Origin: Candidatus Eisenbacteria bacterium
GTDB lineage: Bacteria; Eisenbacteria; RBG-16-71-46; CAIMUX01; JAHJDP01
Direction of reading: 5' to 3'
Length of the DNA stretch: 41,661 nt
Assembly: GCA_018831195.1 (NCBI GenBank)
Contig: JAHJDP010000035.1
Coordinates: 1 to 41,661, forward strand
Below are positions 1 through 41,661 of the stretch, in pieces. Each line of letters begins with the position of its first letter. Within the stretch, counting starts at the first letter, position 1. Made by a program: the position numbers and the translations under genes. The notes beneath the pieces are model-generated. The model searched no databases and was not told where the DNA came from. It saw nothing but the letters and a program-made list of their open reading frames with translations.

Positions 1-1
1 C

Positions 2-1099
2 ATCACCAGGCACTTAACGGACCTCGGTATCCCCCCAGCCTATGTCAAGGACGGCCGCAAGGTCGCGACGAGAGGCAAACGGAAGCAAGGTACCGCTGGG
101 GTCTGGTGGCCGGGAAGGGTCGGATTGATCATCCGCAACACGACCTACAAAGGTGTCCACTACTTCGGCCGCCGGGCGAAACGAATCAAGGAACCTATCA
201 AACGCCAGGTCCCCGCTATTGTAAGCGAGGAAACTTGGGACAAGGCTCAAAAGACCCTCAAGAGGAACCTCATGCGTTCCCCCCGCAACGCCAAGAATCG
301 TTACCTGCTCAGGTCACTGATCAAATGCGGGATATGCGGCCTCAACTTTGGTGGCCTCAACGACCACAATGACACGCCATACTACCGCTGCGGAGGTAAG
401 AGGAAACTGCGCGGCATCTATGGCAAGACCGGAGAGCCCTGTCGATCAAAATACGTCCCCCTCGCAATTGAGGATATGATCTGGGCCGACCTGGAAGAAT
501 TTCTGCGGAACCCGGGCGATGTGCTGAAGACGCTGGCCGAGAATATGGACGGCCTGGAGGATGATGACTCAATCGCCAAGAGAGAACTCGAACTGATCCA
601 GGAGCAGCTCAAAGAGAAAGATATTGAAAGAGGACGCATCCTAAACCTTTATCGCCGGGGCACGATCGACACCGCCCTCCTGGACCATCAGATGGCTGAC
701 ATTGAGACGGAGCGCCAAAACCTCACACAAGCCCTCGTGTGCGTGCGGGAGCGCCTGGGAGGCGTCCAGGCCGCGGCGACCCGAATTGACTCGGCTGAGG
801 CCCTCCTGAGCGAGTTAAACGGCCGACTGGACGGCACTCTGACGTGGGAACTTAAGCGGGAGATCGTGGAGACGCTTGTGGAGGGGATTATTGTGGAGAC
901 GGTCGAGAAGAAGAACGGTAAGAAGGAAGCGATTGTACATGTAACCTACTGTTTTGATAAACCGAATTCCCTACTTACAAACCACACGCAGATTCGTGCG
1001 AGTCGCAGGTGGGGATTAAAAATCAGCCGGATGTATAAGATGGGAGCCGGGCGGTCAGCTTGGACAAGCAATGACAGCCTTCGATCGGCGGCGGCTTAA
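2..1099 (+). CDS. Large serine recombinase, C-terminal part (5' end outside window)
   Basis: The reading frame is open from the first bases of the window, so the N-terminal resolvase catalytic domain with the active Ser lies upstream. The visible 365 residues start inside the Recombinase (PF07508-type) domain (IIRNTTYKGVHYFGRR, then VPAIVSEETWDKAQ). A zinc-ribbon follows (KCGICG, then YRCGG and EPCRSK), and then a long charged helical region (ELELIQEQLKEKD onwards) typical of the coiled-coil arm of large serine integrases. Such enzymes cut and rejoin att sites of phages and integrative elements. The last 40 or so residues after the coiled coil look low in complexity. The identity as a large serine recombinase is firm; whether it still works, and which element it moves, cannot be told. 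It is convergent with the ATPase gene that follows. Confidence 0.88.
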   Translation: MTRHLTDLGIPPAYVKDGRKVATRGKRKQGTAGVWWPGRVGLIIRNTTYKGVHYFGRRAKRIKEPIKRQVPAIVSEETWDKAQKTLKRNLMRSPRNAKNRYLLRSLIKCGICGLNFGGLNDHNDTPYYRCGGKRKLRGIYGKTGEPCRSKYVPLAIEDMIWADLEEFLRNPGDVLKTLAENMDGLEDDDSIAKRELELIQEQLKEKDIERGRILNLYRRGTIDTALLDHQMADIETERQNLTQALVCVRERLGGVQAAATRIDSAEALLSELNGRLDGTLTWELKREIVETLVEGIIVETVEKKNGKKEAIVHVTYCFDKPNSLLTNHTQIRASRRWGLKISRMYKMGAGRSAWTSNDSLRSAAA

Positions 1100-1144
1100 C
1101 TCTGAATCACCGCATGAAATTGGTTCAGGATTAGAGCAACAAAC

Positions 1145-2320
1145 TCAGATCAGAGTCCCCGCCCAGAGTTCCTTGCAGAACCGGAGCCACGGCACGATCT
1201 CAATCCCATCCTCAGTCTTGCGGGGATGTTCCACACGAGATACAACGAGGCTTCGTCGCGGCGCGAACTCCTCTCGCAGAGCCCGCATGCCCTTCAGATC
1301 GGCGCTGCGCACCTCCCGGGTGGACTTAAACTCGACGGCAAGTTCCATGGCGCCGATGATGAGATCGACCTCGAAGCCCGAACTTGTTCGCCAGTAGGCC
1401 AGCGGTTGGTCGCACCGCCGATACTCTAAGTAGGCCCGCACCTCGTTCAGCAGGTAATGTTCGAAGGCGCGCCCGAAGGCGTCCGTCCCTTCGTCGATGG
1501 ATTTGACTTCGGGATGGATCTGGTTAGCTACGCCCACATCGAAAAAGTAAAACTTCGCCGTCTCGACCAAGCGACGCTTCTTCTTGCGCCGCCATGGATC
1601 GAGCGTGAAACCAAGCAGCGTGTCTTCGAGGATTTGATAGTAGTTGCGGACCGTACTGGCCGACACTCCACTCTCTCTTGCGACGTTGGCAAAGTTGATC
1701 TGCTGCCCGTGTCCGATTCCGGCGATCTGGAGAAAGCGTGTAAATGCCGGGATGTTGCGGGTAGCCGATTCGTCAATGATCTCTTCCTTGATGTAGTTAT
1801 TAATGTAGGCGCGCAGCAGAAGTTTGGGATCGTCGATGAGATAATGCGCGGGGAGCGCACCATGGCGCAGGATGCGCAAGAGATCGACCTCTCCGATCTC
1901 ATGGCTCGTTAACGGAAGCAGATGGTGATCGATTGCGCGCCCGCCCAGCAGATTGTGGGACTGGCGCCGCAACTTGCGCGCGCTCGATCCGCAGAGCACA
2001 AAACGTGCGCCTGTGTTTTCGAGAAGCCAGTGAACTTCTTCCAGCAGCGCGGGCACTTTCTGAATCTCATCAATGACGACGACTTCCGGGCGCTCGGCAA
2101 GGATCTCTTCGCGCAGCAGTCCAGGCCTCACGCTCAACTCAGCGCTGAGATCGGTGTCGAGCAGGTCATAGAAGCGAGCGTCGCGGAATCGTGCCCGCAA
2201 ATAAGTCGTTTTGCCGGTCTGCCGTGCTCCCCAGAGAAAGGATGCGCTCGACCCAGTCGCTGGATTGGGAATCCAGACTAGATCAAGGCTGCGCTGGATG
2301 GGTACAAATCGTCGCTTCAT
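1145..2320 (-). CDS. AAA-type ATPase with DUF4143 (restriction-fold) C-terminal domain
   Basis: A 391-residue protein. Walker A is GARQTGKTT near residue 35 and Walker B is VVVIDEIQ near residue 85, followed by a sensor-like FVLCGSSARKL. This is the pattern of the AAA_14 family. A small helical, winged-helix-like stretch (ANVARESGVSASTVRNYYQIL) comes next. The C-terminal part carries FEVDLIIG and AVEFKST, which fit the D and ExK elements of a restriction-endonuclease-like DUF4143 domain. The family is common in genome islands and its cellular role is not settled. I chose the ATG at 2320, where homologues begin MKRRF; a TTG at 2338 would add six residues. No clear Shine-Dalgarno is visible. 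It has no obvious operon partner and ends 45 bp from the recombinase. Confidence 0.85.
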   Translation of the reverse strand: MKRRFVPIQRSLDLVWIPNPATGSSASFLWGARQTGKTTYLRARFRDARFYDLLDTDLSAELSVRPGLLREEILAERPEVVVIDEIQKVPALLEEVHWLLENTGARFVLCGSSARKLRRQSHNLLGGRAIDHHLLPLTSHEIGEVDLLRILRHGALPAHYLIDDPKLLLRAYINNYIKEEIIDESATRNIPAFTRFLQIAGIGHGQQINFANVARESGVSASTVRNYYQILEDTLLGFTLDPWRRKKKRRLVETAKFYFFDVGVANQIHPEVKSIDEGTDAFGRAFEHYLLNEVRAYLEYRRCDQPLAYWRTSSGFEVDLIIGAMELAVEFKSTREVRSADLKGMRALREEFAPRRSLVVSRVEHPRKTEDGIEIVPWLRFCKELWAGTLI

Positions 2321-2395
2321 GTGTGGATTCTCATGCAAATCCGTAACTTAGTCAACGATTATTTTGATTTGTAATTCTTCACGGCAAAACCATGT

Positions 2396-2432
2396 TGTCC
2401 TGATTCACGACAACTTGTGCTGTTTCGAGACA
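2396..2432 (+). promoter_or_regulatory. Two tandem 17-bp repeats, candidate enhancer-binding-protein sites
   Basis: Site A at 2396-2412 and site B at 2416-2432 both fit TGTC-n-TG-n-TTC-n-CGACA; A is exact and B has two mismatches. Their starts are 20 bp apart, close to two helical turns. They lie about 125-160 bp upstream of the start site predicted from the sigma-54 promoter, a usual distance for NtrC-family activator sites. A third copy is at 2871-2887. The repeats are read directly; the role is inference. Confidence 0.5.
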
Positions 2433-2530
2433 CTGCTATGTCAACAGCTTCACTCTCCGAGAGATCGCCATAAATCCGCAACTCTTTGATACTTAAAGCA
2501 AAAGGTGCTATTTATTCACTTTTTAGGATT

Positions 2531-2546
2531 TGGCACAACCATTGCA
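2531..2546 (+). promoter_or_regulatory. Sigma-54 promoter (-24/-12)
   Basis: TGGCAC-AACCA-TTGCA matches the sigma-54 consensus TGGCAC-N5-TTGCW at every conserved base with exact spacing. The GC at 2544-2545 places transcription start near 2557. No gene starts soon after; a structured non-coding stretch with a terminator follows. Two NtrC-family regulators are encoded within 8 kb. Confidence 0.85.
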
Positions 2547-2556
2547 ATACTTAGTA

Positions 2557-2807
2557 AACACTGCTACGCGAGTTTGACCCCCCTTGACGGCCGAGGCGAT
2601 TCTTATCGCCGGGGAGCGTGGCAAGGGTTTCGAGGTGAGGTGGTGTGTTGTCAGGTGCGCCGCGCTCCGCGTTTTGAACGAGGCCCGAGAACTGGGGCCT
2701 GGATCTTTGGAATTCCCCAACCCTCTGTGCGGGTTTTACCTGCCGGTGTGGTGGATGGATTCGACTGTACCCTGGGGCCCCGGTTCGCGGGCCTCGTTCT
2801 TTTTTTT
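2557..2807 (+). ncRNA. Candidate sigma-54-dependent structured small RNA
   Basis: From the predicted start site to the end of the U-tract the transcript would be about 250 nt. It folds into three consecutive stems: a 6-bp hairpin with a TCTT loop (2595-2600 with 2605-2610), a 10-bp stem (2613-2622 with 2659-2668), and a long stem of 23 pairs in 24 positions (2676-2699 with 2776-2799) holding a 76-nt apical region. Eight T follow at 2800-2807. I do not recognise it as 6S, tmRNA, SRP RNA or RNase P RNA. Open frames crossing this region run through stem and U-tract and show no protein-like features. The stems are read directly; that it is transcribed as one RNA is inference. Confidence 0.65.
2676..2807 (+). 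terminator. Long-stem intrinsic terminator of the candidate RNA
   Basis: The outer 12 bp (2676-2687 with 2788-2799) are perfectly complementary. One A-G mismatch follows, then 11 more pairs including one G-U. The 3' arm is directly followed by T8. The next gene starts 214 bp later, so the stretch at 2531-2807 forms its own transcription unit. Confidence 0.7.
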
Positions 2808-2870
2808 GCTCTTTTCCCATCCTCGGTTTTTATCATTTAACTCTTTTTGTATCCCTTGTGACTACCGAAC

Positions 2871-2887
2871 TGTCTTGTTTCGCGACA
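2871..2887 (+). promoter_or_regulatory. Third copy of the 17-bp repeat, upstream of the oxidoreductase operon
   Basis: TGTC-TTGTTTCGC-GACA agrees with site A (2396-2412) at 14 of 17 positions, with the TGTC-N9-GACA ends identical. It sits just upstream of the possible -35 at 2900 and so could control the operon starting at 3021. Confidence 0.4.
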
Positions 2888-2899
2888 CAGTTATTCTCG

Positions 2900-2927
2900 T
2901 TCACAAATGAAGTTTACGATGTAGACT
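2900..2927 (+). promoter_or_regulatory. Possible sigma-70-type promoter for the oxidoreductase operon
   Basis: TTCACA (2900-2905), a 16-nt spacer and TAGACT (2922-2927) give 5 of 6 and 4 of 6 matches to the sigma-70 consensus. This leaves a leader of about 90 nt before the ATG at 3021. The rest of 2808-3020 is AT-rich and shows no gene. Moderate support only. Confidence 0.3.
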
Positions 2928-3020
2928 TGTAACATGTTATTAAACAAGGGCTTGGGATTTCAAAAAAGGGCTAGTGAAGGGAACGGTTCTTGAACTACAC
3001 TGAAACGGAGGATCGAATCG

Positions 3021-3455
3021 ATGGAAGCTTTCACAACCGGTCCCAAGGTTAATTTTGGAAGGGTGACCGGCTCAGATCCAGGAATTCTGGTGGTTAGCCG
3101 GGACAGCGCCTTTCTGGACAGCTTGAGAGTCCGGTGTTCGGATATTGACCCGCTTCGCTTTCAGCGGGTCGAGACCGGCAGATCCGCGCTGGACTCAGTG
3201 GAGGCCCGTGAAGTCCGCCTTGCCTTGGTGGATGAGACGGTGGTTGATATAGCCGCCGACCACCTCGTCTATCTCCTTCACACCCTGAAGCGGGATCTCC
3301 CGATCCTGTTTCTGACCGCATCGCCTTCACTCCATCAGGAAAGAGCGGCCAGACGATCCGGCGCTCTTCTGTATGCCCCAAAAGGGGATTGGGATCTGAT
3401 TCAAAAGGCCCTGAGTCATTATTCTTCAGGAGGTAAAAAACGTGTCGGCGGATGA
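3021..3455 (+). CDS. Stand-alone divergent response-regulator receiver protein
   Basis: A 144-residue single-domain protein. It keeps the receiver pattern: hydrophobic strand ILVVSRDS near residue 22, LALVDET around the expected phospho-Asp, LFLTAS with the switch Thr, and APKGDWD with the conserved Lys. The N-terminal acidic cluster is reduced (SRD instead of DDD), so metal binding and phosphorylation may be altered. The ATG has GGAG 9 nt upstream. It overlaps the ferredoxin-subunit gene by 14 bp, so the two are co-translated; a receiver at the head of a 2-oxoacid oxidoreductase operon is unusual. It may sense or regulate that complex, or be an orphan phosphate relay partner for the nearby kinase. 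No output domain is present. Confidence 0.75.
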
Positions 3456-3732
3456 TGTCAAATCCAAAGCAGCTGCAAAGGAAAAACCGAATCGCAAGGT
3501 GGGACCGAAGGGGATCGTGGAGATCTTCCCCGATGAGTGCAAAGGGTGCGGCTATTGTGTTGAGGAGTGCCCGATGAATGTGCTCATGATGTCCGAGAAA
3601 TTCAATCGGAAGGGTTATCACCCGTCGGTTTATATCGGTGATGGTTGTACAGGTTGCGGGATCTGTTTTTACGCCTGCCCCGAACCGGGTGCCATCCGGG
3701 TTCAGAAAATCAAGGAACCGCATCCGGCCTAA
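3442..3732 (+). CDS. vorD: 2-oxoacid:ferredoxin oxidoreductase, ferredoxin-like (delta) subunit
   Basis: A 96-residue protein with two [4Fe-4S] motifs, [12 protein letters not shown] near residue 34 and [12 protein letters not shown] near residue 72, as in the delta subunits (VorD/KorD) that pass electrons from the TPP site to ferredoxin. It starts at a GTG preceded by AGGAGG. The N-terminal 25 residues are lysine-rich and probably disordered. Directly downstream come the alpha and beta-gamma subunits, so this is a complete complex. Substrate choice (branched-chain 2-oxoacids or 2-oxoglutarate) cannot be decided from sequence by eye; the symbol follows the Vor naming by analogy with gene order in other anaerobes. 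Confidence 0.88.
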
Positions 3733-3800
3733 GTCCCGCCTGTGGGGTTCAAAGGGACCGGCTGACGCGTTGGCCCAATTACGGAAGTGAGGTGCAGACC

Positions 3801-4874
3801 ATGCCCAAGATGTTGTTGAAAGGGAATGATGCCGTTGTACGGGGAGCCATCTTGGCCGGGTGCCGGCTGTACTTCGGTTATCCGATTACCCCGGCGAGTG
3901 AAATTGCGGAAACGGCCGCGAAGTTCTTTCCCCTCGTCGGAGGTTCGTTCCTCCAAGCCGAATCGGAAGTCGCCGCGATCAATATGGTCTATGGCGCCGC
4001 CGCGGCGGGTGTGCGCGCGATGACCGCCTCTTCGGGACCGGGAATCAGTCTGAAACAAGAGGGGATCTCATACCTTGCCGGATCGGAATTGCCTTGTGTC
4101 ATCGTCGATATCATGCGGGGCGGCCCGGGGTTGGGGAATATTGCTCCCGAACAGGGCGATTATAATCAGGTCGTTAAGGGTGGCGGGCACGGCAATTACA
4201 AGACGATTGTTGTGGCACCCGCTTCCGTTCAGGAAATGTGTGATTTCGCCTTTCTCGCTTTCGAATTGGCGGATCGTTATCGCAATCCGGTTTGCATCCT
4301 TACGGATGGATTCATCGGCCAGATGATGGAGCCGGTCGAATTCCCCGAGCCGATCAAAGAGATTCCCAAGAAACCTTGGTCCGTCGATCCACAATACAAG
4401 ATCCGCGAAAACCTCATTTCCTCGATCTATCTCAGCAATGTTGAACTTGAAGCCCACATCAATCATTTGCAGGACAAATACCGCGAGGTGGAGAAGAACG
4501 AGATCCGTTACGAAACGTATAAGACCGAAGACGCCGACCTGATCTTAATCGCCTACGGCATCGTTTCACGCCTGGCAAAAACGGCGATTGATCAGGCGAG
4601 AGCGGAAGGGATGAAGGTCGGTTTACTGCGGCCGATCACTCTCTGGCCCTTCCCCTCGCAGGCGATTCGGGATGTCGCCGGCCGCGCGCAGGCGATTCTC
4701 GTCTCGGAGATGTCGGTGGGTCAAATGGTGGATGATGTCCGTCTCGCCATCGAAGGCCGGGTGCCGATTGAGTTCTATGGAAGATATGGTGGCAGTGTCC
4801 CGTCGGCCGCGGAGCTTTATGACAAGATCTGCGCCCTGATCCGGAAGGATCAGGCTGCTGCGGTAAGGAGTTAA
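3801..4874 (+). CDS. vorB: 2-oxoacid:ferredoxin oxidoreductase alpha subunit (VorB/KorA type)
   Basis: A 357-residue protein, the usual length of a stand-alone alpha subunit without fused gamma. It begins [20 protein letters not shown] followed by [13 protein letters not shown], the hallmark of the pyrimidine-binding domain of this family, and has the [14 protein letters not shown] stretch near residue 75. It catalyses oxidative decarboxylation of a 2-oxoacid to its acyl-CoA with reduction of ferredoxin, in the cytoplasm and usually under anaerobic or low-oxygen metabolism. The open frame extends upstream, but the ATG at 3801 has a GAGGTG 8 nt before it and fits the family start. It is followed after 3 bp by the beta-gamma gene. 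Confidence 0.9.
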
Positions 4875-4877
4875 GCC

Positions 4878-6329
4878 ATGGCGAAGGAAGTCTTCGAAAA
4901 ATCATCATCGTTCTACGGAAGTTATGAACGACGTCCCGGCGCCGATAAGGTCACAACCCATTACTGCCCCGGTTGCGGTCATGGAAACGTTCACAAACTG
5001 ATTGCCGAGACGATCGAGGATATGGGCATACAAGATCGCACCATCTTCGTGAGTCCGGTCGGTTGCAGTGTCTTCGCCTATTATTATTTTGCGACAGGAA
5101 ACGTACAAGTCGCGCACGGCCGGGCTCCCGCGGCGGCCACGGGTATCAAGCGGGCCCATCCCGATTCGATCGTCATCGTTTATCAGGGTGACGGCGATCT
5201 GGCGGCGATTGGAACGGCTGAAATCCTCCACGCCGCCAATCGCGGTGAAGGAATCACCGTCTTCTTTATCAATAACGCCATTTATGGGATGACCGGGGGG
5301 CAGATGGCGCCCACGACATTGGTCGGACAGAAGACCACCACCACGCCCCGCGGCCGCACCGTCGAGAATGAGGGCCATCCTCTGCGTATAGCGGAGTTGC
5401 TTTCCGGTTTGGAAGCGCCGGTCTATATCGAACGCACGGCCGCGTCCGACGCCAAGCATATGAACAAAACGCGCAAGGCGATCCGCAAAGCGATCCAGGC
5501 GCAGATCGATGGCAAGGGATTTAGTTTCGTTGAAATTCTCTCTCCCTGTCCCACCGGTTGGGGAATCAGCCCGGTGAAGAGCCGTGGATGGATACACGAG
5601 GCGCTCGAACCCATCTTTCCCCTGGGTGTGACCAAGGACAGAATCCAAGAGCTTCCCGCTCATCCCCGGGGAAAGCGGATTGAGCCTGCGAATGATGAAT
5701 TGTGGGACATTCTCGAGATCCCTTCCGGCAATGGGCAGGGTGAACAGGCTTCGACGAAGATGGATCATGTGGCGGCGAAATATCGGGATCCCTTGATCAA
5801 AGTGGCCGGTTTCGGCGGCCAAGGGGTTCTTATGCTGGGTGTGGCGCTGGCCGACTGCGGTATGCGTTATGGGTATAATGTCTCGTGGCTGCCGTCTTAT
5901 GGGCCGGAGATGCGCGGTGGAACGGCCAACTGCCATGTTCGGATGGCAAGCGAACCGATCGGCTCGCCCATTGTTGCGGAGATCAGCGTGCTTGTGGCGA
6001 TGAACCGGCCGTCGCTCGAGAAGTTCGAGAAGGATCTCATTCCCGGCGGATTGCTTTTCTACGATTCCACGCTGGTCGATGTCGAACCGACACGGACCGA
6101 TGTGCAGGTTATTCCCATCCCGGCGACAAAGCTGGCTGACGAACTGGGACAGACACGGGCGGCCAATATGGTGATCATGGGCGCCTATATCACGATAACA
6201 AAAATATTCCCCTTGGAGCACGCCATTAATACACTGCCGGATTTCATCAAGAAAAGTTCGATGATTCCGTTGAATGTGGAGGCGCTGAAACGTGGGGAGA
6301 AGTTCATCCTGGAAGAGTATAAAAAGTAA
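4878..6329 (+). CDS. 2-oxoacid:ferredoxin oxidoreductase, fused beta and gamma subunits
   Basis: A 483-residue protein. Residues 1 to about 285 are the TPP-binding beta subunit: YCPGCGHGNVHKL, then GDGDLAAIGT and NNAIYGMTGGQ, which bind Mg-TPP. Residues from about 300 form a complete gamma domain: VAGFGGQGVLMLG, then SYGPEMRGGTANC. In most organisms these are two genes (beta about 250 residues, gamma about 180), so this is a beta-gamma fusion. The ATG lies 3 bp after the alpha-subunit stop with AAGGAG 8 nt upstream. Together with the preceding genes it makes the four classical subunits in three polypeptides. The linker at about 265-300 (SGNGQGEQASTKMD) looks flexible. Confidence 0.9.
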   Translation: MAKEVFEKSSSFYGSYERRPGADKVTTHYCPGCGHGNVHKLIAETIEDMGIQDRTIFVSPVGCSVFAYYYFATGNVQVAHGRAPAAATGIKRAHPDSIVIVYQGDGDLAAIGTAEILHAANRGEGITVFFINNAIYGMTGGQMAPTTLVGQKTTTTPRGRTVENEGHPLRIAELLSGLEAPVYIERTAASDAKHMNKTRKAIRKAIQAQIDGKGFSFVEILSPCPTGWGISPVKSRGWIHEALEPIFPLGVTKDRIQELPAHPRGKRIEPANDELWDILEIPSGNGQGEQASTKMDHVAAKYRDPLIKVAGFGGQGVLMLGVALADCGMRYGYNVSWLPSYGPEMRGGTANCHVRMASEPIGSPIVAEISVLVAMNRPSLEKFEKDLIPGGLLFYDSTLVDVEPTRTDVQVIPIPATKLADELGQTRAANMVIMGAYITITKIFPLEHAINTLPDFIKKSSMIPLNVEALKRGEKFILEEYKK

Positions 6330-6360
6330 CAGTCATTTGAAATTGCATCGAAGGTTCAGC

Positions 6361-6385
6361 ACGGGCGTCGGATTCCGACGCCCGT
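6361..6385 (+). terminator. Strong hairpin after the oxidoreductase operon
   Basis: A perfect inverted repeat of 12 bp (ACGGGCGTCGGA and its complement) starts 31 bp past the stop. There is no U-tract, so it may act as a Rho-independent-like barrier or an mRNA 3' stabiliser. Confidence 0.5.
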
Positions 6386-6419
6386 ACAATTAAGCAACCG
6401 GCAGATCATCGAGGAGATT

Positions 6420-7793
6420 ATGGCGCCGGTTCCTGTAAAAATCCTGATTGTTGAAGATGATTTGAGCATGGCTGACACCTGTGAAAAGCTCTTTCGCAGA
6501 GAGCGTCTGCCTGTCGAAAAAGTCTACTCCGGTGACGAAGCTCTTCAGCGCGTTCAAAACGATCCTTCCATAAACATTGTGCTCACCGATCTTCGAATGC
6601 CGGGAATGGATGGCACCGAACTTCTGCGGCGGATAAAAGAAATCCGGCCTGAAATCGATGTCATTATCATGACCGGGTATGGGACGATTCAAAACGCCAT
6701 CCAGGCGATGAAAATCGGAGCGACAGATTACATTACAAAACCGTTCGACCGCGAAGAGCTGCTCCGAGCCATCGATCAGATTCTGGAAGCGCGGCAATTG
6801 AAACATGAGGTCGCTCGATTGAAGGAAGAGCTGGGTCAGACCTATGGATTCACCAATCTGGTGGGCCGCGGACCGGCGATGCAGCAGATTTTCTCGCAGA
6901 TCCGGGCCGCCGCCCGGAATGAATCGAGTGTTCTTATTCTTGGAGAAAGCGGCACGGGGAAAGAACTCGTCGCCCGGGCCATTCATTATTCCAGCGATCG
7001 CAAAGATGGACCGTTTGTACCGGTCAATTGCGGAGCGATACCAAAGGAGTTGATTGAATCAGAGCTCTTTGGACACCGGCGCGGCTCTTTCACCGGCGCC
7101 AGTCAAGACACCGTGGGTCTGTTCCGCTCCGCCGACGGCGGCACCATCTTCTTGGATGAAATCGCCGAAATGCCGATCGAAACACAGGCGACGCTGCTCC
7201 GGACGCTTCAAGATAAACGGGTGCGCGCCGTGGGAGACGTCAGCGAAATCCAGGTGGATACCCGGTTTGTAGCGGCGATGAACCAGAAGGTCGAAACCGC
7301 TTTGCAGGCTGGAAAACTTAGGCAGGATCTCTATTACCGAATCGGTGTCATCATTGTGAAACTGCCTCCATTGAGAGACCGCACAGAGGACATTCCTTTT
7401 CTGATCCAGTATTTTCTCGAGAAATTCAACAAATCCTTCCGGAATAAGATCCAGGGCGTAGCCCCCCAGGCGCTGCAAAGGCTGCAGGAGTATTCCTGGC
7501 CGGGGAATGTCCGTGAGCTGGAGAATTTTATCGAGTCGAGTTATGCTATCGGGGCCGAAGGCCAGCTTGATGTCAGACATCTTCCCGATACGATCCTCAA
7601 GCCGGCGCGCGCGCCGCAGGACCGCCTCGAGGATCCATCAACCCTGCCTCTGGCTGATGTGGAGCGCGAGGCCGTCATCCGGGCCCTGGAGAGGGCGGGT
7701 GGGAATAAATCACGGGCGGCCGAGGCCTTGCGGATTTCCAGATCCCGCTTGTACAAAAAAATCCACGATTATGGACTGACCCAATGGCTATGA
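6420..7793 (+). CDS. NtrC-family sigma-54-dependent response regulator
   Basis: A 457-residue protein. The receiver domain (1-120) has the acidic pocket VEDD, phospho-Asp in LTDLRMPG near residue 57, MTGYG and ITKPF. The central AAA+ domain has Walker A GESGTGKE near 173, GSFTGA in the sigma-54-contacting loop (normally GAFTGA), and Walker B IFLDEIAE. The C-terminus is a Fis-type helix-turn-helix (NKSRAAEALRISRSRLYKKI). It should activate sigma-54 promoters after phosphorylation by the histidine kinase encoded 13 bp downstream. GAGGAG precedes the ATG. The Ala-to-Ser change in the loop occurs in other active members of the family. The sigma-54 promoter at 2531 is a plausible target. Confidence 0.95.
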   Translation: MAPVPVKILIVEDDLSMADTCEKLFRRERLPVEKVYSGDEALQRVQNDPSINIVLTDLRMPGMDGTELLRRIKEIRPEIDVIIMTGYGTIQNAIQAMKIGATDYITKPFDREELLRAIDQILEARQLKHEVARLKEELGQTYGFTNLVGRGPAMQQIFSQIRAAARNESSVLILGESGTGKELVARAIHYSSDRKDGPFVPVNCGAIPKELIESELFGHRRGSFTGASQDTVGLFRSADGGTIFLDEIAEMPIETQATLLRTLQDKRVRAVGDVSEIQVDTRFVAAMNQKVETALQAGKLRQDLYYRIGVIIVKLPPLRDRTEDIPFLIQYFLEKFNKSFRNKIQGVAPQALQRLQEYSWPGNVRELENFIESSYAIGAEGQLDVRHLPDTILKPARAPQDRLEDPSTLPLADVEREAVIRALERAGGNKSRAAEALRISRSRLYKKIHDYGLTQWL

Positions 7794-7806
7794 AGGGACG
7801 GCTCCG

Positions 7807-9153
7807 ATGGATTCACCTTCCACTTTGCGCCGGGCCGCCTGGTGGGGATCCCTCCTCATTTTAATCCTCTGCTTCGCGGAGACCTGGTTGCTGGCCCGGG
7901 ATCTTCCTGTTGTCACCCTCTTTCTCATCGCCGCCCTTCCGGCCGCCGCCTTCGCCCTTTGGGGGGGGTATCTCTCCCGGGAATCAGCGCGCCTCGCCGA
8001 GCGCCATCGGTCCGCTGAGCGCGAACTCCACAGCCGGTTGTCCCGAACGGAAAATACCCTCACCCCGATCCTGGATCAAACGGAGGAGGCGATTCTGATT
8101 TTGGATCTCAATGAGGTCATCCGAAGCTGCAATCCCGCCGCACGCGATATTTTCGGTTATCCGGCGGATCAAATGATCGGGCAGCCTTACAGCCGGCTGC
8201 TCCCCAATGGCGATCCCAAACACGAGGGATTTCTAAAGCGGCTGAATCAGAAGGGAAAGGTCCAGGATTTTCAAACCACACGATGTCTGGCCGATGGAAG
8301 TGAAATCGCCGTCTCCATCTCGCGCTATCTTGTGAAAGGTGACGAGGGGCTGGCGCTGGGAACCGTTGAGATTCTGAGGGACCTCTCTGAGTACCGCCGG
8401 ATCGAACAGGAGCTTTTGACGACAGAGAAGATGGCGGCGGTGGGAAAGATGTCCTCAAAGGTCGTTCACGAGATTCGCAATCCCCTGGCCTCGATCAGTC
8501 TGAATGTCGATCTGCTCGGCGATTCGCTGCACCTTCTCCCTCCGCATGAGGAGAGCGAGGCCACGGAAATACTTCAAAATCTGAAAAGGGAAACGCGGCG
8601 CCTCCGGCAGATCACCGAAGAATACCTGCAGTTTTCCCGCCTGCTGCGAAAGGAATTCCGGCTGGAAGATGTCAACCAGGTCCTGCTGGAATTGGCGGAT
8701 TTCGCGAGGCCCGAATTCCGCCGCAAGGGGATTCAGATCCTGCTGCGTCTCGATGAAAAGCAACCAAAGGCGATGATCGACGCCGGTTCCATCCGTCAAG
8801 CTGGATTGAACCTCGTACGAAATGCGATGGAAGCCGCCGATCCGCAGGGCCATATCCGCCTATCGACCTTGGATCTCGGTGATAGGGTTGAGATCCGTGT
8901 GGCCGATGACGGATGCGGCATCGCCGAAGAGGATCTTCCGCATATCTACGATCCGTTTTTTACAACAAAACGGGACGGCACCGGTTTGGGACTGGCCGTC
9001 GTCCGCCAAATTGTGGAAGAGCATGGCGGACGGATTCAAGTGCGTTCATTAGTAGGCCGGGGAACGACCTTTGTCATTTTCCTTCCCAAAAAGAAGGCGG
9101 GTGGGAAGGGGAAGGATCCCCAGAAGCCTCAAGCCGCCGACGCGGAAATATAG
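7807..9153 (+). CDS. Membrane-bound PAS sensor histidine kinase (NtrB/AtoS type)
   Basis: A 448-residue protein. Two hydrophobic segments (about 12-30 and 33-53) anchor it with almost no periplasmic loop, so the signal is probably cytoplasmic or within the membrane. A PAS domain spans about 85-200 (LILDLNEVIRSCNPAARDIFGYPAD). HisKA follows with the phospho-acceptor His at about 221 (VVHEIRNPLASI), then a GHKL ATPase with N box (LNLVRNAMEAA), G1 (VADDGCGIAEED), F box (DPFFTTKRDGTGLGL) and G2. It is cotranscribed with the NtrC-type regulator before it and is its likely partner. Its end overlaps the convergent minus-strand gene by 25 bp. Confidence 0.95.
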   Translation: MDSPSTLRRAAWWGSLLILILCFAETWLLARDLPVVTLFLIAALPAAAFALWGGYLSRESARLAERHRSAERELHSRLSRTENTLTPILDQTEEAILILDLNEVIRSCNPAARDIFGYPADQMIGQPYSRLLPNGDPKHEGFLKRLNQKGKVQDFQTTRCLADGSEIAVSISRYLVKGDEGLALGTVEILRDLSEYRRIEQELLTTEKMAAVGKMSSKVVHEIRNPLASISLNVDLLGDSLHLLPPHEESEATEILQNLKRETRRLRQITEEYLQFSRLLRKEFRLEDVNQVLLELADFARPEFRRKGIQILLRLDEKQPKAMIDAGSIRQAGLNLVRNAMEAADPQGHIRLSTLDLGDRVEIRVADDGCGIAEEDLPHIYDPFFTTKRDGTGLGLAVVRQIVEEHGGRIQVRSLVGRGTTFVIFLPKKKAGGKGKDPQKPQAADAEI

Positions 9154-9677
9154 GGATTCTCCCGCCCCAGAACGCCGTCCCGCCAAACCAAATGCGTGGA
9201 GAGATTGCTGATCGGACAGGTGATGCTATCCAGCATCGCTTTCATCCCCTTGCGGCGCGGTGGGGATTCAGGCAGCGCATAAACGGTGCGCCCCAAAGAT
9301 TCCAAATCTTCCAGTAACAGCAGATCGACTTCCAGAATTTCATCGACCCATTCCGACGACAGTGAGGGGGCTAAAAAGAAATTTTCGGCCCGCGGGCAGC
9401 AGTATCTGAGTTCCTCTGCAAGTCTTGTGAGATTCTTATCCGCATCGATCAGGGGCTGAATCCAGCGAGGATCGACGTCTTCGGTTTCCCAAAGATCCTG
9501 GAGGATACGAACACGATCCCGGGCTGCCTTGATCCCGGCTAAAACACGAGCCCTCATTCTTGAGTCTTCTCCCCGCCGCAGCGTCACGTCACGATAGGCG
9601 CGGTAACCAGGGACCAAGTAGGCCAGGTTTTGTAGGAACCGCAGGTCCGCTTTCGTTGAATCATGGTGTTTGGACAA
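9129..9677 (-). CDS. Conserved hypothetical soluble protein with an LVPGYRAYRD motif
   Basis: A 182-residue, mostly helical, charged protein with no signal peptide or membrane segment. The start chosen is a TTG at 9677 because an excellent GGAGG lies 8 nt before it; the frame stays open to 9746. The N-terminal block (LRFLQNLAYLVPGYRAYRD, then RRGEDSRMRARV) resembles small uncharacterised proteins of several phyla that I have seen only as hypothetical. No catalytic motif is evident. Its 3' end overlaps the histidine-kinase gene on the other strand, and it may be coupled to the possible small gene at 9661-9921. I cannot assign a function. Confidence 0.7.
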   Translation of the reverse strand: MSKHHDSTKADLRFLQNLAYLVPGYRAYRDVTLRRGEDSRMRARVLAGIKAARDRVRILQDLWETEDVDPRWIQPLIDADKNLTRLAEELRYCCPRAENFFLAPSLSSEWVDEILEVDLLLLEDLESLGRTVYALPESPPRRKGMKAMLDSITCPISNLSTHLVWRDGVLGRENPYISASAA

Positions 9678-9921
9678 GATGTATTCCTCCGATTTTGATG
9701 CTGAATTCGAAGGATGACACGCCGCGGAGCCCTTGCCGGTCCGCAAGTTGCCGGATCACCCTTGCATAATGCCGTACCGGAAATCCGATCCTCCCGGCTT
9801 GGGGGGAGTCTCCTGGTTCACGGAGGTCCGCAACAGACGACAAAGCAACAAGTTGCCTTCTTGCGGCTATGAAACAGGCTTTTCCGGTCTGGGCATCGGC
9901 GGGATAATGTGCAACAGCCAT
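9661..9921 (-). CDS. Possible small gene (86 aa), or structured leader of the gene at 9129-9677
   Basis: This frame has ordinary codon use and runs 86 codons without a stop. It ends 17 nt inside the following gene, whose Shine-Dalgarno lies within it, a typical operon overlap. Against it, the ATG at 9921 has no ribosome binding site, and the region is rich in hairpins (6-bp CCGCAA/TTGCGG enclosing GCAAC/GTTGC, and two CTCC/GGAG stems), which could instead mean a structured 5' leader. No family is recognised. Reported because the 360-bp gap at 9678-10037 is otherwise unexplained. Confidence 0.3.
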   Translation of the reverse strand: MAVAHYPADAQTGKACFIAARRQLVALSSVADLREPGDSPQAGRIGFPVRHYARVIRQLADRQGLRGVSSFEFSIKIGGIHLVQTP

Positions 9922-9961
9922 GCCGGAAGCGAGTCTGGGTTTCTTCCGGCAGGGAATTTTT
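9921..9961 (+). terminator. Terminator-like hairpin upstream of the second NtrC-like gene
   Basis: A perfect 9-bp stem (TGCCGGAAG at 9921-9929 with CTTCCGGCA at 9943-9951) is followed five bases later by T5. It points towards the gene at 10038, about 76 bp before its start, so it could be an attenuator or the end of an upstream transcript. Confidence 0.4.
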
Positions 9962-10037
9962 CGGGCTCAATGAAAAGAAGAGTCGACAAATTCGCTGAGA
10001 AATGACATGAGATAAAGGTGCGGAATATGGAGAGGCC

Positions 10038-11462
10038 ATGGCTCTACAGGATACGACACATCATCAGACCCAAATCCCTCAACTGCTTCTCTTGATTGAG
10101 AAGGAGGCGGAAGGAAGCCGCATCAAGGCCTTTCTTGAAAGAGAAGCCTTCCATGTCTTTTTCGTATCGACAAACGAAACCGCTTATAATGTGATCGACA
10201 AAGCGCAGCTGGATATCCTCATTACACAAATCGATGGGCATCATATCGACGGAATGAAACTCCTGGAGCTGGCCAGGCAGCACAATCCGGAGATTTGCAT
10301 TATTCTTCTTGCTGAAGCCCAAGAAGTAGGAAAAGCAACGCGGGCCATGGCCGAGGGGGTCTACGATTTTCAAATCCGGCCCTTTAATCTTGAGAAGATG
10401 GCCGCGGTGATCCGCAAGGGGATCGATTATCAGCATCTGCAGGCGGAGAATGTTGAATTAACCCGGAGGCTCGACAGGAAATACGGATTCCACAATATCC
10501 TCGGCGATTCCGCCTCGATGTCCAAGGTTTTCAAAAAAATCCGCCAGGTCGCCCCCGGATCGGAGACGATACTGCTTATAGGCGAGGATGGAACGGGGAA
10601 AGACCTTATCGCCTCATCCATTCATCATAACAGCCCGCACCGCAGCGCGCCCTTTATCAAACTCAGTTGCGAGGCCCTCGCTGAGAATCTGATGGAAGCG
10701 GAATTGTTCGGTGAATTCTCGCGGAATGCCCCTGGTCTTGGGAGAACGGGCAAAGGATGTCTTGAATTGGTGGCGGGAGGGACCCTCTTTCTCGATGAGG
10801 TAACGAATCTGAGCCTCGCGATTCAAAAGAGGTTGTTGGATATTTTGGAGCGGGGGGAATATAAGATTCCCGGGCGTGCGAAACCGCAACCGGTGAAATT
10901 TCGTACCATTGCCACGTCGAGTGAAGATCTCCGGATACGGGTTGATGGGGGTCTTTTTCTCGAGAAACTTTATCAGCGGCTCTCCCGGGTGCAGATCGAT
11001 CTGCCGCCCCTACGGCGCCGCAGGACGGATATCCCGCTCCTTGTACGGCATTTCCTTGAGGAAGCCAATCGCGCCCTCAATACCTCGGTTCAAGAGTTCA
11101 CACGGCCATCGATGGATCGTCTGACTCAATATGATTGGCCCGGAAATATCCGGGAATTGAAAAGCATGATCCGCCAACTTGTCGAGGCGAAGAGAAGCGG
11201 CAAGATTGAGCTCTACGCCCTCCCGGTGAGGGTCCGGACCGCTCTTCCGCCCGGTTCCGATCTGCATCTTCGGGTCGGAATGTCCCTGACGGAGATAGAA
11301 CGGGCGGTCATGCGGGAGACTCTGGTCCGGTGCAATTGGAATCGGCGGCAAACCGCGCGAATGCTCGGTATCGGGCTGCGCACTCTCTATAGAAAGATCA
11401 AAGAATACGATATTCGTTCTCCGATTGAGGAACTTCCCGGCCCGCCCCACGTGCCGGAATGA
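10038..11462 (+). CDS. NtrC-like AAA+ regulator with pseudo-receiver and no GAFTGA loop
   Basis: A 474-residue protein with receiver (about 12-130), AAA+ (about 150-380) and Fis-type helix-turn-helix (NWNRRQTARMLGIGLRTLYRK, 433-453). The receiver lacks the phospho-acceptor: where D is expected (LTD) it reads LITQID, with Q64; the switch Lys is Arg (IRPF). Walker A (GEDGTGKD, about 182) and Walker B (LFLDEV) are present, but the GAFTGA segment is replaced by EFSRNAPGLGRTGKG (226-240). One arginine-finger position is changed (FLEKLYQRL instead of FREDLYYRL). It is therefore unlikely to activate sigma-54 in the standard way. It may act on sigma-70 promoters, as an anti-activator, or form mixed oligomers with the intact NtrC encoded upstream. 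GGAGAGG lies 2 nt before the ATG, unusually tight. Confidence 0.9.
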   Translation: MALQDTTHHQTQIPQLLLLIEKEAEGSRIKAFLEREAFHVFFVSTNETAYNVIDKAQLDILITQIDGHHIDGMKLLELARQHNPEICIILLAEAQEVGKATRAMAEGVYDFQIRPFNLEKMAAVIRKGIDYQHLQAENVELTRRLDRKYGFHNILGDSASMSKVFKKIRQVAPGSETILLIGEDGTGKDLIASSIHHNSPHRSAPFIKLSCEALAENLMEAELFGEFSRNAPGLGRTGKGCLELVAGGTLFLDEVTNLSLAIQKRLLDILERGEYKIPGRAKPQPVKFRTIATSSEDLRIRVDGGLFLEKLYQRLSRVQIDLPPLRRRRTDIPLLVRHFLEEANRALNTSVQEFTRPSMDRLTQYDWPGNIRELKSMIRQLVEAKRSGKIELYALPVRVRTALPPGSDLHLRVGMSLTEIERAVMRETLVRCNWNRRQTARMLGIGLRTLYRKIKEYDIRSPIEELPGPPHVPE

Positions 11463-11566
11463 CACCCCTCCGCCCGGATCCCGCCGTCTCAAAACGATGA
11501 AAGCGCCCACCCCACACGAGCTTTGCCGGATCTTCATTTTTTAGTAGGCGTATGGAGAATTAAACG

Positions 11567-11583
11567 GGTGCCAATATGGCACC
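11567..11583. promoter_or_regulatory. Palindromic operator candidate 1, upstream of groES
   Basis: GGTGCCA-ATA-TGGCACC is a perfect 7-bp inverted repeat. A near-copy lies 140 bp downstream. It is not CIRCE, the HrcA site found before many groE operons. Confidence 0.5.
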
Positions 11584-11663
11584 ATTAAAATTTCTATGGA
11601 ACCTCTCAAGCTGGCGTTTGTATATTATTTAAGTTCACTTGGTTACAAAGGTGAATAAAAGAT

Positions 11664-11691
11664 TTGACAGCTGAGCTTGATTTGTTAGTAT
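11664..11691 (+). promoter_or_regulatory. Sigma-70-type promoter of groES-groEL
   Basis: TTGACA (11664-11669), a 16-nt spacer and TAGTAT (11686-11691) put the start near 11698, leaving a leader of about 98 nt. The leader contains a short bulged hairpin (TTGGGGCGC with GCGCCAA, about 11731-11753). It lies between the two palindrome copies. Confidence 0.65.
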
Positions 11692-11706
11692 CAAATCCAT
11701 GAGTCG

Positions 11707-11723
11707 GGTGCCAAAATGACACT
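11707..11723. promoter_or_regulatory. Palindromic operator candidate 2, just downstream of the groES start site
   Basis: GGTGCCA-AAA-TGACACT differs from copy 1 at three of 17 bases; the two preceding bases (CG) are also shared. Its position at about +10 to +26 is that of a repressor roadblock, and with copy 1 it brackets the promoter. Confidence 0.5.
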
Positions 11724-11795
11724 TCGATTCTTGGGGCGCTGAGAGGGCGCCAATTCATTTGTCTCCAATAAATCTGATGATGAGGAGGTTTAGCT

Positions 11796-12098
11796 ATGGC
11801 GACTAAGAGTTTGAAGATTCGGCCTCTCGGAGATCGAATCCTGGTCAAGAGGATGGAAGAAGCAGAGCAGTCCCGTGGCGGGATCATTATTCCCGATACG
11901 GCGAAAGAGAAGCCGATGCAGGGTGAAGTCGTGGCTGTGGGCCCGGGCCGGACTCTCGAGGACGGAAAAGTTCAGAAGATGGAAGTCAAGAAGGGTGACC
12001 GGATTCTCATGAGCAAATATTCCGGCACTGAAGTCGCCATTGACGGCGAAGAGTTTCTCATCATGCGGGAAGACGACGTTCTTGGCGTCATTCAGTAA
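11796..12098 (+). CDS. groES: Co-chaperonin GroES
   Basis: A 100-residue protein, the usual length. It has the GroES signature [12 protein letters not shown], the mobile loop [16 protein letters not shown] that docks on GroEL, and [14 protein letters not shown]. It forms the heptameric lid of the GroEL folding chamber in the cytoplasm. GGAGG lies 7 nt before the ATG. It is the first gene of the groES-groEL operon, 96 bp before groEL, behind the promoter at 11664. Confidence 0.98.
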
Positions 12099-12128
12099 TG
12101 ATCCACCCGTATTGATTTAATCGTGCGA

Positions 12129-13826
<1,698 letters not shown>

Positions 13827-13849
13827 ACCTAAGCAGGACAAGCAGTACG

Positions 13850-13884
13850 AGAGAGGGACCGGTCTCAAGCCGGTCCCTCTCTTT
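13850..13884 (+). terminator. Intrinsic terminator of groES-groEL
   Basis: A perfect 12-bp stem (GAGAGGGACCGG with CCGGTCCCTCTC) with a 7-nt loop is followed by TTT. It begins 24 bp after the groEL stop. The remaining 190 bp to the next gene show no further gene. Confidence 0.8.
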
Positions 13885-14076
13885 AGTGCGTGCGCCCGGC
13901 AGGGCGGCCGGTCCCATGCCCCGTCGATCGGCTATCGCATTCATTCCAGAAAAACCGGAAGATCTCCAACGCTTCGCCCGATAATGAGCATGAATCAATG
14001 TCTGGCCAACAAGTGTGGCCGATATGGGTCTTATGGCCCATGGAATGCAGAGAGATGTCCAGAAAGAGGTGAAGCT

Positions 14077-14862
14077 ATGAGAGGGTTCTGTCTTGTCGTT
14101 ATGCTGCTGATCCTTACATCCGGGGTTGCTGTTGCGGGCCCCAACGCCGGGGTTGTACTTTCGGTGCAGGGCAACGTCGATGGCGCGGCGACGAATGGTT
14201 CTCCATGCACTGAAATTGCGCTTCCAGCGGCGTGTGAAGATTTGATCCCGAGCGCGACAGACGATGTTGATGGGGTTTCCTGGTACTTGGTTGTCGTCGT
14301 CTCGCCGCCGGAGAATACGCCCAATTTCAATACCGTTGTTTTTGGACTCGGCGATTATACAGCAAGCAATACCTATATTGGATTCTACGGTCCTTGCGTT
14401 ACCGGAGCGCTCGAGATCTCGACGCAAGACTGGCCCAATCCGAACCAGGGTACAGCCGTGAGTTGGGCGCCCAATTGTATAAATGGGATCATGGAGCCGG
14501 TCTATTATTTTGGCGTCTACGCGTACAGCGCCGGAAACATCCCTCTGGCGGTCCATCCGGTGCAGGGCGGAGTAGTAGTTGATTGTTCAGCCAACCCCAC
14601 GACCGACGATTTGGAGGGATTTGGCGTGATGGGCGTCGGCGGGAATGCCGGATCCAACCCGGAATGTCCCGGCGGTGTACAACCCGAGCCGGGCGCCTGC
14701 TGCTTTGGTCCCGACTGTGTCCTGCTGCTCGAGACGCAGTGTGTGGAGCAAGCTGGGGATTGGTATGGCGGCGCTTGCAATCCGGACGGCTCTCCCTGCC
14801 CACCAGACCCAAATCCAGTCCAGGAGACAACGTGGGGCAGCATAAAGGTCGTCTATGAGTAA
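14077..14862 (+). CDS. Exported TWGxIK-tail protein, paralogue 1 (with GACC cysteine module)
   Basis: A 261-residue protein with a signal peptide (LVVMLLILTSGVAVAG, cleavage near 20). The mature domain begins GPNAGVVLSVQGNVDG and contains SPPENTPNFNTVVFGLGDY and EPVYYFGVYAY, shared by all four tandem paralogues. A cysteine-rich module follows (PGACCFGPDCVLLLETQC, then GGACNPDGSPCPPDP), like GACC modules in Planctomycetes and related candidate phyla. The extreme C-terminus is ETTWGSIKVVYE. The frame is open upstream to 13648 but passes through the groEL terminator; the ATG at 14077 has AGAGGTGAAG before it and starts the signal peptide. The function is unknown: a surface or extracellular protein, with disulfide bonds likely. 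Confidence 0.85.
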   Translation: MRGFCLVVMLLILTSGVAVAGPNAGVVLSVQGNVDGAATNGSPCTEIALPAACEDLIPSATDDVDGVSWYLVVVVSPPENTPNFNTVVFGLGDYTASNTYIGFYGPCVTGALEISTQDWPNPNQGTAVSWAPNCINGIMEPVYYFGVYAYSAGNIPLAVHPVQGGVVVDCSANPTTDDLEGFGVMGVGGNAGSNPECPGGVQPEPGACCFGPDCVLLLETQCVEQAGDWYGGACNPDGSPCPPDPNPVQETTWGSIKVVYE

Positions 14863-14928
14863 TTGTTAGTGAGTCATTGATAACCTAAACCAGTCGCCCC
14901 TGTTAGGGGTGCGTATCAAGTTTTATAA

Positions 14929-14965
14929 AGATCCCCGGCTCCATGGTGAGTTGGGGATCTCTTTT
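14929..14965 (+). terminator. Terminator after paralogue 1
   Basis: AGATCCCC (14929-14936) pairs with GGGGATCT (14953-14960), followed by CTTTT. A smaller CCCCT/AGGGG hairpin precedes it at 14897-14909. Confidence 0.7.
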
Positions 14966-15046
14966 ATGTGCAGGATAAGTAGGCTAACACTCAATCCCTC
15001 TGTGGATTGGGCATGCGCGCCTCAGATCGGCAGGCATCGATATCCC

Positions 15047-15075
15047 TTGTTTTAAACCCCGGAACAGACTATACT
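15047..15075 (+). promoter_or_regulatory. Sigma-70-type promoter of paralogue 2
   Basis: TTGTTT (15047-15052), a 17-nt spacer and TATACT (15070-15075). The element is conserved in copy B although bases between the boxes differ, which supports function. Confidence 0.65.
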
Positions 15076-15137
15076 GTTCGTGGATGATGTGGGTGCGGTC
15101 TTTCCCCCTGAATTGTGACATTGGGGAGGAGTCGGCC

Positions 15138-15914
15138 ATGAGGGTTCCTATCCATATATTTCGTACCATGGTGATTTTAGCACTTACCGTCGGAATCGTC
15201 TCAGCCGGGCCCAACCAAGGCGTCCGTTTATACGTTCAGGGTAATGTGAATGGTATGAATACGAGTGGCCATGTTTGCACCGACATCCCGATTCCTTCCA
15301 CCTGTGAAGAAATAGATTCGAGCGCCATGCCGGATAGTAGCGGCATTAGCTGGTATTTGGCGGTGGTGCTTTCTTCCCCTGTGAACACACCCAATTTCAA
15401 CACGGTGGTCTTTGGTCTGGGTCCCTATGATCCGCATACCGATGGCGATATCATCTATTGTGGTCCGTGCATTGCCGGCGCACTTGAGATATCCACGGCC
15501 GGGTGGCCCGGCCCCGGTGAAGGAACGGCCATGAGCTGGGCTCCTGATTGCTCGTACAGCTATATAGAGCCGATCTATTACTTCGGTACTTATAACTATG
15601 GCGGTGTGATTCCGTTGACTGCTCATCCCGTACAGGGTGGAGGGGTGGTGGACTGCTCGGCAAATCCGCAGGAGGATAGCTTTGAAGCATACGGTGAGAT
15701 TGGAGGCGATAATCCCCTTTGCTGGGCTCCCCCGCCCGCCCCGGGCGCCTGCTGCTTTGGTCCCGACTGTGTCCTGCTGCTCGAATGGCAGTGTTGGGAG
15801 CAATCTGGGGTTTGGTATGGCGGCGCTTGCAATCCGGACGGCTCTCCCTGCCCACCAGACCCAACTCCAGTCCAGGAGACAACGTGGGGGAGCATAAAGG
15901 TCATCTATGAGTAA
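15138..15914 (+). CDS. Exported TWGxIK-tail protein, paralogue 2 (with GACC cysteine module)
   Basis: A 258-residue protein. The signal peptide runs MRVPIHIFRTMVILALTVG to VSAG. The mature part (GPNQGVRLYVQGNVNG, then NTPNFNTVVFGLG and MSWAPDCSYSYIEPIYYFG) matches paralogues 1, 3 and 4. It also has the cysteine module (PGACCFGPDCVLLLEWQC) and the tail ETTWGSIKVIYE. The ATG has GGGGAGGAG before it. It has its own promoter (15047-15075) and terminator, so each of the first three paralogues can be expressed independently. The C-terminal part and both flanks are nearly identical to copies next door, a sign of recent duplication or gene conversion. Function unknown. Confidence 0.88.
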   Translation: MRVPIHIFRTMVILALTVGIVSAGPNQGVRLYVQGNVNGMNTSGHVCTDIPIPSTCEEIDSSAMPDSSGISWYLAVVLSSPVNTPNFNTVVFGLGPYDPHTDGDIIYCGPCIAGALEISTAGWPGPGEGTAMSWAPDCSYSYIEPIYYFGTYNYGGVIPLTAHPVQGGGVVDCSANPQEDSFEAYGEIGGDNPLCWAPPPAPGACCFGPDCVLLLEWQCWEQSGVWYGGACNPDGSPCPPDPTPVQETTWGSIKVIYE

Positions 15915-15977
15915 TTAGTGAGTCATTGATAACCTAAACCAGTCGCCCCTGTTAGGGGTGCGTATCAAGTTTTATAA

Positions 15978-16013
15978 AGATCCCCGGCTCCATGGTGAGT
16001 TGGGGATCTCCTT
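15978..16013 (+). terminator. Terminator after paralogue 2
   Basis: AGATCCCC (15978-15985) pairs with GGGGATCT (16002-16009). The U-tract is interrupted (CCTTT) compared with the copy at 14929. Confidence 0.6.
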
Positions 16014-16096
16014 TATGTGCAGGATAAGTAGGCTAACACTCAATCCCTCTGTGGATTGGGCATGCGCGCCTCAGATCGGCAGGCGCCCATCTCCCC

Positions 16097-16125
16097 TTGC
16101 TTTAAGCGCCGGAGGAGACTATACT
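16097..16125 (+). promoter_or_regulatory. Sigma-70-type promoter of paralogue 3
   Basis: TTGCTT (16097-16102), a 17-nt spacer and TATACT (16120-16125). It is the equivalent of the promoter at 15047-15075. Confidence 0.65.
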
Positions 16126-16187
16126 GTTCGTGGATGATGTGAGTGTGATCTTTTCCGCTGAATTGTGACATTGGGAAGGTGTCGGCC

Positions 16188-16841
16188 ATGAGGGTTCCTA
16201 TCCATATATTTTGTACCATGGTGATTTTAGCACTTACCGTCGGAATCGTCTCAGCCGGCCCCAATGAGGGCGTTGTCCTTGCCGTGCAAGGAAATGTTCT
16301 TGGCCAGCAAGTTGATAGTCACAGCTCTCCCTGCGATATTGACATTCCAGTGGATTGTGAGGATATGGACACGCATGCGGTTCCATATTATGGCGCCAGC
16401 TGGTATCTGGCGGTTGTTGTCTCCCCTCCTGAAAACACACCCAATTTCAGCACCGTCGTATTCGGTCTAGGCGACTTCAATATGGCAGAAAATTATATCG
16501 CCTTCACCGGCTCCTGTGTCCATGGGGCTCTCGAAGTCACCACGGCCGGGTGGCCCGGCCCCGGTGAAGGAACGGCCATGAGTTGGGCTCCTGATTGCTT
16601 GTACGGCTATATGGAGCCGGTCTATTACTTTGGCACCTACAACTACAATGATGGCGTCATTCCCTTGGGAGTCCATCCTGTCCAAGGCGGAGTGGTGGTG
16701 AATTGCTCGGAAGATCCCGAAATGGATTCTTTCGAGGGATTCGGCGCGATGGAAGGCGACAACCCCGCTTGTCCATTCGTACCCGAGCCGACTCCAGCGA
16801 AATGGACAACTTGGGGGAGGATCAAGGGCATTTATCGTTAA
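16188..16841 (+). CDS. Exported TWGxIK-tail protein, paralogue 3 (no cysteine module)
   Basis: A 217-residue protein. The signal peptide is almost the same as in paralogue 2. The mature domain is GPNEGVVLAVQGNVLG, NTPNFSTVVFGLGD and MEPVYYFGTYNYN. The GACC module is missing: after the core it goes directly to PEPTPAKWTTWGRIKGIYR. This shows that the core domain and the C-terminal tail are separable from the cysteine module, and that the tail was kept when the module was not. The ATG at 16188 matches the paralogue 2 start and has a GGGAAGG-type Shine-Dalgarno. It is probably cotranscribed with paralogue 4, 23 bp downstream. Confidence 0.87.
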   Translation: MRVPIHIFCTMVILALTVGIVSAGPNEGVVLAVQGNVLGQQVDSHSSPCDIDIPVDCEDMDTHAVPYYGASWYLAVVVSPPENTPNFSTVVFGLGDFNMAENYIAFTGSCVHGALEVTTAGWPGPGEGTAMSWAPDCLYGYMEPVYYFGTYNYNDGVIPLGVHPVQGGVVVNCSEDPEMDSFEGFGAMEGDNPACPFVPEPTPAKWTTWGRIKGIYR

Positions 16842-16864
16842 ACCAAACCTGAAAGGATGAAGCT

Positions 16865-17641
16865 ATGAGATGGTTTATCATTTCGATTGTGATCACAGCA
16901 CTTGCATCCGGCGCCGCTTTTGCCGGTCCCAACGCCGGTGCTCGCCTGATGGTTCAGGGTAATGTTAATGGTGTGAGTACGAATGGCTTTATTTGCGCCG
17001 ACATTCCGATTCCTTCGACCTGTGAAGAGATGGATCCCAGCGCTATACCTGATTCAGAGACATCCTTGTATTGGTATTTAGCGGTTGTGGTTTCTCCCCC
17101 CGATAACACACCCAATTTCAATACCATCGTCTTCGGCCTGGGGGATTACATAACGGCGGATACATATATTGGGTATTGGGGTCCGTGTATTGCCGGCGCG
17201 CTTGAGATCTCCACAGATGGTTGGCCATTTCCTGGCGAGGGTACGGCGGTGAGCTGGACTCCTGATTGCGTGTACGGCTATATGGAGCCGGTCTATTACT
17301 TCGGCGTTTATGGTTATGCCGCCGGCGATATTCCGCTGGATGTTCATCCCATTCAGGGCGGCGTTGTTGTTGACTGTTCGGTGGATCCTCAATCCGACGA
17401 TTTTTTTGGGTTCGGCGCCATGGGTGTGGCCGGCAGTCCCGGCTCCAACCCCTACTGCCCCGGCTTGGAACCGGCTCCCGGCGCCTGCTGTTTTGGCCCC
17501 ACCGTCTGTGTGATGCTGCTCGAAGAGGATTGTCTGAGCGAGGGTGGTGAGTGGTATGGTGGTGACTGCGAGGATGCGCCTTGTGGTCCGAACCCAACTC
17601 AGACGACAACCTGGGGGAGCATCAAGAGCGTTTATCGTTAA
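16865..17641 (+). CDS. Exported TWGxIK-tail protein, paralogue 4 (with GACC cysteine module)
   Basis: A 258-residue protein. The signal peptide (WFIISIVITALASGAAFAG) differs from those of 2 and 3, but the mature core (GPNAGARLMVQGNVNG, NTPNFNTIVFGLGDY, YGYMEPVYYFGVYGY) and cysteine module (PGACCFGPTVCVMLLEEDC) are the same type, and the tail is TTTWGSIKSVYR. AAGGATGAAG precedes the ATG. It lies outside the nearly identical duplicated segments and is an older copy. Function unknown; probably displayed on or released from the cell. Confidence 0.87.
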   Translation: MRWFIISIVITALASGAAFAGPNAGARLMVQGNVNGVSTNGFICADIPIPSTCEEMDPSAIPDSETSLYWYLAVVVSPPDNTPNFNTIVFGLGDYITADTYIGYWGPCIAGALEISTDGWPFPGEGTAVSWTPDCVYGYMEPVYYFGVYGYAAGDIPLDVHPIQGGVVVDCSVDPQSDDFFGFGAMGVAGSPGSNPYCPGLEPAPGACCFGPTVCVMLLEEDCLSEGGEWYGGDCEDAPCGPNPTQTTTWGSIKSVYR

Positions 17642-17690
17642 ACAGGTGGACCGCGCCGGCGATCTTGTCAGCCACCTTGCAGAGTGATCC

Positions 17691-17715
17691 GCTCCTGGAT
17701 ATGATACACAGGAGC
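17691..17715 (+). terminator. Hairpin between the paralogue cluster and the sulfatase gene
   Basis: GCTCCTG (17691-17697) pairs with CAGGAGC (17709-17715). There is no U-tract, so termination is uncertain. Confidence 0.3.
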
Positions 17716-17755
17716 TCCGCTATGACTTGATGGATTCACTCTAAAAGGGACTGAG

Positions 17756-19168
17756 ATGAGAAAGAAGATCCTGCCCACACTCTTCATCACGCTCGCTCTT
17801 GCCGTGGGGGGATGGGGGCTGGCCTGTCAGATGGGCCGGGGAACGCCTCCTCAGATAAACGTGCTGCTGATCACCCTTGATACAACCCGTGCCGACTATC
17901 TCGGCATATACGGCCATGACAAGCCGACGAGCCCCAATATTGATAAACTCGCTGAAGAAGCCGCCGTGTTCGATTGCGCCATCGCCCAGGCCGCGGTGAC
18001 ACCCGTTTCCCACGCCTCGATTCTGACAGGTTTAAATCCCTACAATCATCGACTGCGGGTTCTTCACGGGCTGACGGAAAATGTCCTTGAAGAAGACCAG
18101 ACGACACTGGCCGATTTTTGGAAGAACGCGGGCGGGCAGGCCTCAGCCTTCGTCAGCGCTTTCCCGGTCAGCGCCTCCTTCGGTTTGGATCAGGGGTTCG
18201 ACCCTTTCGATCAGACATTCCCTCAGGCCGACGGGGAAGGGGTTGTCACCCAAGCCGGTTCGATCAATACGGGAAAGAGCCAGCGCCGGGCCGATGCGAC
18301 GACCGACGCGGCGCTCGATTGGCTGCAGAACGGCATGACGCCGGACAAACCGTTTTTTATGTGGGTCCACTACTTTGATCCCCATGACACCCTTGTCCTG
18401 CCGCCGCAGGATCAGCTCGATGGCATGCTTGACGGCCCCTTCAAGGCTGCATCAGAAGAACGAAAGGATATTCTTCGAGCCATTTACAATTGTGAAATTC
18501 ATTATATGGATGAGCAGATCGGCCGGCTCTTCGATGCTTTCAAGAATAAGAAGTGCTGGGAGACGACGATGATCGTTGTCGTGGCGGATCATGGGGAAGG
18601 ATTGGGGGATCATAATTGGTGGTCGCACGGCCTGCTCTATGCAGAGCAGATCCGGGTTCCTCTTCTCATTAAGATCCCCGGGGCGTTGGGCGGAAAGCGG
18701 ATCCCTTCTCTGGTGCGAACGATTGATCTGATGCCGACCATCCTGCAAGCGGCCGGAATCGAAGAGGAGCGATGGCCCGCAATGGACGGCGAGTCGCTCA
18801 TACCGACAATGCAGTCCGGCCATACCCCTTCGGCGCTGACCGCCTATAGCGAGTCGGTGAACATCATGAATTATGGCCGGCCCGATATCATGAACATTTG
18901 GGATCGGAAAGACGACAAACTCTACTGCCTCACCACGGCGACGGGGAAGTTGATCTACCATCAGCTGAAACCGGAGAAGAGCGAGTTTTATAATTTAATA
19001 AATGATCCGCACGAACTGGCGAACCTGATTGGGCAGGATTCTCAAGAAAGAGACGCCCTGACCAGAACGCTGCAGGCGATGAATATCTTCTCTGAGCATA
19101 TGCCGGGAATGACGGCTACCGATCTCGAGCGGGCCCGCCGTTTGAAGGGGCTGGGATACATTGAGTAA
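17756..19168 (+). CDS. Sulfatase-fold (alkaline phosphatase superfamily) lipoprotein
   Basis: A 470-residue protein. The N-terminal hydrophobic segment ends GWGLACQMG, a plausible though non-ideal lipobox with Cys at about 24. The metal-binding start LLITLDTTRADYLGIYG is typical of sulfatases, as are VVVADHGEGLGDHNWWSHG and TIDLMPTILQAAG. At the nucleophile site the formylglycine motif CxPSR is replaced by TPVSH, so Thr stands where Cys would be and a true FGly sulfatase is unlikely. A phosphodiesterase or phosphotransferase role on an envelope substrate is possible. It ends RLKGLGYIE, as many of these proteins do. A terminator follows. Confidence 0.85.
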   Translation: MRKKILPTLFITLALAVGGWGLACQMGRGTPPQINVLLITLDTTRADYLGIYGHDKPTSPNIDKLAEEAAVFDCAIAQAAVTPVSHASILTGLNPYNHRLRVLHGLTENVLEEDQTTLADFWKNAGGQASAFVSAFPVSASFGLDQGFDPFDQTFPQADGEGVVTQAGSINTGKSQRRADATTDAALDWLQNGMTPDKPFFMWVHYFDPHDTLVLPPQDQLDGMLDGPFKAASEERKDILRAIYNCEIHYMDEQIGRLFDAFKNKKCWETTMIVVVADHGEGLGDHNWWSHGLLYAEQIRVPLLIKIPGALGGKRIPSLVRTIDLMPTILQAAGIEEERWPAMDGESLIPTMQSGHTPSALTAYSESVNIMNYGRPDIMNIWDRKDDKLYCLTTATGKLIYHQLKPEKSEFYNLINDPHELANLIGQDSQERDALTRTLQAMNIFSEHMPGMTATDLERARRLKGLGYIE

Positions 19169-19177
19169 CGCCCTGCC

Positions 19178-19195
19178 GCCGGGAACCGGCTTTTT
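19178..19195 (+). terminator. Intrinsic terminator of the sulfatase-fold gene
   Basis: GCCGG-GAA-CCGGC followed by TTTTT, 9 bp past the stop. Confidence 0.8.
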
Positions 19196-19397
19196 ATTGG
19201 AAAGGGCATATAATGGCGGCCACTCTTGAAAATCAATAAGCTCCACGGGTAATATATAGGTGCAGGTTTGGTTCAAAGGTTTTTTAAATCGATTCGCCGG
19301 ATGAAGAAGGCCGGGGTTGATGTTGCAGGAGGAATAGAATACGTCCCGAACACCGGAATCCACAAAAGGGCTGCAGGAGAGAGCGATCCTTGTCGGC

Positions 19398-20639
19398 GTG
19401 AGTGACGGAACGACTTCGTTGAACAGCTTCGCTGAGGCCTGCCTCAAGGAATTGGATGAGTTGGCCTCCACGGCCGGAGCCAAGGTCGTCGGCCGTGTGA
19501 TACAGCGACGTCAATCGATTAGACCTTCCACCTTTCTCAGCCGCGGCAAACTCGACCAACTCAAGGCGGAAGTAGAAAAGACAAAAGCCAATCTGGTCAT
19601 TAGTGATGAGGATCTCTCACCGGCACAGGTCAAGAACCTGGAAAAGTATCTCGAGGTCAAGATCCTCGATCGCAGCGAGGTGATACTCGATATCTTCTCC
19701 CGCCATGCGCGGACGCGCGAGGCGATGACACAAGTTGAGTTGGCTCAGCTTGAATATCTGTTGCCGCGGCTGAGCGGCATGTGGGAGCACCTCTCACGTC
19801 TCGGCGGCGGGATCGGAACGCGCGGACCGGGTGAAACGCAGCTGGAGGTCGATCGGCGGCAGGTTCGCCGCAAGATATCCATCCTCAAACAGCATCTTGA
19901 GGTGATCGAGCGGGAGCGGGACACTCAAACGCGTCGCCGGAAGGATTGCTTCCGAATCTGTCTGGTGGGTTATACAAATGCCGGGAAGTCGACATTGTTC
20001 AATGCCATGACCCAGTCGGATGTGCTGGTGGAAGACAAGCTCTTCGCCACATTAGAAACGACGACGCGGCGTGTGTGGGTGGCGGGGGGTCCGGTTGTCC
20101 TCTTATCCGATACCGTCGGCTTCATCAGAAAGCTTCCCCACCACCTGGTCGCGAGTTTCAGGGCGACATTGCGCGAGGTAATCGAGGCCGATTTATTGGT
20201 CCAAGTCGTTGATGCTTCGCATGCCGATCTCGAGGAGCATATGCGAGCCGTTGACACCGTACTGGATGAAATCCTGCCGCGCCAGGTGATAAGGCTCCTC
20301 GTCTTTAACAAAACGGATCTCATCGATGATGAGGTCCGCGAACAATCCCTTCGCGCGCATCACACTCAAGCGGAGTTCATCTCAGCCTTCCGGCCGGAGG
20401 ATGTCGCCCGTTGCCGTGAGCGCATCGGGGTTGAAGTCCGCTCTCTGCGATCGCGCGCCCTGGTGACCTATCCCCACGCCATGCGGGGAGCGCTAAGCCA
20501 TCTGCTGTCCCGCGGACAGCGTGTGCGCCAAGCCTATCTGGAGACTGATGTGGAAGAAGAAATCTGGCTGGAGCCGGGTGATCTGGAGCAACTGAAGCAG
20601 AAAGGCGCCCGGATCGAAATGCTGGATGGCGCCGTTTAA
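19398..20639 (+). CDS. hflX: Ribosome-associated GTPase HflX
   Basis: A protein of 413 residues from the GTG. The N-terminal HflX domain (AGAKVVGRVIQRRQ, then STFLSRGKLDQL) is followed by the glycine-rich RLGGGIGTRGPGETQLE and the G domain with G1 GYTNAGKST, G3 DTVGFI and G4 NKTD. HflX splits stalled 70S ribosomes under stress. The start is uncertain: the family-typical ERAILVGVSD lies immediately upstream in the same frame, back to a stop at 19335, with no ATG, GTG or TTG there. A strong AGGAGGA at 19328-19334 is followed 6 nt later by an in-frame ACG (19341); a CTG is at 19371. The true start may be one of these. The 3' end overlaps the convergent metallo-hydrolase gene by 4 bp. Confidence 0.95.
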   Translation: MSDGTTSLNSFAEACLKELDELASTAGAKVVGRVIQRRQSIRPSTFLSRGKLDQLKAEVEKTKANLVISDEDLSPAQVKNLEKYLEVKILDRSEVILDIFSRHARTREAMTQVELAQLEYLLPRLSGMWEHLSRLGGGIGTRGPGETQLEVDRRQVRRKISILKQHLEVIERERDTQTRRRKDCFRICLVGYTNAGKSTLFNAMTQSDVLVEDKLFATLETTTRRVWVAGGPVVLLSDTVGFIRKLPHHLVASFRATLREVIEADLLVQVVDASHADLEEHMRAVDTVLDEILPRQVIRLLVFNKTDLIDDEVREQSLRAHHTQAEFISAFRPEDVARCRERIGVEVRSLRSRALVTYPHAMRGALSHLLSRGQRVRQAYLETDVEEEIWLEPGDLEQLKQKGARIEMLDGAV

Positions 20640-21514
20640 GGCAGGTGAATCCAGTCAAGCGCGCGATTCTGATGGCCGATATGCAATGTTACTTTCCCGG
20701 TGAGTCCCAAATCTGAAAGACACCGCTCAGCCGCATATAATGCTGATTCCGGCGTATTATTGTTTTCGCTCAGGTGTGCGAGGACCACGTGGCGCGGGAT
20801 ATTTTCGGGGGAATGATTGTAAACCCGGCGTATAACATCCGTCATTTGTTCATTGGATAGATGCCCGTTGGGTCCATCGACGCGATGCTTCAACCACGTC
20901 GGATAAGGACCATTGTGTAACATCGTGGAATCGTAATTCGACTCAAGGATCAGAAGATCGCACCCGCTTATGATTTCCTCCAATCCGCCCGGCAGATGTC
21001 CCAGATCGGTCAATGAGACGATCCGGCGGCCGTTGAATTGTAAAGAGTAACCCACCGTTTCCGCCGCGTCATGCGGGAGCGGGATGGGAAATATGTCGAT
21101 GGACCCGTGTCTGGTGCACCCGCCGGGGGTCAAATGAACCACTTTAGAGTGAACCGCGCCGGAGTGAACCGTTCCAGAATGAACCGTCGTGGAGAGCGCG
21201 AAATCGTCCCAGGTTGAGACCCGCTTGGCAAAAGACCGTGCCGCTGTGTAAACCGTCGCCCGCGACAGCTTCCGAAACTGGCGTAAACCTCGAATATGAT
21301 CTGTATGCTCATGTGTAATCAGAATAGCGTCGATCTCTTCAGAAGATAGCCCGGCCTCCGCCAGATGGCCGTTTAAGGCTCGAGCGGAAATTCCCGCGTC
21401 AAGGAGCAGCCGATGGTCACCCGTGTCAATGAGGGTCGCATTCCCTTTTGAGCCGCTGGCGAGGATTTTCACGCGCGCCGTGGATACTTGAAGTTCAGGG
21501 TTTGACGGATGCAT
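20636..21514 (-). CDS. MBL-fold metallo-hydrolase, WalJ/YycJ type
   Basis: A 292-residue protein. VKILASGSKGNATLI opens the fold, and the metal site THEHTDH comes near residue 77, with later ligands in SLTDLGH and VLAHLSENNN. This matches the WalJ/YycJ family of metallo-beta-lactamase-fold phosphodiesterases or nucleases linked to DNA repair or cell-wall homeostasis. An insertion between the metal site and the second half holds a short tandem peptide repeat (TVHSGTVHSGAVHSKVVH) encoded by 15-bp repeats at about 21139-21198. The ATG at 21514 was chosen; a TTG at 21550 would add 12 residues. It is transcribed alone. Confidence 0.88.
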   Translation of the reverse strand: MHPSNPELQVSTARVKILASGSKGNATLIDTGDHRLLLDAGISARALNGHLAEAGLSSEEIDAILITHEHTDHIRGLRQFRKLSRATVYTAARSFAKRVSTWDDFALSTTVHSGTVHSGAVHSKVVHLTPGGCTRHGSIDIFPIPLPHDAAETVGYSLQFNGRRIVSLTDLGHLPGGLEEIISGCDLLILESNYDSTMLHNGPYPTWLKHRVDGPNGHLSNEQMTDVIRRVYNHSPENIPRHVVLAHLSENNNTPESALYAAERCLSDLGLTGKVTLHIGHQNRALDWIHLP

Positions 21515-21572
21515 CCTGTTGTCTCTATCCTCATGAAAGATGTGATGCAAAAAATGGGGCTATGGAGGAAAT

Positions 21573-22811
21573 ATGTTCCCACCTGAAGGGACTCGAGTCC
21601 AGACCGGAGATCATCCATTTCCAACCGAGGGGGCCACAAAGGCCCTTCTTCAGGAAATGTCGCGTTTCAGCACCCTGGCCTCAATGGAGCGGTCAAGTTT
21701 CTGGAGGGACCATTCCGCCGAAGTAGAGCTCCTCTGCCATCAGGTCCAGCGGGGCGGGCCTGGCGCAAAGGCCCCGGTTCAGGACGATGCCCGGCATCTT
21801 CGCATCGTCCATTGGAACATCGAACGCGGTAAAAAGCTGCCGGTGATTCAGCATAACTTCCAGCAGCAGCGTGATCTTCAGGGCGCCGACCTCATTCTAC
21901 TCAACGAAGTCGATGTGGGCATGGCCCGGTCCGGCAACCGGCATACGGCCCGCGAGCTGGCGAATAACCTCGGCATGCATTGGATCTTCAGCCCCGCCTA
22001 TATCGAACTGACGAAGGGGATGAGGGAGGAGATCCAGGCCCCTGGGGAGAACAAAGATTCGCTCCATGGCCTTGCCGTGCTATCCAAGGAAGAGCCGATT
22101 CTCGTCGAGCGGATCGAGCTCCCGGAGATTTTCGACACCTTCGATTTTGTCGAGAAGCGTTATGGGTCGAGAATCGGGCTGCTCGTTCATTTCGGGCGGG
22201 CCTGGCAAGACCTGGTGGTCGCGATCGTCCATCTGGAAGTCCGTGATACTCCCGCAGGGCGCCGGCGCCAGATGCAGGCCCTCCTGAAGGCCATTGATCA
22301 ATCGCTGAAGAAAAACGGCCGGGAAAAGTCTCCGGTTCTGCTGGCCGGCGATCTGAATACCCACACCTTTCCAAGGGGAAGTTTTAAGCATAAAGCCAAC
22401 GCCGTGCGCCGGATACTGGGCACGCCGCTGGACCGGCTGGCCGAGGAGATGACCGAGCCCTGGCGGGACAACCGGGAACCTCTCTTCAGCGCCATGACCG
22501 ACGCCGGATATCATTATGAAGACCTCAACGACCGGTCACCGACCATCACCGTTCTGCTGCGGGGGGTCGAAGAGGCGGAAATGCTGCCCGCCCTCTTCCG
22601 CCGCTGGATCGGCCGGGCCGCGGCCCTTGGTGAACGGGTCTTCCCCATGCGGCTGGACTGGTTCGCCGCGCGGGGTTTCGGCCTCAACGGCGACAAGCAT
22701 CAACCTTTCCGCGTGACACGCGCCGCCACCGTCGTACCCTCTGCTTGGAGAGGGGATATCCCCTCCGATCACTTTCCGCTGCTGCTTGAATTGGAAATCT
22801 CCGGGACGTGA
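21573..22811 (+). CDS. Endonuclease/exonuclease/phosphatase (EEP) family protein
   Basis: A 412-residue protein. The EEP fold begins after about 75 residues: HWNIERGK (metal-site Asn near 82), LLNEVD (Glu 112), the GDLNTH catalytic block (259-264) and SDHFPL (398-402). The family hydrolyses phosphodiesters in DNA, RNA or phospholipids; the substrate cannot be read from sequence. No signal peptide is seen. The N-terminal extension (1-75) has no recognised domain. GGAGGAA precedes the ATG. It is 18 bp upstream of the Trk genes and may be cotranscribed with them, though no functional link is known. Confidence 0.85.
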   Translation: MFPPEGTRVQTGDHPFPTEGATKALLQEMSRFSTLASMERSSFWRDHSAEVELLCHQVQRGGPGAKAPVQDDARHLRIVHWNIERGKKLPVIQHNFQQQRDLQGADLILLNEVDVGMARSGNRHTARELANNLGMHWIFSPAYIELTKGMREEIQAPGENKDSLHGLAVLSKEEPILVERIELPEIFDTFDFVEKRYGSRIGLLVHFGRAWQDLVVAIVHLEVRDTPAGRRRQMQALLKAIDQSLKKNGREKSPVLLAGDLNTHTFPRGSFKHKANAVRRILGTPLDRLAEEMTEPWRDNREPLFSAMTDAGYHYEDLNDRSPTITVLLRGVEEAEMLPALFRRWIGRAAALGERVFPMRLDWFAARGFGLNGDKHQPFRVTRAATVVPSAWRGDIPSDHFPLLLELEISGT

Positions 22812-22829
22812 CCCTTCACGGGGGGTGAG

Positions 22830-23276
22830 ATGTTTGTTGTTGTGGTGGGTGCCGGGCGGTTCGGTAGTCTTGCCGCTCAGGCCTTGGCCGAGCAGGGTGT
22901 TTCCGTCACGATCATAGATCAGAGCCTGGACATCCTCGAAACGCTCCCCGAATCCTTCAGCGGTTTCCGTCTGGAGGGTGATGCGGCGGAATTGGAGACG
23001 CTGAAACGCAGCCGGATGGACGAGGCGGATGTCGTTCTCGCGGTCACGGAAAGCGACTCCCTGAATCTTCTGGTCGCGCAACTGGCCCGGGAGCTCTTCG
23101 GCGTGACCCGGGTGGTGGCGCGCATCTTCGATCCCGTCACCGAATCGGTCTACAAACATCTCGATGTCACTATTCTCTGCCCGACAACCCTGGGTTTGGA
23201 CAACCTCCTCTCCGGCTTGCTCAACCCGGAAAAACCCGGCGGCTCGAATCCATCAAAAGAAAAGAAAGACGGATAA
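22830..23276 (+). CDS. TrkA-N (RCK) domain potassium-channel regulatory protein
   Basis: A 148-residue protein that is a single RCK N-terminal Rossmann domain: FVVVVGAGRFGSLAAQAL binds NAD(H) or ATP, and GDAAELETLK follows at the usual place. No TrkA-C domain follows; the chain ends in a Lys/Ser-rich tail. It is the first of two TrkA-type proteins followed by the TrkH channel and probably forms mixed rings with the second. The next gene starts 1 bp after its stop. Confidence 0.9.
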   Translation: MFVVVVGAGRFGSLAAQALAEQGVSVTIIDQSLDILETLPESFSGFRLEGDAAELETLKRSRMDEADVVLAVTESDSLNLLVAQLARELFGVTRVVARIFDPVTESVYKHLDVTILCPTTLGLDNLLSGLLNPEKPGGSNPSKEKKDG

Positions 23277-23277
23277 A

Positions 23278-23946
23278 ATGGCTCGGCGCGTTCTCATCGC
23301 CGGTGAAGGCCGGCTGCTCTATTTCCTGGCCCGCCGTTTTCAGTCATCCCGATCGGAGGTGACGGTCATCTGTCCCCACCTCAAGGAAGCGGAACGGCTT
23401 TCCCGGCGCCTCAAATGTCTCGTTGTTCATGGGGATCCGACGCAACCCCGTTTTCTGGAAGAGGCGGGGGCGGGAAAGGCCGACGATGTGATCGCCGCAA
23501 CGGGCAGGGATGAAGACAATCTCGTCATCTGCCAGCTGGCGGCGCAGCATTTTGAGGTTTTGCATACCGTCGCTGTTGTTCAGGATCCCGACTTTGTCGA
23601 TGCGTTCCGCAAACTCGGCGTTGGAGCGGTAATCTCGACCACGGATATGCTGGCCCGCCTCGTTGAGAAACGAACGAGCTTGGAGGGGCTGGAGGATCTG
23701 GCGCCGGCGGCCGGGCAGGGTGTTATCGTTTCCGATGTCCTGTTGAAGGAAACCGATCACGCCGCGGGACACCGCCTCGACACGCTGGAATTGCCGGAAT
23801 CCTGCCTGGTGGGATCGGTAATCCGCGGTGAAAAGATGCTCATTCCCAAAGGTGATTTTCTTTTTGCCCCCGGTGACCGGGCGATCATTCTGGTGACGCC
23901 GGAAGTGGAGGAAGAAGCGATTCGCATCCTGAAAGAGGGACGGTAA
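23278..23946 (+). CDS. TrkA-type protein with TrkA-N and TrkA-C domains
   Basis: A 222-residue protein. Residues 1-125 form an RCK Rossmann domain with a less canonical loop (IAGEGRLLYFLA), and residues about 140-220 form a TrkA-C ligand-binding domain (AGHRLDTLELPESCLVGSV, then IPKGDFLFAPGDRAIIL). The ATG at 23278 comes directly after the previous stop (TAAAATG). E. coli TrkA has two such halves fused; here they are separate genes, one lacking the C domain. The stop overlaps a short reading frame that leads into trkH. Confidence 0.9.
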   Translation: MARRVLIAGEGRLLYFLARRFQSSRSEVTVICPHLKEAERLSRRLKCLVVHGDPTQPRFLEEAGAGKADDVIAATGRDEDNLVICQLAAQHFEVLHTVAVVQDPDFVDAFRKLGVGAVISTTDMLARLVEKRTSLEGLEDLAPAAGQGVIVSDVLLKETDHAAGHRLDTLELPESCLVGSVIRGEKMLIPKGDFLFAPGDRAIILVTPEVEEEAIRILKEGR

Positions 23947-24023
23947 TGCCGGGCGCGATGACGCCGGAAGCGGCGATGCGGGAAGCGGTAACGCCGGAAG
24001 CGGTTGCGGTGGAAGCGCCGTGA
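23946..24023 (+). CDS. 25-residue linker reading frame between trkA and trkH
   Basis: It starts at an ATG overlapping the TrkA stop (TAATG) and ends with a TGA overlapping the TrkH GTG (GTGA). The peptide is a degenerate repeat of about five residues (MTPEA, MREAV, TPEAV, AVEAP), encoded by four roughly 15-bp repeats ending GGAAGCG. It may simply carry ribosomes from one gene to the next. The repeats contain GGAAG motifs that could also serve as ribosome binding sites. Confidence 0.45.
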   Translation: MPGAMTPEAAMREAVTPEAVAVEAP

Positions 24024-25531
24024 GATACCGGGAGCGCCTGAACGCCGCCTATCGGGCGGTGGGCCGGGTCACAGCCTCCATCCTCATCCTGCTCGGTTTC
24101 ATCCACCTCGTCCCGCTGCTCGTTCTGCTTCCCTTTCCCCATGAATCGGCCGCGGCGACCGCCTTTATCATTCCCGCTGTCACAGGAATCATTCTCGGTC
24201 TCATCTTGTGGGTCTTGTTCCGGCGCGCTGATGTAACAATCCTCACACTGAGAGACGGGGTCTTGATCACCTTTCTCGTCTGGACGATCGCCTGTTGTCT
24301 CGGCGCCGTTCCCTACCATCTTCAGGGTCTGGGCTGGCGCAACGCCCTTTTCGAGTCGGTGAGCGGGTGGTCGACCACCGGGCTGACCGTCGTCGATGTC
24401 ACCCGGGCGAGTCCGTTGATTCTATTTTGGCGCGCGTTTCAACAACTGCTGGGCGGCGCCGGGTTGATCCTCGTCATGTCTTCAGCCCTCGCCGGTCCCT
24501 GGGCGACCGGACTGTATCAGGCCGAAGGGCACGGCGAACCCCTGCTGCCGCATATCGGCCGTTCCACCCGGGCGATCCTCGGAATCTATCTCGGTTATAC
24601 ATTACTCGGCGTCGGGGCTTTCTTGATCGCCGGCCTGCCCCTCTTTGAATCGATCCTCCATTCAATGACCGCTCTGGCCACCGGCGGATTTTCCACGCAA
24701 CCCGGCAGTCTTGGGGATTTTCATAGCATCAGCGTGGAAGGCGTGGCGATCGTTCTCATGGCGCTGGGCCAGTTGAACTTTCTCCTCCATTTCCTCATCC
24801 TGCGGGGGAAATGGCGGACGGTCCTCAAACACGGCGAGCCCCGCCTCTTTATCGGCGCTCTTCTCATCGCCGTGCCGCTGCTCTATTTCGGGGCGGCGCG
24901 CTCACTGTGGGGCATGGAATGGGGGATTCGCAGGGCGCTCTTCCAGGCGGTCAGCGCCCTCTCCGGAACCGGGTTTTCGATCGCCCCCGACGCCGAGTGG
25001 AATAGTCTCGGCGCGGCCGTGATTATCGGCCTCATGTTGATCGGCGGCGGCGTTAACTCTTCCGCCGGCGCGCTGAAGCAGCACCGGGTCTATCTCATCC
25101 TGAAATCGATGGTCTGGCAGATCCGCCGCTTCTTCCTCCCGCGGTCGGCTGTTTTTGTGCGCCAGATCTGGAAGGGGGAAGAGCGGGTCGTTCTGGAAGC
25201 GGAGCATCTTCAGGGTGTGGCCGGATACGTCATCCTCTATCTGTTCGCCTGGTCGATGGGATCGATCATCCTCATGGGATACGGGACGGGGATGCAGGCG
25301 GCCCTCTTCGAATTCGCCTCCGCCCTGGGCGGCGTCGGTCTCACCGTCGGCGTGACGAGACCCGATGCGCCGGGCGGCATTCTCTGGACCGAAATGATTG
25401 GGATGTTTCTCGGCCGGCTGGAATTTTTTGTGGTGATACTGGCGCTTGGAAAGATGATCATTGATTTCCGCGAGTTCGCCCGCTTTGGAATAAATCCCAA
25501 GGCGCCGCCGAAACTAGCGCAGGAAGATTAG
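24020..25531 (+). CDS. trkH: Potassium uptake channel subunit TrkH/KtrB
   Basis: A 503-residue membrane protein with four M1-P-M2 repeats. The selectivity-filter turns are visible in order: GWSTTGLTVVD, ALATGGFST, ALSGTGFSIAP and ALGGVGLTVGV. It is the pore through which K+ enters, gated by the TrkA-type RCK proteins encoded upstream. The start is a GTG at 24020 that overlaps the TGA of the 25-residue linker frame, suggesting coupled translation. The last 18 bp overlap the convergent transporter gene. Confidence 0.93.
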   Translation: MRYRERLNAAYRAVGRVTASILILLGFIHLVPLLVLLPFPHESAAATAFIIPAVTGIILGLILWVLFRRADVTILTLRDGVLITFLVWTIACCLGAVPYHLQGLGWRNALFESVSGWSTTGLTVVDVTRASPLILFWRAFQQLLGGAGLILVMSSALAGPWATGLYQAEGHGEPLLPHIGRSTRAILGIYLGYTLLGVGAFLIAGLPLFESILHSMTALATGGFSTQPGSLGDFHSISVEGVAIVLMALGQLNFLLHFLILRGKWRTVLKHGEPRLFIGALLIAVPLLYFGAARSLWGMEWGIRRALFQAVSALSGTGFSIAPDAEWNSLGAAVIIGLMLIGGGVNSSAGALKQHRVYLILKSMVWQIRRFFLPRSAVFVRQIWKGEERVVLEAEHLQGVAGYVILYLFAWSMGSIILMGYGTGMQAALFEFASALGGVGLTVGVTRPDAPGGILWTEMIGMFLGRLEFFVVILALGKMIIDFREFARFGINPKAPPKLAQED

Positions 25532-26404
25532 GATAACACCCCCCACGGCCACGACGGCGCCGATGGCGGCCCGCGGGCTCACCCGTTCCTTTTGTATAAG
25601 AATCACCAGCGGCAGGATCAGGATCGGCGTCATCGCCAGCAAGGTCGCGGCGATACCTGTTTTTGTATGCCGCACCGCCACGAGGGAAAGCCAGACGCCG
25701 AAAACGGGTCCCAAGAATGAGGCGCCCGCCGTCGCCCAGCGGGCGGGCGGATCTTTTAAAAGACGGATGACACCTTGAACCCTGCCGCCGGCCAGCACCA
25801 TGATCCAGACGCCGGCCGTCGCGGCGGCCATGCGGATCGCCGTCGCCGGCAGCGGATCAATGCGATCCGCCATCCCAAGTTTGGATAGGATCAAACCCAG
25901 GGCCTGTCCGAAAGAGGCGATGAATCCGAAAACGACACCTTGAATCCGGTGCCCTCTGGGAATCGGTTTGCCCGGTCGCTCCATGATGACCCAGGCGACA
26001 CCGGTCATGGTGATGACCATTCCGATCACCGGAAGGAGGCCCAGTTTCTCACCGAGCAGGGGAATGGCGAGGATCGCCGTGAGGGGTGGGGCGAGGGTGA
26101 AGAGGGCGGTGGCGAGACGGGGTCCTAAACGCTCCAGGCAGGCGAAGTACCCCCAATCCCCCAATGTTAAACCAATCACGCCGGAGAGGGCCAAAATAAG
26201 AATGTCTCTCGTTTGAGCTTGAGGCGCCCATTGCAGGCCGCGGCTGGCCAGCAGGATCAGGGTGAGCGCCGCAAAAGCGATCGGAATTCTCACCGCGTTA
26301 AGCGAGAAGGCGCCCGCGCGCCGCGCGGCGATCGTGAAGAGGAGCGAACCGAAAGCCCAGCAGGTGGCCGTGGTTAAGGCTGCGATTTCTCCGATAAAGG
26401 GCAT
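25514..26404 (-). CDS. EamA/DMT-family transporter
   Basis: A 296-residue inner-membrane protein with ten predicted membrane segments in two EamA repeats (first from ALTTATCWAFGSLLFTIAAR, second from GHRIQGVVFGFIASFGQALG). It is probably a metabolite or amino-acid exporter; the substrate is unknown. The N-terminal methionine is read from the ATG at 26404, with no clear Shine-Dalgarno. The 49-bp gap to the gene upstream on the same strand would allow cotranscription. Confidence 0.88.
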   Translation of the reverse strand: MPFIGEIAALTTATCWAFGSLLFTIAARRAGAFSLNAVRIPIAFAALTLILLASRGLQWAPQAQTRDILILALSGVIGLTLGDWGYFACLERLGPRLATALFTLAPPLTAILAIPLLGEKLGLLPVIGMVITMTGVAWVIMERPGKPIPRGHRIQGVVFGFIASFGQALGLILSKLGMADRIDPLPATAIRMAAATAGVWIMVLAGGRVQGVIRLLKDPPARWATAGASFLGPVFGVWLSLVAVRHTKTGIAATLLAMTPILILPLVILIQKERVSPRAAIGAVVAVGGVILIFLR

Positions 26405-26453
26405 GGAGTGGATGCTAATTGAAAGGAGGGGGTGCTGTCTATTTTATAACCCG

Positions 26454-27017
26454 CTATAATCCCCGGATCCACTCCTTCAGCTGATCGGGGCGCCAGGAGG
26501 CCTGCGGGGCGCGTTCGAGGAGTGTTTCAAGCAGTGATTGAAAAGCGGCGTGGGGACTCGCCGTCCCCTCCGGCCCGGTCAGATTTTTCAGCTCGAGAAG
26601 ATAGGGCGCCAGTGAAAGCCGGACACGCGGACCCTCGAGGATCAATCGGTTCCCATTGAGGCGGATCCACTGCAGGTCTTTCCAGGCCAGCTGATGAAGA
26701 CCCGAAGGGTCCCTCAGGGTGAGACCGGCGTCATTGACCTCGAGCTGGGGATAGCCGAGGTGGCGCGCCAACCAGATGAGGACCAGGATCAGAAAGATGG
26801 AGCCGGCAAGACCCGGGAAAATCTGCTGGAAAGCGGTGCCGATGTTGCTGCTTTCCGCCGTCATCAGATGCCAGACGACAGCGGCGTTGAGGGCGAGCAG
26901 GCCGGCGGAAAGGCCGAGGGCGCCGCGCCGGAAGGAGCGGATCCGGCGTTGCGAAATATAGGGCAGTGACTTTGCCCCTGGCTTCAATGGAGTGTCGGAC
27001 CTGTTTCCTGCTTCCAT
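26454..27017 (-). CDS. Hypothetical membrane protein with PH-like domain
   Basis: A 187-residue protein. Two hydrophobic helices (about 33-52 and 66-88) are followed by a beta-rich stretch (LEVNDAGLTLRDPSGLHQLAWKD) that looks like a bacterial PH-type (YcxB/bPH) fold. The ATG at 27017 has GAGGAG 7 nt upstream; a TTG two codons earlier is less likely. It lies between the EamA transporter and the HD-GYP gene on the same strand. Function unknown. Confidence 0.7.
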   Translation of the reverse strand: MEAGNRSDTPLKPGAKSLPYISQRRIRSFRRGALGLSAGLLALNAAVVWHLMTAESSNIGTAFQQIFPGLAGSIFLILVLIWLARHLGYPQLEVNDAGLTLRDPSGLHQLAWKDLQWIRLNGNRLILEGPRVRLSLAPYLLELKNLTGPEGTASPHAAFQSLLETLLERAPQASWRPDQLKEWIRGL

Positions 27018-27060
27018 CTTCAAACTCCTCGGCGGTGAACCCTGGATCCAGTCCCGTAAG

Positions 27061-28809
27061 CTAGGCGGCGCGGCTTCCCGCTTGGATCATGATCTGATTC
27101 TCTTGTAAGAACGGGATGATCATTTCAAGAGCTTCAACCACATTTGGGTCGAGTTGGGTCCCCTTGACCCTTCGGATTTCCTCGATGGCGGATGTGACGG
27201 ACCCCGCGGCGCGGTAGGGCCGGCTGGAGGTCAGGGCGTCATAGGTGTCGGCGACAGAGATGATCCGAGCGACGAGCGGGATCTCGTCCCCCTTGAGTCC
27301 GCGAGGATAACCCTTGCCATTATACATTTCGTGATGAGCCCGCACCCCTTCACTCGCCTCGCTGAGTTGCTGGATCGGCTTGATGACGCGGTAACCCCTT
27401 TCCGGGTGTTCCTTAACGACTTCGAATTCTTCCGGCGTCAACCGGCCCGGTTTCAGCAATATCGCTTCAGGCATTCCGATCTTGCCGATATCGTGAAGGA
27501 TACTTGCCCACCGCAGCGTCTCCATCTCCTGGTCGTCCAACTTCATCGTTTTCGCCAGCAACATGCTGAGGATATTGACGCGCTCAGAGTGACCGCTCGT
27601 CGTGGAATCCTTGGCTTCAATCGCGTTGACCAATGTCTTCACCGTGGCCATGAGGAAGTCTTTCAGGCTGTCATAGAGATCGGCATTTGACAGGGTCAGT
27701 CCCACCTGGCTGCTCAATGATTGTAAAAGCCGCAGGTCGCTTCCCCGGTAGTTCCGCAGAGTGTTCCACCGGATGAGCGCCAAAAAACCTTCGAGGGGTC
27801 CCGTGGCGGGAAACCCCACCGCCAAAATCTGCGCTTTCTGGGAAAAGATGGGGTCCTGCTCGTCCAGCTCCCACGGCGTTCCCAAGAAATTCCGGCTTTC
27901 GGATTTGGCGAGATGCCTCCTGACGGCGCGGCCGAATTGATGCCATGCCCTGGGAGTCATTTCCAGGGTCTTCCCCTTTTCCGCCGCCTGTCTTGAGGTC
28001 TCCAGAATCTTCCGATCGGTAATGGAGAGGACCGCGGCGTCGGCCCCGATGGTGGTTCGGGCTTGATCAAGAATGAAGGTGAGCGTCTTATTCAGCGTTT
28101 CAAACTGCACTAATCGCCCTGTCACCGCGTAGAGCATATTGAGTTCTTCAAACCGGGTTGATAGCTCCTGGCTCATCGAACTCATTTCGGAAAACATATA
28201 CATTTGGTCTGAAACGAGATTGGATATGTCTTTTAAAAAGAGGAGTTTTTCATGGAATCCGGCATCAGCCGGAAGGGTCGCGCTCGTCAGTGCGGGGGGG
28301 GCGCTTGATCCAAACGGCGACGGAAAGGGGATAATCCGGCCCACCTTCGGCTCCCGGCCATCCGCGGCTCCATCATCCACAACTTCCGGCAAAGCATCCA
28401 ATCCCACCGGAGTCTCATCCGGCATCACCGTCCCTCTGCCCGGAAACTCGAGTCCTGCTTCCGCCCGCGCCTCATCCACGGCCAGCAGGCATCCAAGATT
28501 CCGCTCCATTGTCTGGATCGGCAGAACCGCCAGGTGTACGTCGAACGGACAATCCCATTGGCAGGTTTCTCCACTCCGCATCGCGTCCTGAGATTCGGCC
28601 CAGCGTTGGTTTTGGCATTCGGAGAAGGAATCGGGATTACGGGTACCACAGTGCAGGCATTTTTCGGGAGGCGCCAAGGAGAGCGCCGGGCCCGTGGCGT
28701 CCATCCAAACCTCCAGCTGGAGATGGAGGATATGAGCGGCATTTTCCAGGAGATTGTGAAATCTTGAAACGAAAGCTCTGGGGGAAACGCCCCCGGAAGA
28801 TAGGGTCAT
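27061..28809 (-). CDS. HD-GYP domain c-di-GMP phosphodiesterase with PocR-like and GAF-like sensory regions
   Basis: A 582-residue protein. The C-terminal HD-GYP domain has HSERV, ILHDIGKIGMPE and the signature HHEMYNGKGYP, so it should hydrolyse c-di-GMP. The middle (about 205-385) contains a helical linker and a GAF-like fold. The N-terminal 100 residues contain CLHCGTRNPDSFSEC and CQWDCPFDVHLAVLPI, with the spacing of a PocR-type sensory domain, which often holds a ligand or metal. The ATG at 28809 has GGAA 8 nt before it; the frame extends 24 codons further. It is soluble and the likely local regulator of motility or biofilm; no cyclase is seen in the window. Confidence 0.9.
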   Translation of the reverse strand: MTLSSGGVSPRAFVSRFHNLLENAAHILHLQLEVWMDATGPALSLAPPEKCLHCGTRNPDSFSECQNQRWAESQDAMRSGETCQWDCPFDVHLAVLPIQTMERNLGCLLAVDEARAEAGLEFPGRGTVMPDETPVGLDALPEVVDDGAADGREPKVGRIIPFPSPFGSSAPPALTSATLPADAGFHEKLLFLKDISNLVSDQMYMFSEMSSMSQELSTRFEELNMLYAVTGRLVQFETLNKTLTFILDQARTTIGADAAVLSITDRKILETSRQAAEKGKTLEMTPRAWHQFGRAVRRHLAKSESRNFLGTPWELDEQDPIFSQKAQILAVGFPATGPLEGFLALIRWNTLRNYRGSDLRLLQSLSSQVGLTLSNADLYDSLKDFLMATVKTLVNAIEAKDSTTSGHSERVNILSMLLAKTMKLDDQEMETLRWASILHDIGKIGMPEAILLKPGRLTPEEFEVVKEHPERGYRVIKPIQQLSEASEGVRAHHEMYNGKGYPRGLKGDEIPLVARIISVADTYDALTSSRPYRAAGSVTSAIEEIRRVKGTQLDPNVVEALEMIIPFLQENQIMIQAGSRAA

Positions 28810-29103
28810 GATGTGTTCCTTTTCAGTCTTCCGGGATGCCAACCGCATAACGCGGCCGCTGGAGCTGGAGGATGGCTCCACCCGGTCCCAGGTAAATCAT
28901 TCTTATGGTGGTATTATCGGTTCCTCGGAAAGGGTTCTGGAGCCGTGAAGCGCATCTCTTTCGGGGAATCGACCCGCGTTGTGGAAGCAGGACAAGCGTG
29001 ATAGCTTGAATCGCGTGGACCGGGTTCTCCCACACCATTCAAACGAGTCCTTGAGGTATATGGGTAAGCCTTTCAGACGGCATATCAGGAGGCGCATAGG
29101 GCG

Positions 29104-30465
29104 ATGAAAGCAGGTTATCGAACGATGAAAACGAGCGCTTTGGGGCGTCATTTTTCCAAGGGGTTACGGCGGGGTCTTTTGGCGGCGATCCTCCTTCTGG
29201 TCGCGGCTTGGGGCGTTCCAAGAGCAGCCGACTACACAGAAACGATCGCGGCGGTTGTGGAGGACGATCCGATTCTATTGAGCGATGTGATGGAGCGCTA
29301 TGAACTCCTTGTCGCGCAAGGGACTGTGGATTCTTCCGACACCACGGGGGCGAAGACGATCCAACGGCAGATCCTGGATCAACTGATTGAGGACAAACTG
29401 CTTCTCCTGGAGGCGTCGGCCCAGGAGATTCAGGTTTCCGAAGAGGAGATCGGCAGCGCCGTTCAGCAGACCCTGGATGGCCTTCTCCAGGAGTTTGGGA
29501 GCCGGGAGGCCTTTCTCTCCCAGCTGGAGAAGGAGGGCCTGACCGAGGAGGGGCTCCGGACCCAGTATCGGGAGGATGCCCGGAATCAGATATTGGCCAG
29601 CCGCCTCATCGGCAGGGAGATTCGATCGAAGACCGAGGTGACCGATGCCGATGTCAGGACATTTTTCGACGAAAACCGGGATCAAATCCCCCAGAAACCG
29701 AAGTTGATGCGGCTCTCGGATATCTACATATCGGTCCGGCCGGATGCGGCCATCGAAAACAGCCGCCGGCAGGAGGCCGCCGATGTCCGGAATCAGATAC
29801 TGACCGGTCAGTCCACCTTTGAGAAAGCCGCCGGGCTTTATTCCGACGATCCCAGTGGAACCGAGGGCGGCGGCTTGGGGCGATTCCAAAAAGGGGATTT
29901 TGATCCCGCCTTCGAAAATGCCGCCTTTGCATTGAATGTCGGTGAGATCAGCCAGCCGGTGCGCACACGGTTCGGTTATCATCTCATCCGTCTCGACGAG
30001 GTCGATCCGCAAGGGGGATGGGCGGGGGTTCATCATATTCTCTTCGGCATCCCCCCGACGCGGGCGGATGAAGCGAGGGCTCGCCAGCGGGCGGATGCGG
30101 TGCGCCTGCGTATCTCCAAGGGAGAGACCTTCGCCGCGGTGGCCCAGACGGCCTCCGATGATACGTTGAGCGGCGCCCGCGGCGGCGACCTGGGCTGGCT
30201 GCCGATGGAAGCCTTTCAGGGGGCCGTCAAACAGACGATGGATACGCTCGCTGTCGGAGCGATCAGCGCGGTCGTCCCCGGCGATGGCGGCTTTCACATT
30301 ATGAAGATCACCGGCATACAGGAACCCGGTGATTATACATTTGAAGAGATCAAGGAAGATCTTAAAGAGATGGCGCTCCGTTCAAAGATGGAGGAGATGT
30401 ACCGGGCTTGGATGGAGACTTTGCGGGAGAAATTTTACGTCGAGGTTAATGTACTGGGAGGGTGA
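29104..30465 (+). CDS. Periplasmic peptidyl-prolyl isomerase, SurA-like (two parvulin domains)
   Basis: A 453-residue protein with an N-terminal signal segment (LLAAILLLVAAWGVPRAA). SurA N-terminal helices follow (DPILLSDVMERYELL, then QILDQLIEDKLLLLEAS). Two rotamase (parvulin) repeats come at about 195-300 (GGLGRFQKGDFDPAFENAAF) and 310-405 (GGDLGWLPMEAFQGAVKQ). It chaperones outer-membrane proteins in the periplasm, which fits a Gram-negative envelope. GGAGG lies 11 nt before the ATG. It heads an operon with the S4 protein, ftsE, the ftsX-envC fusion and holB, the spacings being overlaps or a few bases. Confidence 0.9.
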   Translation: MKAGYRTMKTSALGRHFSKGLRRGLLAAILLLVAAWGVPRAADYTETIAAVVEDDPILLSDVMERYELLVAQGTVDSSDTTGAKTIQRQILDQLIEDKLLLLEASAQEIQVSEEEIGSAVQQTLDGLLQEFGSREAFLSQLEKEGLTEEGLRTQYREDARNQILASRLIGREIRSKTEVTDADVRTFFDENRDQIPQKPKLMRLSDIYISVRPDAAIENSRRQEAADVRNQILTGQSTFEKAAGLYSDDPSGTEGGGLGRFQKGDFDPAFENAAFALNVGEISQPVRTRFGYHLIRLDEVDPQGGWAGVHHILFGIPPTRADEARARQRADAVRLRISKGETFAAVAQTASDDTLSGARGGDLGWLPMEAFQGAVKQTMDTLAVGAISAVVPGDGGFHIMKITGIQEPGDYTFEEIKEDLKEMALRSKMEEMYRAWMETLREKFYVEVNVLGG

Positions 30466-30470
30466 TGAAG

Positions 30471-30782
30471 ATGAGCCGGGCGGACAGGATGCTGAAGTAT
30501 CTCTGTCTCTTCGTCACGAGATCCCAAGCGGCGGCGGCTTGCAAGGAAGGGCGGGTCCTTGTGGATGGAGCGCCGGTCCGGGCGGCGCAAGAGATCAGGG
30601 TCGGGCAGAGGATCCTCATTCGCGACCGGATGGGGATGCATGAAATGGAAGTCGAGATCCATCGTGTTCCCGAACGGCAGGTGCCCAGAAAAAACGTTGA
30701 TGAGTATGCAACGGTGACAAGAAGGCAGAGGGAACCGCTGGATGGCGTGATCACGGATCAGACACCAGGGTCGGACAAATGA
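30471..30782 (+). CDS. S4-domain RNA-binding protein (HslR type)
   Basis: A 103-residue protein. The S4 fold is visible as RADRMLKYLCLFVTRSQAAAACKEGRV followed by LVDGAPVRAAQEIRVGQRI. HslR-like proteins rescue stalled 50S subunits carrying peptidyl-tRNA. The ATG at 30471 starts where homologues begin; GTG 30462 and ATG 30465 are alternatives that overlap the SurA stop. GGGAGG lies before all of them. Its stop overlaps the ftsE ATG (ATGA). Confidence 0.87.
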   Translation: MSRADRMLKYLCLFVTRSQAAAACKEGRVLVDGAPVRAAQEIRVGQRILIRDRMGMHEMEVEIHRVPERQVPRKNVDEYATVTRRQREPLDGVITDQTPGSDK

Positions 30783-31480
30783 TCGTATTTAACCATGTCT
30801 CAAAGCAATATCCAGGCTCTGGAAGAGAATGGGCTTTGCAAGACGTTCATTTTCAAATCCCCGCCGGCGAGATTGTCTGTTTCTTGGGTCACAGCGGCGC
30901 AGGGAAGTCGACGATCCTCAGATTGATCACCATGGAGGAACGGCCCAGCGAAGGATGGGTTTCCGTCGGCGATGCCTCAAGTGAGACGGTGAGGCCCTCA
31001 GAGATCCCCGCACTGCGGCGCCAGATGGGGGTTGTCTATCAGGATTTCCGGCTTTTGCCCGACAAGACGATTTGGGAAAATGTCGCCTATGCTCTGAGGA
31101 TGACCGGCTGCCTCAATGGTCGTGTTATACAAAAGCTTGTAACCCGGGTGCTGGAAAAGGTGGGGATCCTTCATAAAAAACATGCTTATCCGCATCAATT
31201 ATCCGGAGGTGAACAACAACGGGCCGCATTGGGGCGGGCGCTGATCCACGAACCGGCCATTATCCTCGCCGACGAGCCGACCGGGAATCTCGACAGGGAG
31301 ATGGGGCGCGAGATCATGGGGCTTCTCAAGGACATCAATCAGCGAGGCACCACGGTCATTGTGGCGACGCATGATGAGGCGCTGGCCCGCGGCTGCGCCC
31401 ACCGGTTGGTTTTTCTCAAGGATGGGATGAAAGAGAGGGAGGAAACTCTTGTTACGCGCCCTGCTGTTTTTTCTCTCTGA
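30779..31480 (+). CDS. ftsE: Cell-division ABC ATPase FtsE
   Basis: A 233-residue ABC ATPase with Walker [10 protein letters not shown], signature LSGGEQQR, Walker B IILADEP and switch His in VATHDEA. It starts with an ATG overlapping the previous stop. FtsE is the ATPase partner of FtsX; ATP hydrolysis drives opening of peptidoglycan-hydrolase activators at the septum. The FtsX part is encoded immediately downstream with a 32-bp overlap, so the assignment is firm from context. Confidence 0.95.
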
Positions 31481-33488
31481 AGCTCTTGAATCGATGCGGC
31501 GCCACCCTGCCGCGACCATGGCAGCGCTGGTGTCGATGACATCAGTGCTCTTTGTGCTGAGTCTATTGCTCGTCATCACCTATAACGTCCGCGTTCTCAC
31601 CGAGGAGTTGGAAAGCCGCAAGGGCATTGTCGTCTTTCTCGAGTCGGACCGGCCCGAGGGCCGCCGCAAGGAACTGGTCGATATTTTTAAGGGGTTCGGC
31701 GAGGTCGAATCAGTCCGATGGATTCCCCGGGAAGAGGCGCTGAAAGAGGTTGAAGAGGAGTTGGGCGGGCTCGATGTGGATGAGATCCTCGGGAGCAATC
31801 CGCTTCCCGACGCCATTGTTATACAATGTCTGCCCGATTCAAGGGACGCCGTAACCCTCTCATCGCTCTCCACTGAAATCGCCGCCTATGAGGGCGTGGA
31901 GGATGTGCTCTACGGCGAAGAGTGGGTTGAGTCGCTGGATCGCAGTCTCATGACGATGCGGCGCGTCACACTGCTCGTCGGATGTCTCTGCGCGGTGGCC
32001 GTGGTTCTGGTTCTCGGCGCGACGCTCCGGCTCACCCTCGTTCACAGGCAAGGCACCCTGGCCATCATGAGGATTATCGGCGCGACGTTCGGTTATATCA
32101 GGGGCCCCTTTATTGTGGCCGGTATTGTTCAAGTGACCCTCGCCGGCGCCATATCGTTGATCCTGCTGCGTCTGGTCGTGTCACTGGGGCACCGGTTTCT
32201 GCCGGGGGTATCGTATCTCCCCACCGGTTGGATCGTGATGTTGCTGGCCGGCGCGGCGGTTCTAGGGCTAGCCGGGTCGTACTTCGCTCTGGAACCGGTT
32301 CTGCGCGGCATGGAAAGCGGATCCCGCAAAAAGATGTGGGCCGGCGCCGCCATCCTCATCGGGTGTCTGGCGTTCGGCGGGTTGGCGGGCGCTCAGTCCA
32401 GCGGAACGATTGCGACGCATGAGGAAGACCTCATCCAGCTCAAAGCGCAGATCCAAACAAACCGGGCGCGAATCTTATCGCTGCGATCGCGCCAGGAAAA
32501 CCTGAATGAGATGATCGAACGGCTCGACACCGATCTTCGTTTGTCACGCTCCTATCTTGAGAAATTGAACCAGCAGGAGGAGCGCCTGCGGGCCGACCTC
32601 GATCACAGGACCATTGAACTGGATGGAACGCGGGAACGGCTCATCCTTGTCCGGGAAAGACTCGCCGGAGGAGTACAGGACTATTACAAAAGGAGAAGGA
32701 TTGATCTGGCGGAATTGTTATTGTCATCCGAGACATTCCCGCAGCTTTATGCGCGCGCACATTATTTGAGCTGGTCGATACACCAATACCGGAAGGATCT
32801 GCTGGATCTGGCCGAAGAAGAATCGGCGCTAATGGAATCGGCACAGGAACTCAGGGATCAGCAGGCCCGCCTGCAGAGGCTGCAACGCGAAAAGAAGGCT
32901 GAATCCAGCGGTCTGGAGGCTCGCTCCAAGGAAACATTGCAGGAGAAGGCGCAAGTTGAATCGGAGCTGAAAGATCACTTGCAGGTGTTGAAAGATCTGG
33001 AAACCCGGGAAGCCCGGACGACCCAGCTCCTGCGGGAACTGGAGTCTCAGCGGCGGGCGGCGGCGGGAGCCGGCAACGGCCTGGAGTCGATGAAAGGCCG
33101 GCTGCCCTGGCCGGTCGAGGGGGATGTACAGACCGGTTTCGGCAGCCATGTTCATCCGCGCTTCAAGACCCGGGTCGTGAATCGGGGAGTGGATATCAAG
33201 GCGCCCGCGGGACGGATCTTCAAAGCGGTCGCGCCCGGGCTCGTGGTCTATGCTGAGTGGCTGACCGGCTATGGCAATTGTGTCATCTTGGACCACGGCA
33301 GGGGATATTATACACTCTACGCCCACGCCCAGTCGATCCTTGTACAAAAAAATCAATCCGTGGCGCAGGGCGTTCCTCTTGGTGAAGTTGGAGAGACCGA
33401 CTCCGTACGCGGAGCGGGGCTCCATTTTGAGATTCGGCAGGGGGCCGAAGCGCTGAATCCCGACTTATGGCTCTCAAAGGCAAGGTGA
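31449..33488 (+). CDS. FtsX-EnvC fusion: cell-division permease with periplasmic coiled-coil and LytM domain
   Basis: A 679-residue single chain. Residues 1-288 are FtsX: membrane helix about 24-44, an extracytoplasmic loop (about 47-170) and helices at about 172-198, 220-244 and 259-281. A fifth hydrophobic segment (296-314, WAGAAILIGCLAFGGLAGA) resembles an EnvC signal peptide and would carry the rest to the periplasm. Residues 320-540 are a long coiled coil as in EnvC/PcsB. Residues 552-675 are a LytM/M23 domain (LPWPVEGDVQTGFG, then LYAHA). Its zinc site is degenerate: HxGxD is NRGVD and HxH is GLH, so it is probably an amidase activator, not an enzyme. The start is a TTG preceded by GGGAGGAA. 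The internal ATG at 32310 lacks a Shine-Dalgarno. Confidence 0.9.
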   Translation: MLRALLFFLSEALESMRRHPAATMAALVSMTSVLFVLSLLLVITYNVRVLTEELESRKGIVVFLESDRPEGRRKELVDIFKGFGEVESVRWIPREEALKEVEEELGGLDVDEILGSNPLPDAIVIQCLPDSRDAVTLSSLSTEIAAYEGVEDVLYGEEWVESLDRSLMTMRRVTLLVGCLCAVAVVLVLGATLRLTLVHRQGTLAIMRIIGATFGYIRGPFIVAGIVQVTLAGAISLILLRLVVSLGHRFLPGVSYLPTGWIVMLLAGAAVLGLAGSYFALEPVLRGMESGSRKKMWAGAAILIGCLAFGGLAGAQSSGTIATHEEDLIQLKAQIQTNRARILSLRSRQENLNEMIERLDTDLRLSRSYLEKLNQQEERLRADLDHRTIELDGTRERLILVRERLAGGVQDYYKRRRIDLAELLLSSETFPQLYARAHYLSWSIHQYRKDLLDLAEEESALMESAQELRDQQARLQRLQREKKAESSGLEARSKETLQEKAQVESELKDHLQVLKDLETREARTTQLLRELESQRRAAAGAGNGLESMKGRLPWPVEGDVQTGFGSHVHPRFKTRVVNRGVDIKAPAGRIFKAVAPGLVVYAEWLTGYGNCVILDHGRGYYTLYAHAQSILVQKNQSVAQGVPLGEVGETDSVRGAGLHFEIRQGAEALNPDLWLSKAR

Positions 33489-33492
33489 TCCG

Positions 33493-34644
33493 GTGAGTCC
33501 TCGTTCTTCCCATGGTGAAACTTCCCCCGCGGCCGGCTCATCCCCATGGATCGGGCCCATCTGGGATCATATCCGCTTTCAGGACGAAGCGCTGGAGGCT
33601 ATTCGCGAGCCGCTCCTGGCGGGGCGCCTGCCGCACTCGCTGCTCCTGTGGGGGCCGTCCGGCGTGGGGAAAATGCGCACGGCCCACGGGTTGGCGCAAG
33701 CGCTGCTGTGCACTGCGGCCACGCCTCCCTGCGGAGCGTGTGCGGGTTGCAGCAAAGTATCCCGCTTCCTGCATCCCGACTTGCACACTCTTCGTCCCTT
33801 GAAGTCGAAAGAAGATCCGACGGATGATCCGATTCTGGCCGCCTATGCCTCGGAACGGTTCGGCAGCATCGAGGCGATCCCCCCGGCGGCCGTGGGAATC
33901 GACAGGATCAGGGCGATTAAAATGGAGGCATCAAAGAGCCTGGTTGAGGGACGCTGCCGGGTGCTGCTGATCTCCCAGGCCGATCTTATGACCTCGGAGG
34001 CGGCGAATGCCGCTCTCAAAATTATGGAAGAACCGCGCGGGGAGACATTTCTAATTCTCACCGTCGCCGATCCGCGCCGGCTGCTGCCGACCGTCGTTTC
34101 ACGATGCCGCCGCATCCGGTTCAGAGCCCTGCCCCAGGATTATATGGCGGCGGTGATTTTGGATGAGACCGGTTCCAGCGCCGAAACGGCGCGGTTGGCC
34201 GTCGCGCTGGCCGAGGGGAATCTCCCCAAGGCTATACAATGGGCCCAGGAAGAGATCATCCAGCGCCGCGATGAAATCCTGGAGCTCGTCGCGCCGACCG
34301 GCGGCGACATGGCCCGCGTCATCAAGAAGGCGGAATCCTGGGGACGGCGCTGGGATGCCGGAACGGCCCCTTTTTTGGCCGGTCTCCTGGGGTTGTGGCA
34401 ACAGGATCTGATGCGATGCCTGGCCGGCTCTCCCGAGGAGGGAATCGTCCACCGGGATTGCCTTGATCGTCTCCATCGCGAATCCAAAACCGTCTCTATC
34501 GCGGAAATCCGCCGACGTCTGGAGCTGATCGAGGAACTGGTCGAATCGGTGCAGCACTATGTCAATCCGCAGTTATCTTTGAAGGCCTTTTTACTGGCGT
34601 GGGAGAAGGGCGATACACCGGACCGGATGCAGCGGCCAATTTAG
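33493..34644 (+). CDS. holB: DNA polymerase III subunit delta prime
   Basis: A 383-residue protein. The clamp-loader AAA+ fold begins IRFQDEALEAIREPLLAGRLPHSLLLWGPSGVGK. The four-cysteine zinc site is LLCTAATPPCGACAGCSKV, followed by HPDLHTL. The conserved SRC motif (VVSRCRRIRF) is the arginine-finger element of delta prime. It joins the pentameric loader that places the sliding clamp. The GTG start is 4 bp after the FtsX-EnvC stop. Its stop overlaps the convergent secreted-protein gene by 4 bp. Confidence 0.88.
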   Translation: MSPRSSHGETSPAAGSSPWIGPIWDHIRFQDEALEAIREPLLAGRLPHSLLLWGPSGVGKMRTAHGLAQALLCTAATPPCGACAGCSKVSRFLHPDLHTLRPLKSKEDPTDDPILAAYASERFGSIEAIPPAAVGIDRIRAIKMEASKSLVEGRCRVLLISQADLMTSEAANAALKIMEEPRGETFLILTVADPRRLLPTVVSRCRRIRFRALPQDYMAAVILDETGSSAETARLAVALAEGNLPKAIQWAQEEIIQRRDEILELVAPTGGDMARVIKKAESWGRRWDAGTAPFLAGLLGLWQQDLMRCLAGSPEEGIVHRDCLDRLHRESKTVSIAEIRRRLELIEELVESVQHYVNPQLSLKAFLLAWEKGDTPDRMQRPI

Positions 34645-35378
34645 TACAAGGACTTGATCGCTCCCCAGCTTGTCTCTACCGTGGGGCTAATACCGCAATT
34701 GCCGCCGCTATACTCCCTTATCCCCAAACTGACAATGCTTTCATAGATCGGAACGACATTCGGCAGCTGCCAGCCCGAGGGGTAACTGGTCGATGGGGAT
34801 ATCTTTGTGCGGGGCATTCCCTCGCCGGCGCCGTCTTCATCGGCGCCGACACTGAATTGGGAAACAGCGCCCGGCCAATTGGGCCAGAAACCGACGAAGT
34901 GAAGACCGCCCACATCACAGCACACCTCTCTCTCATAGGTCGAAAAATTGGGGTATTGCGCCACGGTGCCGATATGGACCCCGGGGAAGTAGCAAATCAC
35001 ATTGCCGGGAACCGGAATAAAGCCGCTGGTATCGCTATCCCAAATATAGATATCGATCGTTGCGCCGGTGTACTCGCCGACCTGCGCAAAGACCAACTGG
35101 ATCCCGCAAACAAAGCTCGCCGTATACCCCTCCGCCCAGGCGCCGTAGTATTGAGGACCGCCCGATACTCCCTCATGTTGCCAACTCACCGCATTTTCAA
35201 AGGTTTGGTCGTCGTTTCTCAGAAAGGCCGATTCGGGGCAGATCGTCAGCCGTCCGGGATCGGGAAGGAAGGCCCCCTCGTCTCTGGAACCCAGGGCGGC
35301 GGCGGGATTTTGTGCCGCAAGGTGGGTTGCGGGACTCATGCAAAAGACGATAAGCAGAAGAGTGAGAGATCGAACCAT
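34641..35378 (-). CDS. Exported TWGxIK-tail protein, distant fifth member
   Basis: A 245-residue protein. The signal peptide is MVRSLTLLLIVFCMSPATHLAAQ. The mature part (about 24-235) has several Cys and many aromatic residues (ENAVSWQHEGVSGG, YYGAWAEGY, VCCDVGGLHFVGFWPNWPG) and is unrelated by eye to the core of the four paralogues at 14-17.6 kb. It nevertheless ends ISPTVETSWGAIKSLY, the same tail. The ATG at 35378 has GGAG 8 nt before it. It sits between holB and tatD, genes that are often near each other in other bacteria, so it looks inserted. Function unknown. Confidence 0.82.
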   Translation of the reverse strand: MVRSLTLLLIVFCMSPATHLAAQNPAAALGSRDEGAFLPDPGRLTICPESAFLRNDDQTFENAVSWQHEGVSGGPQYYGAWAEGYTASFVCGIQLVFAQVGEYTGATIDIYIWDSDTSGFIPVPGNVICYFPGVHIGTVAQYPNFSTYEREVCCDVGGLHFVGFWPNWPGAVSQFSVGADEDGAGEGMPRTKISPSTSYPSGWQLPNVVPIYESIVSLGIREYSGGNCGISPTVETSWGAIKSLY

Positions 35379-35473
35379 GTCGCCACTCCTTGATGCGGTG
35401 CGGACTCTAAGATGCGGGTAGCTCCGGATGCTGCCATAAGGATACTCCGCGGGGGCCGAATAACAAGCGAAAT

Positions 35474-35519
35474 CCCTTGCAATGGGCCCATACAAGCTCC
35501 AACGCTTGTATCGCAAGGG
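35474..35519. other. Nested inverted repeat in the gap between the secreted-protein gene and tatD
   Basis: CCCTTGC (35474-35480) pairs with GCAAGGG (35513-35519), and inside it ATACAAGC (35490-35497) pairs with GCTTGTAT (35504-35511) around a 6-nt loop. It is asymmetric, with 9 nt on one side and 1 nt on the other. There is no U-tract on either strand, so it is not a simple terminator. It could be a leader RNA element for the minus-strand gene or for tatD. Confidence 0.5.
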
Positions 35520-35620
35520 GCATCGGCGCGACAGGCTTAACCGTCAAGGAGGATGGATGTCTTGCACAATTTTAGGTAGGTTGGTCTAAAGACGGCTGAA
35601 CCAGGAGTTGAACCGAAGCC

Positions 35621-36400
35621 ATGATTGATACGCACGCCCATGTTCACACCAGGGATTTCGACGCCGATCGGCCCAAGGTCCTGACCCGCGCCTTCGCCTC
35701 GGGTCTGAAGGCGATTATCGAGATCAATATCCTCCCCAGGGGGTGGCCGGGCGTCATCCGTCTTGCCGAAAACGATCCGCGCATCTTCGCCGCGGCGGGG
35801 CTCCATCCCAATGATGTGACCGATGACTCATTTACCGATGTCCCCTGGATCGAGGAGGCCTTGCGGCATCCCCGCGTTCGCGCTATCGGCGAAACGGGTC
35901 TCGATACCTATCGCAAGCGGGCTTCTCTTGAAAACCAGAAGAAACTCTTCAGCGAACATATCGCCCTCGCCCGCCGCACGGGGCTACCCCTCGTGATTCA
36001 CTGCCGAAATGCGCACGACGAGGTCTACGATCTTCTCGAGACGGAGGGGGCCGGGGTACGGGGGGTCATGCATTGCTTCTCCGGTGATATCCGCCATGCC
36101 CGGCGCGCGATCAAATTGGGATTCCTGCTCGGGCTGGGGGGCAGCATCACCTATGACGCGGATCGCTGGCGGCCGCTGGTGCGCAAGATCGGCCTTGAAC
36201 ATATTATCGTCGAGACCGATTGCCCCTACCTCTCGCCCGAGCCCGACCGGCGCGCGCGCAACGAGCCGGCGCGGGTGTGGCAAACGGCGGAGCGGCTCGC
36301 CGACTATCTCGGCGTTGATGTGGATGAGGTCGACGCGGCCACCGACCGGGCAGCGGTGGATCTCTTTAACATTTCCGATGATCTCAAGGATTTGAAATGA
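35621..36400 (+). CDS. tatD: TatD-family metal-dependent DNase
   Basis: A 259-residue protein. Metal ligands are in MIDTHAHVHT, AIGETGLDTYR, LVIHCRNAHDEV, MHCFSGD and VETDCPYLSPEP, the complete TatD set. These enzymes are 3'-5' exonucleases or tRNA-editing-type hydrolases. AGGAG lies 13 nt before the ATG. The stop overlaps the rsmA start (ATGA), a conserved pairing. Confidence 0.94.
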   Translation: MIDTHAHVHTRDFDADRPKVLTRAFASGLKAIIEINILPRGWPGVIRLAENDPRIFAAAGLHPNDVTDDSFTDVPWIEEALRHPRVRAIGETGLDTYRKRASLENQKKLFSEHIALARRTGLPLVIHCRNAHDEVYDLLETEGAGVRGVMHCFSGDIRHARRAIKLGFLLGLGGSITYDADRWRPLVRKIGLEHIIVETDCPYLSPEPDRRARNEPARVWQTAERLADYLGVDVDEVDAATDRAAVDLFNISDDLKDLK

Positions 36401-37290
36401 GCGACGCGCAGCCTGCCGGCGGATCGGAGCGGGCCTGGCTGCGGCATGCCGGGATCCGTCCTAAAAAGAGGCTGGGCCAGAATTTTCTGATCAATCCGAA
36501 TTTCAGGGATCGTCTTATCGCGGCGATCGGCGTGGCCGAAGATGATGCGGTGCTCGAGATCGGACCCGGTTCGGGGTCGCTGACCCTGCCGCTGGCCCGC
36601 ATCGCCAAGCGGGTTTGGGCGGTGGAGCGGGACAAGAGATTGTACGATCTTCTCAGCGAGCGGTCGGAAGCCGAGCTCCCCGGCGCCGCTTTAACAATGA
36701 TCCATGAGGATATTCTGGCCGTTGATCCGGGGGTGCTCGCCCGTGAGGCGGGGCGCCCGCTGCTGCTTGTCGGCAACCTTCCCTATGCCGTCACCTCGCC
36801 GATCCTGCTTTGGATGCTCAAGCACCGCGATTCGTTCGCGGGCGCCGTGATCATGGTGCAGAAGGAGTACGGCGACCGCCTGCGCGCCACCCCCGGCGGG
36901 CCCGGATCGTCGAGCCTCACCGTCTGGGCCGCCTATCACGCCCGCGTGACACAGGAGATGCGCGTGCCGCCGACCGTTTTTTGGCCTCCGCCGGATGTCG
37001 ACTCGCTGCTGTTGCGCTTACACTTTCATGAGCAGCCGCCCTATCCGCTCAGCGATCCCGGCTGGCTGGAACAATCGCTGCGGATCAGTTTCGGCAAGCG
37101 CCGCAAGCAACTCGGCGGCTGTGTCGCCGACGCGCTGGATCTTTCGCGCAACGAGGCGGTCGAACTGCTGCAGAAGCTCTCGATCGATCCCGCCCGCCGC
37201 GGCGAGACCCTGACGCTCGAAGAACACTGCCGCCTGGCCGAGGCGATCGGCCGCGGATGGCCCGGTCATCTGGCGCGGCACGGTCGTTGA
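36397..37290 (+). CDS. rsmA: 16S rRNA dimethyladenosine transferase RsmA (KsgA)
   Basis: A 297-residue protein. Signature motifs are KKRLGQNFL, LEIGPGSGSLT (S-adenosylmethionine site) and the catalytic NLPYAVTSPIL. It dimethylates two adjacent adenosines near the 3' end of 16S rRNA during 30S assembly. It is coupled to tatD by a 4-bp overlap. The C-terminal domain (RRKQLGGCVADAL onwards) is complete. Confidence 0.96.
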   Translation: MSDAQPAGGSERAWLRHAGIRPKKRLGQNFLINPNFRDRLIAAIGVAEDDAVLEIGPGSGSLTLPLARIAKRVWAVERDKRLYDLLSERSEAELPGAALTMIHEDILAVDPGVLAREAGRPLLLVGNLPYAVTSPILLWMLKHRDSFAGAVIMVQKEYGDRLRATPGGPGSSSLTVWAAYHARVTQEMRVPPTVFWPPPDVDSLLLRLHFHEQPPYPLSDPGWLEQSLRISFGKRRKQLGGCVADALDLSRNEAVELLQKLSIDPARRGETLTLEEHCRLAEAIGRGWPGHLARHGR

Positions 37291-37652
37291 CGCTATCCAC
37301 CTACCTTCCGCATTCGTCACTTACGGGGATTTTCGGAGGCTGGGCGCTTTTCGTTGAGGCTCCGATTCTGCATGTGCGCCGGCATCAAGGTAAACAGACA
37401 TTCACAGAAAAGATGAAGCATAAGATTGACACGGCGGCAGGTCGTGCGATTTACCTTACGAGGCAGGAAGAAGGTCAATACTCAATGGAACCTATTCTGC
37501 ATGGTGTACAATCTGAAAAAGGTACACCGATATGGAGAAGGGTTTGCATAATCCCGGCGTGTGCGCGTGTATGAGCTCTATGCCGGCGGCGCCCTGAAGA
37601 TCGGGCGTGCACGGTGATTCGGCCCGCAATACGAAGCAGACGAGGAGAGATG
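37291..37652. other. Non-coding gap of 362 bp after rsmA
   Basis: No convincing gene or terminator. A perfect -35-like TTGACA at 37426-37431 has no good -10 at 16-17 bp. This gap is where the conserved gene block ends and the accessory tail begins. Confidence 0.4.
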
Positions 37653-38075
37653 ATGACAACCATAAGGCGGGGCAAAGTGGCGGATGCGCCGGAACTGAAG
37701 GCCCTGGACACAGTAGTTCCTCGTGATCCGACGAGAGCCGAATGGATCGATCGATGGCTTCGCGAGGACACGGTGCTTGTCGCCGAAGTCGAGGGGCGCA
37801 TCGTTGGCTACGGCGTCTTCAACCATGCGTTCTTCCACATGAGCCAAGTCGAGATGCTGATGCTCCATCAGGAGTATCGCGGCCGGCGGATTGGAGAACA
37901 GCTGCTCGCGGCGCTGGAGGAGCAGGCCGACACATCGAAGTTCTTTGTGACAACGAACCTGACCAACTATCGCATGCAAAGGCTGTTACTTCGCATGGGA
38001 TACGCAGCTTGCGGGTATATCGACCAACTCGATCCGGGCGACCCCGAACTCGTATTCGTCAAAAGGGTGAAGTAG
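37653..38075 (+). CDS. GNAT-family N-acetyltransferase
   Basis: A 140-residue protein. The acetyl-CoA binding motif A is HQEYRGRRIGEQLLAALEE, and the C-terminal motif B is NYRMQRLLLRMGYAACGYI. The substrate is unknown. The ATG at 37653 has GAGGAG at a good distance; another ATG is directly before it. It is followed without a gap by a broken DUF2892 reading frame. Confidence 0.85.
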   Translation: MTTIRRGKVADAPELKALDTVVPRDPTRAEWIDRWLREDTVLVAEVEGRIVGYGVFNHAFFHMSQVEMLMLHQEYRGRRIGEQLLAALEEQADTSKFFVTTNLTNYRMQRLLLRMGYAACGYIDQLDPGDPELVFVKRVK

Positions 38076-38266
38076 GGTATAGCGGTCGTGTCATCAGGAT
38101 TCTCATCGCGATCGTCATCGCCGTCCTGTATTTCACGGATCGCATCGGGGGGCCTCGCCATCATTCTCGGGATCATTGCGATTGTCTTCTTGCTTACCGG
38201 TCTCCTGGGCCGGTGTCCGGCATCCCCTTTGATGTGAGGATTTCAACCTCACGGAGGGCAGTTTAG
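38075..38266 (+). pseudogene. Broken DUF2892 (YgaP-like membrane) gene
   Basis: Read in pieces this gives RVIRILIAIVIAVLYFTD, then LAIILGIIAIVFLLTG with LLGRCPAS, then PFDVRISTSRR. That matches the two-helix DUF2892 family (DRIIRI, then LTxLxGxCPLYxPFGxxTC) common in Bacteroidetes. The pieces lie in different frames: +1 after the G6 run at 38147-38152 and back near the C4 run at 38224-38227. There is no start codon, and its upstream end is fused into the GNAT stop. It is either a decayed gene or one with two sequencing indels at homopolymers; the lost start favours decay. Confidence 0.6.
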
Positions 38267-38302
38267 CTATTTTTGGTCGGTCTATTCTCACTTTGCTTTC
38301 AT

Positions 38303-38308
38303 TATAAT
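38303..38308 (+). promoter_or_regulatory. Possible -10 element of the exported-protein gene
   Basis: A perfect TATAAT in a locally AT-rich stretch 79 bp before the ATG; no good -35 is seen. Weak support. Confidence 0.3.
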
Positions 38309-38386
38309 ATTAGATTAAAGCAATTTTTACATTTTCCCGGGAAGAAATATTCCCTAAAATTGCACCAAATGCATGGAGGAACAATT

Positions 38387-39394
38387 ATGAACTATAAACA
38401 CAGATTACTTATCTGGCTGTCACTTGCCCTTTTGCTATGTTCCGGTCATAGTATTTACAGTGAAACGGACCATCCGGATGTCATCATAGATGGCATTGCC
38501 TACAATTTTTATCCGCAACTTTACAAACATATCCATCTGGAATCGCCCTTCACCACTCCCGAGGGGGATGTCGTGGTGCTGGTTGAGACCATCGATGGCG
38601 AATTCGGCCTTGTGCCGGTCACATTGGGCAATGATGACAGCCTTGACTATAAAGAACGCCTTTGGTTTGGCCGGGGCCGGCAATTGCTGGTTGATACGCT
38701 TGATTTTCCCACTCTGGCCAAAACCGGCCTGCATTCAGAAAAAGAACTCGGCGAGATCAAAACAATAACCGGCAAGCCGGTTGATGAAATTAACCGCATT
38801 GCCAAGCCGAATCATTCTTCCGGGGCGGGCTTTATCGCCGATGATGAAGATATCATTTCAGTATTGAAGGGAGACAACAAGCTGGTTCACACAATGGGGC
38901 TGACTCACACCGATATTGCAGAGTCGTTATTTCATGTCTTCAATGTTATTCAGGAAGTTGGGAAACATCAGGGCAAAGCCAAACAACGCGGGAATGTTTG
39001 TCGCATTTATTATAACAATCGTGATATCAATATTAATTATTTGGGGGCCAAAGGCTGGCAGGAGTCGATTTTCAACGATGAAATCCTCGGCTATTGGCAA
39101 ATTGAAATGTCATGTGATTTAAAGCCCGCTGAATTGATCTATCTCGAACAAAAATATCAAACTTTAAGCGAAGATGATTTTAAATTTCTAACGGATAAAC
39201 TAACTTTTATCCACACCGGCGAAATGGTTTTCTTTTATGCCATGCGTTATGGATTCTACGAGGGCCACACCAGCTATCGGGCTGATCCGCTGGCTGTGGC
39301 TGTAATTTTCGGCTTAAAAAGCATTCAGGAGCTTGATGAGGATTTTAATGGGAATCTTTACAATGCCTTGAGAAACCATTTTAGATCGAAATAG
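38387..39394 (+). CDS. Exported protein of unknown function, AT-richer than its neighbours
   Basis: A 335-residue protein with a signal peptide (LLIWLSLALLLCSGHSIYS). The mature chain is acidic with no Cys-rich module (VIIDGIAYNFYPQLYKH, then DGEFGLVPVTLGNDD). I recognise no domain. GGAGGA lies 8 nt before the ATG; the frame extends to 38273 but that part is not signal-like. Codons use A or T in third position far more than neighbouring genes (AAA, AAT, TTT, ATT), which together with the Bacteroidetes-like DUF2892 remnant just upstream suggests acquisition from an AT-richer donor. Confidence 0.75.
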   Translation: MNYKHRLLIWLSLALLLCSGHSIYSETDHPDVIIDGIAYNFYPQLYKHIHLESPFTTPEGDVVVLVETIDGEFGLVPVTLGNDDSLDYKERLWFGRGRQLLVDTLDFPTLAKTGLHSEKELGEIKTITGKPVDEINRIAKPNHSSGAGFIADDEDIISVLKGDNKLVHTMGLTHTDIAESLFHVFNVIQEVGKHQGKAKQRGNVCRIYYNNRDININYLGAKGWQESIFNDEILGYWQIEMSCDLKPAELIYLEQKYQTLSEDDFKFLTDKLTFIHTGEMVFFYAMRYGFYEGHTSYRADPLAVAVIFGLKSIQELDEDFNGNLYNALRNHFRSK

Positions 39395-39459
39395 ATTATT
39401 GAAGGATCTTTCTTTATCAAGGCTCTAGATCGAAAATTCTCACAGATCGGCATCGTTTG

Positions 39460-39489
39460 TTGCACAACACTCAACATACCCCGTATACT
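39460..39489 (+). promoter_or_regulatory. Sigma-70-type promoter of the beta-helix gene
   Basis: TTGCAC (39460-39465), an 18-nt spacer and TATACT (39484-39489), with a leader of about 70 nt. TTGTTGCACAA overlaps the -35 as a short near-palindrome. Confidence 0.55.
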
Positions 39490-39563
39490 GACACTGTCGA
39501 GGAAATACTATCGCAAATTGATGCTCATGTGCTCCGTCGACACCCACTGCAAGGAGGCTCAAT

Positions 39564-41120
39564 ATGCCATGTAACAATTTAATATCAAGGTTCCTAAAGG
39601 TTACCGGACTCTCTTTGCTCCTCCTCTTGCCTACCCTCGCGACGGCAACAACCTGGAATGTTCCAGGAAACGCCGCCACGATTCAGGGGGGGATTGATCT
39701 TGCAAGCCTTGGAGATACGGTGCTCGTCGGTCCGGGAACCTATGCGGGTGCCGGGAATGTCAACTTGTCCTTTGGAGGGGTGGATCTCGTGCTCCGCTCC
39801 AGTGCCGGACGGGATCAGACCACGATCAACTGCGGCTTCAGTGCTCGAGGGCTGATCTTCACCGGGGGTGAAACGGCCTCTGCCGTGGCCGAGGGGTTCA
39901 CAATCCGGAATGGAAGCGCGACAACGGGCGGCGGACTGCTCATTGACGAGTCCAGCCCCGTCATTCGGAACTGCCGTTTTGTTCATTGCTACGCTTCGGG
40001 CCACGGCGGCGCTGCAGATCTGCAGGATGTGTCATCACCGCAGTTTGAAAGTTGCGCCTTCGACTCCAACAGCACGAGTGGCGACTACCACACGGGAGGA
40101 GCCATCCAACTGCTGGATGATGGTTCGTTCATCGATTGCACCTTCCGTGACAACGAAGCCGGCGGCATCGGGGGTGCGATCCGCTTGACCAGCGCCGGCG
40201 ATATCACCTTCGAAGCGTGCACTTTCGAGCGTAATCATGGGACCGACGGCGGCGCCGTTGCAAATCAGGGCGCTGTGAGCATGACCTACACTTTGTGCAG
40301 CTTCATAGGGAACAATGTGTCGAATTCCGGCGGGGCTATAAATACTACGGGCGGCCTCAATGCGTTTAATGAATGTTTCTTTGATATGAACTCGGGCAAC
40401 TACGGCGGGGCGGTGTATGTTCTCTTGGGGGTTGCTGTCCTGAATAACTGCACGGTTGTTCGGACCACATCCCTTGCAGCATCGGGTGCGCTCTCGGTCA
40501 CGAACGCCGGATCCCACATTGATCTCAACAACACGATTGTTTATGGGACCGTGACGGGACCCGCTGTTCGGTGTCTGAACTATGGGGATGTCACCCCCGT
40601 CTGCACAGACCTATATGGAAACGAGGGTGGGAATTGGGATGTTGTCTGCGGGGCCGGGGAAGACACCATGAACGGCAATTTCTCCCTGGATCCGCTCTTC
40701 ACCGATCCGGACAATGGAGACTTCACGCTCAGCGCGGGGTCCCCGTGCCTCGATGCGCCCGACTGCGGGCTGGTCGGCGCTTTCGGGCAGGGAGGCGGCA
40801 CTGATAGCGTCGACGAACCGGATGGGAATGACATCCAGATCGATTTCCTGGAACCCGCGACTCCCAACCCATTCGGCTCGGCCACCAATCTGACTTACAC
40901 AATCCCTGCGGGGAATCATGAGAATGTTCGTCTCACGATTCACGATGTGCGAGGCCGGCTGGTGCGCGAGCTGGTGGATCGCCTCCAAACCCCTGGCCGG
41001 TACACGGTCCCGTGGGACGGGAACAATCAGACCGGCTGGCCCGTTGCGGGAGGAGTGTATTTCTACCAACTTACTCTGGATGGGAAGAAGCAGGCCAAGC
41101 GCATGATTCTCGTGCGTTAG
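39564..41120 (+). CDS. Secreted right-handed beta-helix protein with FlgD-like/type-IX-like C-terminal domain
   Basis: A 518-residue protein. The signal peptide is about 1-28 (LSLLLLLPTLATA). Residues 30-400 form a parallel beta-helix (pectate-lyase-like): TWNVPGNAATIQGGIDLA, EGFTIRNGSATTGGG, and repeated NCRF, SCAFDSN and ACTFERN steps. The C-terminal 85 residues are a FlgD-Ig/T9SS-A type domain (TPNPFGSATNLTYTIP, then GGVYFYQLTLDGK and AKRMILVR), which in Bacteroidetes targets proteins for type IX secretion. No T9SS gene is in the window. AAGGAGG lies 8 nt before the ATG. Its tail differs from the TWGxIK tail, so two export tags may coexist in this organism. Confidence 0.88.
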   Translation: MPCNNLISRFLKVTGLSLLLLLPTLATATTWNVPGNAATIQGGIDLASLGDTVLVGPGTYAGAGNVNLSFGGVDLVLRSSAGRDQTTINCGFSARGLIFTGGETASAVAEGFTIRNGSATTGGGLLIDESSPVIRNCRFVHCYASGHGGAADLQDVSSPQFESCAFDSNSTSGDYHTGGAIQLLDDGSFIDCTFRDNEAGGIGGAIRLTSAGDITFEACTFERNHGTDGGAVANQGAVSMTYTLCSFIGNNVSNSGGAINTTGGLNAFNECFFDMNSGNYGGAVYVLLGVAVLNNCTVVRTTSLAASGALSVTNAGSHIDLNNTIVYGTVTGPAVRCLNYGDVTPVCTDLYGNEGGNWDVVCGAGEDTMNGNFSLDPLFTDPDNGDFTLSAGSPCLDAPDCGLVGAFGQGGGTDSVDEPDGNDIQIDFLEPATPNPFGSATNLTYTIPAGNHENVRLTIHDVRGRLVRELVDRLQTPGRYTVPWDGNNQTGWPVAGGVYFYQLTLDGKKQAKRMILVR

Positions 41121-41247
41121 TCCTCCCGTGCTGCGTGAGAACATCACGTCGAGCGGATCGCCCCCCCGATGGGTTCACGGAGCAGAGAGCATAGACCAAA
41201 GCTCCGCCCGGGCTCGCCGGCCGGTCCAACGGAGAGGGTGCCCCAGG

Positions 41248-41661
41248 TCATCCCCCGTTGCTGGATTGGAAAACGGCGCACAGGTAGTCATCGCCATCCA
41301 GCGTGAGGCTGTTGTAATAGATGCGCCCTTGCGAATCTGAATCCAGCACGGGATCTGACCGGAAAACCCCGGGTTCGATCACGCCGGTAAAAGTCCAAGT
41401 CTGGCCGGCGTCGGTCGTATAACCGTAGCCCGTCTGACGGAAGTCCCTCGCGATGGTGTCGAACTGTCTCCATCCGATCACGATCCTGTCGGGATCGACC
41501 GCGTCGACGGCGATTGACGGCTCGTTCGCCGCATCGCCGGTCACGACGCCGTGATGACACCCAGAATCCAATACCACCGACCCTGTCCATGTTGCGCCAT
41601 GCCGAGTTCTTTTCTCATCCGTCCTGATTTTGGTAATGCCGCGGAAGGGTGCTAAGGAGCG
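41248..41661 (-). pseudogene. BNR/sialidase-like repeat protein, 5' end outside window, frameshifted at its 3' end
   Basis: The frame is open from the window edge through VVTGDAANEPSIAVDAVDPD, YGYTTDAGQTWTFTG and VFRSDPVLDSDSQGRIYYN, the Asp-box (SxDxGxTW) pattern of BNR beta-propellers. It stops after QSSNGG at a TGA, while the next frame continues MTWGTLSVGP, completing the expected SNGGxTW box. A one-base indel in the G-run at about 41252-41256 explains this. The continuation ends near 41144 without further propeller blades, so the gene is truncated as well. It could be a recent pseudogene or a sequencing error plus divergence. Confidence 0.55.

Follow-up and report, generated by a model that had tools for sequence, protein, structure and literature searches.

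The sigma-54 promoter at positions 2531-2546 of the analysed window (the whole 41,661-nt stretch of DNA from a Candidatus Eisenbacteria genome) is, judging from its counterparts in other genomes, very probably the own, conserved promoter of a 2-oxoacid:ferredoxin oxidoreductase (VOR) operon located downstream, under the control of the activator encoded at 6420-7793. The RNA predicted to start behind this promoter appears to constitute the first 250 nt of the operon leader, in this genome alone among those compared, and is probably either a built-in brake on the operon or a by-product small RNA. The reading that we prefer, tentatively and at somewhat less than an even chance, is that of an activator- and sigma-54-dependent transcript which ends near 2807 and acts as a transcription attenuator of the VOR operon.

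Promoter, enhancers and predicted transcript

The elements of the intergenic region that are relevant to this interpretation are as follows.

2396-2412, + strand: UAS1, a 17-bp palindromic enhancer, TGTCCTGATTCACGACA, second-ranking site of the window by the motif model
2416-2432, + strand: UAS2, TGTGCTGTTTCGAGACA, 20 bp from UAS1
2531-2546, + strand: sigma-54 (-24/-12) promoter TGGCACAACCATTGCA, of perfect consensus; predicted transcription start near 2557
2557-2807, + strand: predicted sigma-54 transcript of about 250 nt, non-coding and GC-rich, with an intrinsic terminator at its end
2566-2672, + strand: 5' domain of the transcript with stems 1 and 2, no better than shuffles (z -0.58)
2676-2807, + strand: terminator hairpin with arms 2676-2699 and 2776-2799, a 76-nt apical part and T8 at 2800-2807
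2871-2887, + strand: UAS3, TGTCTTGTTTCGCGACA, located after the terminator and before the operon, top-ranking site of the window by the motif model
2900-2927, + strand: weak sigma-70-like site (TTCACA, 16, TAGACT), matching the consensus at 9 of 12 positions only; a possible separate promoter of the operon

A perfect -24/-12 promoter had been proposed here by a sequence-only reading of this DNA, and the search with the consensus TGGCAY-N5-TTGCW bears this out: TGGCACAACCATTGCA is the sole perfect element of this kind in the window and one of 11 in the 5.24-Mb genome, against 4 obtained with a reversed control pattern. The other ten sites are each placed, by our reading of the listing, at or just before a predicted coding start, and the 2531 site is the only one of the 11 without a gene directly behind it. 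The claim that the promoter is followed not by a gene is thus correct locally, but a same-strand operon begins about 214 nt past the T tract.

The paired palindromes UAS1 and UAS2 lie about 98 bp upstream of the promoter, with centres near -153 and -133, within the range of about 80-160 bp upstream that is expected for activator sites. The exact UAS motif occurs three times in the 5.24-Mb genome, every time at this locus. With a motif model trained on three related genomes only, the window being left out, the three UAS sites score 19.2, 17.3 and 14.7 and take ranks 1-3 in the window, while the next match scores 10.3; 0.003 such sites would be expected in a shuffled intergenic region. UAS3 is situated 134 bp ahead of the operon's first start codon, which resembles the enhancer-to-gene distance in the related genomes, and no sigma-54 site follows it (none was found in the scan of 2800-3060). 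An origin of the promoter region by tandem duplication was considered and rejected, as only the UAS and their immediate flanks align, with a score of 24 versus a shuffle maximum of 25. At the left end of the contig (125-2338, minus strand), a C-terminal fragment of a serine recombinase and a DUF4143/AAA_14 ATPase are encoded, which suggests that the DNA upstream of the enhancers was once rearranged.

All three stems described in the sequence-only reading, of 6 bp, 10 bp and 23 of 24 positions, as well as the T8 tract, are present at their places. Stem 1 is formed by GGCGAT and ATCGCC (2595-2600/2605-2610), stem 2 by GGAGCGTGGC and GCCGCGCTCC (2613-2622/2659-2668, with one G-U pair), and the 23 paired positions of stem 3 comprise 22 Watson-Crick pairs and one G-U pair. 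In a scan of the 41.7 kb for inverted repeats that combine 22 or more Watson-Crick matches out of 24 with a gap of at most 120, stem 3 was the sole one found. The region 2557-2810 is more stable than its shuffles (z -4.27; -122 kcal/mol for the whole RNA), a difference that results from stem 3 only: the z score of the domain 2676-2799 is -7.1, and the lower 12 bp of the terminator hairpin contribute -25.0 kcal/mol, whereas 54 of 200 shuffles are at least as stable as the domain 2566-2672, and stem 2 is not formed in the minimum-energy fold. Stems 1 and 2 are what the base composition yields by chance. The description of the RNA as highly structured is therefore apt for one long terminator hairpin, while the remainder is GC-rich sequence.

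The boundaries of the GC-rich segment are sharp. The GC content rises from 0.40 to 0.63 at 2571, drops to 0.33 at 2811, and amounts to about 0.53-0.67 over approximately 2571-2810 as compared with 0.30-0.53 on either side. Codon usage gives no support for coding in 2560-2800, where all six frames score between -0.21 and -0.49 (real genes in frame score 0.24, sd 0.11), and the frames of the RNA region have no Pfam match. On sequence grounds alone, the case for a terminated non-coding transcript is good, and a length of about 250 nt with an end near 2807 is likely.

The oxidoreductase operon and its counterparts in other genomes

The operon is encoded on the same strand from 3021 on, behind an AT-rich spacer of about 213-214 nt that follows the T tract, and is accompanied by genes of a probable two-component system.

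3021-3455, + strand: first gene of the operon, coding for a degenerate receiver-like protein whose Response_reg match is weak and does not reach the curated cut-off
3442-3732, + strand: ferredoxin-type delta subunit (Fer4 families)
3801-4874, + strand: alpha subunit of 2-oxoacid:ferredoxin oxidoreductase, VorB subfamily (NF005507, 545 bits vs. a cut-off of 399)
4878-6329, + strand: fused beta and gamma oxidoreductase subunit (TPP_enzyme_C and POR)
6420-7793, + strand: NtrC/AtoC-type sigma-54 activator (Response_reg, Sigma54_activat, HTH_8)
7807-9153, + strand: PAS sensor histidine kinase (HisKA, HATPase_c, PAS)

In three related genomes (G001, G004 and G005), the same operon is directly started by paired UAS and a sigma-54 promoter, at the loci L111, L112 and L113. 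Genomes G001 and G004 represent another family of the same order, and their cluster comprises the receiver-like gene, ferredoxin, VorB and beta-gamma genes, followed by the activator (61%) and kinase (50%) genes, with a perfect sigma-54 site 54 nt and about 40 nt, respectively, ahead of the first gene. In G005, the site TGGCACGGTCCTTGCC precedes the receiver-like gene, the ferredoxin gene and the VOR genes. Relatives of the receiver-like protein are encoded in all three. Each of these genomes contains, some 100 bp ahead of the -24 box, two imperfect 17-bp palindromes at the same 20-bp spacing as the pair in the window. Orthologues of the activator at 61-63% occur only in the genomes with paired UAS, the next best match being of 45%, and an orthologue of the kinase is adjacent to that of the activator in L112 and L113.

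It is the recurrence of the paired UAS, the sigma-54 site, the syntenic genes and the activator orthologues in the three relatives that marks the 2531 promoter as very probably belonging to the operon. The protein of 6420-7793 is the likely activator of this promoter, as far as sequence comparison can tell, and the kinase of 7807-9153 its likely partner. Sigma-54 control, as proposed in the sequence-only reading, is strongly supported by the conserved tandem enhancers and the co-occurring activator. While the enhancers, the promoter, the first gene and the enzyme genes are common to the VOR operons of the relatives and that of the window, the distance from the -24 box to the first gene is about 40-85 nt in the former and 490 nt in the latter, where the RNA and its terminator are interposed.

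The gene content and regulatory neighbourhood of such operons vary. At L112 (G001), hypA- and hypB-like genes (hydrogenase maturation; named from their translations) follow the receiver-like gene, a hypE-like gene is located upstream, and a branched-chain aminotransferase-like gene lies between the oxidoreductase and activator genes. A second sigma-54 activator is encoded in the window at 10038-11462; in family f4 of the order (L131, L132 and L133), the oxidoreductase operon adjoins an orthologue of this second activator (about 41%) and not of the one at 6420, from which it seems that the operon changes activators. VOR-type operons by a sigma-54 activator and a histidine kinase, with sigma-54-like sites near, occur also in Acidobacteria and in Desulfotomaculum copahuensis (L027, L036 and L050), and at L050 a sigma-54-like site precedes a leucine dehydrogenase-like gene.

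Searches for relatives of the RNA and comparison with known systems

The search with Rfam covariance models, which the sequence-only reading had proposed, gave no match at the gathering threshold in the window, be it to GlmY/GlmZ, Qrr, CrcZ, 6S or other families, and at E values up to 10 only weak and irrelevant ones. At the DNA level, the RNA found only itself among 99 genomes, and a single-sequence covariance model, applied to the class, the order and 385 genomes, found only the RNA itself and its antisense palindrome. Two covariance matches at other operon loci, with E values of 0.7-1.1, were judged to be chance ones. The VorB protein, compared with 84,980 species genomes, has its best matches (66-68%) in other phyla and no close relative, and the viral_contigs scan was empty. 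Conservation of the RNA in relatives was thus not found, and the three relatives that share the promoter lack such an RNA; all of them are outside the genus and family. As the genomes compared belong to other genera and other families, this indicates absence outside the lineage and is not a disproof.

The nasF promoter of Klebsiella is dependent on NtrC and sigma-54. In the NasR/NasT-regulated nas leaders (nasF of Klebsiella oxytoca and nasA of Paracoccus), a metabolic operon is preceded by an intrinsic terminator and, upstream of it, a further structure (PMC3369936, PMC5424462), and the placement of a terminator in the leader of these nitrate-assimilation operons is shared by the locus studied here. 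An ANTAR target requires a pair of hairpins, with A1 and G4 in their loops (PMC3369936). In contrast to this nasF type, the RNA of the window has one chance hexaloop at 2601, which is absent from the fold, and no pair of hairpins of which the second overlaps the terminator. There is also no ANTAR match in the receiver-like protein of 3021-3455, and an ANTAR protein search of the genome gave no match, although the control genomes were silent too.

The genes of Qrr1, CrcZ/CrcY and GlmY are composed of upstream sites for an NtrC-type activator, a -24/-12 promoter and a terminated non-coding RNA (PMC10162802, PMC6296734, PMC6075780), a promoter layout that they have in common with the RNA of the window. 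The latter differs from Qrr1, CrcZ and GlmY by the lack of an Rfam match, by its genome background without an Hfq match and by its location inside an operon leader. It may be placed, with the assignment unproven, in the broad kind of sigma-54-dependent terminated leaders or small RNAs, outside any named family.

Attenuator, small RNA or by-product

In the preferred reading, the 2531 site is the ancestral promoter of the receiver-ferredoxin-VOR operon, as the sequence comparison indicates. The kinase of 7807-9153 would phosphorylate the activator of 6420-7793, which would bind to UAS1 and UAS2 and bring about initiation by the sigma-54 RNA polymerase near 2557. Most polymerases would stop at the terminator of 2676-2807, so that the RNA released would measure about 250 nt. 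This terminator, located between the promoter and the first gene at 3021, may serve as an attenuator, with the read-through to 3021 set by a second signal, be it the state of the polymerase or the action of a protein or ligand on the leader; this is the least certain step. Such a role is suggested by the operon's own promoter, the collinear same-strand layout and the lack of any other sigma-54 promoter, as well as by the strong terminator, the sharp GC boundaries and the missing coding signal. It is weakened by three observations. No antiterminator is evident: no mutually exclusive, self-switching fold was found, RNA-only alternatives in which one or the other arm of the hairpin stays unpaired being weaker by 34-37 kcal/mol. 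UAS3 and the weak sigma-70-like site would allow the operon a promoter of its own, and no relative carries the RNA.

The same spacer elements, together with the T8 terminator and the RNA's own promoter and enhancers, fit a different history, rather unlikely but worth consideration, in which a free-standing sigma-54-dependent small RNA gene took over the old promoter and the operon uses one near UAS3. The layout would then be like that of Qrr1, CrcZ and GlmY, and the RNA would act in trans by base-pairing or protein binding. Several results speak against this: an Hfq match is absent from the genome, which is 99.3% complete (5 known genomes used as controls did yield Hfq), no stretch longer than the 5' end and two loops of 4 nt is accessible as a seed, and the fold places none of the five GGA triplets in an apical loop, where the CsrA/RsmA-sequestering type requires several of them. 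The lack of conservation outside this genome also speaks against such a gene. The small RNA label of the sequence-only reading is therefore retained as far as a terminated non-coding transcript is concerned, which the sequence supports, but not as to stand-alone status, the promoter being that of the downstream operon; with this promoter conserved, a leader or attenuator is at least as likely as a stand-alone small RNA. An intermediate possibility, which we regard as quite improbable, is a lineage-specific, Hfq-independent RNA that attenuates the operon in cis and also regulates targets in trans, with UAS3 re-linking the operon to the activator.

Restriction to this genome and a 5' domain at shuffle level would be expected, too, if GC-rich DNA with a terminator had been inserted or had drifted into the leader recently, the terminated RNA being a functionless by-product. 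It fits this account that the upstream neighbours (the DUF4143 ATPase and the recombinase fragment) are not the genes seen in the relatives. Against it stand the intact state of the paired UAS, the perfect promoter and the clean T8 terminator, and the retention of UAS3 near the operon; we consider it unlikely. That the long inverted repeat, which has TTTT on either side, is the remnant of a small mobile element (24-bp terminal repeats around 76 bp) is very improbable, as it is present in a single copy according to DNA and covariance searches of the genome and its 3' arm with T8 is exactly a terminator. Least probable of all is a small protein encoded in 2505-2840 or in another open frame: open stretches of about 90-110 codons exist in three frames, but they cross the terminator and have the negative codon scores and lack of Pfam matches given above.

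Should the leader be a working attenuator, it would place a 2-oxoacid oxidoreductase operon of a sparsely sampled lineage under both sigma-54 activation and termination control. The comparison of genomes points to a concrete activator, to the 17-bp motif that it targets and to a regulon that is conserved, and illustrates that a conserved sigma-54 promoter can resemble a solitary RNA gene in one genome.
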